A stretch of 64,000 nt of DNA from Flavobacterium sp. (lineage in GTDB: Bacteria; Bacteroidota; Bacteroidia; Flavobacteriales; Flavobacteriaceae). The DNA is taken from positions 124,001 through 188,000 of the forward strand of contig NZ_JAIXTJ010000042.1 of assembly GCF_027483985.1 (NCBI RefSeq), given 5' to 3'. How positions within the stretch are numbered: position 1 is the first letter of the stretch; each line of letters starts with the position of its first letter. A program made the position numbers and the translations under genes. This document shows, piece after piece, positions 1 to 64,000 of this stretch. A model generated the notes under the pieces. It had not been told where the DNA came from and made no database searches. It saw nothing but the letters and a program-made list of their open reading frames with translations.

Positions 1-298
1 TTCCGGCAGGATAAATTAACACTACTTTTTCTCTATCTGAAATAGGTTTGAAATTGGCAATGTTAATCATTCCTTCAGGTGTTCCGCTTCCGCCGTGAAT
101 TGCGAAAATTAAAGGCATTTTTCCTGCGTTGTTGTAACCTGTTGGAAGATATACTATAAAACTTCTTGCATTTCCATCAACTGTCAAATTGATTGTTTTT
201 TGTTCACTTGGTTTGTCGGCAGTTGTTGTTGGATTGTCATCTTTGTTACACGAAATAAGTGTAATCAGAATTGACATAAGTAAAACTATTTGTCTCAT
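1..298 (-). CDS. Partial PHB-depolymerase-like esterase lipoprotein (N-terminal part, runs off window start)
   Basis: Reverse-strand translation MRQIVLLMSILITLISCNKDDNPTTT...FIVYLPTGYNNAGKMPLIFAIHGGSG...; lipobox and HGGSG oxyanion motif; paralogous to the next gene. Confidence 0.75.
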   Translation of the reverse strand, partial: MRQIVLLMSILITLISCNKDDNPTTTADKPSEQKTINLTVDGNARSFIVYLPTGYNNAGKMPLIFAIHGGSGTPEGMINIANFKPISDREKVVLIYPAG

Positions 299-354
299 TT
301 TTATTTTAATTTATTTCGTTTAGCCATTTTATGTGTCGTTTGGTTTAATTGCCA

Positions 355-1341
355 CTATTGAAGTCCTTTAAAAAAGTTCCAAACTTCTTCTGCATATTCT
401 ATATCTCTATTTTGAACTCCACTTGCAGGTGAAGAATTGGTATAAACTGTCTTACTTGGCACAGCGTGTCCAGCGTTATTTAGAACAAAATAAATCAATG
501 GTTTTGCACCAGCATAAATTCTTTTTTCTACGTTTCCTGCATCTGTTGTGTTCACATTAAAAGTTGATATGGTTGGATTAATATTTTGTAAACCGTTTCT
601 TTGTAACCAATAATTTAAGGTTGCAGTTTGAGATATTACTTTTCCACGATTACAATTGCCACCAATATCTGCAACACAACCACCATTTGCCGGCATTGCA
701 GGGTCGCTTGTTCCATGAGTTATCAAGATTGGCAAAGGTAGATTAGAGCCATTTGTACAAAGTCCGCTTTCAGGAAACTGTGGTAAATTTCCACTTGAAA
801 CTGCTATCGCTTTAATAGTTTCAGGAAATTGAAAAGCATAAGAATAGGTCATTAATGCGCCATTACTTGTCCCTGTTAAAAACATTTTGTTTGAATTAAT
901 ATTTAACTCTGAAATTAATTTTGAATTTAACTGTTTCAAAAAGAAAATGTCGTCACCTTGACTTCCTGATATATCATCACTTCTACAATCATTCCATCCC
1001 GGATTTCCTTGAATGTCGAGTGAACCTTCTGGATAGATTACTAAAAACTTTTCATTGTCTGCAATTGTCCGAAAAACGGATAATGGATGAGCACCTAATT
1101 CTGAAACTCCAATACCAAGTCCACCGCCACCGTGCAAAACTGTTACAACTGCATTTACAGTTGTCATTCCTGTTGGTCTATAAACTAAATATTTTCTGGT
1201 AATGTTGTTAATTGTTATATAATTTGTTGTCAAACCTTCTTGGTATGGAATAACATTAGGATTTGAAGGATTTGGATTGTCGTCATCTTTGTTACAACCA
1301 AGGGTAAAAATCACGACAAATAACAAAAATATTCTAATCAT
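355..1341 (-). CDS. PHB-depolymerase-like alpha/beta hydrolase lipoprotein
   Basis: Lipobox (FTLGCNKDDD), VLHGGGG, GTSNGALM nucleophile motif, C-terminal NAGHAVPS. Confidence 0.8.
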   Translation of the reverse strand: MIRIFLLFVVIFTLGCNKDDDNPNPSNPNVIPYQEGLTTNYITINNITRKYLVYRPTGMTTVNAVVTVLHGGGGLGIGVSELGAHPLSVFRTIADNEKFLVIYPEGSLDIQGNPGWNDCRSDDISGSQGDDIFFLKQLNSKLISELNINSNKMFLTGTSNGALMTYSYAFQFPETIKAIAVSSGNLPQFPESGLCTNGSNLPLPILITHGTSDPAMPANGGCVADIGGNCNRGKVISQTATLNYWLQRNGLQNINPTISTFNVNTTDAGNVEKRIYAGAKPLIYFVLNNAGHAVPSKTVYTNSSPASGVQNRDIEYAEEVWNFFKGLQ

Positions 1342-1836
1342 ATTTTATTTAATTATTATAGTTATACCTTGTTAGATATTATTTTCATTGAAAGGTTTAA
1401 TCTTGACACGCTTTTTTAAAAAAGTACAGGACTCGTTTATATGTATGACAAAGTCGTACAAAACAAACTCGTTTTGGGTAGATAGGTATTGCTGTCGTCA
1501 TATATTATTTCAAATATAGCTATTTTAATTAATAATGTTTAAAATACAAAAATTGTATTATTATACTATTTTAAGTTCAATCTCCATAACTTAAATATAA
1601 AATCCTGTATCTATACATAATTATACCTTATTGATATTATACAATAAAAACTCTTTAATTAGTAGTAGTTCATTCATATGAATAGGTTTTTAAGATTTTA
1701 AAGTGATTTTCTCCGAAGAAGTATGAAGATGATAACTGCGACAAAGAATTATTTGTTAACTCTTTGTTTTTCTGATTATTAAATAAATTACCATCGCATC
1801 AAAATTGTAACTTTCTCCAATAGGAGGAGCTTTTTT

Positions 1837-1874
1837 AAAAATCCAGTTTATTTAGTTAGACTGGATTTTTTTTT
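1837..1874 (+). terminator. Hairpin plus U-tract
   Basis: AAAAATCCAGT...ACTGGATTTTTTTTT; near-identical copy at 2346-2379. Confidence 0.6.
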
Positions 1875-1915
1875 GCTAATTTTAGGTCGTGAAATAATCA
1901 AATAAAATTCTAACT

Positions 1916-2263
1916 ATGTAAAAAGCTATAACATTGTTTGCGTTTTTAATCACTTCCTTTATTTACGGGCAGGAAAATGTTAGTATTAATTTTTCAAACG
2001 ATAGTAAAGAGGTTTATCATCTCTCACTTATTATCTACACACCAGACGGAAAAACACAAACTAGAGTGAGCGACCTAACTTCGGGTCAAGTTAAATCTTA
2101 TTCGCTACCCGTTACTACAGAAATTTATATTGTAAATTTAAAACAAGAGACCTTCGCAATGAAAGGAAACGACATTAAAGCAACAGGTGTGAAACCTTAT
2201 ATCGTACTTAAAGATTCAGATAACGAAATAGTCATTAAGTTAAGTTCAATAAAACAAAACTAA
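1916..2263 (+). CDS. Small secreted hypothetical protein; ORF track starts at TTG 1934; upstream in-frame ATG is followed by TAA
   Basis: ATG TAA AAA GCT ATA ACA TTG TTT GCG...: signal peptide interrupted at codon 2; remainder open to 2263. Confidence 0.5.
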
Positions 2264-2345
2264 AAAGCAAACCATTAATTTTCTGATAAAACAAGTGCAA
2301 TCAGAAGATCAAATAGGGAACTTTCACCAATAAAAGAAGATTTTT

Positions 2346-2379
2346 AAAAATCCAGTTGATTTAATCAAACTGGATTTTT
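2346..2379 (+). terminator. Hairpin plus U-tract
   Basis: AAAAATCCAGTTGATTTAATCAAACTGGATTTTTG. Confidence 0.6.
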
Positions 2380-2432
2380 GTTTTTAGGAAGTTCAAATTA
2401 AAATACCTTTCATAAAAACTATTGTAGTAAAC

Positions 2433-2466
2433 AAAAAAAGGCACACCTTAAGTATGCCTTTTTTCC
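2433..2466 (-). terminator. Rho-independent terminator of trp operon
   Basis: Minus strand GGCATACTTAAGGTGTGCCTTTTTTT just downstream of trpA stop. Confidence 0.7.
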
Positions 2467-2480
2467 GTTTTAAATGATAT

Positions 2481-3254
2481 TTATCCTCTTATTCCGTCTA
2501 TAAATGTTTGAATAGAATCTTTTGTTGTTCCTTTCGCTTCTAAATGCTTTATAAAGGCACTTCCAATTATAGCGCCTGAACTGTACTTGCATACTTCATC
2601 AAAAGAACTTTTATCGTGAATCCCAAAACCTATTAGTTGTGGATTGTTTAATTTCATACTCTTGATGCGTTCAAAATAATTGGTTTGAAAAGTGTTCGCA
2701 TCAGTACTTCCAGTAATACTATTAGAAGAAACTAAATAAATAAATCCGTTGCTGTTTTCATCTATTTCTTTAATTCTTTGCTGCGAAGTTTCTGGAGTAA
2801 TCAACAATAGATTGGAAACGTTGTTTTCTTCGCAAATAGCCTTCAAATGGGTTTGATAGTAATTCAAAGGCATATCAGGAATAATAATTCCGTCAACACC
2901 CAGTTCATTACACTTTTGAATAAAAGCTTTTTCTCCAAACTGCAATACAGGATTCAAATAACCCATTAATATTATCGGAATTTGCGTTATTGAACGCAAC
3001 GATTGTAACTGTTCAAACAAAAGATGCAAGGTCATTCCGTTTTCTATAGCTTTTGCACTGCTTTCCTGAATAACAGGTCCATCTGCCAAAGGATCAGAAT
3101 ATGGAAAACCAATCTCAATCATGTCAACATCACTTTCCGCTAAATTTTTTATTATGGTTAGTGTATCATTCAAACTAGGATATCCAGCCGTAAAATAAAT
3201 AGATAAAATAGTTTCTTTCTTGCTTTCAAATAATTGGTGAATTCTATTGCTCAT
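2481..3254 (-). CDS. trpA: Tryptophan synthase alpha subunit
   Basis: [26 protein letters not shown] motifs; operon position. Confidence 0.97.
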
Positions 3255-4437
3255 CTTGCATAAATTTTTTCAATGTTTCTAAATCTTTATCGCCTCTTCC
3301 CGATAAATTAATAACCACTACATCATCCGATTTGAACTTCATCTTTGGTAAATAAGCTAAGGCGTGAGCCGATTCTAAGGCCGGAATGATACCTTCCTTT
3401 ACAGACAAATCAAACGCTGCCTTGATAGCTTCTTCATCGGTAATACTAACAACTTCTGCTTTTTTAGTGTCGTGCAAATAAGAATGAATCGGTCCGATTC
3501 CAGGATAATCCAATCCTGCCGAAACCGAATGTGGCTCAACGATTTGTCCATCATCCGTTTGAATTAAATAAGTTTTACTTCCGTGAATGATTCCTTTTTT
3601 ACCCAAAGCAATCGTTGCCGCAGTTTTACCTGAATTTACTCCTTCACCGCCAGCTTCAATAGCAATTAATTGAGTTATACCATTGTCAATAAAATGATAA
3701 AACGCACCAATCGCATTACTGCCACCACCAAGACATGCCAAAACATAATCGGGATTTTCATTACCTGTTTTTTCCTTCAACTGAATTTTGATTTCTTCAC
3801 TGATAACCGATTGAAATTGTGCCACTAAATCAGGATAAGGATGCGGACCAACAACCGAACCAATGATATAATGCGTACCAACCGGATCGTTAATCCAAGC
3901 TCTGATAGCTTCGTTTGTAGCGTCTTTCAAAGTTTTACTTCCGCTGGTTGCTGGTTGTATTTTAGCTCCTAACAATCGCATACGGTCTACATTGGGTTTT
4001 TGACGTTCAATATCCACTTCTCCCATATAAATCGTGCAATCCATATTCAATAAAGCGCAAGCAGTAGCGGTAGCAACACCGTGTTGACCTGCACCAGTCT
4101 CAGCAATAATTCGCTTTTTATTAAGACGTTTGGCTAACAAAACCTGTCCAATAGCGTTGTTGATTTTGTGCGCACCTGTATGATTCAAATCTTCTCGTTT
4201 CAAATAAATTTGAGCACCAAATTCCTCAGATAAGTTTTTTGAAAAATACAAAGGTGTTGGTCGACCCACATAATCTTTGAGCAATAATTTAAATGCTGCT
4301 TGAAAATCTTCTTCTTGTATGATTTTTAAATAATTTTCTTGAAGCTCTAACACATTTGGATACAACATTTCGGGCACAAAAGCTCCGCCAAATTCACCAT
4401 AAAATCCGTTAGCATCGGGTTGTAATTTCGTTTTCAT
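3244..4437 (-). CDS. trpB: Tryptophan synthase beta subunit
   Basis: [25 protein letters not shown] lysine motif, [17 protein letters not shown]. Confidence 0.98.
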
Positions 4438-5060
4438 TGTGTTCTTATTTTGTAAATTAATTCGTCTACTTCTTCTGTAATTTTCTTGTAATTGGTATCC
4501 TCTAGTTTGCTATTAAAATCCAATCCTTGTAACATTGGGAAATTTAATTTTTGAATAGCTCCTAAACTTTCAAAACTCAATCCTCCACTTAAAAAAAACG
4601 GTTTTGAAAGGGTGTACTGTTCTAAAATCTGCCAGTCAAATGCTCTGCCACTTCCGCCATAAGTATCAGTTTTTGTATCAAATAAAAAGTAATCACAAAC
4701 CGATTCAAAGGCAGTCGTGTCTTCAAAGTTGAAAAAATTATCTACTGAAAATGCTTTGATAATTTTAATTCCTTTTTCCTTAATAACAGCACACGTTTCA
4801 ACCGATTCTGTTCCGTGTAATTGCACAAAATCAAAAGCATATTGTTTCGCAACTTCTACAACAGTTTCGGGACTTTCATTAACAAAAACAGCTACTTTTT
4901 GCACCTTCTCTGGAAGTTTCGCTAATGACTTAAGAGGAAAATTTTCTCCTACAAAACGTTTGGATTTTGGATAAAAAATAAATCCCATAAAATCAGGCTG
5001 CAAAGCGCCAACGTCACTGATGTTTTTTGGAAATTTCATTCCACAAATCTTTATCTTCAT
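4434..5060 (-). CDS. trpF: Phosphoribosylanthranilate isomerase
   Basis: KICGMK N-terminus, FVQLHG, LSGGL; operon position. Confidence 0.95.
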
Positions 5061-5845
5061 CCTTTTAACTTTTGAATTAGTTCATAACATTTCAAAGCGG
5101 GTTGCGCTTCTTTCATAAAGTACTCTCCTATCAAAAAACCATCAAATCCGTTATTTTTCAAAAGTTGCACTACTTCAAGGGAATGAATACCGCTTTCAGC
5201 AATTTTCACACGAGATTCCGGAAGTAATTGCGCCAATTTAATACTGTTCTCAACCGAAACTTCAAACGAATTTAAATTGCGGTTGTTGATTCCAATCAAA
5301 TCAAAATTCAAATCAAGATTGTCTAAAATTTCAGTCTCATTTTGAGTTTCTAGAAATACTTCTAATCCGAGTTCGTGTGCTAATTGCGTATAAGATTGCA
5401 ACTGTTTTTTAGTCAATATTTTAGCAATCAACAAAATAACATCAGCACCCATTGCTTTAGATTGAAACAACTGGTATTCATCGACAATAAAATCTTTTCG
5501 CAACATCGGAATAGTATTGTTTTGTCGGGCCAATTCAAAATCATTTGGTCTTGCTCCAAAGAACTCGACATCGCTTAAAACCGACAAACCCGATACTAAA
5601 GCTTCCGCATATCCTTGGGTAACTTGAACCACATCGGCATCTAAATTAATATTCCCTTTGGCAGGTGATTTTCTTTTGAATTCTGATATAATACCGCCTG
5701 TAACCGAACTGGTAATGGCTTTTTTTAAAGAATGTGTTGCTGATTGGAACAAGGGAAACTTTTCTAATTCAGCTACAGAAATTGCCGATTTTAAAACCGC
5801 AACTTCCTTTAATTTTTGTGCTTTTATAGTATCTAAAATGGTCAT
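5057..5845 (-). CDS. trpC: Indole-3-glycerol phosphate synthase
   Basis: SEFKRKSPAKG, RKDFIVDEYQ, IGINNRNL, ESGI, LIGEYFM. Confidence 0.97.
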   Translation of the reverse strand: MTILDTIKAQKLKEVAVLKSAISVAELEKFPLFQSATHSLKKAITSSVTGGIISEFKRKSPAKGNINLDADVVQVTQGYAEALVSGLSVLSDVEFFGARPNDFELARQNNTIPMLRKDFIVDEYQLFQSKAMGADVILLIAKILTKKQLQSYTQLAHELGLEVFLETQNETEILDNLDLNFDLIGINNRNLNSFEVSVENSIKLAQLLPESRVKIAESGIHSLEVVQLLKNNGFDGFLIGEYFMKEAQPALKCYELIQKLKG

Positions 5846-6852
5846 CGAATAGAAGTTAAAATAGTTAATGATTGTTTGGCTTTTTGTTCAAATAAAGATG
5901 CTTTGGCCAGTTCAAACGCTTCTTGAAAATTTAAATTTTGACGGTAAGTTTGAATAGCTAAAGCGGCATTAGACAACACCACATTGTTTTGCGAAGCCGT
6001 ACCTTTTCCGTTGATAATGGTTGTAAAAATTTCGGTAGCTTCGGCAACGGTGTTTCCACCAAATAATTCATTGTAAGTTACTTTTGGCAAGTCTAAATCT
6101 GAAGCATCTAAAATTTGCTCGCCATTGTTTTGAATAATTTTGACACTATCCGTCAAAGTGATTTCATCAAAACCATCCAAACCATAAATAATACTGTAAT
6201 TAGAATTATTATTTTGTAAAATGTAATGATACATTCGAGCCAATTCTAAACTAAAAACACCACTCATTTGCACTTTCGGTTCAGCAGGATTTACTAATGG
6301 ACCCAACATATTAAAAAAGGTTTTAACGCCGAGTTCCTTTCGGATTGGTCCAACCGTTTTCATTGCTGGATGAAATAATGGCGCGTGTAAAAAAGTGATG
6401 TTGGCTTCTTTAATTTGCGTTTCAATAACCGTATTATCAGTGGGAAATACAACACCCAAACTTTCTAAAACATTAGACGAACCTGAAACCGATGACACAC
6501 CATAATTTCCGTGTTTAGCAACCGGAATTCCAGCTCCAGCAACAACAAAAGAAGTTAAGGTTGAAATGTTAAACGTATTTTTTCCATCGCCACCAGTGCC
6601 ACAAACATCCATCGGATTGTAAGCTGATAAATCTACCTTGTGACATAATGAAAGTAAAGCTTCTCTAAAACCAATTAATTCGTCAAGAGTGATATTTCGC
6701 ATTATAAAAACGGTCAAAAAAGAAGCAATTTGTGCCGAATTATATTTTCCTAAAGCTATATTTTCTAAAACCTCTTTGGCTTCTTCTTTAGAAAAGGTCT
6801 TGTGTGCGTATAAATAATCTAATATATTTTTCATAGTTAATTTTTTAACCAA
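5842..6852 (-). CDS. trpD: Anthranilate phosphoribosyltransferase
   Basis: DVCGTGGDGKNTFNIST, KHGNYGVSS, GPLVNPA. Confidence 0.97.
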   Translation of the reverse strand: MVKKLTMKNILDYLYAHKTFSKEEAKEVLENIALGKYNSAQIASFLTVFIMRNITLDELIGFREALLSLCHKVDLSAYNPMDVCGTGGDGKNTFNISTLTSFVVAGAGIPVAKHGNYGVSSVSGSSNVLESLGVVFPTDNTVIETQIKEANITFLHAPLFHPAMKTVGPIRKELGVKTFFNMLGPLVNPAEPKVQMSGVFSLELARMYHYILQNNNSNYSIIYGLDGFDEITLTDSVKIIQNNGEQILDASDLDLPKVTYNELFGGNTVAEATEIFTTIINGKGTASQNNVVLSNAALAIQTYRQNLNFQEAFELAKASLFEQKAKQSLTILTSIR

Positions 6853-7397
6853 TTATTTAAAATTTGTGCTCCGTGTTCGGTTAAAACAGATTCTGGATGA
6901 AATTGCACACCACGCCAATCAAATTGTTTGTGTTTGATTGCCATAATATTTTGATTGGCATCTTTGGCTAATACTTCAAAATCGGCTGTGCTTGAAGGTT
7001 CAACAACCCACGAATGATAATGACCAACCTTGAAGTTTCTTGGAAGATCTTCAAACAAATAATCTTCTTTTTCGATTGAAATGGTTGAAGCAATGCCGTG
7101 TAAAGGTTCTGGCAAATTGTGTAAAATTCCACCCGAAAATTCGCCAATGGCTTGATGACCTAAACAAACACCAAGTATTGAAACGGATTGGTTTTGTTCT
7201 AAAACTTTCAGCATCTTCCCAGCATTCATCGGAATTCCTGGTCCAGGAGAAAGCAAAATTTTATCATACAAATGCACAGTTTCTAAATTGACTTTGTCGT
7301 TTTTAACTACATCAATAGTGGCGTCAACCAAATTATGCATCATACAAACCAAATTGTACACAAACGAATCGTAATTATCTATAACTAATATTTTCAT
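6837..7397 (-). CDS. trpG: Anthranilate synthase glutamine amidotransferase component
   Basis: IDNYDSFVYNL, LSPGPG, GVCLGHQ, FHPESVLTEHG. Confidence 0.97.
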   Translation of the reverse strand: MKILVIDNYDSFVYNLVCMMHNLVDATIDVVKNDKVNLETVHLYDKILLSPGPGIPMNAGKMLKVLEQNQSVSILGVCLGHQAIGEFSGGILHNLPEPLHGIASTISIEKEDYLFEDLPRNFKVGHYHSWVVEPSSTADFEVLAKDANQNIMAIKHKQFDWRGVQFHPESVLTEHGAQILNNWLKN

Positions 7398-7400
7398 AAT

Positions 7401-8789
7401 TTATAAGGTTTGTGCCAAATCAATGGCTTTTCGCAAAGCCGTTAGCTTGTTATTTACTTCATTAAGTTCTGACTGTGCATCCGATTTTGTTACAATGCCG
7501 CATCCTGCTTGATAAGTCAATTCGTTTTTATAACTCAAAAAAGAACGGATAAAAATGGCGTGGTTAAAGGTTTTATCCAATCCAATAATACCAATGGCGC
7601 CACCATAAAATCCGCGACTGTCTGGTTCGTTTTCATCAATAATTTGCATCGCTCTGTGTTTTGGTGCACCCGATAAAGTTCCTGCCGGATAAGTATCACC
7701 AAGAATTTTAATTGGGTTGAAATCATCATTCAATTGCGCGCTAACTTTTGAAACCATATGAATTACGTGAGAATACAATTCGATTTCTTTAAAACGCTCC
7801 ACAGTTACCGCAGTACTATTTTTACTTAAATCGTTTCGTGCTAAATCAACCAACATAATGTGTTCTGCATTTTCCTTCGGATCCATTTGCAAGGCTTCCG
7901 ACAAAACTTTATCATCATCAGAATTTCCTGTTCTTTTAAACGTTCCTGCAATAGGATTAATTACCGCTTTTTGATTACTTATAGTCAATTGTGCCTCGGG
8001 CGAGGAACCAAAAATTTTGAAATTACCATAATCAAAATAGAACAAATATGGCGACGGATTAATCGAACGCAAAGCTCTATAAACATTGAATTCATCGCCT
8101 TGAAATTGTTGCTTAAATTTTCGTGAAAGTACCACTTGAAAAACATCGCCTTGAAAACAATGTTCTTGACCAATAGCAATTTTTTCAAGAAATGCCTCAT
8201 CATTAAAATTAGAAGTTTCGTCATTTACTTTCTTAAAATGAAAAGTGGTTACCGCTCGATTGGCAACCAAATCAACTAGTTCTGACAAGTTCGAATCTTG
8301 ATTAGGCAAAAGATTTTCTAGGATAAATAATTCATTATTAAAATGATTAAAAACAATAGTAAATCGGAACAAATGGTATTGCATCAAGGGCAAATCAAAC
8401 GACTGATTTTTAAATTCAATGTCTTCAAACAGCGGAATAGCATCATAAGAAGTGTATCCAAATAAGCCGTTAGTTACAAATCCTAAATTCAAATCTTCTG
8501 ATTGGAACGAAGTTGTGAATTGATTCAATTCAGAAGCAATTTCAATAGCATCAGTGGGTTTCACTTGACTAGTTCCGTCAGGAAAATCAAGTTTAGTAGT
8601 ATCTTTTTTTACAACAAACGAAGCTATCGGCTGAAAACATAAATAAGAAAAACTATTTTCTTTGCTTTTATAATCAGAACTTTCTAATAAAAAGCTGGTT
8701 GGGAATTTATCGCGTAACTTCAAGTACAACTCCACTGGTGTGTGGGTATCACTTAGAGTTTTTTTGAATTTGGTTTGAAAGGAATACAT
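7401..8789 (-). CDS. trpE: Anthranilate synthase component I
   Basis: GSSPE, GTFKRTG, DLARNDL, PAGTLSGAPK. ORF track start (8822) lies in the terminator T-run, so the Met at 8789 is preferred. Confidence 0.93.
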   Translation of the reverse strand: MYSFQTKFKKTLSDTHTPVELYLKLRDKFPTSFLLESSDYKSKENSFSYLCFQPIASFVVKKDTTKLDFPDGTSQVKPTDAIEIASELNQFTTSFQSEDLNLGFVTNGLFGYTSYDAIPLFEDIEFKNQSFDLPLMQYHLFRFTIVFNHFNNELFILENLLPNQDSNLSELVDLVANRAVTTFHFKKVNDETSNFNDEAFLEKIAIGQEHCFQGDVFQVVLSRKFKQQFQGDEFNVYRALRSINPSPYLFYFDYGNFKIFGSSPEAQLTISNQKAVINPIAGTFKRTGNSDDDKVLSEALQMDPKENAEHIMLVDLARNDLSKNSTAVTVERFKEIELYSHVIHMVSKVSAQLNDDFNPIKILGDTYPAGTLSGAPKHRAMQIIDENEPDSRGFYGGAIGIIGLDKTFNHAIFIRSFLSYKNELTYQAGCGIVTKSDAQSELNEVNNKLTALRKAIDLAQTL

Positions 8790-8827
8790 ATATAAAATGT
8801 TGTTTTTGGAAAATTTAGACATAAAAA

Positions 8828-8851
8828 AAACCCACTTGGAAAAGCGGGTTT
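8828..8851 (-). terminator. trp attenuator intrinsic terminator hairpin
   Basis: Minus strand AAACCCGC-TTTTCCAA-GTGGGTTT followed by more T; 8-bp stem with one G-T pair. Confidence 0.85.
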
Positions 8852-8881
8852 ACAAATATTGTAGAAAAATACAAATAGCAA

Positions 8882-8950
8882 TTACCAACCAATTCCAAAA
8901 ACGGAGTTAGACGTGTGCCACCAATTTGTATTTTGCGTTGTAGTAATCAT
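8882..8950 (-). CDS. trpL: trp operon leader peptide, MITTTQNTNWWHTSNSVFGIGW
   Basis: Read by hand on minus strand: 22 codons, tandem Trp plus a terminal Trp, between promoter-like sequence and the attenuator hairpin upstream of trpE. Confidence 0.85.
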   Translation of the reverse strand: MITTTQNTNWWHTSNSVFGIGW

Positions 8951-8957
8951 ATTGGTG

Positions 8958-8985
8958 CAAACGTATAAATTTTTTTAACACCAAA
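8958..8985 (-). promoter_or_regulatory. Putative Bacteroidota promoter for trpL-trpEGDCFBA
   Basis: Minus strand TTTG (8985-8982) and TACGTTTG (8965-8958), resembling the -33 TTTG / -7 TAnnTTTG consensus; 16-nt gap. Confidence 0.45.
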
Positions 8986-9020
8986 TACAGTATTTATTAA
9001 ATTTTAACATTTGTTTGAAT

Positions 9021-9614
9021 TTATTTAGTTTTCATTCTGCGTTGCAACTCTTGTTCTATGTCGTTTAATTTCAAATTTTTGGCTTGCAATAAAAGCAGGT
9101 AATGAAACAACAAATCGGCAGCTTCGCCAATAAATAAATCTTGGTTATCATCTTTAGCCTCAATTACTAATTCGACAGCTTCTTCTCCAACTTTTTGAGC
9201 AATTTTGTTGATACCTTTCTTGAAAAGTGACGCTACATAAGACTCTGAAGTAGGATTTGAAATGCGATCTTCAATAGTGCTTTCCAATTGATTTAAAAAA
9301 GAAACAGATGGTTCAGTAGCAAAACAAGAAGTCGTTCCGTTGTGACACGTTGGTCCGTTGGGATTGACTTGAATTAGCAAGGCATCGCTATCACAATCTT
9401 CTTTTATCGAAACAACGTCCAAAAAATTACCCGAAGTTTCACCTTTAGTCCACAAGCGGTTTTTGCTGCGACTAAAAAAAGTAACTCGATTTTCTGCTTT
9501 GGTTTTTTCAAAAGCGGCTTCATCCATATAACCCAACATCAACACTTGCTGCGTTTGATTATCCTGAATAATTACAGGTAGTAATCCATTTGATTTATCG
9601 AAATTTAGTATCAT
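9021..9614 (-). CDS. hisIE: Bifunctional phosphoribosyl-AMP cyclohydrolase / phosphoribosyl-ATP diphosphatase
   Basis: [35 protein letters not shown]-terminal [12 protein letters not shown]. Confidence 0.96.
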
Positions 9615-10363
9615 CTGATAGGTATATTTTTAGTTTTTAAATAGTTTTTTAAATCGGGTATCGCTACTTCATTATAGTGAAAAATACTTGCTGCTAAGCC
9701 AGCACTAGCTTGTGTTTTTTGGAACAATTCGGCAAAATCATCCGCACTTCCAGCACCGCCAGAAGCAATGACCGGAATAGAAATCGCTTCACTAATTTGA
9801 TTGGTAATTTCCAGAGCAAAACCTTTTTTTTCACCATCGTTATTCATAGAAGTAAGCAAAATTTCGCCTGCGCCAAGTTCGGTTACTTTTTTTGCCCAAT
9901 CCAAAGCCTTCCAATCGGTTTGTTCGGTGCCACCTTTTACAAATACAAACCAGTCATTGTCAACCAATTTAATATCTATAGCAACCACCACAAATTGACT
10001 ACCAAACTCTTTAGCCAAATCTGAAATTAAAGCTGGATTTTTAATGGCTGCTGAGTTAATACTTACTTTATCGGCGCCATTTTGCACCATAATCTTAGCA
10101 TCAGCAACCGAATTGATGCCACCACCAACTGTAAAGGGAATCGAAAGTTTTTTGGCAATTTGGTCCACTAAATCGGCTAAAGTTTTTCGGTTTTCTAAAG
10201 TGGCCGAAATATCTAAAAAAACCAATTCATCTGCGCCATTTTCAGAATAAAATTGGGCTAATTCTAAAGGATTTCCAGCATCTTTTAAACCTTCAAATTG
10301 AATACCTTTCACAACACGTCCGTTTTTGATATCCAAACACGGTATAATTCTTTTCTTTAACAT
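9611..10363 (-). CDS. hisF: Imidazole glycerol phosphate synthase cyclase subunit
   Basis: [27 protein letters not shown]. Confidence 0.98.
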
Positions 10364-11070
10364 AACTGCATCAATTCTTTTAAATTTATGGTGTTTTCAT
10401 AAATGGCTTTACCAATAATAGCACCTTCACATCCCAATTCTCTTAACTTTTGCACATCATCAAGAGTAGTAATACCGCCACTCGCAATCAATTTTACATT
10501 TGATTTTTTTAGAATATCAGCATATAATTCTAAGGATGGTCCGTTAAGCATTCCGTCTTTTTCAATATCAGTCGAAATAACATACTGAATACCATTCTTT
10601 TCATAGGCTGCAATAAAATCAATCACATCCGTTTCAGAAGTTTCTAACCAACCTTGTGTCGCGATTTTGCGGTTCAAAGCATCGGCACCAAGTATAATTT
10701 TATCAGCACCATATTTGGCAATCCATTCTTTAAACAATGTCGGATTCTTTATGGCAATGCTTCCACCTGTTATTTGACTCGCACCATTTTCAAAAGCAAT
10801 TTCGATATCTTTATCTTGCTTAATGCCGCCACCAAAATCGATTTTCAAACTGGTTTTTGTGGCAATTTCATACAGTACTTTGTAATTGATAATGGTACTT
10901 GATTTCGCACCATCCAAATCAACTAAATGCAAAAACTGCACACCTTGATCTTCAAAAAATTTGGCCACTTCCAAAGGGTTTTCATTGTAAGTTTTTTGCG
11001 TAGCATAATCGCCTTTGGTCAATCGGACACAAGCTCCGTTGATGATATCTATAGCTGGAATAATTCTCAT
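10357..11070 (-). CDS. hisA: ProFAR isomerase
   Basis: [35 protein letters not shown]. Confidence 0.97.
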
Positions 11071-11645
11071 AATTGTAAAAAATTTAATAAAACTTGTGCG
11101 CCAACACTAGACGATTTTTCAGGATGAAATTGGGTGGCATAAAAATTATCCTTTTGCATGGAAGCACTAAACGGCTCAATATAATCACAAACTGAGGTAG
11201 TATCTTCACTAATTTCAGCATAATAACTGTGCACAAAATAAAAATCAGAATCTGCTGGAATATCCTTGAAAATTTCAGATTTCACTGCTGAAATAGTATT
11301 CCAACCCATATGAGGTACTTTTTCTTTGGCTTCAAATTTTTTCACTTTCGCCTTAAAAATTCCCAAACATTCTGTAGTTCCTTCTTCTGAAAAATCACAA
11401 AGCAATTGCTGTCCTAAACAAATTCCTAAAACAGGTTGCTGCAGTTGTTTGATAACCACATCCAACTTTCGTTCTTTTAAATACTTCATTGCCGAACTCG
11501 CTTCGCCTACACCAGGAAAAATAACTTTTTCTGCTAGTTTAAGAACCGTTTCATCATCGGTTACTATGCACGGAAATCCCAAACGCTCTACTGCATTTTT
11601 CACCGATTGGATGTTGCCTGCATTATATTTTACTATTGCTATCAT
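11067..11645 (-). CDS. hisH: Imidazole glycerol phosphate synthase glutamine amidotransferase subunit
   Basis: [42 protein letters not shown]. Confidence 0.97.
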
Positions 11646-12733
11646 AATATTCCTTTGGTACTTGGAATGGTAGTTGAACCATCTTTTTTTACTGCAATTT
11701 TTAAAGTTCGAGCAAAGGCTTTAAAAATCGATTCTATTTTGTGGTGCTCATTGTCGCCTTCACATTTTATATTCAAATTGGATTTCGAACCATCGCAAAA
11801 CGATTTGAAAAAGTGTGAAAACATTTCGGTTGGCATTTCACCAATTTTTTCGCGTTTAAATTCGGCATCCCAAACCAACCACGAACGTCCACCAAAATCT
11901 AAAGCAACCTGCGCCAAACAATCATCCATCGGAAGTAAAAAGCCGTAACGTTCAATCCCTTTTTTTGAACCTAATGCTTTCGCAAAAACCTCACCCAAAG
12001 CAATCCCGACGTCTTCAATAGTGTGGTGCTCATCAACATACAAATCACCTTTTACTTCAACATATAAATCCATCGTTCCGTGCTTGGCAATTTGTTCTAA
12101 CATATGATCAAAGAAACCTAAACCAGTTTTAATACTGCTTTTTCCGCTTCCGTCAAGGTTTAAATCAATTGTGATTTTGGTTTCATTAGTGTTTCTAACA
12201 ACAGTAGCAGTTCTAGGTTGTTGTTTCAAAAACTGATAAATATCGCTCCAAGAGGTCGTGCTTAAAGCAGCTTTTTCATTAGCTTCAGCTCCAATAAAAA
12301 TTGCCTGACTTCCTAAGTTTTCTGCCAATTGTACATCGGTTTGGCGATCACCAATTACAAAAGAATTTTTTAAATCATAAGAGCCTTTTACATAGTGTTG
12401 CAACAATCCAATGCCTGGTTTTCTGGTTGGCAAATTTTGCTCAGGAAACGAAACATCAATAAGAATTTCACTAAAGGTAATGCCTTCGTTTTCGAACGCT
12501 TGAATGATTTTATTCTGAGCTGGCCAAAAGGTGTTTTCTGGAAACGAATCAGTTCCCATACCATCTTGATTGGTGACCATAACCAACTCATAATCCAATT
12601 CGGTAGCAATTCTAGATAAATATTGAAAAACCTTCGGGTAATATTCTAATTTTTCTAAAGAATCCAATTGATAGTCAATGGGCGGTTCAATGACTAATGT
12701 GCCATCGCGATCTATAAATAATACTTTTTTCAT
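11642..12733 (-). CDS. hisB: Bifunctional histidinol-phosphatase / imidazoleglycerol-phosphate dehydratase
   Basis: N-terminal [12 protein letters not shown]-terminal [28 protein letters not shown]. Confidence 0.97.
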
Positions 12734-12744
12734 TTTTAGTGAAT

Positions 12745-13770
12745 TTATTTTAATGTTTCAACTTCTAAAAGTTGCAATACATATAGTAATTGTTGGTTCT
12801 CTCGTGGTGTTCCAACGGTGATTCGAATCGTATTTTCGACTACCGAACTTCGGTTGCGTGTAATGATTTGTTGTTCAATCAAACTGTTGTAAATTGCTGT
12901 AGCGTTTTCCATTTCAACCAATAAGAAATTGGCATCTGATGGATAAATTTTAGTCACAAAATCTAGTTCTAAAAGTGCTATTTTAAGCAATTCGCGTTCT
13001 GATTTAATCAATTGCACATTAGATTTAAAAACAGAATCATCGGCAAGCGATTGAACAGCAGCTTCTTGATTTAACTGACTAACATTATACGGTGGTTTTA
13101 CTTTATTCATTACTGAAATGATAGTTTCATTGGCATAAGCAATTCCAACGCGAACCGCAGCCAAACCTCGAGCTTTGCTGAACGTTTGAGAAACAATTAG
13201 GTTAGGATATTGTTTGATTTTAGCAACCAACGATGGTTGTTCACTAAAGTCAATATAAGCTTCGTCTAGAAAAACAATTCCGTTGAAGTTCGAAATAATA
13301 TATTCTAAATTTTCTAATGAATTTCCGGTTGGATTATTAGGCGAACACAAATACAATATTTTTGCTTGCTCTGCTAAAATGGCCTCAGTATTCAACTGAA
13401 AATCTGCTGTTAACGGAATAGAAACGATTTCAACATTATTAATATTAGCGTATACTTCATACATACCGTAGGTTGGCGGACAAATAATGATTTTATCTTG
13501 GTTGGGTTCACAAAAAACACGTTGCACCAAATCAATGATTTCATCACTTCCGTTGCCTACCAAAATATTTTCAATTGCTACTTTCTTTTGACCACTCAAA
13601 ATTTGTTTCAAGCGCCACTGGTACGGATCAGGATAACGATTTAATTTGCCATACGGATTTTCATTCGCATCCAAAAAGATGCCTTCTGTACTTTTATATT
13701 CATCTCTTGCACTAGAATAAGGTTTGAGATTTAAAATGTTTTGTCTGATTAAACTAGTGATATTATCCAT
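12745..13770 (-). CDS. hisC: Histidinol-phosphate aminotransferase
   Basis: [35 protein letters not shown]. Confidence 0.96.
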
Positions 13771-15052
13771 TTTGTAGTTTTTTTAATCGAATAGAAACAG
13801 CATTTTTGTGAGCTACTAATTGTTCTGCTTCAGCCATTATTTCAATTGTTTTTCCTAAATTTTGTATGCCGAGTTTGGTGATTTTTTGAAACGTAATTTT
13901 CTTTACAAAACTATCTAAGGAAACACCGCTGTAATTCCTTGCATAACCATTAGTTGGCAAAGTATGATTGGTTCCACTAGCATAATCACCAGCACTTTCA
14001 CAACTGTAATTTCCTATAAAAACCGAACCTGCATTTTCAATCTTCATCAACTTATCTTCCGCATCTTCGATAGCTAAAATCAAGTGTTCTGGAGCATAAA
14101 AGTTACTGAAAGCAAGAGCCGTTGAAATACTTTCAAAAACTAATGCACGACTGTTTTCTAAAGCTTTTTCTACTACTGAAACTCTAGGTAACTGTGCTTT
14201 TTGAACAGCAATGGCTAGCGAAACTTGTTGAACAAGTGCTTCAGATGTAGCTACTAATATTACCTGACTATCGCCACCGTGTTCAGCTTGTGAAAGTAAA
14301 TCAGAAGCTACAAAATCAGGATCAGAAGTAGCATCGGCAAGAACCAACAATTCACTTGGTCCTGCAGGCATATCAATTGCAATACCAAGTTGTTGTGCAT
14401 ATTGTTTGGCTGCCGTTACATATTGATTTCCAGGTCCGAATAATTTTGAAACTTGCGGCACTGATGCTGTTCCAAAAGTCATTGCTGCAATTGCTTGAAT
14501 ACCACCAATTTTATAAATTTCAGTTACACCAGTCAATTGTGCAGCATACAAAATAGCTGGATTGATAGCCCCATTTTTATCAGGTGGCGAACACAAAATA
14601 ACATTTTTGCAACCTGCAATTTGAGCCGGAATAGCCAACATCAAAACCGTTGAAAAAAGTGGTGCTGTTCCACCAGGAATATAGATACCAATGGTTTCTA
14701 TAGCGCGACTTTCTCTCCAACAAAAAACACCAGCCGTAGTTTCAATTTTGGTAGCAATTTCTCTTTGTGATTTGTGAAAGCGTTTAATATTTGCCGCAGC
14801 TTCTTGTATAGCAGTTTTCAACTCGTCCGAAACAAGTGCGCTAGCCAATTGTACTTCCTCTTCGGTAACTTTAAAATTAGTTACAGCAACACCGTCAAAA
14901 ATGGAGGTATATTTTGTGACAGCAGCATCACCATTTTTTTGAACATCCGAGAAAATTCCCTTCACCGTTTCGTTCAAATCGGCAACGGCAAATGTTTTTC
15001 TTTGGGCTAAATTTTCCCAATCAGAAAGTGGTGGATTTATGTAGGTTTTCAT
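13763..15052 (-). CDS. hisD: Histidinol dehydrogenase
   Basis: IGIYIPGGTAPLFSTVLM, FGPGNQYVTAAK, DMPAGPSE, LLSQAEHG. Confidence 0.97.
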   Translation of the reverse strand: MKTYINPPLSDWENLAQRKTFAVADLNETVKGIFSDVQKNGDAAVTKYTSIFDGVAVTNFKVTEEEVQLASALVSDELKTAIQEAAANIKRFHKSQREIATKIETTAGVFCWRESRAIETIGIYIPGGTAPLFSTVLMLAIPAQIAGCKNVILCSPPDKNGAINPAILYAAQLTGVTEIYKIGGIQAIAAMTFGTASVPQVSKLFGPGNQYVTAAKQYAQQLGIAIDMPAGPSELLVLADATSDPDFVASDLLSQAEHGGDSQVILVATSEALVQQVSLAIAVQKAQLPRVSVVEKALENSRALVFESISTALAFSNFYAPEHLILAIEDAEDKLMKIENAGSVFIGNYSCESAGDYASGTNHTLPTNGYARNYSGVSLDSFVKKITFQKITKLGIQNLGKTIEIMAEAEQLVAHKNAVSIRLKKLQNG

Positions 15053-15068
15053 CTGTAAAAGGATTTAT

Positions 15069-15926
15069 TTATTGTATCATTTTTTCAATCGGAATTATCA
15101 AAATTCCTTCGGCACCAAGCGATTTTAGTTGTTCAACAACATCCCAATAATCGTTTTCTTTGACTACAGAGTGCAAACTACTCCAACCTTCTTCTACAAG
15201 TGGTAAAATGGTAGGCGATTTCATTCCTGGCAAAATTTTGCAAATCGATGCAATCGCAGTATTGGGCGCATTAAGAAGGATGTATTTATTCTCTTTTCCG
15301 TTGCGATAAGATTCAATTCTAAACAACAATTTGTTTAAAATTTGCTGCTTTTCAGCAGATAAATCAGTATTAGAAATCAAAACGGCTTGACTTTTAGAAA
15401 TCACTTCTACTTCTTTCAAACCATTCATAATTAAAGTGCTACCCGAACTTACAATATCAAAAATAGCATCGGCAAGTCCAATTCCAGTAGCAATCTCAAC
15501 ACTACCACTGAGTTCTTCAATGATTACAGGAATGTTTTTAGATGTAAAAAAATCAGTTAGTATTTTTGGATAACTAGTAGCAATTTTTTTGTTTTCAAAA
15601 TAACTCAAATCGGTATAAACTTCGTCTTTTGGAATGGCTAAAGAAAGTTTGCACGATGCAAATCCAAGTTGAGAAATAGTAGTTACGTTTTTGTTTTTTT
15701 CCCAAACTTCGTTTTCTCCAAGAATACCAATATCGGCAACTCCTTGTTCTACGTATTGCGGAATATCATCATCGCGCAAATACAAAATTTCGATAGGAAA
15801 ATTACTGGCAACGGCTTTCAGTTTTCGCTCTCCGTTAGAGATTTGAATGCCACAAGATTCTAATAATTGAAGTGATTTTTCACTCAGTCGGCCACTTTTT
15901 TGGATGGCAATTTTTAAAGTACTCAT
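15069..15926 (-). CDS. hisG: ATP phosphoribosyltransferase
   Basis: MSTLKIAIQKSGRLSEKS, EIATGIGLADAIFDIVSSGSTL; ORF track upstream start trimmed to Met at 15926. Confidence 0.95.
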   Translation of the reverse strand: MSTLKIAIQKSGRLSEKSLQLLESCGIQISNGERKLKAVASNFPIEILYLRDDDIPQYVEQGVADIGILGENEVWEKNKNVTTISQLGFASCKLSLAIPKDEVYTDLSYFENKKIATSYPKILTDFFTSKNIPVIIEELSGSVEIATGIGLADAIFDIVSSGSTLIMNGLKEVEVISKSQAVLISNTDLSAEKQQILNKLLFRIESYRNGKENKYILLNAPNTAIASICKILPGMKSPTILPLVEEGWSSLHSVVKENDYWDVVEQLKSLGAEGILIIPIEKMIQ

Positions 15927-15975
15927 TTTTGTTTTGGGATAAAATCTGAGTATAAACGACTGTAATAAAAACAAA

Positions 15976-16006
15976 AAAAACCGTCAGATATACTCAGACG
16001 GTTTTT
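15976..16006 (-). terminator. his attenuator intrinsic terminator hairpin
   Basis: Minus strand AAAAACCGTC...GACGGTTTTTTTT, 10-bp stem, upstream of hisG. Confidence 0.85.
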
Positions 16007-16031
16007 AAATATGTTTAGCTACAATACATCA

Positions 16032-16088
16032 TTAACTCGCCTGTGTGGTGAGATGATGATGATGCAATTGAGCGTTTGAAAATTTCAT
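16032..16088 (-). CDS. hisL: his operon leader peptide, MKFSNAQLHHHHLTTQAS
   Basis: Read by hand on minus strand: 18 codons with four consecutive CAT His codons upstream of the attenuator hairpin. Confidence 0.88.
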   Translation of the reverse strand: MKFSNAQLHHHHLTTQAS

Positions 16089-16107
16089 TTTTGTTTTTTT
16101 GATGCTG

Positions 16108-16115
16108 CAAATATA
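16108..16115 (-). promoter_or_regulatory. Putative -7 element of his operon promoter
   Basis: Minus strand TATATTTG matches TAnnTTTG; no clear -33 element. Confidence 0.35.
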
Positions 16116-16269
16116 TAAAGTTTATTTCGGTACAGACTACTATTTTATAATTTTTAACATTTGTCTATTGTTTAATAATGGAACATTGGAGCACCAAAGT
16201 GTAACAAAAAACAGCATAAACCTACTAATCTAGAAGTACTTATTTTTACAGAACAAATTATAATAGAAT

Positions 16270-18288
16270 ATGAAAAACATCAAAATCTCACTTCTTGCTG
16301 CAACAGTACTTTTAGCTTCTTGTAGTAAAAAAGAAGAATTGGCATCAGGTATCACAAAAAAAAATATGGATACCTTAGTAAAACCTGGTGATAATTTCGA
16401 TCGTTTCGTAAACGGAACTTGGGCAAAAAACAATAAAATACCTGCTGACAAATCCTCTTATGGCGCTTTTGATATGTTATATGACAAATCACAAAAAGAC
16501 GTCAAAGCAATTATTGAAGAAGCTTCTAAAGGGAGTTTCGCTGAAGGTTCAGACGAACAAAAAATCGGCGACTACTACGGCTCGTTCATGAACCGTAAAG
16601 ACAGAGATGCTAAAGGTGTTACTCCAATTCAATCGGAATTAAAAGCGATTGATGCTATTGCAAACTATACCGACTTGGCAACCTATTTCGGAAAAGCCAA
16701 CAGAATCGGAGTTTCCATTCCGTTCTCTGTTTCGGTAACCGAAGATTTTAAAAACCCTAAACAATACACGCTAATGACTTGGCAAGGTGGTTTAGGACTT
16801 CCTGAAAGAGAATACTACCTACAAAACGACGCTAAAATGGTAGCGATTCGCAAACAATATGTTGCGCATATTGAAAAAATGTGGCAGTTAGTCGGACTTC
16901 AAAATGGTGCTGAAAGTGCTGCTAAAGTAATGGCTTTAGAAACTACTTTGGCTACAAATCACATGAAAAAAGAAGACACTCGTAACACAGCTAAACTCTA
17001 CAATAAATATGCTTTAACCAATCTTAAGTCGTTAATGCCTGATTTCGATTGGACGGCAATGCTTAAAAATGCTGGTGTAGCTTCTGAAAAAAACATTGTA
17101 GTGGCTCAAGTAGAGTACACCAAAAGTTTAAATAACGTGATTAAAAATACGCCAATTGATACTTGGAAAACGTATTTAAAATGGGGATTGATTAATAATG
17201 CGGCTAGTTATTTAAATACAGCATTAGACAAACAAAACTTTGAATTTTACGGCAAAACGTTATACGGAACGGAACAACAAGAAGAAGATTGGAAAAGAGC
17301 TGTTAGTGCTGTAAATGGCGGTTTGGGAGAAATTGTTGGAAAAGTATATGTAAAAAAACACTTTACTCCTGAGGCTAAAGAACGCATGACAGCTATGGTT
17401 AAAAACCTACTTAAAGCTTACGCAGAAAGCATCAAAGGATTAGATTGGATGAGTGCTAATACCAAAAAAGAAGCTTTAGCTAAAGTGGATAAATTCATGA
17501 TTAAAATTGGATATCCTGATAAATGGAAGGACTACTCTTCGCTAAAAGTAGCTAAAAATGATTTATTCGGAAATGCTACAAGAGCTACCGAATTTGAATA
17601 CAACAGAATGCTAAACAAACTAGGAAAACCTGTAGATAGAACAGAATGGGGAATGACACCTCAAACAGTCAATGCATATTACAATCCAACCTTAAACGAA
17701 ATTGTTTTTCCAGCAGCCATCTTGCAACCTCCTTTCTTTAATTTAGCTGCAGATGATGCTGTTAATTATGGTGGAATTGGTGCCGTAATCGGACACGAAA
17801 TCGGACACGGATTTGACGATCAAGGAAGTACTTTTGATGGTGAAGGTGTGATGAGAAATTGGTGGACACCACAAGATTTAGCAGCCTTCCAATCAAGAAC
17901 TAAAGCATTAGTTGACCAATATAATAGCTTCAAAGCTTTTCCAGATTTAAACCTTAACGGAAGTTTTACGCTAGGTGAAAACATCGGTGATTTAGGTGGA
18001 TTAAGCATCGCTCTTAAAGCCTACAAAATGTCACTTAACGGAAAAGAAGCTCCTAAAATGGACGGCTACACCGGAATTCAAAGAGTATTTCTTGGTTGGG
18101 GACAAGTATGGTTAGACAAAACTCGTGAAGAAGCCTTGAGAAATCAAATTGCTTCCGACCCACATTCGCCTGCTAAATTTAGAATTAATGGTGTGGTTAG
18201 AAACATTCCTGAATTTTATGAGGCGTTTAATGTTAAACCAACTGATTCACTTTACTTAGCTCCAGAAAAAAGAGTTAAAATTTGGTAA
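16270..18288 (+). CDS. M13 family zinc metallopeptidase, lipoprotein (PepO/neprilysin-like)
   Basis: VIGHEIGHGFDDQG HExxH, NAYYNPTLNEIVFPAAILQPPFF, ENIGDLGG; lipobox LLASC. Confidence 0.95.
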   Translation: MKNIKISLLAATVLLASCSKKEELASGITKKNMDTLVKPGDNFDRFVNGTWAKNNKIPADKSSYGAFDMLYDKSQKDVKAIIEEASKGSFAEGSDEQKIGDYYGSFMNRKDRDAKGVTPIQSELKAIDAIANYTDLATYFGKANRIGVSIPFSVSVTEDFKNPKQYTLMTWQGGLGLPEREYYLQNDAKMVAIRKQYVAHIEKMWQLVGLQNGAESAAKVMALETTLATNHMKKEDTRNTAKLYNKYALTNLKSLMPDFDWTAMLKNAGVASEKNIVVAQVEYTKSLNNVIKNTPIDTWKTYLKWGLINNAASYLNTALDKQNFEFYGKTLYGTEQQEEDWKRAVSAVNGGLGEIVGKVYVKKHFTPEAKERMTAMVKNLLKAYAESIKGLDWMSANTKKEALAKVDKFMIKIGYPDKWKDYSSLKVAKNDLFGNATRATEFEYNRMLNKLGKPVDRTEWGMTPQTVNAYYNPTLNEIVFPAAILQPPFFNLAADDAVNYGGIGAVIGHEIGHGFDDQGSTFDGEGVMRNWWTPQDLAAFQSRTKALVDQYNSFKAFPDLNLNGSFTLGENIGDLGGLSIALKAYKMSLNGKEAPKMDGYTGIQRVFLGWGQVWLDKTREEALRNQIASDPHSPAKFRINGVVRNIPEFYEAFNVKPTDSLYLAPEKRVKIW

Positions 18289-18421
18289 TACACAGCAAAT
18301 ACATAAACAAACCCAGCAATACTGTTGGGTTTTTTTATTGCTATTACATTTAAAAAATATAAATAACAGAATCAATAATTTCACTATTTTTGTGTAACAA
18401 ACACTTCAACACCATCAAAAA

Positions 18422-20524
18422 ATGAAAAAATCAATTCTAATAATGGCTTTGGCACTACCAATCACACTTATGAGTCAAAACAAATTGCAATATCCTACTA
18501 CAAAAAAAGGTCAAGTAACCGATACTTATTTCGATACCAAAGTAGCCGATCCTTATCGCTGGCTTGAAGACGACAGATCTGACGAAACGGGTTCTTGGGT
18601 AAAAGAACAAAACCGTTTAACCTACGACTATCTTGGTAAAATTCCTTACCGTGAAGCTTTAAAAGCAAGACTTGAAAAACTTTGGAACTACGAAAAAATA
18701 AGTGCGCCTTTCAAAGAAGGTAACTTTACGTATTACTATAAAAACAACGGACTACAAAACCAATCCGTGCTGTATAGAAAAGACGCTAAAGGTGTAGAAA
18801 GTGTATTTCTTGATCCTAATACTTTTTCAAAAGATGGAACCTCATCACTTGGTGGCGTAAATTTCTCGGAAGATGGCTCTAAAGTTGCCTACTCGATTTC
18901 AGAAGGTGGAAGCGACTGGAGAAAAGTGATCGTTATGGATGCTGTTACCAAAAAAATACTGGAACCAACGCTAGAAGATATCAAATTCAGTGGCGTATCT
19001 TGGAAAGGAAACGAAGGCTTTTACTATTCAAGTTACGACAAACCTGAAGGAAGCGAACTATCAGCCAAAACCGACCAACACAAGTTGTATTTTCACAAAC
19101 TAGGAACACGTCAAAAAGACGATAAAGTGATCTTTGGTCTTGATCAAAAAAGAAGATATGTAGGCGGTTATGTTACAGAAGACAATCATTATTTGGTAAT
19201 TTCTGCTTCTACATCAACTTATGGAAATGAACTTTACATCCAAGATTTAACCAAACCAAACAGTCCAATTGTAACTATTGTTGATAATTTCAACAGTGAT
19301 AATTCAATCATCGACAGCCAAGGTTCTAAATTATTTATTGCTACCGATTTAAATGCACCCAATACACGTGTAGTAACCGTAGATGTTAGCAATCCGAAAC
19401 CTGAAAATTGGAAAGACCTAATTCCTGAAACCGAAAATGTACTTAATGTATCAACAGGAAGTGGCTACATTTTTGCCAATTATATGATTGATGCAGTCAG
19501 TGCCATCAAACAATATGATTATACGGGAAAATTAGTACGAAATATCAAACTTCCAGGCATCGGAACTTCAGGTGGTTTTGGTGGTAAAAAAACAGAAAAA
19601 ATACTTTATTATTCGTTTACTAATTACATAACGCCAGGTTCAACTTATTCGTTTGATCCAAAATCGGGTGATTCTAAAATTTATGAAACACCAAAAATTG
19701 ATTTCAAGTCAGAAGATTATGAATCAAAACAAGTGTTTTATACTTCTAAAGATGGAACAAAAATCCCAATGATTATTACCCACAAAAAAGGATTGAAATT
19801 AGATGGTAAAAACCCAACTATTCTTTATGGATATGGTGGTTTTAATGTGAGTTTAACGCCAAGTTTTAGTATTTCAAATGCCGTTTGGATGGAAAATGGT
19901 GGCATTTATGCGGTAGCCAACCTTCGTGGTGGTGGAGAATACGGAAAAAAATGGCACGTTGCCGGAACTAAAATGCAAAAGCAAAATGTATTCAATGATT
20001 TTATCGCTGCAGCAGAATACTTAATCGCTGAAAAATATACTTCTTCTGATTTCCTTGCTATTCGTGGTGGATCTAATGGCGGATTATTAGTAGGTGCGAC
20101 AATGACACAAAGACCCGACTTAATGAAAGTGGCTTTACCAGCAGTTGGAGTAATGGATATGTTGCGCTACCACACTTTCACGGCTGGTGCAGGTTGGGCT
20201 TACGATTATGGAACAGCGGAAGACAGTAAAGAAATGTTCGAATACATCAAAGGATATTCTCCGGTGCACAACGTAAAACCAAATACCAAATATCCTGCAA
20301 CAATGGTAACAACTGGTGACCACGACGATAGAGTAGTTCCAGCACACAGCTTTAAATTTGCTGCCGAATTACAAGAAAAACAAGCAGGAGAAAATCCAAC
20401 ACTAATAAGAATAGACATAAACGCCGGACACGGAGCAGGAAAATCAGTAGCCGCATCCATCCAAGAAAGCGTAGACATCATGGCATTCACATTATACAAT
20501 ATGGGAATAACTAAACTTCCGTAG
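18422..20524 (+). CDS. S9 prolyl oligopeptidase
   Basis: [20 protein letters not shown] catalytic Ser, [20 protein letters not shown]. Confidence 0.95.
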
Positions 20525-20620
20525 TCAGTAGGCAGTGCTCAGTCTCAGTATTCAGTATTTTACACATCGAAAACTGAGACTGAAAACTGATCACTGAACA
20601 CTGAACACTGAACACTAAAA
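20525..20620. repeat. CAGT-rich repeat with 11-bp inverted arms, probable bidirectional terminator
   Basis: TCAGTCTCAGT (20539-20549) and ACTGAGACTGA (20573-20583) plus TGAACAC repeats, between convergent genes. Confidence 0.6.
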
Positions 20621-20621
20621 C

Positions 20622-21158
20622 CTACTTCGGCAAAGGCGCACCAACAGCTACAGAACAAACATGACCTTCTTGTCCGTGTGGTGGATTCATTCCCGGAGCC
20701 GTTTCTACTGGAGCAGCGATAGTTGCAGGAATGTTATTATTTGTAGTCGTAATCGTAGCACCATTTTTAGTTACCGTTCCAGGAGTTGATCCTGCAGAAG
20801 TAATGGTAGCTGATTGTGTTGAAGCTGTTGTAGTTTTAGCTGGAGCCGAATTCAATGGTGCACCAACTGCAACATCACAACGATGTCCTGGTTGTCCGTG
20901 TGCCGGATTCATTCCTTTTCCAACCGCTACAGGTTGCGCCGTTGTTGGTGCTACCATACCATTTGGTGTAGTCATCATTGGTGTTCCTGCTTGCGGAGCT
21001 GTCGTTGATGGTGTCGTTGGTGCGGCAGTTGGACCTTTAAAATCATCTGAAAACACCGAGGTTTCTGGATTATTTGAAACTACAGTAGCTTCTTCTTCTT
21101 TCTTGCAAGAAACAAATCCCAAAGCCAAAAAAACTATACTTAATACTATCTTTTTCAT
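20622..21158 (-). CDS. Lipoprotein with two GMNPxHGQxGHxCxVAVGAPL motifs
   Basis: Lipobox FVSCKKEEE; motif twice in Pro/Thr/Ala-rich context. Confidence 0.75.
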   Translation of the reverse strand: MKKIVLSIVFLALGFVSCKKEEEATVVSNNPETSVFSDDFKGPTAAPTTPSTTAPQAGTPMMTTPNGMVAPTTAQPVAVGKGMNPAHGQPGHRCDVAVGAPLNSAPAKTTTASTQSATITSAGSTPGTVTKNGATITTTNNNIPATIAAPVETAPGMNPPHGQEGHVCSVAVGAPLPK

Positions 21159-21291
21159 AAAAATTCTTTTTTTTGATAACATCAAATATACAAGTTTTAT
21201 AAAACAAAACAATAAGACACCGTTCATTTTGAAAAACACCACCCAATTCTCCCACAAAAATCACTATATTTATACCACTAAATAAATCAAA

Positions 21292-22302
21292 ATGTCGATC
21301 ACCAAACCTATAGTGCTACTTTTATCATTACTTGCCATTACTTCAAGTTGCAACCAATCGCAATCTAAAGAAAACAACCAACCAAAAGTTATAAAAAAGG
21401 CGGTCAAAGTAGCCAAAGTCATCACCTTAGATACCGTCGATTTTAAAAAAAGAATGGTAGCATTAAGCAATGGCGATACTACCGGAAAATGGCCCGTAAA
21501 AACTGTGCATCCTTTACCTGGAGCACTGCTACCCTACAAACGCATCATTGCTTTTTATGGAAATTTATATTCTAAGCGAATGGGAATACTAGGCGAACTT
21601 CCTAAAACCGATATGCTCAACAAACTAAAAGAAGAAGTAGCACTCTGGAAAGCTGCCGATTCAACAGTAGAAACTGTACCGGCTTTGCATTACATTGCAA
21701 TTACCGCTCAAGGCAAAAATGGTAGCGGTAGCAACTACCGACTCCGCATGCCATTCAAACAAATTGACACCATAATGGCTTGGGCAAAAGAAATTGACGC
21801 CTTGGTTTTTCTAGATGTACAAATAGGACACAGCACCGTAAAAGAAGAAATTGCAACACTTACCGATTACTTAAAACTACCCAACGTTCACCTAGGCATT
21901 GACCCAGAATTTTCTATGAAAGGTGGCGAAATACCCGGTGCCAAAATCGGAACAATGTCAGCAACCGATATTAATGATGCCATTGATTTTTTAACCACTT
22001 TAGTTACAGAAAACAACCTACCACCAAAAGTATTAGTAGTACACCGTTTCACTAAAAAAATGATTACCGATTACAACCAAATAAAACCAACCGCACAAGT
22101 ACAAGTAGTAATTGACATGGACGGCTTTGGCAGCAAAGAACTAAAAAAAGCCACTTGGATGCGAACCATCTACCCAGAACCAGTGCAATTCACAGGCTTC
22201 AAACTCTTCTACAAAAACGACAATGAAGGCAAAGCTGAAATGTACACACCACAAGAATTACTAAAGTTCACACCAAAACCGATTTATATTCAATATCAGT
22301 AA
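21292..22302 (+). CDS. Conserved hypothetical lipoprotein
   Basis: Signal peptide/lipobox ITSSCNQSQS; long clean ORF. Confidence 0.7.
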   Translation: MSITKPIVLLLSLLAITSSCNQSQSKENNQPKVIKKAVKVAKVITLDTVDFKKRMVALSNGDTTGKWPVKTVHPLPGALLPYKRIIAFYGNLYSKRMGILGELPKTDMLNKLKEEVALWKAADSTVETVPALHYIAITAQGKNGSGSNYRLRMPFKQIDTIMAWAKEIDALVFLDVQIGHSTVKEEIATLTDYLKLPNVHLGIDPEFSMKGGEIPGAKIGTMSATDINDAIDFLTTLVTENNLPPKVLVVHRFTKKMITDYNQIKPTAQVQVVIDMDGFGSKELKKATWMRTIYPEPVQFTGFKLFYKNDNEGKAEMYTPQELLKFTPKPIYIQYQ

Positions 22303-22565
22303 ACTACAAGTCCCATAAAAAGCTAATGCACTCTACCGTCACTTCGAGTGATTTAATATTTTAAAAACGCCAGTTTTTAGAATGTAAAATTGTATCGAGA
22401 ACCTATGAAAACCCAACCCCAAATAAACAAATTGTAAACACCACCAACACAACCATAACCTTTCCTAAAGATTCCACTACCATATAGTGACAATTTTTTA
22501 TTTTTAGATTAATACTACTTTAACACATCCGATGGAGTTTTGTAGCAACATAAAAACTACACAAC

Positions 22566-25500
22566 ATGTCAAAAAATTACATTACTAAAACCCTATCTGT
22601 TCTAGTACTTTTTGCTGCTTCCTTCTCTTGGGGACAAACAATCGTGCACTACTGGAACTTCAACAACAACGCTTCGGTTGCTGCAATTACTGCGCCAACT
22701 CAAACACTTGGTGGCGCTACTTTAAACGCCATTCCTGGCGGAAGTAGTACTATTAACTTTGCTAGCGGAACAGGTCAGAATTTTAATATTCTTAACCTGA
22801 ATGCGCAAAACGGCGATGCCTCTGGAACCCATTTACGTTTTGATAATCCCATTGGTGGAGCTTTAGAATTTGCACTTCCAACTTCAGGCTTTGAAAACAT
22901 TATCGTCAAATTTGCCACCCGCCGATCCAACAATGGTGCTGGTTCTCAAACTTGGTCCTATTCTATCGACGGATCAACTTACACTACATTTACAACTGTA
23001 CTTCCTAATAACGGCGATCCAGCTTTAGTAACTTTAGATTTTTCAACAACTGCTGGAGTGAACAACAATCCAAATTTTAAATTAAAAGTAGAATTCACGC
23101 AAGGTTCAGGTGGCATTGAAGGCAACAACCGATTTGATAATTTTACTGCGCAAGGAACAGCATTTGGCGGTGGTGATACTGTTGCTCCAGTGGCTACATT
23201 TACCCCAGCAAATGCCGCTACCAATGTTTCGGTTGCAATAAATCCAACCATCGCTTTCAATGAAGCAATCCGATTAATCGATAACTCAGCTATTACAAAT
23301 ACTAATGTTGATGCCGTGGTAGAATTACGTTTGAACAACGCTTCTGGAACCATTGTACCATTTGACGCAACCATTTCTGGAAATACCATTACAATAATTC
23401 CAAACGCAACTTTAGCTATTAATCAAACATATTATGTGGCTTTATTACCAAATGTTATAGAAGATGCAAGCAACAATGCGATTGCTACCACAACAACAGC
23501 AAGTTTTACAACTGGAAATCCAACGGCGAGTTTGGCATCTAATTTTGTTACCGTTAATGAAGGTGCTGGAACACTTTCATTCACAATCAATTTAACCAAT
23601 CCTACAACTAGTTCAGTAAATTTAGTGGTGAAAAATGCTCCTTTCAGTACGGCAAATGCAAGCGATTTTACATTGGCTACGCAAACACTAAACTTCACTG
23701 CTGCAAGTGCTTTAACACAAACCATCACCATTCCTATTATTGATGATGCAACGGCCGAACAACAAGCAGAATATTTCGTACTAAGCCTTGAAAATCCTGT
23801 TGGTTTATCAATTACAGGAACGACAACGGCTACGATTTATATTATCGATAACGATAATGTAGCGCCAACTCCGAACAATCAAATCGAACTAAATTATATC
23901 GGAAGTTTTGACCCTTCAGGAACCAACACCAGTACTTGCGAAATTGTAGTACACGATCCAGCGTCGCAACGTTTATTTACTACAAGCGCAGTGGCAGGAT
24001 TTTTAGACATCATTAATTTCGCTAATCCAACTACTCCAATCGTTATCAATTCTGTTGATATGAATCCTTATGGTGGTGTAACTTCTGTAGCAGTTAAAAA
24101 CGGAATCGTAGCAGTTGCTTCCCCAAATACCGACGAAACCTTAAACGGATCAGTAGTGTTTTTCGACACTAACGGAACGTTTCTAAATCAAGTTACTGTG
24201 GGTGCATTACCTGATATGATTACGTTTTCTCCAGACGGAACAAAAGTGATGACCGCCAACGAAGGACAACCAAATGCCAATTATTCTATCGATCCAGAAG
24301 GTTCAGTAAGTGTGATTAATATTGCCGGCGGCATTGCTTCGCTGACACAAGCTAATGTAACTACGTTATTATTCACTGACTACAACACACAAGAAGCAAC
24401 TTTAATCGCTTCTGGAGTTCGTAAATTGAAAGCTACAAGCACGATGTCACAAGATTTTGAACCAGAATACATCACCATAAGTGCCGATTCTCAAAAAGCG
24501 TGGGTAACCTTGCAAGAAAACAATGCTATTGCCGAAATCAATTTGGCAACCACAACCATTGCAGACATTTGGGCATTAGGAACCAAAGACGTGAGCCTAC
24601 CAGGAAACGGAATGGATATTTCAGACAATAACGGACAAGTATTGATTGCCAACTGGCCAATTCAAGCCTTTTACATTCCTGATGCTATAGCAAATTATAA
24701 CGTTGCCGGAACCAATTATATCGTAACAGCCAATGAAGGTGACGAAAAAGAATACACAGGTTTTACCGAAAGAACTACAGTTGGAGCAACTACTTACAAC
24801 CTAGATGCTACCAATTTCCCAAATGCTAGCGTTTTAAAACAGTCTTACAATATGGGACGTTTTAGAGTAACCAACTTAAACGGAAACACCGATGCCGATG
24901 CCGAATTTGAAACCATCAATGCAGTAGGAACGCGTTCGTTTTCTATCTTCAATACTACCACAAAACAAATTGTTTTTGATAGTGGCGATGCTTTCGAAAG
25001 ATTTACAGCGGCCAATTATCCAACCATTTTCAATGCCGATCACGAAAGCAACACGCCCAAAGGAAGAAGTCGTGCCAAAGGTCCTGAGCCAGAAGGCGTA
25101 ACCGTAGCACAAATCGGAACCGAAACTTTTGCTTTCATTTCCTTAGAACGTGTGGGCGGCGTTATGGTGTACAACATTACCAACCCAAACAATGCCGTAT
25201 TTGTAGATTACAAAAACAGTCGAAGCACCTCAGCATTCGCAGGCGATCACGGACCAGAAGGCATCACTTATGTTACTGCTGCCAACAGCCCAACAGGAAC
25301 TCCTTACGTTTTAGTAGCCAACGAAATTAGTGGAACAATAACCATCTTTGAAGTAGACACTAACAGCTTAGCCAACAACGAGTTTACCAACAACACCAAA
25401 ACATTTAACTTGTTCCCAAACCCAGCCAACGCTGACGGAATAGTTTACTTTAACCGCACAGCCGACATCGAACTATATGACCTTTCAGGAAAACTATTGT

Positions 25501-25604
25501 TCGCTCAAAAAGACGCACAAACCCTAAACACCAAAACCTTGTCAACCGGAATTTACCTAGTAAAAACCAGCGAAGGCATCGTTAAAAAAGTAGTAGTAAA
25601 ATAA
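22566..25604 (+). CDS. Large secreted protein: Ig-like (Big_5) and Calx-beta domains, choice-of-anchor-I-like beta-propeller, T9SS sorting domain
   Basis: Signal peptide; AATNVSVAINPTIAFNEAI; FVTVNEGAGTLSFTINL; propeller-like repeats; C-terminal FNLFPNPANADGIVYFN...LSTGIYLVKTSEGIVKKVVVK. Confidence 0.85.
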   Translation: MSKNYITKTLSVLVLFAASFSWGQTIVHYWNFNNNASVAAITAPTQTLGGATLNAIPGGSSTINFASGTGQNFNILNLNAQNGDASGTHLRFDNPIGGALEFALPTSGFENIIVKFATRRSNNGAGSQTWSYSIDGSTYTTFTTVLPNNGDPALVTLDFSTTAGVNNNPNFKLKVEFTQGSGGIEGNNRFDNFTAQGTAFGGGDTVAPVATFTPANAATNVSVAINPTIAFNEAIRLIDNSAITNTNVDAVVELRLNNASGTIVPFDATISGNTITIIPNATLAINQTYYVALLPNVIEDASNNAIATTTTASFTTGNPTASLASNFVTVNEGAGTLSFTINLTNPTTSSVNLVVKNAPFSTANASDFTLATQTLNFTAASALTQTITIPIIDDATAEQQAEYFVLSLENPVGLSITGTTTATIYIIDNDNVAPTPNNQIELNYIGSFDPSGTNTSTCEIVVHDPASQRLFTTSAVAGFLDIINFANPTTPIVINSVDMNPYGGVTSVAVKNGIVAVASPNTDETLNGSVVFFDTNGTFLNQVTVGALPDMITFSPDGTKVMTANEGQPNANYSIDPEGSVSVINIAGGIASLTQANVTTLLFTDYNTQEATLIASGVRKLKATSTMSQDFEPEYITISADSQKAWVTLQENNAIAEINLATTTIADIWALGTKDVSLPGNGMDISDNNGQVLIANWPIQAFYIPDAIANYNVAGTNYIVTANEGDEKEYTGFTERTTVGATTYNLDATNFPNASVLKQSYNMGRFRVTNLNGNTDADAEFETINAVGTRSFSIFNTTTKQIVFDSGDAFERFTAANYPTIFNADHESNTPKGRSRAKGPEPEGVTVAQIGTETFAFISLERVGGVMVYNITNPNNAVFVDYKNSRSTSAFAGDHGPEGITYVTAANSPTGTPYVLVANEISGTITIFEVDTNSLANNEFTNNTKTFNLFPNPANADGIVYFNRTADIELYDLSGKLLFAQKDAQTLNTKTLSTGIYLVKTSEGIVKKVVVK

Positions 25605-25628
25605 GTAGTAGTTTTTTTTAGTTGATAA

Positions 25629-25657
25629 GACCTCTGACGAAAGTTGGAGGTTTTTTT
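25629..25657 (+). terminator. Probable intrinsic terminator after 22566-25604
   Basis: ACCTC...GAGGT stem followed by TTTTTTT. Confidence 0.5.
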
Positions 25658-25706
25658 GTTGATTTTATTAAAAATATTCCATTATGGAATACCGAATGTT
25701 AATTAC

Positions 25707-25729
25707 GAATATTGCATATTGGAATATTC
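25707..25729. promoter_or_regulatory. Perfect inverted repeat, candidate operator for the downstream XRE regulator
   Basis: GAATATT-N9-AATATTC, 14 bp 5' of the ATG at 25743. Confidence 0.45.
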
Positions 25730-25742
25730 AAGCCTTTTTTGT

Positions 25743-25967
25743 ATGCAAGATAAAAAAATCAATCAATACATATCTCATCAATTGGTGAAGGCTCGTGAAG
25801 AGCTCAATTTAACTCAAAAGAATGTTCAGGAAAAAGGAATAATTAAACAAAGTAATCTTTCCAAAATAGAGAATGGAGTGCAGAATATTAGTGCATCAAA
25901 ACTTTTTATTCTAGCAAATTTTTATAAAAAACCAATATCATTTTTCTTTCATAATGAAAACCAATAA
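25743..25967 (+). CDS. XRE-family HTH regulator (candidate controller protein)
   Basis: KAREELNLTQKNVQEKGIIKQSNLSKIENGVQNISASKLFILANFYKKPISFFF; internal Met used as start. Confidence 0.85.
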   Translation: MQDKKINQYISHQLVKAREELNLTQKNVQEKGIIKQSNLSKIENGVQNISASKLFILANFYKKPISFFFHNENQ

Positions 25968-27033
25968 GAAATATAAAGCAATTGACATTTTCAGTGGAGC
26001 TGGCGGAATGAGTATTGGCGCTGCTATGGCAGGAATAAAAGTTGTTGCTGCTGTTGAATATGATAAACACGCTGCTGCAACTTTCAAAGTTAATCATCCT
26101 AATGTAGAAATTTTTCCGACAGATATTAGAGAAGTAACCTTATCAGATAAATATAAAAACCCATTTGTTTTATTTGGCGGCCCACCTTGTCAAGGTTTTT
26201 CAACTTCTAATACCAAAACAAGAAATTCTGAAAACTCAAATAATTCACTTTTCTGGGAATATATTAGACAAGTTAAAGAACTTTCTCCTGATTGGTTTGT
26301 TTTTGAAAATGTTGAAGGTATTAAGTCATTTGATGGAGGAACAGTAATTGATCGACTTGAAGAAGAGTTTAAAAAATTAGGTTATAAGACTAGTTGGAAA
26401 GTACTAACTGCTTCTGATTATGGTGTTCCACAAAATAGGAACAGATTTTTTATGATTGGAAATAAGCTAAATATTGATTTTGTATTTCCTGACAAAAAAA
26501 AACAAATTGTAACTGTTAAAGATGCACTTGAAGATTTACCTAATCTAAAAAATGGAGATTTGTTTGATGAATTAGAGTATAAACAAGCCTCAGTTAGTCC
26601 TTATGCAAAGTTAATGCGTGGAAAAGTAGAAAAAGCATCTCAAAATTATGTCTCAAAAAATAAAGAATATGTAGTTGAAAGATACAAACACATTAAGCCC
26701 GGTCAAAATTGGAAAGCAATTCCAGAGGAGTTAATGAAAAACTACACTGACACAAAAAATTGTCACAGTGGAATTTACAAAAGACTTGATCCCAATAGTC
26801 CATCAGTTGTTATTGCCAATTACAGAAAAAACATGTTGATTCATCCGTTTGAAAACAGAGGTCTTTCAGTAAGAGAGGCGGCTAGAATACAAAGTTTTCC
26901 TGATAATTTTATATTTAGAGGAAATCTATCTTTTCAACAACAACAAATTGGAAATGCTGTTCCGCCTTTATTAGCAAAAGCTATTTTTAAGCAAATAATT
27001 AAATTAACCCCTAATGGCAAAAACAAAAAATGA
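25954..27033 (+). CDS. DNA (cytosine-5) methyltransferase
   Basis: DIFSGAGGMS, GGPPCQGFS, ENVEG, QNRNR, IGNAVPP motifs; overlaps regulator. Confidence 0.97.
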   Translation: MKTNKKYKAIDIFSGAGGMSIGAAMAGIKVVAAVEYDKHAAATFKVNHPNVEIFPTDIREVTLSDKYKNPFVLFGGPPCQGFSTSNTKTRNSENSNNSLFWEYIRQVKELSPDWFVFENVEGIKSFDGGTVIDRLEEEFKKLGYKTSWKVLTASDYGVPQNRNRFFMIGNKLNIDFVFPDKKKQIVTVKDALEDLPNLKNGDLFDELEYKQASVSPYAKLMRGKVEKASQNYVSKNKEYVVERYKHIKPGQNWKAIPEELMKNYTDTKNCHSGIYKRLDPNSPSVVIANYRKNMLIHPFENRGLSVREAARIQSFPDNFIFRGNLSFQQQQIGNAVPPLLAKAIFKQIIKLTPNGKNKK

Positions 27034-29140
27034 GGAAAACTTTTTAAAGTTTAACTTTGACGTAAGTGCTTTTAGACTTTTAGGAAGAGAATTAATAACT
27101 GATAGAATAACTGCATTATTTGAGTTAGTAAAAAATTCTTATGACTCTAATGCTAATGATGTAACGATAGAATTTATAAAAATAAATCCTATTAATGATG
27201 AAACTAAAATTATAATCCGTGATGATGGTTTTGGGATGGATTATAGTGACATCAAAAATAGATGGATGGTAATTGGAACAAGCAGTAAACGTAGAGAAAG
27301 GAAAACACCTGAGCCCTATAACAGAATTGTATCTGGGAAAAAAGGGATTGGAAGGTTTGCTGTTGATAAACTTGGTGCTAAATTAATTTTAAAAACTAAG
27401 AAAAAAGGATCTAATCAATTGTTTTGTTTAGAAACAGATTGGATTAATTATTCAAAAATTGAAAACAACCAAATGTCTCTAAATTTTGGAGATTCTAAAG
27501 ATTTTTTTACTGATATTAAAAACAGATACTGGCTAGAAAATGCCGATACTGAATTACATGGAACTACTCTTGAAATATCAGGAATTGAAGAAGAATGGTC
27601 TGAAAAAGATATTGACCGTGCATACAAAGAACTATCAAAACTTGTTTCTCCTAATAATGATAGTAAACTATACCCATTTCATATAAATATTAAATCAGAA
27701 TATGAAAAGTATAAGAATGTTTCTATAAAGCCTCAAATAATTGATTTTGCAACTTTAAAATTTGAATTAGCATATAATTTAGAAGAACAAACGCAAGAAA
27801 TTTTACAGTTTAAAAGCAATCAATTAAATATAATTAATGTACCTATTAGAGATTGTGGACCTTTAAAAAGCACAATTTATTATTTTGACCAAGCTGCAAA
27901 GAATAAATATAAAAAACATTTTAACACTGAAATTGATGGTATAAAAATATATAGAGATGGTCTTATAACAACTCCATTTGCTGAGTATGTCGAAACACAA
28001 AATGAACAAAAAGACATTTTAGGTCTTGACAAAAGAAGATGGTCTGCTTTTTTTGATAAAATAGGAACTAGAGACCTTCTTGGATACATTGAGATAACAG
28101 ACAAATTAAATCCTTTTATTATTGAGTCTACAAATAGACAAGGTTTTGTTGATAATAAAGAATTTTATCAGGTCAAGAAATTTGTAATAGAACAAATTCA
28201 ACAAATTGAAAATTATTTAAAAAACCAAAAGACTTCATCAAGAGAAACTACTAAATCTGGGTTAAGCGGAGCTAGTGACAACATTAAAGATTTAAAAAGC
28301 GATATTTCAAGAATTAAAGACACTTCAAGTCCTGAGGTTAAAGAAGTTTTAACAAATATTGAGAAAAACCTTTCTAAATTACAAGGAACTGTAAATAAAA
28401 GCATAAATGATTTTAATAAATCAGAAGAAGAGAAAAAACAAATTGAAAATCTTTTATTTAGTTTGGTTTCATTACAGACATTCGCCGCGATGTTTTCCCA
28501 TATGACAAAACATACAATTGGGCATATAATAACCAGTGCTGAATATTTCAGTAATAATTTTCCAAACCCAAAGCTAGAAGATAGATTTTTAAAAATTTCT
28601 AGAAAGATTTATTCTGAAATGATAAAATTAAGAACTGGAGTTGATTTTATGCTTAAATACGCAAAAACAGATAGTAATTTTGAAGAAATAAGTATAAAAG
28701 AATTAATAACCAATCTTTTCAATAACATTTATGAAGAAATTTTATTAAAAGAAAAAATACAGACTGAAATAATTTTAGATAAAGATTTAATTTTGAATTA
28801 TAACAGAAAAGCAATTGAAGATATTTTAGATAATTTAATTTCAAACTCTATTAAAGCGCTTAAAAAACAATCTATTAAAAAAATCAAGTGTAGTGGAATT
28901 GTAAACAAGACTGATTTTACTTTAATTTTCTCTGACAATGGTTCAGGTATAGATGAGCAAGATAAATTTAGAATTTTCGACATCTTTTTTACTACAACTG
29001 CAGAAGATGGAGGAGCTGGAATGGGGCTTTATATGGCAAAAACTAGAATTGAAGCAATGGGTGGAGAAATTGAAGTTATAGAAAATGAGTTTAAACCAAC
29101 CGGTGCAACTTTTAAAATTACATTACCTTTTAAAAAATAG
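27014..29140 (+). CDS. Double-GHKL protein: N-terminal Hsp90/MORC-like ATPase and C-terminal histidine-kinase-like ATPase
   Basis: N: ALFELVKNSYDSNANDV, IIRDDGFGM, SGKKGIGRFAVDKLG. C: FSHMTKHTIGHI (H-box-like), ILDNLISNSIKAL, FSDNGSGI, GGAGMGLYMAKTRIEAMGG. Confidence 0.9.
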   Translation: MAKTKNEENFLKFNFDVSAFRLLGRELITDRITALFELVKNSYDSNANDVTIEFIKINPINDETKIIIRDDGFGMDYSDIKNRWMVIGTSSKRRERKTPEPYNRIVSGKKGIGRFAVDKLGAKLILKTKKKGSNQLFCLETDWINYSKIENNQMSLNFGDSKDFFTDIKNRYWLENADTELHGTTLEISGIEEEWSEKDIDRAYKELSKLVSPNNDSKLYPFHINIKSEYEKYKNVSIKPQIIDFATLKFELAYNLEEQTQEILQFKSNQLNIINVPIRDCGPLKSTIYYFDQAAKNKYKKHFNTEIDGIKIYRDGLITTPFAEYVETQNEQKDILGLDKRRWSAFFDKIGTRDLLGYIEITDKLNPFIIESTNRQGFVDNKEFYQVKKFVIEQIQQIENYLKNQKTSSRETTKSGLSGASDNIKDLKSDISRIKDTSSPEVKEVLTNIEKNLSKLQGTVNKSINDFNKSEEEKKQIENLLFSLVSLQTFAAMFSHMTKHTIGHIITSAEYFSNNFPNPKLEDRFLKISRKIYSEMIKLRTGVDFMLKYAKTDSNFEEISIKELITNLFNNIYEEILLKEKIQTEIILDKDLILNYNRKAIEDILDNLISNSIKALKKQSIKKIKCSGIVNKTDFTLIFSDNGSGIDEQDKFRIFDIFFTTTAEDGGAGMGLYMAKTRIEAMGGEIEVIENEFKPTGATFKITLPFKK

Positions 29141-29145
29141 GAATT

Positions 29146-29748
29146 ATGGAAGTAACATTTGTCGTTATTGATGATAACATTTCAATTAAAGAACATTCTT
29201 TACTCTATACCTTAGAAGACAAAGGTTTTAATGTTTTGTTTTTTTTGAAACCTGAAGAAGGTTTGGACTTTATAACAAATCATTTAGATCTCAATATGGT
29301 AGTTCTTTTAGACATTCAATTTTCTGCAACAGATAAAGAAGATGGTCATTCAATATTAAAAAAAATAAATGAAAAATCGGAATTAATTCCAGTAATCCTA
29401 TGGAGTGGTATAAACGAAGCAGAGGAAACATTTAGCGATTTTATTAATAATAAAGCTTTTGGATTTATTAGTAAAGACGCTAATATTCAAGAATCTTTAA
29501 TTCCTATCGATAAGGCATTACATTTTCTAAAAACCAATCTAGACAATACAATTGAAGACTGGATAATCCAAAAAAATGAAGATAAAGATATACCAATTTT
29601 TATATCTTCTGATGGCAATTCTTTCTCACTAAATGAAATTTTACACGAAATAAGAACCCAAAGCGAAATAGGAAAATCATTTTCAAGAAGATTAAATGAA
29701 CTTACAATTGATTTATTATTAAGAAAAAAAGAGAATTTAAATGGCTAA
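29146..29748 (+). CDS. Receiver-domain protein with short uncharacterised C-terminus
   Basis: Acidic pair D9/D10, phospho-acceptor D56 (VVLLDI), S87 (ILWSG), K110 (ISK). Confidence 0.85.
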   Translation: MEVTFVVIDDNISIKEHSLLYTLEDKGFNVLFFLKPEEGLDFITNHLDLNMVVLLDIQFSATDKEDGHSILKKINEKSELIPVILWSGINEAEETFSDFINNKAFGFISKDANIQESLIPIDKALHFLKTNLDNTIEDWIIQKNEDKDIPIFISSDGNSFSLNEILHEIRTQSEIGKSFSRRLNELTIDLLLRKKENLNG

Positions 29749-30352
29749 TACAATAATTGTAGTTGACGAAGCTGATTCAAAACTTGGTCATTTTTTTCAA
29801 ATATGTATTGAAGATTTGAACATGTTTTTTAATGATATAAATATACATCCAACACTATTAAATAGTGTAAAGCTTAACGACCTATCTGTTCAATTAACTA
29901 CAGAACCATTTGAATCGTTTGTTTTTGGAGCTTACTCTCATGGAAATAAAAATTGTTTAATTAAATCTAACACATCCTATGTGTCTACAACAATAAATAA
30001 TACATGCTTCAATAATTCTTTTTTTTATACATTTTCTTGTAGTTCAGGATATGAATTAGGAAATAACTTAATTGAAAATGGTTGTCTATGTTTTATAGGA
30101 TATAATAAAATAATTTCCATATGGAATACTCATATTAAGCCTTTTGTTATTTGTGCTAATCATGGGCTAAAACTATTTTATCATGGTTTAAGTACTTTTC
30201 AAATAGTAACCGAAATGAAAAAGCAATATAATCAAGAGATTGATGATCTTTACACTAAAGATTTTATGATTGCTTCAATTTTAAGAGAAAATAGAGATGC
30301 ATTAGTAAAACATGGTAATGATATCAACATAATAAATTTGACAAATGCGTAA
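29741..30352 (+). CDS. Putative caspase/CHAT-like cysteine peptidase
   Basis: H67 in FVFGAYSHGN and C100 in FFYTFSCSSGYELGNNL resemble the His-Cys dyad of clan CD; C-terminal LKLFYHGLSTFQIVTEMKKQY. Confidence 0.65.
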   Translation: MANTIIVVDEADSKLGHFFQICIEDLNMFFNDINIHPTLLNSVKLNDLSVQLTTEPFESFVFGAYSHGNKNCLIKSNTSYVSTTINNTCFNNSFFYTFSCSSGYELGNNLIENGCLCFIGYNKIISIWNTHIKPFVICANHGLKLFYHGLSTFQIVTEMKKQYNQEIDDLYTKDFMIASILRENRDALVKHGNDINIINLTNA

Positions 30353-31115
30353 AAACCTTTGGACGCGCGAAGAACTTATTCTTGCTTTCAATCTCTATTT
30401 GAAACTTCCATTTGGAAAAATGCATAAACGCACACCAGAGATTATTGGATTAGCAAATTTGCTTGGTAGAACTCCAAGTTCAATTGGAATGCGTTTGGGT
30501 AATTTTGCAAGTGTTGACCCTTTTCATCAAAACCGAGGAATTGGCGGTTTAAAAGGCGGTATGAATCAAGTAAAACCTATTTGGGATGAGTTTTTCAATA
30601 ATCAAGAAGAATTAGTTTTTTTAAGTGAACAAATTTTAGCACAAAAAGAAAACACATCTATAGAAAACAAATACCAAGAGTTACTTTTTGACATCAAAGA
30701 TTTAAAAGGAGAAATGGTTACTCGTGAAGTAAAAACAAGGGTAAATCAATCAGTATTTAGAGAAATGGTTCTAGCAAATTACAATACAAAATGCGCCATA
30801 ACTGGTATTGATATCCCTAAACTATTATTAGCAAGTCATATTGTTCCTTGGTCAAAAAACGAAAAAGAAAGATTAAACCCAGAAAACGGCATTTGCCTGT
30901 CAGCATTATACGACAAAGCTTTTGATAAAGGTTTAATCGGAATTGATTTAGATTATAAAATCCTTTTATCTAAAGATTTGAAAACTAAAAAAGATACTCC
31001 TTTTTACCAACAACATTTTGCTCCAATAGAAAATAAAAAAATAACAGAGGCTATTAGTTATTTTCCAAGAAAAGATTTTCTACAATATCATTTAGATGTC
31101 GTTTTTGAAAAATAA
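30345..31115 (+). CDS. HNH endonuclease (candidate restriction nuclease)
   Basis: CAITGIDIPKLLLASHIVPWSKNEKERLNPENGICLSALYDKAFDKGLIGID; overlaps preceding gene. Confidence 0.88.
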   Translation: MRKNLWTREELILAFNLYLKLPFGKMHKRTPEIIGLANLLGRTPSSIGMRLGNFASVDPFHQNRGIGGLKGGMNQVKPIWDEFFNNQEELVFLSEQILAQKENTSIENKYQELLFDIKDLKGEMVTREVKTRVNQSVFREMVLANYNTKCAITGIDIPKLLLASHIVPWSKNEKERLNPENGICLSALYDKAFDKGLIGIDLDYKILLSKDLKTKKDTPFYQQHFAPIENKKITEAISYFPRKDFLQYHLDVVFEK

Positions 31116-31116
31116 C

Positions 31117-31710
31117 CTAACCCCTCTTCAACCAACCAGTCACACTAAACCTTCTTTCGTTGGTAACTAAAACTTCGTGTTGCAGTTCGTCGCTTTTAAA
31201 GAAAACGGTTTTGCCTTGCATTGGTGCAATGGCTTGGTTTTTTGGTTTTTGGTGTATAAAAAGTTCGCCGCCATCTTGGGTTTGCCAATGTGGGTTCAGG
31301 TAACTCACCATCGAGAATTGCCGTTTGTTATCGTCTTCAAATTGGTCTAAATGCGGTCGGTAAAAACTCCCAACTTCATAAAGCGAGTAGTGAAACTCAT
31401 AACTTTTTATATTCGTAAAACAAGTTTCGTTAAGGTACACAATAAACAATTCAATCTTTTCTAAAAATTCCGTTTCGTGGCGGTTGTTGTGGGCTTTGTC
31501 CAGCCAATAAATCTTATCGTTTCTTATCAAATCGTCAAAAACCATAATGCCGTCATTACCTACACCAGCCGTAATTAATTGTTGGTCGTTATTCAAAGCC
31601 AGCATATTGGCTTTTAAATGATAACACAAATCGTCACTCAAAAAATGGTCAGCAATGCCCACTTTATGTTCCATATAACTAGCAATCAAGGTTTCAAAAT
31701 TCGCATCCAT
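31117..31710 (-). CDS. 2OG-Fe(II) oxygenase (prolyl 4-hydroxylase-like)
   Basis: YRPHLDQFEDDNKRQFSMVSYLNPHWQTQDGGELFIH ... HEVLVTNERRFSVTGWL. Confidence 0.88.
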   Translation of the reverse strand: MDANFETLIASYMEHKVGIADHFLSDDLCYHLKANMLALNNDQQLITAGVGNDGIMVFDDLIRNDKIYWLDKAHNNRHETEFLEKIELFIVYLNETCFTNIKSYEFHYSLYEVGSFYRPHLDQFEDDNKRQFSMVSYLNPHWQTQDGGELFIHQKPKNQAIAPMQGKTVFFKSDELQHEVLVTNERRFSVTGWLKRG

Positions 31711-31814
31711 ACCACATTCCCCACACTTGATTAGACAAGATGGTGTAAGGTAAGACTTTAAAATCCAGTAAAGCAGTTATTTAACGTTTAATACAGCAAG
31801 TAAAGTTTCACTAT

Positions 31815-31870
31815 TTTAAAAATCCGCGCCAATCCGCGTTGCAAAGCATCCGTCAAATCCGCGTTCCATA
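31815..31870. repeat. Intergenic AATCCGCG-type repeat
   Basis: AAATCCGCGCCAATCCGCGTTGCAAAGCATCCGTCAAATCCGCGTTCC. Confidence 0.5.
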
Positions 31871-31995
31871 AAAGTAACACGAATCCAAAAACCATAAAAA
31901 AGTATACTTGTATAACTATAATAGGATTTATTAATTAATCTATATAGTTATTTTAGGACGGGTCACATACTTTTTAGGTCTAATTTTGGTGTATG

Positions 31996-32039
31996 GATAA
32001 GGCATAGATAAAGCATAGATAAAGCATAGATAGTGTATG
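31996..32039. repeat. 11-bp tandem repeat, about 4 units
   Basis: GATAAGGCATA GATAAAGCATA GATAAAGCATA GATAGTGTATG. Confidence 0.8.
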
Positions 32040-32312
32040 AAAAATGCAAAAAATGAACTAGTTCCATTAAGTAAAAACAAGTACCACTATCGGACCATTC
32101 CAATCCACAAAAAACAATACAATTACATAGCATAAAACATTGATAAAATGAAGCGTAATTATTTCACTAAACATAAAATAATTGCGTTTTATCTAATAAT
32201 TTAATAAAAATAAAATCTAAACCCTACTTTTTTATTTAAATCAAACCATAAAACTAACTATTTTTATAATTTTACCCTATAATTTTTAGGGTATTGTTTA
32301 AAAATATATAAA

Positions 32313-33644
32313 ATGAACTTAGAAAAACGTTGGATATCGGCATTTATAATTATTGCTACAGCAGCAATTACAGGTTTGTTTTGGCAACACCAACCGCCAA
32401 CAAACAATTTCAACGATGCCAACGCTATCAACTTTGCCGATGTAGCTTGGTTGTTAACCGCTTCGTGTTTAGTCTTATTAATGACACCCGGACTTTCCTT
32501 CTTTTATGGCGGAATGGTAGGCAAGAAAAATGTGATTTCAACAATGCTTAAAAGTTTTATTTGCCTTGGCGTAGTAAGCTTGCTTTGGGTAACCATCGGT
32601 TTTAGTTTGTCCTTCGGCTCACCCATTGGCATCACAATCAACGAAACCTATTATGGCATCATTGGCAATCCGCTAGAGTTTGCCTTCTTCGATCAAGTCG
32701 CACTTTTACCACACAAATCTTTAGGCACTACATTACCTTTTATTCTTTTTGCTCTTTTTCAAATGAAATTTGCTGTAATTACACCAGCAATCATTACAGG
32801 CGCTTTGGCCGAGCGCATTCGCTTTATCTCGTTCCTATTGTTTATTTGCTTGTTTACCATTTGCATCTATGCACCGTTATGTCATATGATATGGCATCCA
32901 CAAGGTCTACTCGGTAGTTATTTTGGCGTAAAAGATTTCGCCGGAGGAACTGTCGTACACATGAGTGCAGGTTTCGCAGCATTAGCCGGAGTAATCGTTT
33001 TAGGTAAAAGAAAAAACAGCGAACACATTCCAACCAACATTCCATTCGTACTATTAGGAACAGGATTGCTTTGGTTTGGCTGGTTTGGTTTCAATGCAGG
33101 TTCGGCACTTGCCGCCAACGCAACAGCAGCAATGGCATTTGCAACAACAACAATTGCCTCAGCATCGGCAATGATGACTTGGGTATTCTTTGACAGACTT
33201 AACGGAAGAAAAGTGTCAGCACTCGGAGCTTGCATTGGAGCAGTTGTTGGTTTAGTGGTCATCACGCCATCGGCTGGTTTTGTATCCATTCCGCAAAGTA
33301 TTTTCTTCGGATTTATAGGCGCTATAGTTTCCAACAAAATGGTTTATTGGAAAAAGCTAAAGCAAATAGACGACACCTTAGATGTTTTTGCATGTCACGG
33401 CGTTGGCGGCATTATGGGAATGATTCTAACAGCCATCTTCGCTCAAGGAGAAAACGCCAGCTTACTTCACGGTGGTTGGAACGTTTTTGGTCACCACATG
33501 ACGGCGTTAGTTTTAGTTTCCACTTTCACCTTTGGTGGCGCCTATTTGTTGTTCAAACTAACCAACCTAATCATCCCAATCCGAGTAACAGAAGAGTCAG
33601 AAGACGTAGGCCTAGACCTATCCCAACACGGTGAAAAGTTTTAG
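32313..33644 (+). CDS. amtB: Ammonium transporter
   Basis: SFFYGGMVGKKNVISTM, MIWHPQGLLG, DFAGGTVVHMSAG, DVFACHGVGGIMG. Confidence 0.95.
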   Translation: MNLEKRWISAFIIIATAAITGLFWQHQPPTNNFNDANAINFADVAWLLTASCLVLLMTPGLSFFYGGMVGKKNVISTMLKSFICLGVVSLLWVTIGFSLSFGSPIGITINETYYGIIGNPLEFAFFDQVALLPHKSLGTTLPFILFALFQMKFAVITPAIITGALAERIRFISFLLFICLFTICIYAPLCHMIWHPQGLLGSYFGVKDFAGGTVVHMSAGFAALAGVIVLGKRKNSEHIPTNIPFVLLGTGLLWFGWFGFNAGSALAANATAAMAFATTTIASASAMMTWVFFDRLNGRKVSALGACIGAVVGLVVITPSAGFVSIPQSIFFGFIGAIVSNKMVYWKKLKQIDDTLDVFACHGVGGIMGMILTAIFAQGENASLLHGGWNVFGHHMTALVLVSTFTFGGAYLLFKLTNLIIPIRVTEESEDVGLDLSQHGEKF

Positions 33645-33710
33645 TTTATAAATAAAAAAACAACAACGCAGATTAAAGAAATTTCTCTAATTTCTCCAAT
33701 CTGTGTTCCA

Positions 33711-34181
33711 AAAATCTATGCTTTATAATACAAAGCGAAGCGACTTTACCCCAAAAAACAAATCTATGTTTCTATGTGTTTAAAAAACTTTTATTCCTTT
33801 TGAAGTAAAACTTTACAGATTCTAAAAATCATTAACAAAAATCTATGCTTTATAATACAAAGCGAAGCGCCTTTACCCCAAAAAACAAATTTATGTTTCT
33901 ATGTGTTTAAAAAACTTTTGTTCCTTTGAAGTAAAACTTTACAGATTCTAAAAATCATTAGCAAAAATCTATGCTTTATAATACAAAGCAAAGCGCCTTT
34001 ACCCCAAAAAACAAATCTATGTTTCTATGTGTTTAAAAAACTTTTGTTCCTTTTGAAGTAAAACTTTACAGATTCTAAAAATCATTAACAAAAATCTATG
34101 CTTTATAATGCAAAGCGAAGCGCCTTTACCCAGAAAACAAATCTATGTTTCTATGTGTTTAAAAAACTTTTATTCCTTTTG
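33711..34181. repeat. About 3.7 tandem copies of a 126-127 bp unit
   Basis: ATCTATGCTTTATAATACAAAGC recurs at 33714, 33841, 33967, 34094 with near-identical following sequence. Confidence 0.95.
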
Positions 34182-34217
34182 TCTTTAAAAATTCCTATTT
34201 TTATCAAAACAAAACTT

Positions 34218-34700
34218 ATGAAAAAACTTCTTCTCACACTATTATTAACAACACAATTGTCTTTAGCCCAAGACAAACAAACTATAAATAATTTACTAGA
34301 CAATTGGCACAAAGCAGCATCAGAAGCGAACTTCAATGCTTATTTTGATGTGCTACACGATGACTCCATCTACATTGGAACCGATCCAACAGAAAATTGG
34401 ACCAAACCACAATTCATAGCTTTTGCAAAACCTTATTTCGATAAAGGACGCGCTTGGAGCTTTACCGCTTTAGAAAGAAATATCTATTTTTCCAAAGACG
34501 GAAAAACAGCTTGGTTCGACGAACTCCTAAACACTCAAATGAAACTATGTCGTGGCTCAGGAATACTAGTAAAAGAAAAAAACCAATGGAAAATTAAACA
34601 CTACGTACTTTCAATGACCATTCCTAACGACAATACCACTGAAGTTACTAAAATTAAAGCACCAATAGAAGACGCTTTAATAAAACAACTAGAAAAATAA
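34218..34700 (+). CDS. Secreted SnoaL/DUF4440-like (NTF2-fold) protein
   Basis: MKKLLLTLLLTTQLSLAQ; INNLLDNWHKAASEANFNAYFDVLHDDSIYIGTDPTE; upstream 40 codons of the ORF lie in the repeat. Confidence 0.7.
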   Translation: MKKLLLTLLLTTQLSLAQDKQTINNLLDNWHKAASEANFNAYFDVLHDDSIYIGTDPTENWTKPQFIAFAKPYFDKGRAWSFTALERNIYFSKDGKTAWFDELLNTQMKLCRGSGILVKEKNQWKIKHYVLSMTIPNDNTTEVTKIKAPIEDALIKQLEK

Positions 34701-34797
34701 CACTACCTAAGTTCCTTAATTGGAACTTTTTTTTTGCCTAAAAAAAACCAAACCTTTTTTATTCTCGTAAATGATGCTATAACAAATCAAGAACATC

Positions 34798-35223
34798 ATG
34801 AAAATTAACAAAAAAGTAAAAATCGTACTATTCAGTATTCTGGGTATTGGGCTATTATTTTTTGCAATATTAGTCTATCACATTGCTAACGCAAGACCAA
34901 TAGAAAATGCAACCATTCAAATCAGTCGAATTGATTTTGACAAACCATTCGATTCTCTTGGAACAGTTGATATAAAAGAAAAATTACATTCCATCAAAGG
35001 TGTTAAAAGCGACATCATTGTTAAAAATAACGTGGTTGTTTATTTTCACGACAACACTATAGCCGACTCTAAAAAAGTGTATAACGAATTAATGAGTAAA
35101 GGCGATTATAAAGCAGAACGTTTTGTGTTACCAGCAAGTATGGCCAACCAGCAAGCTTGTCCGGTAATTAAGAAAGACGGTTTGAGTTATAAGTTTACCA
35201 AATTAGTACAATCAATTTTTTAA
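34798..35223 (+). CDS. Hypothetical membrane-anchored protein
   Basis: N-terminal TM segment; clean ORF. Confidence 0.55.
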   Translation: MKINKKVKIVLFSILGIGLLFFAILVYHIANARPIENATIQISRIDFDKPFDSLGTVDIKEKLHSIKGVKSDIIVKNNVVVYFHDNTIADSKKVYNELMSKGDYKAERFVLPASMANQQACPVIKKDGLSYKFTKLVQSIF

Positions 35224-35245
35224 TTAATCTTTAAATATAAATTCT

Positions 35246-35839
35246 ATGACTAAATTTTCAAAACTAGCACTATGTGCTTTAGTACTTGGAGGTTCGATGT
35301 TCTTCACATCTTGTAATGATGATGATGAAACTCCAGCAGCTCCAGCAAAACCATCAATCTACGCTAGATTAGGTGGAACAACAATGGTAGCTGATCCAGA
35401 CAACGCAGGACAAATGATTGAACAAGGTCGTTTAAGCTACAGAAAAGTAGTGAATTCAACTGTAGGTTTAATTGTTGCTGACGTACAAAATAATGCTCCT
35501 GGTAACTTAGGTGCTCATTTTGCTCCAGTATTAGGAGAAGTAGGTGCTGGAAACACTACTAACTTAGCAATCCTTGTAGATAATTTAACTGATTTCTTTT
35601 CTTTCAATACAGGAGGAACAAATCCAGTAAATACTTACTCAGGATTGGATATGGTTAGAGCTCATAATCCTGCACAAAACCCAAGAATGGGTGTAAAATC
35701 TACTAATGCAAACTACGACAAATTTGTAGGTTATGTAGGTGCTGCCGCTGTTTCTAACGGTGTACCAGCAAACTCAGAACTATTTACAGATGTAGTAGCT
35801 GTATTAGAATCGTTGAGAGCTCCGATTGTTCAACAATAG
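35246..35839 (+). CDS. Lipoprotein with possible group-1 truncated-haemoglobin-like fold
   Basis: Lipobox FFTSCNDDD; SIYARLGGTTMV and DMVRAHNPAQNPRMGVKSTNANYDKFVGYVGAAAVSNGVP...LESLRAPIV pattern. Confidence 0.5.
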   Translation: MTKFSKLALCALVLGGSMFFTSCNDDDETPAAPAKPSIYARLGGTTMVADPDNAGQMIEQGRLSYRKVVNSTVGLIVADVQNNAPGNLGAHFAPVLGEVGAGNTTNLAILVDNLTDFFSFNTGGTNPVNTYSGLDMVRAHNPAQNPRMGVKSTNANYDKFVGYVGAAAVSNGVPANSELFTDVVAVLESLRAPIVQQ

Positions 35840-35898
35840 AGTTTTTTGTTTAGAGTTGAGCGCTACCTTGTTCTTGGGGTAGCGCTTTTTTTATGCTG

Positions 35899-36846
35899 TT
35901 ATTTTTGCTTTTTAAGATTGTCTATCATTTCAACCGTCATGTTCTCGATGGTATAATCATTCTTCCAACCCCAATCTTCTCTTGCCGAAGAATCATCTAT
36001 AGAAGCGGGCCAACTGTCAGCAATCTTCTGACGAAAATCAGGATTATAATCGATAGTAAATTCTGGATAATGCTTTCTAATTTCAGCTGCAATTTCTTTA
36101 GGAGTAAAACTCATCGCAGATAAATTATAAGAAGAACGAATTTTTATCTGTTCGCTATCGGCTTGCATAATACTTACGGTTGCCTTAATAGCATCATCCA
36201 TATACATCATAGGCAAAGCAGTATCTTCAGAAAGAAAAGAGGTAAACGAACCTTTTTCAATGGCTTTATGATAGATATCTACAGCATAATCTGTCGTTCC
36301 GCCACCAGGTTCGGTAGTCCAACTAATCAACCCTGGATAACGAATACTTCTTACATCAACACCATACTGATTGTGATAATACTCACACCAGCGCTCACCA
36401 GTTTGTTTAGAAATTCCATAAACAGTCGTTGGTTCCATTATAGTATATTGTGGCGTGTTGTCTCTTGGTGTTGTTGGTCCGAAAACGGCAATACTTGAAG
36501 GCCAAAATATCTTTTTTATTTTTCCAGCTTTCGCCAAATTCAATACGTGAAAAAGCGAATTCATATTTAAATCCCAAGCAAAAGCAGGATTTTTCTCCGC
36601 AGTGGCCGAAAGTAAAGCTGCCATTAAATAAACATCGGTGATTTGATATTGTTCAATTAAATGCTCAATTTGATTATAATCAAGTGCATTTACAACTTCA
36701 AAAATTCCGTTGTTTACAATATCATTATTGAGTTTTCTAATATCCGAAGCAATTACGTTGTCATTTCCGTAAATACTTCTAAGTTTGACGGTTAACTCAG
36801 TACCTATTTGTCCACAAGCACCGATTATTAAAATTTTAGTAGCCAT
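35899..36846 (-). CDS. NAD-dependent epimerase/dehydratase, L-threonine dehydrogenase (GalE-like) type
   Basis: ILIIGACGQIGTEL, WPSSIAVFGP, TVYGISKQTGE, RYPGLIS. Confidence 0.85.
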   Translation of the reverse strand: MATKILIIGACGQIGTELTVKLRSIYGNDNVIASDIRKLNNDIVNNGIFEVVNALDYNQIEHLIEQYQITDVYLMAALLSATAEKNPAFAWDLNMNSLFHVLNLAKAGKIKKIFWPSSIAVFGPTTPRDNTPQYTIMEPTTVYGISKQTGERWCEYYHNQYGVDVRSIRYPGLISWTTEPGGGTTDYAVDIYHKAIEKGSFTSFLSEDTALPMMYMDDAIKATVSIMQADSEQIKIRSSYNLSAMSFTPKEIAAEIRKHYPEFTIDYNPDFRQKIADSWPASIDDSSAREDWGWKNDYTIENMTVEMIDNLKKQK

Positions 36847-37004
36847 AGTTTGTTTAGTTTGTGCTACAAAGATAACGTTTTCGCCAGAATGATACCGTAC
36901 TTACATTTGAAAAACAAATACTCAACATTTATAAAACCTTTCACAAAATCTCTAAAACAAAACTGCTACTTTTGTACTTTTGTAATTAAATCTTATTTCT
37001 TCTA

Positions 37005-37583
37005 ATGAAGTTATCCTATATCTATTTAATACTGTTGATTTTATCGCTATCGGCTTGTCAAAACGACAATACCACACTGCTAGTCGAACAACAAAAAGAA
37101 GCTAAGAAAAAAGAGGTTGTTTTTAACACCATCAACCGTGGTTGGGTTTTTGACATTATACCAGTTGAACCACTAACACAAAGCCGAATCAATAGTTGGA
37201 TAGAATGGCGCAATTTTCTAACAGAAATAAACCAAAAACCTAAAAGCACAATTGGTGCCTTTCAGAAAAAAGCAGCCGCACTTTCGCTAAAAGTAATGGA
37301 CTTAAATAATAATATTCCGGCTGAATTTAATAAACCACAGGTAAAAGCTCGTATCGCGGTAATTACAACCAAAATTAAATCCTTAGATTTATTTATTCAT
37401 TTAAATCAAATTCCAGCTAATAAAGTAGTAAAACTTGTGGGCGAAGTAAATCTAGAAGTAGAATACCTTCAACTACAAATGGAAGAAATTGTAAAAAGAA
37501 GTTTGATTCCAAGAGAAGAAGGCGAACCCGATTTTATTAAAATGCAAGATACCACAAGAGCTATCCCAAATACAGCGATTTAA
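37005..37583 (+). CDS. Hypothetical lipoprotein
   Basis: SLSACQNDN lipobox; directly upstream of mfd. Confidence 0.6.
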   Translation: MKLSYIYLILLILSLSACQNDNTTLLVEQQKEAKKKEVVFNTINRGWVFDIIPVEPLTQSRINSWIEWRNFLTEINQKPKSTIGAFQKKAAALSLKVMDLNNNIPAEFNKPQVKARIAVITTKIKSLDLFIHLNQIPANKVVKLVGEVNLEVEYLQLQMEEIVKRSLIPREEGEPDFIKMQDTTRAIPNTAI

Positions 37584-37592
37584 CACTAAGTT

Positions 37593-40500
37593 TTGAGTAA
37601 AAATAACATCCTTTCGGTTTATCAAAAGTCGGCAAAGACCCAACTTTTAACCACTAGTTTAGAACAACGAGATGCCAAAATAAATGCCAAAGGTTTATTA
37701 GGATCGGCGTTATCATTTGTGCTTCAAGCAGCTTTTGAAAAAACAGAATTACCTTTTTTGTTACTATTCAATGACAAAGAAGAAGCCGCTTATTACCTCA
37801 ACGATTTAGAACAACTAATTAATGAAAAAGACGTGTTGTTCTATCCTGGTTCGTACCGTCGTCCTTACCAAATTGATGAAACTGACAACGCTAACATTCT
37901 TTTAAGAGCCGAAGTTCTAAACCGCATTAATTCACGAAAAAAACCAGCAATAATTGTTTCTTACGCCGAAGCCATTTTTGAAAAAGTTGTAACCAAAAAA
38001 GACCTTGACAAAAACACACTAAAAATTGCTGTCAACGACAAAATTGCCATCGATTTTATTAACGAAGTGTTATTTGAATACAATTTTAAAAGAGTCGATT
38101 TTGTAACCGAACCAGGAGAATTCTCTGTGCGAGGCGGAATTATAGATGTGTTTTCGTTTTCTAATGACAATCCGTATAGAATTGAATTTTTTGGTAACGA
38201 GGTGGACTCAATCAGGAGTTTTGATGTAGAAACACAATTATCAATCGAAAAACTGAAGAAAATTTCGATCATCCCTAATGTTGAAAATAAATTTTTCGAA
38301 GAAAATCGCGAAAGTTTTTTAGAATATATCGATCCAAAAACAGTGCTTTTTATTCAAAATACAGAATTATTGTGCCAACAACTTGACAAACTTTTTGCAA
38401 AAGCAACAGAAGTATTTGACAAACTCGATGCAACGATAAAACATCTTGAACCCAAAGATTTATTTTTAAACCAAGAGCAATTTCTTAAAAAAGCCTTGAA
38501 TTTTTCGGTAGTTGAATTGGGTAATTCACCGGTTTATAAAATTGATAAAACTATAGAATTTCATATCCAACCGCAACCTTCATTTAACAAGCAATTTGAT
38601 TTGTTACTGAACAATTTGGGAGAAAATCATTTCAACGGAATTAAGAATTACCTGTTTTGTGCCAATGAAAATCAAGCCAATCGTTTTCACGATATTTTTG
38701 AAGAAATTGATGAAGAACAAGTGGAAAGCATTCGCAAACAATATAAAACGGTTGTATTTCCATTATTTCAAGGTTTTATTGACCAAGAAAATCAAATTGC
38801 TTGCTACACCGATCATCAAATATTTGAACGATATCACAAATTCAATATCAAAAATGGCTATTCTAAAAAGCAAACCATCACATTAAAAGAATTAACTTCT
38901 TTAACTGTTGGCGATTATGTTACCCACATCGATCACGGAATAGGAAAATTTGGCGGATTGCAAAAAATTCAGGTTGAAGGAAAAACGCAAGAAGCCATAA
39001 AATTGGTGTATGCTGATAACGATATTGTGTATGTTAGCATTCATTCGTTACACAAAATCTCAAAATACAACGGCAAAGAAGGTGCGCCACCAAAGATTTA
39101 CAAATTAGGAAGCGGCGCTTGGAAAACGTTGAAACAAAAAACCAAAGCACGTGTTAAACACATCGCATTTAACCTAATTCAATTGTATGCAAAGCGAAGA
39201 TTAGAAAAAGGTTTCGCTTGCGCGCCTGATAGTTATTTGCAAAAAGAGCTCGAGAGTTCCTTCATTTATGAAGATACGCCCGACCAAATTACAGCAACGC
39301 AAGACGTAAAAGCCGATATGGAAACCGATAGACCAATGGACCGATTGGTTTGTGGTGATGTTGGTTTTGGAAAGACGGAAGTCGCAATTAGAGCGGCATT
39401 CAAAGCCGTTGACAACGGAAAACAGGTTGCTGTTTTAGTTCCAACAACAATCTTAGCTTACCAACATTATAGAACTTTTTCGGAACGATTAAAAGATATG
39501 CCAGTATCGGTAAACTATTTAAACCGATTTAGAACCGCTAAAGAACGTACCGAGACCATAAAAAATTTAGGAGAAGGAAGAGTTGATATCATTATTGGAA
39601 CCCATCAATTGGTTAATAAAGACGTTAAATTTAAAGATTTAGGATTGCTAATTATTGACGAGGAACAAAAATTTGGGGTAAACGTAAAAGACAAATTAAA
39701 AACCATCTCAGCTAATATTGATACCTTGACTTTGACTGCAACGCCAATACCAAGAACACTTCAGTTTTCGTTAATGGCTGCGCGAGATTTATCGGTTATT
39801 ACAACTCCTCCACCCAATAGATATCCTATTGAAACTAATGTGGTTCGTTTTCACGAAGAGTTAATTCGTGATGCTATTTCTTATGAAATTCAGCGAAATG
39901 GTCAAGTGTTTTTCATCAATAATCGAATAGAAAATATTAAAGAAGTAGCTGGAATGATCCAACGATTAGTTCCAGATGCAAGAGTTGGCGTTGGACACGG
40001 ACAAATGGACGGTAAAAAGCTCGAAGAATTAATGTTAGGCTTTATGAATGGCGAGTTTGATGTTTTAGTAGCTACGACGATTATTGAAAGTGGTTTGGAT
40101 GTACCAAATGCTAATACCATTTTCATCAATAATGCTAATAATTTTGGATTGTCTGATCTGCATCAAATGAGAGGACGCGTTGGCCGAAGTAACAAAAAAG
40201 CCTTTTGTTATTTTATAACGCCACCTTATTCTGCGATGACCGACGATGCTAGAAAACGTATTCACGCTCTAGAACAATTTTCAGAATTAGGAAGCGGATT
40301 TAATATTGCAATGAAAGATTTAGAAATTCGTGGCGCTGGAGATTTATTGGGTGGCGAACAAAGTGGTTTCATCAACGACATCGGATTTGATACTTATCAA
40401 AAGATAATGAATGAAGCTATTGAAGAGTTGAAAGAAAACGAATTCAAAGATTTATATCCAACAGAAAACGATATTGAGACTAAAGAATATGTAAAAGATT

Positions 40501-40949
40501 TACAAATCGATACTGATTTTGAATTACTATTTCCTGATGATTATATCAACAGTATTACCGAACGTTTAAATTTATACAACGAATTAAGTTTGATTAAAAA
40601 CGAAGCGGCTTTAGAAAAATACGAACAAAAACTCATCGACCGATTTGGTGCGTTACCAAAAGAAGCCAATGCACTATTAAACAGCATCCGAATAAAATGG
40701 AAAGCAACCACTATCGGAATCGAAAAATTGGTAATGAAACAAGGTAAAATGGTAGGCTATTTTGTAGGTGATCAACAAAGCGACTTCTACCAATCTAATC
40801 GATTTTTGAAAATGGTGCAATTTGTTCAAATGAACAGTAACCTTTGCAAAATGAAAGAAAAAGAAACTAAAAACGGACTGCGATTGCTGTTAACTTTTGA
40901 AAATGTAAAAAGCATCAATAAAGCATTGGAATTGATTAATAGAATATAA
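37593..40949 (+). CDS. mfd: Transcription-repair coupling factor
   Basis: VGDYVTHIDHGIGKF, CGDVGFGKTEVA, DEEQKFGV, TATPIPRTL, QMRGRVGRS; TTG start. Confidence 0.96.
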   Translation: MSKNNILSVYQKSAKTQLLTTSLEQRDAKINAKGLLGSALSFVLQAAFEKTELPFLLLFNDKEEAAYYLNDLEQLINEKDVLFYPGSYRRPYQIDETDNANILLRAEVLNRINSRKKPAIIVSYAEAIFEKVVTKKDLDKNTLKIAVNDKIAIDFINEVLFEYNFKRVDFVTEPGEFSVRGGIIDVFSFSNDNPYRIEFFGNEVDSIRSFDVETQLSIEKLKKISIIPNVENKFFEENRESFLEYIDPKTVLFIQNTELLCQQLDKLFAKATEVFDKLDATIKHLEPKDLFLNQEQFLKKALNFSVVELGNSPVYKIDKTIEFHIQPQPSFNKQFDLLLNNLGENHFNGIKNYLFCANENQANRFHDIFEEIDEEQVESIRKQYKTVVFPLFQGFIDQENQIACYTDHQIFERYHKFNIKNGYSKKQTITLKELTSLTVGDYVTHIDHGIGKFGGLQKIQVEGKTQEAIKLVYADNDIVYVSIHSLHKISKYNGKEGAPPKIYKLGSGAWKTLKQKTKARVKHIAFNLIQLYAKRRLEKGFACAPDSYLQKELESSFIYEDTPDQITATQDVKADMETDRPMDRLVCGDVGFGKTEVAIRAAFKAVDNGKQVAVLVPTTILAYQHYRTFSERLKDMPVSVNYLNRFRTAKERTETIKNLGEGRVDIIIGTHQLVNKDVKFKDLGLLIIDEEQKFGVNVKDKLKTISANIDTLTLTATPIPRTLQFSLMAARDLSVITTPPPNRYPIETNVVRFHEELIRDAISYEIQRNGQVFFINNRIENIKEVAGMIQRLVPDARVGVGHGQMDGKKLEELMLGFMNGEFDVLVATTIIESGLDVPNANTIFINNANNFGLSDLHQMRGRVGRSNKKAFCYFITPPYSAMTDDARKRIHALEQFSELGSGFNIAMKDLEIRGAGDLLGGEQSGFINDIGFDTYQKIMNEAIEELKENEFKDLYPTENDIETKEYVKDLQIDTDFELLFPDDYINSITERLNLYNELSLIKNEAALEKYEQKLIDRFGALPKEANALLNSIRIKWKATTIGIEKLVMKQGKMVGYFVGDQQSDFYQSNRFLKMVQFVQMNSNLCKMKEKETKNGLRLLLTFENVKSINKALELINRI

Positions 40950-40985
40950 ATAAAAATCTATATCTTTGCTTGTAAATATATAAAA

Positions 40986-41219
40986 ATGAGCATTCAAACG
41001 GAAAAATCGATACTTTTTGATTTACTTCAAAACATTAATGATATTTCGCTTTTAAAAAAAGTGAAGTCGTTTGTCTTAGCTGAGATTGAACCATTAAATC
41101 TAACTCAAAACCAAAAAAGTGAGTTAGAAAAAAGATTAGAAAATCACAATCAAAAAAATGATTCTAATAGTGATGCTTTTGAATTCTTAGATAATTTAAA
41201 ATCAAAATATGAGTTATAA
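40986..41219 (+). CDS. Putative antitoxin of a RelE/ParE-type TA pair
   Basis: Small ORF overlapping toxin start by 11 nt; charged, helical-looking. Confidence 0.65.
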   Translation: MSIQTEKSILFDLLQNINDISLLKKVKSFVLAEIEPLNLTQNQKSELEKRLENHNQKNDSNSDAFEFLDNLKSKYEL

Positions 41220-41511
41220 AAAACTCATTATTAAATCTACTGCTGCAATAGAAATTGAAGAAGTAATTGCGTATTATTCTGACATTAATAAATCTATCGC
41301 TAAAAAACTTGAAAAAGAAATTCGTAGCTGTTTTATAAAGATTTTCACAAATCCTGAAAGTTTTCAATTTAAATACAAAACAATTCGTGTCATTTGGTTA
41401 ACAAAATTCCCTTATGGAATTTACTATTTGTTTGACACGAATGAAGTTTATATTATAGCATTTTGGAATTCAAAAGAAGATATTCCAACTAAAATTAAGA
41501 ATGCTTTTTAA
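41209..41511 (+). CDS. RelE/ParE-family toxin-like protein
   Basis: KLIIKSTAAIEIEEVIAYYSDINKSIAKKLEKEIRSC...FPYGIYYLFDTNEVYIIAFWNSKEDI. Confidence 0.8.
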   Translation: MSYKKLIIKSTAAIEIEEVIAYYSDINKSIAKKLEKEIRSCFIKIFTNPESFQFKYKTIRVIWLTKFPYGIYYLFDTNEVYIIAFWNSKEDIPTKIKNAF

Positions 41512-41539
41512 GATTTGTCACAATATGAATAATTTGAAC

Positions 41540-41577
41540 GCATCAATAAAGCACTAGAACTGATCAACAGAATATAA
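41540..41577 (+). pseudogene. Displaced, diverged copy of the mfd 3' end
   Basis: 38 nt aligning to 40912-40949 with 5 mismatches, all synonymous (ASINKALELINRI reading), ending with the stop codon. Confidence 0.8.
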
Positions 41578-41633
41578 AAACAAAAACCATCTAAAGTCTA
41601 GATGGTTTTGTTTTTTTACTTGATAAGCTATTT

Positions 41634-43844
41634 TTATTTTCTAACTACTTTGAAATTGGCTTCTTTATCACCATCAAACTTCAATTTAAAGAAATAAGTT
41701 CCTTGAGCAAATGCTGATATATCAACGTTAGTACTAGTTTCATTCAAATTGTTATCTAACAATAATTGTCCGGTAACATTGTATACTTGAATGTGATTGA
41801 TAGCTGTTTTCGAATTTATCGTAACCTTTCCATTAGATGGATTTGGATAGTAGCTGAAATCAATATAATTATTACTAGCTGTGTTTAAATTTGGTGAACA
41901 AGATATTGTAGCAATGAATCCTGAATCAATAACTCCTTGGTCAGAATAAAACTTAACGGTTAACGAACCATCAGCAGCAGACGAAACAAACGGACCAGGA
42001 ATGTTGTTACCTGTTGAACCTCCTGGATTCAATAATGTTGCTGCAGTTGAATTTCCATCGTAAACATACAGGTAATCGTAATCTAGCTCTAATGAAAATG
42101 CTGAAAACGTAAGTACGATATTATTATTAGCAACATCAGGAATAATAGTTCTTACTACAGTTTCCATATTAGTATAATCACCTGTTGCGCCACCAGAATC
42201 TGTGAATACAATTCCATTACAGAAATTAGCTGCAGTTACAAATATTAATTCTCTTCCGCCAATTTCTAAACCTGATGTACAACTCGGACTAATTTCGGCA
42301 ACGTAATAAGAATTAGGATTTAATCCGTTAACTACATAATTATTTGTTGTAACAGAAATCCAACTTCCTGGAGTTGCTCCAAAAGGATATACTCTAAGTT
42401 TCCAAGCAGTAAAAGTTCCAGAATCAATCCAACTAATAGTTGCAGTGTCTGTTCCAATATTATTAATTGATATCGATGAAACTGTATTTATACAAGTGTT
42501 AATACAATCTGTACTCAAACAAGGACCGTTATTTACTGCATTCAGGATGGCGTTTTTAGGTTGAGGACCAAATCCGTTACTGAATTTAATTCCAACACCA
42601 TTTACTAAATGACAATAACTCATTATGGTACCTTTGGCAGTAGAAGAAGGAATTGTTAAAGGAGTTGTTCTGCAAGAATAACCTTCTGCTGATGAACCTT
42701 GTGCTTGAGAAGCACAATTATCAATCGCTGTGTTGTTTCCGTTCCACGCACAAGAATGTGTGTGACGTGAACCCAATAAATGTCCGAATTCGTGCGTAAT
42801 TACTTGAACCGTCCAAGAATAAACTGGAATTGCTGGCGGTGTTGCTCCTGTATAGGCAAAGTTCACATCCGAATAACAAAAATTATTTTGTGAACACAAA
42901 CCATTAATACCTACGGCTACTCCACCCAAACCTCCTGGATCGATACCTACTAAATGTCCTAAATCGCCATCAAAAATTGGTCTAACCTCGTTAAATTTAT
43001 ATAAATAAGCCGATGAAGACGTTCCGATTCCATCATATGGATCTGGAGTTGTCCAAATAAACATTGATTTCAATGCTATGGTTATACCATCAACTGCATA
43101 TAAAGACTGTACATTATTAAAAACGGAAGTCATCCAATTGGTTGTTGTAGTGGTATTACTATTATTAGAAGTGAACAAATTGTAATCAACTTCGAAGTAC
43201 ATTGTTACGCATCTAACACTGTTATTGTCTCTATTTCCAACTACTGGTTCATCCGCATGAAGTGATTCGTCATCTTTAAAAGAACATTCGAAACCGCTAC
43301 CAACTTGCATTTTTGAATCAGAATATACTATATAATCGGTAACATTTCCTACTTTTTCAAATTTACCTACTACAAGGTTATTTAATGCATCATTTGACGC
43401 TACTCCATTAAATTCATTAGGAAAGAAATTAAAAGAGGCAACTGAATTGTAATCTCCTTTAACAATGCCTCGATAATGAACGCCAGGATTATACGCAATG
43501 TTTTTAGACTTATCAGTATCAATGTGAAAGCCTTCTGCATAAAGGTTTACCTTGTACAAATCCATTTTAACTATCGACCCGTTGTAAGGAATAGATAATT
43601 CAATAAATTCATATTTATTGGCAACAATATCATTAACAACAGTAGTTTTAATTGTTGCTAACGTTGCATCTGTTACGATATTATTTAGATTCTCATTTGG
43701 TTTTTCTGAAGTGGCTGTTAAAACCGATAATGGTCTAAAAACAACTCGTGATGTTTCTAATTCTTGAATCTTTTTTGCAACTTCATTTTGAGCAAATAAG
43801 AAAACAAAACTAAACAATGAGGCGATTGTAAAGATTTTTTTCAT
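41634..43844 (-). CDS. Secreted metzincin (reprolysin-like) protease with FnIII-like, CUB-like and T9SS sorting domains
   Basis: VITHEFGHLLGSRHTHSCAW zinc motif; LDYDYLYVYDGNST; C-terminal FSYYPNPSNGKVTI...GTYFFKLKFDGDKEANFKVVRK. Confidence 0.9.
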   Translation of the reverse strand: MKKIFTIASLFSFVFLFAQNEVAKKIQELETSRVVFRPLSVLTATSEKPNENLNNIVTDATLATIKTTVVNDIVANKYEFIELSIPYNGSIVKMDLYKVNLYAEGFHIDTDKSKNIAYNPGVHYRGIVKGDYNSVASFNFFPNEFNGVASNDALNNLVVGKFEKVGNVTDYIVYSDSKMQVGSGFECSFKDDESLHADEPVVGNRDNNSVRCVTMYFEVDYNLFTSNNSNTTTTTNWMTSVFNNVQSLYAVDGITIALKSMFIWTTPDPYDGIGTSSSAYLYKFNEVRPIFDGDLGHLVGIDPGGLGGVAVGINGLCSQNNFCYSDVNFAYTGATPPAIPVYSWTVQVITHEFGHLLGSRHTHSCAWNGNNTAIDNCASQAQGSSAEGYSCRTTPLTIPSSTAKGTIMSYCHLVNGVGIKFSNGFGPQPKNAILNAVNNGPCLSTDCINTCINTVSSISINNIGTDTATISWIDSGTFTAWKLRVYPFGATPGSWISVTTNNYVVNGLNPNSYYVAEISPSCTSGLEIGGRELIFVTAANFCNGIVFTDSGGATGDYTNMETVVRTIIPDVANNNIVLTFSAFSLELDYDYLYVYDGNSTAATLLNPGGSTGNNIPGPFVSSAADGSLTVKFYSDQGVIDSGFIATISCSPNLNTASNNYIDFSYYPNPSNGKVTINSKTAINHIQVYNVTGQLLLDNNLNETSTNVDISAFAQGTYFFKLKFDGDKEANFKVVRK

Positions 43845-43938
43845 AGTCTATTGATAAATTAATGTTGTAAAGTTAATAAAAATGTAATACTTACATAATT
43901 TTAGTAAAATAAATGTGTTTTTTTATAAATTGTTTAAT

Positions 43939-44298
43939 TTAAAAATAATAAAACGCATCTTTAAGATGTTCAATTTTTAACGCTTCGTTTTCTTTATAAA
44001 CCGAAATAATATCAAATCGAACTTCTACATCTAAATCATTGGAAATCACATATTCATTTACGGCTTTGACCAACAATTGGATTTTTTTGGGCTTAACAAA
44101 ATCTTGCGGCAACCCAAACTCAATTGATGATCTAGTTTTTACTTCAACTATAGCCAAAATACTACCTTTTTGAGCAATTATGTCAATTTCGGCTTTTTGA
44201 AACGTCCAATTTTGTTCTAGAATATCATAGTTGTTTTCCTGTAAGTAAGCTACAGCTGTTTCTTCTCCCAGTTTTCCTAAATCATTGTGATCGGCCAT
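43939..44298 (-). CDS. YraN/UPF0102 family putative endonuclease
   Basis: LGKLGEETAVAYLQENNYDILEQNW, EIDIIAQKGSILAIVEVKTR. Confidence 0.9.
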   Translation of the reverse strand: MADHNDLGKLGEETAVAYLQENNYDILEQNWTFQKAEIDIIAQKGSILAIVEVKTRSSIEFGLPQDFVKPKKIQLLVKAVNEYVISNDLDVEVRFDIISVYKENEALKIEHLKDAFYYF

Positions 44299-44374
44299 AG
44301 GATTGTTGATTGTTGATTAACGATTTTTGATTTTAGAATTACTTCAAAAATAAAAAATTGTTAATTTTAATTCG

Positions 44375-45337
44375 TTATTCAAAAACCACTTTACTTTCTA
44401 AATCGTTTACTTCCATTGTAACTTGTTTCCCAAAAATCAAAGCGCGATTATCTGCCAAATGCCCAGCAGGAAAATTATATATAATAGGAATATTGTAGTT
44501 TTTAGTAATATCTTGAATAATTTCTAAAGCGTTTTTTCCCCACGGAATTTCATTGTCTTTCATCTTAGTCATTCCACCAACAATAATTCCTTTCAAACTT
44601 TCAAGACAACCATTGCGTTTTAAATTGATCATCATTCTGTCAATGTGATATAAATATTCATCTAAATCTTCAATAAAAAGAATTTTATCACTGCAATCAA
44701 TTGCCGATGGCGAACCAAATAAACTGTATAAAATTGATAAATTACCGCCAACCAATTCACCTTTGGCTGTTCCGTAACGATTCATAGTTTCACACGGAAT
44801 AGTGTATTCTAAATGTTCACCAAAAAGCGATTTACGCAAGGTTTCTTTAGCTTCTTCCGATGCTTTAGCACTTACAGGCATAATTCCGTGAATCGATGCA
44901 AAACCCATAGTATTTAGATGACTGTGCAAAACGGTTACATCGCTAAAACCAATAATCCATTTTGGAGATTGTTTAAATTTTGTGAAATCAAGTAAATCAA
45001 TCATCCTAACCGTTCCATAACCACCACGAACGCACCAAATGGCTTTGATATTAGGATTATCTAGCTGTGTCTGAAAATCGGCTGCACGTTGCTCATCAGT
45101 TCCTGCAAGTTGGTTATGGTCAAGACCAATGGAAGAACCTATTACAACTTCTAAACCCCAATTTTTCAACCACGAAATCGCTGGTTTTAAATTATCTTCA
45201 ATATTTTTACGCGCTGTTGCAACAATGGCAATAGTATCGCCTTTTTTTAAATTAGGTGGAAATATCATCTTTTTTTGTGCTTGAATATTCGAAACAAATA
45301 AAATTGTAACTATTATTATATTACTAAGTTTCTTCAT
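44375..45337 (-). CDS. S66 LD-carboxypeptidase
   Basis: PPNLKKGDTIAIVATA, RGGYGTVRMIDLLDF, IGFSDVTVLHSHLN, FIEDLDEYLYHIDRMM. Confidence 0.92.
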   Translation of the reverse strand: MKKLSNIIIVTILFVSNIQAQKKMIFPPNLKKGDTIAIVATARKNIEDNLKPAISWLKNWGLEVVIGSSIGLDHNQLAGTDEQRAADFQTQLDNPNIKAIWCVRGGYGTVRMIDLLDFTKFKQSPKWIIGFSDVTVLHSHLNTMGFASIHGIMPVSAKASEEAKETLRKSLFGEHLEYTIPCETMNRYGTAKGELVGGNLSILYSLFGSPSAIDCSDKILFIEDLDEYLYHIDRMMINLKRNGCLESLKGIIVGGMTKMKDNEIPWGKNALEIIQDITKNYNIPIIYNFPAGHLADNRALIFGKQVTMEVNDLESKVVFE

Positions 45338-45362
45338 TAAAATTTTAAATCTTTAGGCAAAT

Positions 45363-45965
45363 CTAATAATTTTTATGCCATCCTAATCCAAAAGTAAGTC
45401 CTAATCCTACAAATGATGTTTTGGAAATATCACCATAAAACTTAAAACCAATACTGTTTGACAAACTTGTTGGTTTTCCAATCGGAATCAATTCATAAAT
45501 ACGGTATTTTTTTTTACTTGAATTAAACCATTTAATATTCAATTCAAATGGAAAACCAATACTTTGAACGTTGTCATACTTTAAAACTCCATTACTATCA
45601 TCAACTAAAAACTCTCGATCAATATATGAAATACCTGCAGAAAAACTATACGATAAATTATCTTCAATAATTCGTTTACCGAGCATAAGCGCTTGCTCTT
45701 TTAATATTGCAACTTCATCATATACAGGAACAAATAAAATCCTACCTTCTTTTCTCTTTTCAGTAACTTCAAGATATCGATAAGTTAACAAATACTGATT
45801 CTTTTGAAAATTTAATGTGCCGCCTTCCGTAAATCCCTTAGAACTTCCATTGGAATAGCCACCCAAAATTTCAGCAAACACTATAGGATTAGTTTTTACT
45901 TTTTGAGCAAAACTATTTACTACCATAATTGAGGTAAAAACAAAAAATAATAAAACCTTTTTCAT
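45363..45965 (-). CDS. Hypothetical secreted protein
   Basis: Signal peptide MKKVLLFFVFTSIMVVNSFAQ; glycine-rich C-terminus suggests beta-barrel. Confidence 0.55.
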   Translation of the reverse strand: MKKVLLFFVFTSIMVVNSFAQKVKTNPIVFAEILGGYSNGSSKGFTEGGTLNFQKNQYLLTYRYLEVTEKRKEGRILFVPVYDEVAILKEQALMLGKRIIEDNLSYSFSAGISYIDREFLVDDSNGVLKYDNVQSIGFPFELNIKWFNSSKKKYRIYELIPIGKPTSLSNSIGFKFYGDISKTSFVGLGLTFGLGWHKNY

Positions 45966-46112
45966 CTGTTTTTTGATCAAAAATAGAAAATTAAACCCAA
46001 ATTATTTAAGCAAATTAACAAGTAGATAAAAGTCCCTAGTTGTCTCTGCTAAAAAATACTTATTTTTGCACTTATTCTGAACTTGATTCAGAAACAAATT
46101 AATAATTTTAAG

Positions 46113-48197
46113 ATGTTAGAAAATCCAAAAAGATATACCATTACTGCAGCGTTGCCTTATACTAATGGTCCAATTCATATAGGTCATTTGGCTGGTGTTT
46201 ATGTTCCTTCTGATATTTATGCTCGTTATTTGCGTTTGCAAGGAAAAGACGTCGCATTCATTTGCGGAAGCGATGAACACGGCGTAGCAATATCAATGAA
46301 AGCCAAAAAAGAAGGCATCACACCACAACAAGTGATTGATAAATACGACGGAATTATCCGCCAATCGTTTATTGATTTTGGAATATCATTTGATAATTAT
46401 TCAAGAACATCCTCTAAAATTCACCACGATACGGCACAAGAATTTTTTAGAAAACTTTACGATAACAACGATTTTATAGAAGAAGTAACGGAACAATTAT
46501 ATGATGCCAAAGCCGACCAATTTCTTGCAGATAGATTTGTTATAGGAACTTGCCCAAAATGTGGGAACGAAGAAGCTTATGGCGATCAATGCGAAAAATG
46601 TGGCTCAACTTTAAATGCAACCGATTTAATCAATCCAAAATCAACAATTACTGGAGAAACACCTGTATTAAAATCGACTAAACATTGGTTTTTACCACTA
46701 GACAGATACCAAGCTTTTTTACAAAAGTGGATTTTAGAAGGTCACGCCAAAGATTGGAAAACCAATGTCCTTGGTCAAGTTAAATCGTGGTTAGACGACG
46801 GATTAAAACCTCGTGCGGTAACCAGAGATTTAGATTGGGGAATTGACGTTCCGGTTGAAGGTGCAGACGGAAAAAAACTTTATGTGTGGTTCGATGCTCC
46901 AATTGGCTACATTTCGGCAACCAAAGAATGGGCTGCAAGAGAAGGAAAAAACTGGGAAGATTATTGGAAAAAAGAAGATACCAAATTGGTTCATTTTATT
47001 GGTAAAGACAACATCGTTTTTCATTGCATTATTTTTCCAGCAATGTTAAAAGCTGAAGGAAGTTTTATTCTGCCAGATAATGTTCCTGCCAATGAATTCT
47101 TAAATTTAGAAGGAAACAAACTTTCTACGTCTAAAAATTGGGCGGTTTGGTTGCACGAGTATTTACTTGATTTTCCTGACAAACAAGATTCTTTGCGCTA
47201 CGCATTGACATCAAACGCGCCAGAAACTAAAGACAACGATTTTACATGGAAAGATTTTCAGGCGAGAAATAACAATGAATTGGCTTCAATTTTAGGGAAT
47301 TTCATTAACCGTGTGGTGGTTTTAACTAATAAATACTACGACGGATTTGTTCCGACGCCAAATGATTTTAGTGAAGTTGATTTACAAACTTTAGCCGAAT
47401 TAAAAGCTTATCCTGCAGTAATTTCATCGTCAATTGAACGTTTTAGATTTAGAGAAGCGCAAGGTGAATTGATGAATGTTGCTCGTTTAGGAAATAAATA
47501 TTTAGCCGACGAAGAACCTTGGAAAATGGTAAAAGAAAATCCAGAGCGAGTAAAAACACAAATGTATGTTGCTTTGCAAATTGCAGCGGCTTTGAGAATT
47601 TTATCAGAACCATTCTTACCGTTTACTTCTTGCAAATTATCAGGAATTCTAAAAACCGATTTGAATTTGAGTTGGAATGATGTTTCTGAAAGAACCGATT
47701 TAATTGCTGCAGGACATCAAATTGGTGCTGCCGAAATTTTATTTGCTCAAATAGAAGATGCCGAAATTCAAAAACAAATAGACAAATTAGAAGCGACAAA
47801 AAAAGCCAATGTTATGGAAAATCAAGTTGTAGAACCACAAAAAGAAACGTCAACATTTGAAGATTTCTCCAAATTAGATTTACGTGTTGGAACAATTTTG
47901 GAAGCTGAAAAAATGCCAAAAGCCAACAAACTTTTAGTTTTAAAAGTAGATACCGGAATTGATGTGAGAACAATCGTTTCAGGAATTGCAGAACATTTCT
48001 CGCCAGAAGAAGTGGTTGGAAAACGTGTAACGGTTTTAGTGAATTTAGCACCAAGAGCATTGCGTGGCGTTGAAAGTCAAGGTATGATTTTGATGACCAA
48101 CAATGCAGAAGGTAAATTGGTTTTCGTAAACCCAGACACTTCGACATCACCCAGTGCAGGCGCTGATGGAGTTGAAAATGGAGCTTTGATTTCGTAA
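46113..48197 (+). CDS. metG: Methionyl-tRNA synthetase
   Basis: [18 protein letters not shown]4 zinc site [27 protein letters not shown]-terminal tRNA-binding domain. Confidence 0.97.
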
Positions 48198-48275
48198 AAA
48201 TATCACCGCGAATTCGCAAATTTTATCTGAATTTTGATTAGAGTAATTTGCGACTTTGCGGTCAAATAAAAAATA

Positions 48276-48965
48276 ATGAACCCAAAAATAATCGCTTTCG
48301 ATGCCGATGATACCCTTTGGCACAACGAACCTTACTTTGACGAAGCGCAAGCCAAATTCTGTGAGCTTTTTGCAGACTATGCTTCTAAACAAGAAGTTTT
48401 GCAACTGATTTTAAAGCATCAAGTGAGAAATCTGCCTTTGTATGGATTTGGAATTAAAGCATTTACACTTTCTATGATTGATGCTGCTTTAGAATTGACC
48501 AACGAACAGATAACAGGACATAGCATAAAAAAAATCACTGATATTGGTAGAGATTTATTGCAAAAACCGGTAGAGCTTTTGCCCGATGTGGAAGATGTTT
48601 TGCAACAATTAAAAGGAAAATACAAACTTGTTGTAGCAACCAAAGGCGATTTAAAAGACCAACATAGAAAATTGCACGATTCTGGAATTGGACATTATTT
48701 TCACCATATTGAAGTAATGAGTGATAAAAAAGAAATAGATTATGAAAAAATGCTGCTGCGTTTAGATACCAAACCAGAAGATTTTATAATGATTGGAAAT
48801 TCTTTAAAATCAGATGTTTTGCCTGTCTTAAATATTGGCGGACACGGTTATCACATTGCCTATCACACTACATGGGAATATGAAAAAATTGATTTTGAAA
48901 TAGAACATGATAACTTCAAATCACTTGAAAAAATCACCGATGTTTTACCGATTCTTTTAAAATAA
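48276..48965 (+). CDS. HAD-superfamily hydrolase
   Basis: IIAFDADDTLWHNE, VVATKGD, MIGNSLKSDVLP. Confidence 0.9.
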   Translation: MNPKIIAFDADDTLWHNEPYFDEAQAKFCELFADYASKQEVLQLILKHQVRNLPLYGFGIKAFTLSMIDAALELTNEQITGHSIKKITDIGRDLLQKPVELLPDVEDVLQQLKGKYKLVVATKGDLKDQHRKLHDSGIGHYFHHIEVMSDKKEIDYEKMLLRLDTKPEDFIMIGNSLKSDVLPVLNIGGHGYHIAYHTTWEYEKIDFEIEHDNFKSLEKITDVLPILLK

Positions 48966-49052
48966 TTCAGCATTCGTGTAATTAATTAACATACAATTCG
49001 TGCTAATGCGTGCAATTCGTGTCTGAAAAATACTGAAATAAATTCAGCATAA

Positions 49053-49676
49053 ATGAAACAAAAACTAAACCTAGAAACCTGGAATCGTAAAGAACATTTT
49101 TTGTTTTTTAAACAAATGGAGGAACCGTTTTTTGGAATAACTGTAAATCTAGATTGCACCCAAGCTTATGCAAAAAGCAAAGCGTTAAATGTTTCATTTT
49201 TTACCTATTATTTGCACAAAACTTTAGTTGCTGTCAATGCCATCGAACCTTTCAGATATCGAATAATTGATAACGAAGTTTATATTTTTGATAGGATTGA
49301 TGTATCTTCAACCATCTTGCGAGATGACAAAACCTTCGGATTTTCACAGATAATATTTGATAGTAATCTTGAAATATTTGCCAAAAACACTAAAGAAGAA
49401 ATCGCCAGAATTCAAACTACAACAGGACTTTTTACAAGAGAATTTTCTGAAAATCTAATTCATTTTTCGGCTTTACCTTGGATTAATTTTACTTCATTTT
49501 CACACGCTCGAAGTTTCACTTGGCCCGATAGTTGTCCGAAAATATCTTTTGGAAAAATGATGGATGAAAACGGAAAAAAAACGATGGCAATGTCTGTACA
49601 CGTGCACCACGGATTGATGGACGGATATCACGTGGGTGAATTTATAGAATTCATTCAAAAAGAACTTAATTCCTAA
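49053..49676 (+). CDS. Chloramphenicol acetyltransferase-like (CatA fold) acyltransferase
   Basis: C-terminal VHVHHGLMDGYHVGEFIEFIQ catalytic motif. Confidence 0.88.
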   Translation: MKQKLNLETWNRKEHFLFFKQMEEPFFGITVNLDCTQAYAKSKALNVSFFTYYLHKTLVAVNAIEPFRYRIIDNEVYIFDRIDVSSTILRDDKTFGFSQIIFDSNLEIFAKNTKEEIARIQTTTGLFTREFSENLIHFSALPWINFTSFSHARSFTWPDSCPKISFGKMMDENGKKTMAMSVHVHHGLMDGYHVGEFIEFIQKELNS

Positions 49677-50575
49677 TGTTTCCTATTGCGTTTCATCCCA
49701 TTTTTAAGCACCCTTTACCTGATGGTCATCGATTTCCTATGGAAAAATATGATCTTTTACCTCAGCAACTTTTGCACGAGGCAACGGCTTCACCCGAAGA
49801 TTTTTTTGAACCAGAAATTTGTGACTTAGAACACGTTTTAAAAGTTCATACCGTTGACTATGTAAATGATTTATTAAACTTAACTCTTGACCCAAGAGCA
49901 GCAAGAAAAATAGGATTTCCACTTTCTAAAGAATTAGTTGAACGAGAATTAAGAATTGCAAACGGAACGATAATAGGTTGCGAAAAAGCATTCGAAAAAA
50001 GAGTTGCTTTCAATATTGCTGGTGGCACGCATCACGCTTTCTCTAATCGTGGTGAAGCCTTTTGTTTACTAAATGATCAAGCTATTGCAGCACACTATTT
50101 ACTCCATAAAAATTTAGCTAAAAAAATATTAATTATTGATTTAGATGTACATCAAGGAAATGGAACTGCCGAAATTTTTTCAAATAATGATTCGGTTTAT
50201 ACATTTTCTACGCACGGCAAAACAAATTATCCGTTTAAAAAAGAGATATCTGACTTAGACATAGCTTTTGAAGATGGAACCACTGATGCTGAATATTTAA
50301 ACATAATTTCGAAAACGATTCCTGAATTAATTGATAAAGTAAAACCCGATTTCATATTTTATTTGGCAGGTGTCGATATCTTAGAAACTGATAAACTAGG
50401 AAAATTAAGCTGCACTTTAAAAGGATGCAAAACTAGAGACGAAATTGTTTTTAGCAACTGCGAAAAATATCAAATTCCTGTGCAAGTAAGTATGGGCGGC
50501 GGTTATTCTCCTGAAATCAAAACAATAATTGAAGCACACGCCAATACCTATCGTGTTGCAAATTATATTTTCTAG
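49676..50575 (+). CDS. Histone-deacetylase-family protein
   Basis: GGTHHAFSNRGEAFCLLND, IIDLDVHQGNGTAEIF, YLAGVDILETDKLGKL. Confidence 0.92.
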   Translation: MFPIAFHPIFKHPLPDGHRFPMEKYDLLPQQLLHEATASPEDFFEPEICDLEHVLKVHTVDYVNDLLNLTLDPRAARKIGFPLSKELVERELRIANGTIIGCEKAFEKRVAFNIAGGTHHAFSNRGEAFCLLNDQAIAAHYLLHKNLAKKILIIDLDVHQGNGTAEIFSNNDSVYTFSTHGKTNYPFKKEISDLDIAFEDGTTDAEYLNIISKTIPELIDKVKPDFIFYLAGVDILETDKLGKLSCTLKGCKTRDEIVFSNCEKYQIPVQVSMGGGYSPEIKTIIEAHANTYRVANYIF

Positions 50576-51045
50576 AAAAAATAAGTCCAATTCTGACCAT
50601 CACTAATAACAATCACTGTTTTTAGTAAAGAATTGGGTGGCATATTTAATGGTGAAGCAGTCAATGTACTCGAATCTTTGGCAAAAAAGTTTCCACCAAA
50701 GGAATATATTTGAGCGGTTACTGAGTTTGAAATATTACGTAACACATATATTCGTCCTGGAACATTTGCAGCATTAGGCAATATAAATTGTTGACTTCCA
50801 GAATTTGGTGTTAGTGAGATATAAACACCATCATTTATTGGTGTTGCGCTTCCTGCTGGACCACCATTGAAGATAGCTGAACCTGCAACATTTGAATTAA
50901 TAATTCCTATTTCCTTTACGTTCAAATTTCCGTTAATATCAAGCGTACTTAATGGAGTCGTGGTATTAATTCCAACTTGGGATAATCCGCTGTGGAAATA
51001 AAATCCAAACACCAATAAAAAAAGAATTTGCTTGTTAGGAAACAT
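50572..51045 (-). CDS. Secreted hypothetical protein with VGINTTTPLSTLDINGN motif
   Basis: Signal peptide; motif common in Bacteroidota surface proteins. Confidence 0.6.
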   Translation of the reverse strand: MFPNKQILFLLVFGFYFHSGLSQVGINTTTPLSTLDINGNLNVKEIGIINSNVAGSAIFNGGPAGSATPINDGVYISLTPNSGSQQFILPNAANVPGRIYVLRNISNSVTAQIYSFGGNFFAKDSSTLTASPLNMPPNSLLKTVIVISDGQNWTYFF

Positions 51046-51118
51046 TGCTGTTATAAAAGATTAATGATTATTTAATAAAGATATTAAAAAAACATAATGT
51101 TACTAATTTATATCCTAT

Positions 51119-51132
51119 CGAAAACGTTTTCG
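51119..51132. promoter_or_regulatory. Perfect 14-bp palindrome, candidate LacI-family-like operator
   Basis: CGAAAACGTTTTCG, 74 bp upstream of the 51045 start. Confidence 0.4.
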
Positions 51133-51174
51133 TGTTAAAAACTTATGGCTTTTTGTAGCATTGCATCTACATAA

Positions 51175-51212
51175 ATTAAAAAAAGCGACAGAGTTTTTAC
51201 TTCCATCGCTTT
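51175..51212 (-). terminator. Intrinsic terminator for the HRDC/ssb cluster
   Basis: Minus strand AAAGCGA...TCGCTTTTTTT. Confidence 0.65.
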
Positions 51213-51234
51213 GTTTAAAGTTCAATTAATTTTC

Positions 51235-51681
51235 TCAAAAAGCATTCAATACCGATAAGATATCATCTCCATAATTTAAGGTTCTCGATGCTCCAAAACC
51301 TTTTACTGTTTTAAGTTCGTCTAAATTTTGTGGTTTCGATTTAATAATAGAAATCAAATGTGAATTGTGACAAATTCTAAAAGACGACCAACCTAATTTT
51401 TGAGCTAAATCATTGCGCCATTCTTTCAAGGCTGTGAAGATTTCGTTCTCTTGTGCATTAAGTTCTATAACTTCAGTAGGTTTTGCATCGCTTGTAGCTT
51501 TTGAATCACCTTTTTTCAGTTCATAGAAAACTACTGCCGACCAAAAATCTGTTGTTCCTGTGGTTACAAAATTGGTTGAAGTAAGCTTTACCTCTACCGA
51601 ATCTAAAAACGCATTCATACGTGTTTGATCCTGCTGGCAATTTTCTTTATCTAAACGAATATTAAATACTTTGATGTTCAT
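51235..51681 (-). CDS. HRDC-domain protein
   Basis: IFTALKEWRNDLAQKLGWSSFRICHNSHLISIIKSKPQNLDELKTVKGFG. Confidence 0.85.
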   Translation of the reverse strand: MNIKVFNIRLDKENCQQDQTRMNAFLDSVEVKLTSTNFVTTGTTDFWSAVVFYELKKGDSKATSDAKPTEVIELNAQENEIFTALKEWRNDLAQKLGWSSFRICHNSHLISIIKSKPQNLDELKTVKGFGASRTLNYGDDILSVLNAF

Positions 51682-51703
51682 CGTGACACTTTTTTACGTT
51701 AGA

Positions 51704-52036
51704 CTATTTACCTAAAAGCAATAACTCGTTGGCAACAATTTCAGTGATGTAACGCTTGTTTCCTTCTTTGTCGTCATAACTTCTGTGCGTTAGTTTTCCC
51801 TCAATAGCGATTTCTTTACCTTTGATAACATATTTCTCAATAATGTCAGCTACTTTTCCCCAAGCGGTAATTCTATGCCATTCGGTATTCTCGACCATTT
51901 CACCTTTAGTATTAGTGTAACTCTCGTTGGTAGCAATAGTGATATTAGCTACTTTCTTTCCTCCATCAAAGGTTTTGATTTCTGGTTCTTGTCCTACGTG
52001 TCCGATTAATTGTACTTTGTTTTTAATTGCATTCAT
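51704..52036 (-). CDS. ssb: Single-stranded DNA-binding protein, short form
   Basis: NKVQLIGHVGQEPEIKTF, NTEWHRITAWGKVADIIEKYVIKGKEIAIEGKLTHRSY; ends right after OB fold. Confidence 0.93.
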   Translation of the reverse strand: MNAIKNKVQLIGHVGQEPEIKTFDGGKKVANITIATNESYTNTKGEMVENTEWHRITAWGKVADIIEKYVIKGKEIAIEGKLTHRSYDDKEGNKRYITEIVANELLLLGK

Positions 52037-52141
52037 GGCGTGTAAATTTTTAATTGTTTTTGTTATTTGAAAATTATTCTGGATTTGAAATTGTAATTGC
52101 TTTTTTGAAATTGATATTGCAATTGAATTTTGATATTGAAA

Positions 52142-52465
52142 CTATTTGCTCATTAAAACAAGTTCGTTTACCATTACTTCTGTTATGTAACGCTTGTTTC
52201 CGTCTTTATCGTCATAGCTTCTGTGGGTAAGTTTACCTTCAATGGCGATTTCCTTTCCTTTAGTTACATACTTTTCGATTATGTCGGCTGTTTTTCCCCA
52301 AGCACTTACTCGGTGCCATTCGGTGTTTTCAACTTTATCACCGTTTTCTTTGTAATAAACTTCATTAGTAGCGATGGTAAGGTTGGCTACTTTTTTTCCT
52401 CCTTCAAAAGTTTTGATTTCTGGTTCTTGACCTACATTTCCGATTAATTGTACTTTGTTTCTCAT
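52142..52465 (-). CDS. ssb: Single-stranded DNA-binding protein, short form (paralogue)
   Basis: Highly similar to 51704-52036. Confidence 0.93.
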   Translation of the reverse strand: MRNKVQLIGNVGQEPEIKTFEGGKKVANLTIATNEVYYKENGDKVENTEWHRVSAWGKTADIIEKYVTKGKEIAIEGKLTHRSYDDKDGNKRYITEVMVNELVLMSK

Positions 52466-52677
52466 GGCGTGTAAAATTTAAATTGTTATTATTTATTAAG
52501 TTATCTGTTGTCGGTTGTGAGTTATCAGTTTCTCATTTCGACGATGCAAAGTTGTGGCGGCTTGCAAACTTTATTCGGTTGATTACCATTTAAAATCGGT
52601 TGTAAATATTTGTAAACGTTTGTAAACGGAAATTTTTTATTATATTTGACTGATTTTAAAAGAATTAATATCAAATA

Positions 52678-52803
52678 ATGAACAACGATAAAATAATTAG
52701 AAAAAACCCACTTTTTGAGTTTTATGTTGAAAATAATTATGTGATAGTTGCTAATACAGATTTTATCAAAGTTATGTGCAACCAAATAAACTCATTAATA
52801 TGA
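52678..52803 (+). pseudogene. Truncated duplicate of the 53373-53717 gene
   Basis: MNNDKIIRKNPLFEFYVENNYVIVANTDFIK... versus MNDDKIIRKKPLFEFYVENRHLVIRNEDYIK...; about 30 nt upstream also duplicated. Confidence 0.8.
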
Positions 52804-53339
52804 AGAAATTTTATATAATCTTAGTAATCACTATTTTTCTTACAAACTGTCAGAGAAAAGAAGAAGGAAAAGTTATTCAAAGAAAATTCTCATCAGATAG
52901 TTTGAAAAAATATAATATTAAATTTCTGCATACCGATTATGAATTTGAATTGTCAAATAGAAAGTTTAAAATAGATTTCTATAAATTCTCAGATACGATT
53001 AAGCTAAGTAAATCAGAAGAAAATGAAATTACCAGTATACTATTTAAAAATTTTATCGACACTTTAAAAGGAGACTACTTCGTTTCTGAATCAGATAAAC
53101 CGGTCATAATGCCAAGTTTTGGCGACTCATTTTATATTTATCATAACGGTGTTAAAAAATCTTTTTTTATAATATTGAATGGAGAATACAAATCTCTAGA
53201 CAACTTAAATCAACAGGAAAAAAATATTTTATTATTTAGAAATGATTTAATGTTGGTTTTGAAAAAGAACCCAGATTTTAAAAGATGTTTGGACACTTTA
53301 AAAGCTGCTAAAAAATATGACAAAAGAGTATTTTTGTAA
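52800..53339 (+). CDS. Hypothetical lipoprotein
   Basis: MKKFYIILVITIFLTNCQRKEEG; overlaps the truncated ORF by ATGA. Confidence 0.65.
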   Translation: MKKFYIILVITIFLTNCQRKEEGKVIQRKFSSDSLKKYNIKFLHTDYEFELSNRKFKIDFYKFSDTIKLSKSEENEITSILFKNFIDTLKGDYFVSESDKPVIMPSFGDSFYIYHNGVKKSFFIILNGEYKSLDNLNQQEKNILLFRNDLMLVLKKNPDFKRCLDTLKAAKKYDKRVFL

Positions 53340-53372
53340 ATTGACTGATTTTAAAAGAATTAATATCAAAAA

Positions 53373-53717
53373 ATGAACGACGATAAAATAATTAGAAAAA
53401 AACCACTTTTTGAATTTTATGTTGAAAATAGACATCTTGTAATTAGAAATGAGGATTACATTAAAGATAATTGCGTGGTAAAATTAAACTCAATAGTACA
53501 TTTGGAATTGATTAGAAGTTTGTCTCTTTTTGATAAAATTGTTGAAGTTATCATTGGGTTTTGGCAAGATTCAAAATCGGATGTATTGAGAATAAATTTT
53601 AAAAATGGTTTTAAAGATATTGTTCTTACAAACTGTGACATAAAGAAAACGGAATTAATTATTTACAAAATAAATCGTTTAATTCTTGAACAAGAAAACA
53701 ATACAAAACCAATCTAG
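53373..53717 (+). CDS. Hypothetical protein
   Basis: Intact ORF; full-length version of 52678-52803. Confidence 0.6.
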   Translation: MNDDKIIRKKPLFEFYVENRHLVIRNEDYIKDNCVVKLNSIVHLELIRSLSLFDKIVEVIIGFWQDSKSDVLRINFKNGFKDIVLTNCDIKKTELIIYKINRLILEQENNTKPI

Positions 53718-53808
53718 CCCTGATTGCAGTGGCACGAAGTAGAACGAAAAGCAGGAAAATGGAAACCAAAAATGCTCGAGCCATTCGCTCCTTAAAACAT
53801 TTAAAACT

Positions 53809-54159
53809 ATGAGTAAAAACTGTTTAGAATGTAACGAAAAAATTGTTGGTCGTGAGGACAAAAAGTTCTGCAGCGATGGTTGCCGAAATGCATACAACAA
53901 CAAAATTAACAAAGACAGCAACAATTACATGCGCAATGTAAACAACAAATTGCGTAAAAATTACCGCATCTTAAGTGAAGCTAATACCGAAGGAAAATCA
54001 AAAATTACGAAGACCAAATTGTTGAGTAAAGGATTTGACTTTGATTATTTTACGAATATTTTAAATACCAACACCGGAAATACCTATTACTTTGTGTACG
54101 ATCAAGGTTACCGTTTCTTGGAAAATGATTTTTATATGTTGGTGAAGAAGGAATATTAA
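53809..54159 (+). CDS. Small zinc-ribbon-like protein
   Basis: CLECNEKIVGREDKKFCSDGCRNAYNNK. Confidence 0.7.
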   Translation: MSKNCLECNEKIVGREDKKFCSDGCRNAYNNKINKDSNNYMRNVNNKLRKNYRILSEANTEGKSKITKTKLLSKGFDFDYFTNILNTNTGNTYYFVYDQGYRFLENDFYMLVKKEY

Positions 54160-54260
54160 AAAGTTGCGCACTTCACTTCGATAAACTCAGCGCAAGCTAG
54201 CTCAAGTGTGACAGTTGCGAGTTTCGGGTTAAAAAAATATTAAAAATAAGTTCAGTGTAA

Positions 54261-56684
54261 ATGAAAAAAAACTACTCTTCTCTATATATAATGTTAGTGC
54301 TTGTGGCGTTATTGTTTGGCATTTTTTATTTTATGATGCCTCAAAGTTATGACACAACCGAAGCACCACTTTCGGAATTTTCGACCAAACGTGCTTTGGT
54401 AAAAGTGAAAGAAATGACTACTAAACCACATTATGTGGGTTCACAAAATCACGAAGTAGTTGCGCAATACTTGGTCAAAGAATTACAAAATTTAGGATTG
54501 CAAACATCGCTTCAAGAAGGTTTTACAATGACCGAAAAAGGTACTTTGGTAAAATCTAAAAATATATTAGCGCGAATTAAAAGCACTTCGTCCATCGACG
54601 GCGCTCAGGATGACACGCTTAGTGTGACAGAAAAATCGAAGGCATTGTTGTTACTTTCTCATTATGATTCGGCGCCACATTCTTATTCTCACGGCGCAAG
54701 TGATGATGCATCTGGTGTAGCGACTATTCTTGAAAGTGTTCGTGCTTTTTTACACACAAAAACAAAACATAAAAACGACATCATCATTTTATTTTCTGAC
54801 GCTGAGGAATTGGGATTGAATGGCGCAGCACTTTTTGTAACGCAACATCAATGGGCGAAAGAAGTAGGTTTGGTGTTGAATTTTGAAGCTCGTGGCAGTG
54901 GCGGACCAAGTTATATGCTTATGGAAACCAACGAAGGAAATGCCAAAATGGTAGATGGTTTTTCTGATGGAAAATTGCGCTATCCGGTTTCGAATTCGTT
55001 GATGTATAGCATTTATAAAATGTTGCCCAATGATACCGATTTAACGGTTTTTAGAGAAAGTGGTAAAATTCAAGGATTTAATTTTGCCTTTATTGACGAT
55101 CATTTTGATTATCATACTTCGCAAGATAAATACGAACATTTAGATCCAAAAACCTTAGCACATCAAGGAACGTATTTGTTTCCGTTGTTGAAACATTTTT
55201 CTAATACTGATTTGACCAACTTAAATTCTAAAAACGATAAAGTTTATTTTTCTATTCCATTTTCATTTGTGAGTTATCCTTTTGAATGGATTTTGCCGAT
55301 GTTGATTATTGCATTTGGACTGTTTTTAATCTTCATTTTTATAGGTTTAGGAAAACAACTTTTACGATTAGATGAAATTATAAAAGGATTTATTCCGCTA
55401 TTAGGTTCGTTAATTATTAGTGGTGGAATTACTTTTTTGGGATGGCGAATTTTGCTTGCCGTTTATCCACAATACAATGACATTCTTCACGGATTTACTT
55501 ATAATGGTCACGATTACATCTATGGATTTGTATGTTTGACGTTAGCATTTTGCTTTTTATTTTACGGAAAAACCGCAAAAAAATATTTGGAAATGAATCA
55601 GATGATTGCTCCATTATTTATTTGGTTATTATTAAATATTGGAATTTTCTTAAAACTTCAAGGCGCAGGATTTTTAATAATTCCGGTAATTTCTAGCACA
55701 TTTATGTTGGGTTATTATGTGATTACACAGAAAACAAATTCGGTACTAAATCTAATTTTAGCACTCCCAACTTTGATAATCTTGGCGCCATTTATTCAAA
55801 TGTTTCCAATTGGTTTGGGATTGAAAATATTGATAGGAAGTTCGGTTTTAACGGTTTTGAGTTTTGTTTTACTATTACCAATTTTTGGTTCGTTTACACA
55901 AAAGAAACTCTGGGCAACGTTATTCGTTTTACTAGCATTAGGTTTCTTTATAAAGGCACATCAATCGAGCGGTTATGTTTATGGAAAAGCAAAACCTAAT
56001 AGTTTGGTTTATGTTTTAAATGCCGATTCTAATAGAGCGAATTGGGCAACTTATGATACCAATTTAGATGAATGGACAAAAGGTTATTTGGGCGAAAACC
56101 CGAAAGATGCCAAATCATTAAATACAAATAAATTGTATAGCAAATATGGTTCAGAATTTACTTTTATGAGTGATGCACCATTGAAAAATATTGTAACACC
56201 AACTATTGAATTCCTGAAAGATTCTGTAATTGGAACGAAACGTTATTTGAAAATTAAGCTTTCGCCAAATAGAACAGTAAACCGATATGATATTTTCTCC
56301 GATACAAAAATCAACAATCTGAGAGCCAATGGAGTAAAATCGATTGATTTAGAAAGTAAAATTTCGGGTAAAATAAGCAATAAGATTTTGAGTTATTATG
56401 TGGTTGATAATTTACCTTTGGAATTAGAATTTTCGATTTCGAATAGCGATAAATTGGATATGAATTTTGTAGAAAGTTCATTCGATTTGATGACCAATCC
56501 AGCATTCAGTATGGCAAAAAGACGCGATTGGATGATTCCGACGCCATTTGTTTTAACCGATGCAGTTGTGGTAAAAGGAAAAGTAAAAGCGAGTCCGATT
56601 TTAGAAGATAATCCGAAACCTTTGCTTAAACGTGTTTATCGAAATATTGCTGTTGATACTTTAAAAAAAACTGCCACAGATTAA
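54261..56684 (+). CDS. M28 family metallopeptidase with multi-TM C-terminal region
   Basis: LLLSHYDSAPHSYSHGASDDASGVATILE, FSDAEELGLNGA, followed by several TM segments. Confidence 0.9.
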   Translation: MKKNYSSLYIMLVLVALLFGIFYFMMPQSYDTTEAPLSEFSTKRALVKVKEMTTKPHYVGSQNHEVVAQYLVKELQNLGLQTSLQEGFTMTEKGTLVKSKNILARIKSTSSIDGAQDDTLSVTEKSKALLLLSHYDSAPHSYSHGASDDASGVATILESVRAFLHTKTKHKNDIIILFSDAEELGLNGAALFVTQHQWAKEVGLVLNFEARGSGGPSYMLMETNEGNAKMVDGFSDGKLRYPVSNSLMYSIYKMLPNDTDLTVFRESGKIQGFNFAFIDDHFDYHTSQDKYEHLDPKTLAHQGTYLFPLLKHFSNTDLTNLNSKNDKVYFSIPFSFVSYPFEWILPMLIIAFGLFLIFIFIGLGKQLLRLDEIIKGFIPLLGSLIISGGITFLGWRILLAVYPQYNDILHGFTYNGHDYIYGFVCLTLAFCFLFYGKTAKKYLEMNQMIAPLFIWLLLNIGIFLKLQGAGFLIIPVISSTFMLGYYVITQKTNSVLNLILALPTLIILAPFIQMFPIGLGLKILIGSSVLTVLSFVLLLPIFGSFTQKKLWATLFVLLALGFFIKAHQSSGYVYGKAKPNSLVYVLNADSNRANWATYDTNLDEWTKGYLGENPKDAKSLNTNKLYSKYGSEFTFMSDAPLKNIVTPTIEFLKDSVIGTKRYLKIKLSPNRTVNRYDIFSDTKINNLRANGVKSIDLESKISGKISNKILSYYVVDNLPLELEFSISNSDKLDMNFVESSFDLMTNPAFSMAKRRDWMIPTPFVLTDAVVVKGKVKASPILEDNPKPLLKRVYRNIAVDTLKKTATD

Positions 56685-56748
56685 ACGGATTAAACAGATT
56701 TTCACTGACAAAAAACTTTGCGCCTTTGCGCCTTTGCGGCAAATAATT

Positions 56749-57600
56749 ATGAAACAAATTAGTATTTTAGGTTGTGGTTGGTTAGGGTTACCATTAGCAA
56801 AATCGTTGATAGAAAAAGGATTTTCAATTAATGGTTCTACAACTTCTGTGGAAAAAATTGCTGTTTTAGAAAAAGCAGGAATTTCACCTTTTCAGATTAA
56901 TTTATTTGAAGATAGAATTGAAGGAAATCTAGATTTATTTTTATCAAATTCAGAAGTTCTAATTATAGATATTCCTCCAAAATTGAGAGGAAACTTTTCA
57001 GAAAACTTTGTTGCTAAAATTCAAAATATAATTCCGTTTATAGAAAAATCATCGGTTGAAAAAGTATTTTTTGTTAGTTCTACTTCGGTTTATGCAGACG
57101 ACAATTCGATAATTACAGAAGATAAAATTCCAAATCCTGATACTGAAAGCGGAAGACAGTTGCTTGAAGCGGAACAACTTTTGCAAAGCAATAATAATTT
57201 TCAAACAACAATTATTCGTTTTGGAGGATTGATTGGTGAAGACAGACATCCAATAAAGTTCTTAGCAGGAAGAAAAAATATCGAAAATCCGGAAGGTCCG
57301 ATAAATTTAATTCATCAAATAGATTGTATTGGTATTATTGAAGAGATTATTAAAAAAGGACTTCGACAAGCTCAATCTGACAATTGTAATGAAGTATTCA
57401 ATGCAGTCGCGCCATTTCATCCCACAAGAAAAGAGTATTATACTCAAAAAGCAATCGAGCTGAATTTACCTTTACCAGAATTTGATGACCCGAGCAATAG
57501 CGAACAAGCGCAGCAAAGTAAAACTTCTATTGGGAAAACGATTTTGAGTGACAAAATTGAACAGGTTTTAAAATATGATTTTAAAAATAAAACGTTATGA
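56749..57600 (+). CDS. NAD(P)-binding epimerase-like protein (YeeZ-like)
   Basis: ISILGCGWLGLPLAKSLIEKGFSINGSTTS, VFFVSSTSVYAD. Confidence 0.8.
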   Translation: MKQISILGCGWLGLPLAKSLIEKGFSINGSTTSVEKIAVLEKAGISPFQINLFEDRIEGNLDLFLSNSEVLIIDIPPKLRGNFSENFVAKIQNIIPFIEKSSVEKVFFVSSTSVYADDNSIITEDKIPNPDTESGRQLLEAEQLLQSNNNFQTTIIRFGGLIGEDRHPIKFLAGRKNIENPEGPINLIHQIDCIGIIEEIIKKGLRQAQSDNCNEVFNAVAPFHPTRKEYYTQKAIELNLPLPEFDDPSNSEQAQQSKTSIGKTILSDKIEQVLKYDFKNKTL

Positions 57601-57836
57601 ATTTAAATGATTTAATCGGAACCATTGGCGTTGGAATAATCCTTCTAGCCTACTTTCTAAATATGTTTTCGTATATTCAAAATAATGGAAAATTGTTTTA
57701 TTTACTTAACATTATTGGTGCAAGTATTGCTTGTTTTGCTTCTTATCTTATTAACTATATTCCGTTTGTAATTCTTGAAGGAACTTGGGCTTTGGTTAGT
57801 GTAGTTGGATTGGTTAAAAGTTGTAAAAAAATATGA
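57597..57836 (+). CDS. Small membrane protein (CBU_0592-like)
   Basis: LNDLIGTIGVGIILLAYFLNMF...IIGASIACFASYLINYIPFVILEGTWALVSVVGL. Confidence 0.65.
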   Translation: MNLNDLIGTIGVGIILLAYFLNMFSYIQNNGKLFYLLNIIGASIACFASYLINYIPFVILEGTWALVSVVGLVKSCKKI

Positions 57837-58399
57837 CAAAATACGCAGGTAAATACAGAGTAGAATCAACCCGAAAATCAAATTGGGATTATGGTTCTAA
57901 TGCACCTTATTTTGTAACAATTTGCACAAAAAACAGAGAACATTTTTTTGGAAAAATCGAAAATAATGTAATGAATTTATCTGAAATTGGTAAAGCAGCA
58001 AATAATTGTTGGTTATCAATTCCTGAACATTTTCCGTTTGTAGAATTAGGAGAATTTATTGTAATGCCAAATCATGTTCATGGAATTATCATCATAAATA
58101 AACCGATTATTGATGCAGAGACGCAAAATTTTGCGTCTCCACAGAATAAAAATCAAAATTTTATATCACATAAGAAAGAGACAAAAAATAAATTTGGTCC
58201 ACAATCACAAAATTTAGGTTCAATTGTTAGAGGATTTAAAATTGGTGTGACATTATTTTCAAAAAATAATGAATTACCATTTTGTTGGCAACCGCGCTAT
58301 CATGACATTATAATCAGTAATGAAACGTCATTTAAAACTATTTCAAATTACATTATTAATAATCCGATAAACTGGAAAATTGACAAATTTCATAAATGA
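57833..58399 (+). mobile_element. RAYT-type / IS200-like Y1 transposase gene
   Basis: YFVTICTKNREHFFG, FIVMPNHVHGIIII HUH motif, WQPRYHDIIISNETSFKTISNYIINNPINW. Confidence 0.88.
58118..58139. repeat. REP-like perfect palindrome inside the transposase gene
   Basis: GAGACGCAAAATTTTGCGTCTC. Confidence 0.95.
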
Positions 58400-58419
58400 T
58401 TTTTTAAAAATCATTTATG
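58391..58419. repeat. Inverted repeat with 14-bp arms overlapping the transposase stop codon
   Basis: CATAAATGATTTTT-T-AAAAATCATTTATG. Confidence 0.9.
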
Positions 58420-58422
58420 AAA

Positions 58423-58446
58423 AGAGGCGCAAAATTTTGCGCCTCT
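58423..58446. repeat. REP-like perfect palindrome 3' of the transposase gene
   Basis: AGAGGCGCAAAATTTTGCGCCTCT. Confidence 0.95.
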
Positions 58447-58472
58447 ACGAATAAACCAAAATATTTTATATT

Positions 58473-60548
58473 TTACCAAATCTTAACTCGATTTTCTGGT
58501 TTAACAAATAATTTATCTGTTTCCTTAATATCAAATGCTTTGTAAAATTCATCAACATTCAACAATGGTACGTAAGCACGATATTGTCCTGGCGAATGCG
58601 GATCTGTTTTTACTTGATTTTTGATTGCTTCATCACGCATTTTACTTCTCCAAATGGTTGCCCATGAAATAAATAAACGTTGTTCTGGCGTATAGCCATC
58701 GATTAAGCCCGGATTTCCATTTTGTTTTAAATGTATTTGTAATCCGTCATAAGCGGCATTAATTCCACCCAAGTCTCCAATATTTTCTCCAAGTGTGAAT
58801 TTACCATCAACAAAAGTTCCTGGCAATGGTTCTAATGCGCTGTACTGAGCAGCCAATGCACCACCAAGTCCAGTAAATTGTTTCAAATCGTCTTCTGTCC
58901 ACCAATTAATAAGATTTCCATCAGCATTATAACGTGAACCTGAATCATCAAAACCATGAGAAATTTCGTGTCCAATAACTGCACCAATTCCACCATAATT
59001 TACAGCTTCATCGGCTTTATAGTCATAAAATGGAGGTTGTAAAATTGCTGCTGGAAACACAATTTCGTTATAAGACGCATTATAATACGCATTTACGGTT
59101 TGTGGAGACATTCCCCAACGTGTTTTATCAACAGGCTTTTGTAAATCATCGATATTGTTTTGAAAACCCCATTTTGAAACACTTTTCATGTTATCATAGT
59201 AGTTTCCGCCTTCTTCAATACTCTTAATTTCTAATTTAGAATAATCTTTCCATTTGTCTGGATATCCAATTTTTACAACTGATTTTCTTAGCTTTTCAAT
59301 AGCGCCTTTTCTTGTTGCTGGAGTCATCCATGGCAAATTATTAATTCTATTTTCAAACGCTAAGAAAACATTTTCTATCATTTTTTTTGCTTTTTCTTTA
59401 GCTTCTGCTGGAAATTTTTGCTCCACATATAGTTTCCCTAATGCTTCACCAACTGTTCCATTTACAACTTGCAAAGCTCTTTCTTCTCTTGGACGTTGTG
59501 CTTTTGCTCCTTGTAATGTTTTGCTGTAAAAATCCCAATTTGCTTTTTCTAAATCAGTAGTTAAAACATCTGATGATTTATTTATTAATGACCAACGTAA
59601 GTAAGCTTTCCATTCGTCAATTTTATTCTCTTTGAAAATAGTTTCAAGAGTTGTCATGTACTTAGGTTGTGAAACGATAACCGAATCCAATTTTGAAATT
59701 CCAACACCTTTAATGTAACTATCCCAATTTACAGATGGCGTTAATTTTTGCAAATCAGCAACCGACATTGGATTATAAGTTTTTCTTCTGTCTCTTCTTT
59801 CAACTCTATCTAAACGTGGTGTTGCCATCGCAATTTCTAAAGCCAATACCTTTTTTGCATTTGCTAAAGCAATTTCTGGTTTTTCGCCAACCATTTGAAA
59901 CATTCTTGCTACGTGAGCAACATATTTTTCTCTTTTTTCTTTAGAGTCAGCATCTTCAGAAACGTAGTAATCTCTATCAGGTAAACCTAAACTTCCCAAT
60001 CCAATATTTACAACATTTCTGTTACTATTTTTAGCATCTGGACCAACGCCAATTCCATAAAATCCTAAACCGCCTTGAGGTTGCATCTCAATAATTAGCT
60101 TATTTAAATCTGCAATAGATTTTACAGCATCAATTTTAGATAGTAATGGTTTTATTGGTTTTATTCCAAGTTTATTTCTTGAAATAGTATCCATATAAGT
60201 TTTGTAAACATTAACAGCTTTAGCTTGATCTGATTTTGGATCTAATTTTTTTGACGCAGCATCTTTAAGAATTGCCAAAGCATCTTTATCGGTATTTTGA
60301 CGTAATTCATCAAAGCTTCCCCAACGCGTTCTATCGGCTGGAATTTCGGTTTTATCAAACCACGAACCATTTACAAATCGAAAGAAGTCGTCGCCTGGTT
60401 TTACTGATTTATCCATTAAATCAAGATTGATTCCTGGATTTTTTTGTTGCGCATTGATTTGGCTTAATGAAAGTAAACTTGCGGCAACAAAACAAAATTT
60501 AATTTTAGTTTTCATTATTAATTTGATTGTTTCCACAAATCTATTCAA
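58473..60548 (-). CDS. M13 family zinc metallopeptidase (second paralogue)
   Basis: VIGHEISHGFDDSG, NAYYNASYNEIVFPAAILQPPFY, ENIGDLGG. Confidence 0.95.
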   Translation of the reverse strand: MNRFVETIKLIMKTKIKFCFVAASLLSLSQINAQQKNPGINLDLMDKSVKPGDDFFRFVNGSWFDKTEIPADRTRWGSFDELRQNTDKDALAILKDAASKKLDPKSDQAKAVNVYKTYMDTISRNKLGIKPIKPLLSKIDAVKSIADLNKLIIEMQPQGGLGFYGIGVGPDAKNSNRNVVNIGLGSLGLPDRDYYVSEDADSKEKREKYVAHVARMFQMVGEKPEIALANAKKVLALEIAMATPRLDRVERRDRRKTYNPMSVADLQKLTPSVNWDSYIKGVGISKLDSVIVSQPKYMTTLETIFKENKIDEWKAYLRWSLINKSSDVLTTDLEKANWDFYSKTLQGAKAQRPREERALQVVNGTVGEALGKLYVEQKFPAEAKEKAKKMIENVFLAFENRINNLPWMTPATRKGAIEKLRKSVVKIGYPDKWKDYSKLEIKSIEEGGNYYDNMKSVSKWGFQNNIDDLQKPVDKTRWGMSPQTVNAYYNASYNEIVFPAAILQPPFYDYKADEAVNYGGIGAVIGHEISHGFDDSGSRYNADGNLINWWTEDDLKQFTGLGGALAAQYSALEPLPGTFVDGKFTLGENIGDLGGINAAYDGLQIHLKQNGNPGLIDGYTPEQRLFISWATIWRSKMRDEAIKNQVKTDPHSPGQYRAYVPLLNVDEFYKAFDIKETDKLFVKPENRVKIW

Positions 60549-60648
60549 TTTTTAATTAATCAAGTGTTAAAAATGACTTAATCAAACGCACTTTAAAGTT
60601 TCTTAATCGAACTAAGTAAAAGTTGTTTTGTAAATTTGCAAAAAAAAG

Positions 60649-61344
60649 ATGCTATCAAAGTTAAAGCAATACAAAATCTTCATTGGTTTTTTTATTATTT
60701 TTTCGATTATTACAATCACTGCTTTTTATACTGTTTTAAAACCTAAACCAAAACTTCCCATATTTAATCCGAGTGATGTTAATCCTGAATTAGTTGATTC
60801 TACCATACAATATGTAGCAATAGATCACGAAATTGCTGACTTTGCTTTTACCAATCAGAATGGTAAAGTTGTTACCCAAAAAGATTATGCTGGAAAGATT
60901 TATGTTGCGGATTTTTTCTTTACTACTTGTCCAACAATTTGTCCAAAAATGACCAGTAATATGGTTTGGTTACAAAATAAAATTAAAAATAATCCTAAAG
61001 TGATGCTGCTGTCTCATTCGGTTACACCAGATATAGATAGTGTTCCTGTTTTAAAAAAATATGCTCTAAAAAAAGGTGTTATTGATAGCAAATGGAATTT
61101 GGTAACCGGTGATAAAAAAGACATCTATTACATTGCTAGAAAATCGTATTTGGCAGTAAAAACTGGAAAACCATCAGAAATGTATGATATGGTTCACACT
61201 GAAAATTTTGTCTTAGTAGATTCAAAAAGAAGAGTGCGCGGATTTTATGACGGAACCAATCTTGATGGTCCAACCGAACCCGGAATAAAAAACGTTACAC
61301 AACTTTTAAAAGATATTGAAATTCTTTGCGAAGAAGAGAAATAA
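60649..61344 (+). CDS. SCO1/SenC family protein
   Basis: FFFTTCPTICPKMTSNM CxxxC, LLSHSVTPDIDS. Confidence 0.92.
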   Translation: MLSKLKQYKIFIGFFIIFSIITITAFYTVLKPKPKLPIFNPSDVNPELVDSTIQYVAIDHEIADFAFTNQNGKVVTQKDYAGKIYVADFFFTTCPTICPKMTSNMVWLQNKIKNNPKVMLLSHSVTPDIDSVPVLKKYALKKGVIDSKWNLVTGDKKDIYYIARKSYLAVKTGKPSEMYDMVHTENFVLVDSKRRVRGFYDGTNLDGPTEPGIKNVTQLLKDIEILCEEEK

Positions 61345-61473
61345 AATTTATCCCAAAAATTATCAGTTGCTTGATAGTAAACAACCCAAAATAAAAACTT
61401 AAACTTGTTAAAAATGCTCTTTTTTAAGTTTCAAATTATTACTTTTGTATTTTAATTCAATCTAAATAAAGCA

Positions 61474-61710
61474 GTGCAAACTACAATTGCCAACTTAAAA
61501 AAAGGTCAAAAAGGAATAATATCCGATTTTAATATCGATGAAATTCCATTGAAACTACTCGAAATGGGCTGTCTTCCTGGCAACGCTGTGGAGTTAATTC
61601 AAATTGCACCTTTTGGTTGTCCGTTGTATTTTATTGTAAATGATTCGCACGTGGCTATCAGATTGGAAACTGCAAAAGAAATTAATGTAGTCATTGAATC
61701 CAAAAATTAA
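61474..61710 (+). CDS. feoA: Ferrous iron transport protein A
   Basis: Small SH3-like protein ending VAIRLETAKEINV, GTG start, overlaps feoB. Confidence 0.9.
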   Translation: MQTTIANLKKGQKGIISDFNIDEIPLKLLEMGCLPGNAVELIQIAPFGCPLYFIVNDSHVAIRLETAKEINVVIESKN

Positions 61711-63815
61711 TGGCACAAGAAACTATCAAAGTAGCACTGATTGGTAATCCTAATACTGGTAAAACTTCGGTTTTTAATCAGCTTACTGGTTTGCACCAAC
61801 AAGTTGGAAATTATCCCGGAATCACTGTCGAAAAGAAAATCGGAACTTGTAAACTTTCAGATAATGTAAAAGCTACAATATTAGATTTACCTGGAACTTA
61901 TAGTTTAAATGCTAGTTCAATTGACGAAAATGTTGTCATTGAATTATTAATGAACAAGAAGGATGAAAATTTTCCAGATGTTGTTGTTGTAGTGACAGAG
62001 GTCGAAAATTTGAAAAGAAACTTACTTCTTTTTACTCAAATTAAAGATTTAGAAATTCCAACAATTTTGGTCATCAATATGAGTGATCGAATGAAGTTAA
62101 AAGGAATTGATTTGAATATACCTTACCTAGAACAAGAACTAAAGACAAAAATTGCCTTAGTTAGTTCGAGAAAAAATATTGGTATTCAACAAATTAAAAC
62201 GCTTATTCTTGATTACAAATCGCTTTCTAATGAACCTTGCTTAAATGCTTCAAGTATTGATATTGAATATTTTGACAAATTAAGAAAAGCTTTCCCAAAT
62301 CAGTTAGTTTACAAACTTTGGTTGGTTATTACTCAAGATGTAAATTTCTTGAATTTAGAGCGAAACGAAATGAAAAGTTCGTTTACAAAATCACACGCTG
62401 ATTTAAAAAGATTACAGCAAAAAGAAACCATAAAAAGATACCAATTTATTAATGATACTTTAAAAGTTGGTCAAACGATTGATAATTCAAAAGCATCTGA
62501 TATTAGAGCTAAGCTTGACAGAATTTTGACTCACAAAATTTTTGGTTACATCATTTTCTTTGTCATTCTTTTTGGAATATTTCAATCTATTTTTGATTGG
62601 TCGAGTATTCCAATGGATTTTATTGATAGTTCATTTGCAAATTTAGCGTCTTATGCTAAAACACATCTTCCTTCAGGTGAATTTACAAATTTAATAAGCG
62701 AAGGAATTATTCCCGGAATTGGAGGAATACTGATCTTCATTCCACAAATCGCTTTTCTATTTTTATTTATATCAGTCCTTGAAGAAAGTGGTTATATGAG
62801 TCGTGTTGTTTTTTTAATGGACAAATTAATGCGCCGATACGGACTTTCTGGAAAAAGTGTTGTACCGTTAATTTCGGGAACTGCTTGTGCAATTCCAGCA
62901 ATCATGGGTGCAAGAAATATTGAAAATTGGAAAGAGCGACTAATCACAATTTTAGTTACGCCTTTCATAACTTGTTCAGCAAGATTGCCTGTTTATGCTA
63001 TTCTTATTGCATTAATTATTCCTGAAGAACGAGTTTTAGGATTTATAAGTCTACAAGGTTTAACTCTTATGATTTTATATCTCTTAGGTTTTATTGTTGC
63101 TATATTTTCAGCTTATATTTTGAACAAAATTTTAAAAATTAGTTCTAAGTCTTATTTTGTTGTTGAAATGCCTAGCTATAAAATTCCGTTGTTTAAAAAT
63201 GTCGCAATAAACGTTTTAGAAAAAACGAAAGCATTTGTATTTGGAGCCGGAAAAATCATTCTAGCTTTATCTGTTATTTTATGGTTTTTGGGATCACACG
63301 GTCCAGGTAAAGATTTTAAAAATGCCGAAAAAATAATCGAACAAGAAGTATATTCGAGTCCAATTCCAATAAATCCATCTGTAATTCCTGATCGTGTTTC
63401 TGAATACAAATTAGAGCATTCTTATATTGGTATTATTGGAAAATCAATTGAACCCATTATTAAGCCATTGGGCTACGATTGGAAAATAGGAATAGCAGTT
63501 GTAAGCTCATTTGCAGCAAGAGAAGTTTTTGTTGGAACACTTGCAACCATTTATAGCGTTGGAAGTCACAGCGAAGAAGAAGCTACCATTAAGAAAAGAA
63601 TGGAAGCTGAAATTAAACCCGACGGCACAAAAATTTTCAACTTTGCTACGGGAATTTCGCTTCTTCTTTTTTATGCTTTTGCAATGCAATGTGTAAGTAC
63701 GTTAGCTATCGTTAAAAAAGAAACTAACTCGTGGAAATGGCCAATAATACAGCTGGTTTTTATGAGTGGATTTGCCTACGTAACTGCATTAATTGCCTAC
63801 CAATTTTTGAAATAA
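61710..63815 (+). CDS. feoB: Ferrous iron transport protein B
   Basis: ALIGNPNTGKTSVFNQLTG, NYPGITVEKK, LPGTYSL, Gate/TM region GTACAIPAIMGARNI. Confidence 0.97.
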   Translation: MAQETIKVALIGNPNTGKTSVFNQLTGLHQQVGNYPGITVEKKIGTCKLSDNVKATILDLPGTYSLNASSIDENVVIELLMNKKDENFPDVVVVVTEVENLKRNLLLFTQIKDLEIPTILVINMSDRMKLKGIDLNIPYLEQELKTKIALVSSRKNIGIQQIKTLILDYKSLSNEPCLNASSIDIEYFDKLRKAFPNQLVYKLWLVITQDVNFLNLERNEMKSSFTKSHADLKRLQQKETIKRYQFINDTLKVGQTIDNSKASDIRAKLDRILTHKIFGYIIFFVILFGIFQSIFDWSSIPMDFIDSSFANLASYAKTHLPSGEFTNLISEGIIPGIGGILIFIPQIAFLFLFISVLEESGYMSRVVFLMDKLMRRYGLSGKSVVPLISGTACAIPAIMGARNIENWKERLITILVTPFITCSARLPVYAILIALIIPEERVLGFISLQGLTLMILYLLGFIVAIFSAYILNKILKISSKSYFVVEMPSYKIPLFKNVAINVLEKTKAFVFGAGKIILALSVILWFLGSHGPGKDFKNAEKIIEQEVYSSPIPINPSVIPDRVSEYKLEHSYIGIIGKSIEPIIKPLGYDWKIGIAVVSSFAAREVFVGTLATIYSVGSHSEEEATIKKRMEAEIKPDGTKIFNFATGISLLLFYAFAMQCVSTLAIVKKETNSWKWPIIQLVFMSGFAYVTALIAYQFLK

Positions 63816-63945
63816 AAAACTTCAATCGCATTATTCTCGTAACTAATCTAAAATAAACAAAGTTTTGTGTCAAAAAAGTTATTTTTAATTTGTCTAAATA
63901 AGAATTAATAGATAATTTTGCAGCATAGAATTAATCTAAATAAAA

Positions 63946-64000
63946 ATGAAATACTTTTTTTCTGCCCTTATCACATTATTAGCTTTTAGCATCCAAGCAC
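63946..64000 (+). CDS. Partial CDS, exported protein N-terminus
   Basis: MKYFFSALITLLAFSIQA signal peptide, runs off window end. Confidence 0.5.
   Translation, partial: MKYFFSALITLLAFSIQA

Follow-up and report, generated by a model that had tools for sequence, protein, structure and literature searches.

Among the closest described relatives of the locus studied here are the HEF_HK/Response_reg_2 elements, which Bellieny-Rabelo et al. tied in 2021 to restriction-modification (R-M) systems and paraMORC ATPases (PMC8011034). In that comparative genomics survey, proteins with HATPase_c_3, kinase and HATPase_c domains were linked to R-M and adjoined genes for a receiver, a C5-cytosine DNA methyltransferase (MTase) and HNH_2; the latter was the best-represented endonuclease domain, Flavobacterium included, and the words “caspase” and “peptidase” are absent from the main text (PMC8011034). 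ParaMORC ATPases had been described in R-M operons by Iyer et al. in 2008 (PMC2292703), and the anti-phage activity of VcSduA, a GHKL-Shedu protein, needs both its ATPase and its C-terminal nuclease (PMC12137116). Clan CD peptidases serve as immune effectors in CBASS SAVED-CHAT and in the type III CRISPR Craspase. In Detocs, a defensive two-component system, the effector is reportedly fused to the receiver and degrades ATP. A sequence-only reading of a six-gene locus in a Flavobacterium sp. had stated that its combination of genes was not recognised as a described system. For the kinase, receiver, C5 MTase and HNH_2 genes this statement did not stand, as their association was published in 2021 (PMC8011034), and it stood for the fifth gene, a peptidase, which is absent there. 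No description of a peptidase in an MTase, kinase and receiver setting was found in the open literature; papers behind subscription were outside this search and may hold an earlier one. The peptidase appears to be what is new, a distinctly new output for a known association of kinase, receiver and MTase.

The DNA analyzed (the window) is a stretch of 64,000 nucleotides of contig NZ_JAIXTJ010000042.1, positions 124,001 to 188,000. The six plus-strand ORFs claimed in the sequence-only reading are all present at 25743–31115, and four of their five junctions are the overlaps that it listed (25954/25967, 27014/27033, 29741/29748 and 30345/30352), the fifth being the 5-nt gap, which we located at 29140/29146. 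Its family assignments (XRE, C5 MTase, double-GHKL, receiver and HNH) were matched by Pfam, with gene 5 left without a family. The features are collected in Table 1.

Table 1. Features of the cassette; positions are those of the window.
Feature	Position	Strand	Evidence
Inserted mobile cassette	25662..31116	+	Six genes and promoter; blastn homology limits, G+C
Palindrome AATATTCCATTATGGAATA, probable operator 1 of the XRE regulator	25673..25691	.	Inverted repeat; kept in L030
Imperfect palindrome GAATATTGCATATTGGAATATTC, probable operator 2	25707..25729	.	Inverted repeat; kept in L030
XRE/Cro-type HTH regulator, 74 aa (P0001), control-protein-like	25743..25967	+	HTH_3 1.1e-12 (Pfam)
C5-cytosine DNA methyltransferase, 359 aa (P0002), PCQ catalytic Cys79	25954..27033	+	DNA_methylase 3e-75; PADLOC MTase_II 4e-122
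Sensor kinase, 708 aa (P0003)	27014..29140	+	HATPase_c_3 9e-25 and HATPase_c 2e-23 (Pfam)
Response regulator, 200 aa (P0004), receiver 1–120 (D10, D56, S87, K110)	29146..29748	+	Response_reg 6.5e-9
C-terminal output region of P0004, residues 121–200	29506–29745	+	Co-varies with peptidase
Caspase-fold (clan CD) cysteine peptidase, 203 aa (P0005)	29741..30352	+	Invariant dyad, AlphaFold2, Foldseek
HNH_2 endonuclease, 256 aa (P0006), motif at about residues 150–201	30345..31115	+	HNH_2 7e-13; PADLOC HNH 3e-89

The G+C content was 28.1% in the inserted segment versus 33.5% in the window. In blastn comparisons with G719 (L139) and G727 (L140), two congeneric sister species that keep both flanks, homology stopped at 25661 and restarted at 31111/31117, indicating that the inserted segment consists of the six genes and their promoter only. 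At the insertion site, G719 carries a minus-strand gene for a putative helicase-like protein of 1046 aa together with a putative NUDIX-like gene (L139 5643–9166), and G727 carries an apparent XRE gene and helicase-like ORFs (L140 1676–3826) and has lost the neighboring choice-of-anchor gene. The site is thus occupied by a different set of genes in each of three sister species and looks like a hot spot for defense-type genes. The complete six-gene order, including XRE and HNH, also occurs in Flavobacterium hercynium at a different chromosomal site (L030). Both palindromes upstream of the XRE gene, spaced 35 bp from operator 2 to operator 1, are kept in that species, the remaining promoter DNA having diverged, and small HTH genes also stand ahead of the MTase in many relatives. 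By analogy with R-M control proteins, the XRE regulator and its two palindromic operators would time expression of the cassette.

The N-terminus of P0003 is a MORC/SMCHD1-like GHKL-S5 ATPase module (about residues 10–380) that leads into long coiled helices, a DHp domain with the phospho-acceptor His496 and a C-terminal HATPase_c domain at 598–707. A model of the first 478 residues (pLDDT 83.3) reproduced the GHKL-S5 module and gave SMCHD1, MORC3 and MORC2 as top matches (TM about 0.4–0.5), with further fold matches to Hsp90, GyrB, topoisomerase VI-B and MutL. The module thus combines the two marks of the MORC/paraMORC type, a MORC-like GHKL-S5 fold and the GHKL ATP motifs, which are 97–100% conserved. 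In the kinase alignment, H496 was present in 72 of 72 sequences, N611, K614, D641, G643 and G645 were invariant, and N41 was conserved at 99%. Together with the Asp triad of the receiver, this His and the N and G boxes mark P0003 and P0004 as a predicted two-component pair. The position after His496 is occupied by A, I or M, with no acidic residue. Most HisKA kinases have Glu or Asp right after the phospho-acceptor His, and hence the autokinase activity of P0003 could be weak or unusual. PADLOC returned a weak GHKL restriction-enzyme match for P0003, and the BbrUII/HgiDII family NF050001 matched it at 1e-20 across residues 12–201. Kinship with BbrUII/HgiDII through a common specificity domain found no support, as the match comprised the GHKL part only and 0 of 61 genomes exceeded the family cut-off.

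The DNA methyltransferase expected of a type II R-M system is represented by P0002, a prediction based on its DNA_methylase match and PCQ motif. The C5 MTases of relatives fell into two types, one in L053–L056 and others and one in L030–L050, with approximately 29% identity between the groups. Considering that the two unlike types are joined to the same signaling arm, methylation specificity has probably been swapped. Co-variation of MTase and kinase was too weak to be used as evidence of a shared specificity (0.75 for the N-terminal half of the kinase versus 0.68 for its C-terminal domain).

Sequence searches with P0005 were nearly silent: no family was found in Pfam, NCBIfam or PADLOC, no CHAT family among them, and phmmer of the single sequence against the PDB gave no match. 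A peptidase profile yielded weak caspase matches in the PDB (E 0.2), and Pfam, applied to the peptidase members, gave weak Peptidase_C25 matches in 3 of 71 and no other family. The identity was settled by fold comparison. An AlphaFold2 model of P0005 (pLDDT 96.8) was used for Foldseek, and the first 23 solved-structure matches all belonged to clan CD, the top matches being SAVED-CHAT (the best, E 4e-5), caspases, gingipain R and separase. The residues concerned are His67 (codon 29939) and Cys100 (codon 30038), together with Gly120. H67-G68 was found in 72 of 72 relatives, C100 in all 71 that reach that position, and Gly120 was nearly invariant. The His-Cys pair guessed by eye in the sequence-only reading was therefore exact. 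As modeled, P0005 has the His-Gly, the Cys after consecutive core strands and the caspase fold that characterize clan CD, and the earlier proposal of a caspase/CHAT-like peptidase is well supported by the dyad, the predicted fold and the clan CD matches. Searches with P0005 found no peptidase relative in viral contigs or plasmids, and a search with P0003 found no relative in viral contigs.

In the receiver alignment, D10 and D56 were present in 73 of 73 sequences, with S or T at position 87, and no recognized DNA-binding domain was detected in P0004 with Pfam. The relation between regulator and peptidase was computed over 64 loci after removal of kinase divergence. Residues 121–200 of the regulator co-varied with the peptidase (r 0.63), versus r 0.23 for residues 1–120. 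By 40-residue windows, the values were 0.19, 0.11 and 0.14 for 1–40, 41–80 and 81–120, and 0.51 and 0.52 for 121–160 and 161–200. The successive quarters of the peptidase gave 0.52, 0.43, 0.49 and 0.46 against residues 121–200, with no decay along the protein. The co-variation may be due in part to co-inheritance or co-transfer of adjacent DNA; linkage alone is less likely, since a correlation that rises stepwise at residue 120 and does not fall off along the peptidase fits an interaction between regulator tail and peptidase better. This pattern suggests that the C-terminal region of the regulator, rather than the receiver domain, activates the peptidase. Peptidase alleles are replaced or hypervariable within otherwise similar cassettes. 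Between the window and L030, identity was 70% for XRE, 82% for the MTase, 88% for the kinase, 77% for the receiver, 39% for the peptidase and 75% for HNH; between L033 and L034, it was 93% for the kinase and 37% for the peptidase.

To place the cassette among its relatives, 84,980 species genomes were scanned with the kinase alignment, and the best 80 loci of 323 relatives were taken. After profile building, the peptidase-bearing set comprised 71 loci, including G173 and one plasmid record, from Bacteroidota, Bacillota and one spirochaete MAG. The order MTase, kinase, receiver, peptidase was found in 67 of these 71 loci (best 80 of 323 kinase relatives plus additions), so that the gene order, for which a check across Bacteroidota had been proposed, proved to be conserved there and in other phyla. 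Three of the four exceptions had no recognized MTase directly upstream (one of them, L052, begins at a contig end), and one had no intact receiver ORF. The core genes overlap or stand a few nt apart. The conserved core is accordingly four genes, namely those for the C5 MTase, the fusion of MORC-like GHKL ATPase and histidine kinase, the receiver and the peptidase. PADLOC gave no match for P0004 or P0005, and the proposed check of the locus against named systems thus found no known component in genes 4 and 5. Neighbors of the relatives' cassettes include McrB-like AAA_5, Vsr, MutH, AbiH and further C5 MTases.

Because the scan was conditioned on the kinase, the peptidase profile alone was also searched in 393 genomes of one order. 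It gave 11 matches in 10 genomes, and 10 of the 11, three of them very diverged and one an interrupted copy, belonged to kinase-regulator-peptidase cassettes; a cassette-borne peptidase was present in 9 of the 393 genomes. The peptidase family is scarce, occurring in 1 of 396 genomes of the phylum and with 2 strong matches in 301 genomes of the taxonomic family. The single match outside any such cassette, at L163 2696–3823, was a protein of 375 aa in which His-Gly and Cys are similarly arranged. One genome carried a second, interrupted kinase-receiver-peptidase end, whose peptidase is reported to contain an in-frame stop (L161, G811:C325).

The place of HNH in the cassette is of a different kind. 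Of 72 loci, only four, namely the window, L030, L057 and L069, have it directly after the peptidase, the peptidase is the final co-directional gene in many cassettes, and cassettes without HNH include those of G173 (L013) and Winogradskyella (L034). The general system therefore cannot need HNH, and we rejected it as an essential core part on this distribution. As a candidate for the cognate site-specific endonuclease, an obligatory partner in type II R-M, HNH is present here and missing from most cassettes. HNH is, in turn, the output gene of sister MTase-kinase-receiver-HNH cassettes that have no peptidase (L126, L129 and L131). The HNH of the window is 82% identical to that of L129, the kinases being 33% identical, and 75% identical to that of L030, with kinases at 88%; this disagreement argues that HNH is an exchangeable accessory. 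The chain from proteolytic activation to DNA cleavage by HNH, put forward in the sequence-only reading, is consequently unsupported in that form. As a separate observation, regulators of approximately 300 aa in eight peptidase-less sister MTase-kinase cassettes (L103, L104, L105, L107, L108, L109, L129 and L131) all carry in the C-terminal half an Rx4H motif (e.g., RNEFAH) that, as a motif only, resembles HEPN RNases.

Like the HEF_HK/Response_reg_2 systems, the cassette has a kinase with HATPase_c_3, DHp and HATPase_c whose gene adjoins those for a receiver and a C5 MTase. Unlike them, P0003 has no HEF_HK (PF19191) match at E 0.5, and P0004 is above the cut-off only for the canonical Response_reg (PF00072), not for Response_reg_2 (PF19192). 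HEF_HK had zero matches in this genome and is present in other genomes of the phylum, and the HEF_HK loci examined have no peptidase gene; membership in these systems was rejected by the domain tests. With paraMORC/MORC, VcSduA and BbrUII/HgiDII the cassette shares an N-terminal MORC-type GHKL-S5 module in a DNA-defense setting. The C-terminus of P0003 is a histidine kinase and not, as in VcSduA, a nuclease, and its output would thus pass by phosphotransfer. A clan CD peptidase, whose activity here is predicted, is shared with CBASS SAVED-CHAT and Craspase. In contrast to CBASS and CRISPR CHAT effectors, the cassette has no SAVED, TPR, cyclase or CRISPR parts, and the peptidase is reduced to a minimal domain of 203 aa whose gene adjoins that of a response regulator, with MTase, kinase and receiver genes as neighbors. 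Like Detocs, the cassette would use a phosphorelay as a defense signal; unlike Detocs, it includes a DNA MTase, and its receiver and peptidase are separate genes.

As a whole, the conserved cassette, its domains and its mobile, patchy distribution support the earlier description of a candidate defense operon in which R-M is joined to a two-component arm. We consider it probable that this is a mobile, R-M-derived cassette against foreign DNA whose recognition step feeds into a phosphorelay and a protease for an abortive defense. In such a scheme, the MTase would mark host DNA, and the MORC-like GHKL-S5 module would use ATP to clamp onto DNA that lacks modification at the MTase site or is otherwise foreign. 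Clamping would trigger autophosphorylation of the invariant His496, from which the phosphoryl group would pass to the receiver's Asp56, and the phosphorylated regulator might then release or activate the peptidase through residues 121–200. The peptidase would cut host or phage proteins, and growth would halt before phage release. At the window locus HNH, which is common to the sister phosphorelay-R-M system, would be a second output that cuts DNA directly. Sensing of unmethylated DNA by the clamp, proposed because the MTase is near-constant and because of the MORC and VcSduA precedents (PMC2292703, PMC12137116), appears to be the weakest step; the kinase may instead respond to ATP, to DNA ends or to a protein of the phage. 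The peptidase could also act on cassette proteins only and hence be a regulator, and HNH may do the actual restriction at the window locus. We provisionally take the protease as the general effector and HNH as the second output at this locus. We give about even chances to a more specific version of this scheme, an R-M system that signals rather than cuts: the clamp-kinase senses missing self-methylation, and phosphotransfer activates a caspase-fold protease, with specificity and regulator tail exchanged together as one module. In sister systems of such a phosphorelay-gated bacterial caspase pathway, the role of output would fall to HNH or to a predicted HEPN-like RNase tail.

An ordinary type II-like R-M system, with HNH as the restriction enzyme and with kinase, receiver and peptidase as its control, whether by activation of HNH or by destruction of HNH, MTase or regulator, follows the chain of the sequence-only reading and appears unlikely, even though HNH lies within the transferred segment, is the output gene of the sister MTase-kinase-receiver-HNH cassettes and is reported in such a setting (PMC8011034), and although GHKL proteins include the BbrUII/HgiDII restriction enzymes matched by P0003. 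The rarity of HNH after the peptidase, the many cassettes that finish with the peptidase and the clash between HNH and kinase histories, as in L129, speak against it. Two-component parts are usually regulatory, and the regulator has a peptidase partner and no recognized DNA-binding domain; these points favor epigenetic or stress signaling outside defense, in which MTase and phosphorelay report the state of the DNA and a few cellular regulators are the substrates of the peptidase. We regard such signaling as very unlikely, considering the patchy distribution described above, the variable content of the insertion site, the fast turnover of the peptidase and the adjoining defense genes. Selfish post-segregational killing, in which loss of the MTase exposes unmethylated host sites that trigger kinase and peptidase, with any effect on phage being secondary, would suit the R-M-like logic, the XRE regulator with tandem operators and the mobile cassette. 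As the main function it has only a slim chance in our estimate, and it is compatible with, rather than exclusive of, a phosphorelay-protease defense.

If the phosphorelay-protease defense is correct, a two-component phosphorelay would connect methylation-based recognition of self and non-self to a caspase-like executioner, and we have not previously seen these three branches of bacterial biology described together. The GHKL/MORC modules in R-M operons would gain a testable sensor role and the kinase-receiver association of 2021 an output, and the naturally swapped protease alleles would be a resource on how response regulators activate proteases.

Two further observations concern the surroundings of individual cassettes. 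A record labeled as a Stenotrophomonas rhizophila plasmid (L027, CP065518.1) contains a segment of 31% G+C that combines an MTase-kinase-receiver-peptidase cassette with a SIR2-like gene and genes for Tn7-like transposition; this G+C content is unexpected for Stenotrophomonas, and the record may therefore contain foreign or mislabeled DNA. Among gut Bacteroidales (L042, L045, L047, L069–L072, L089 and L095), a second C5 MTase and further R-M genes often follow directly after the peptidase, and some of these compound R-M islands include a McrB-like AAA_5.
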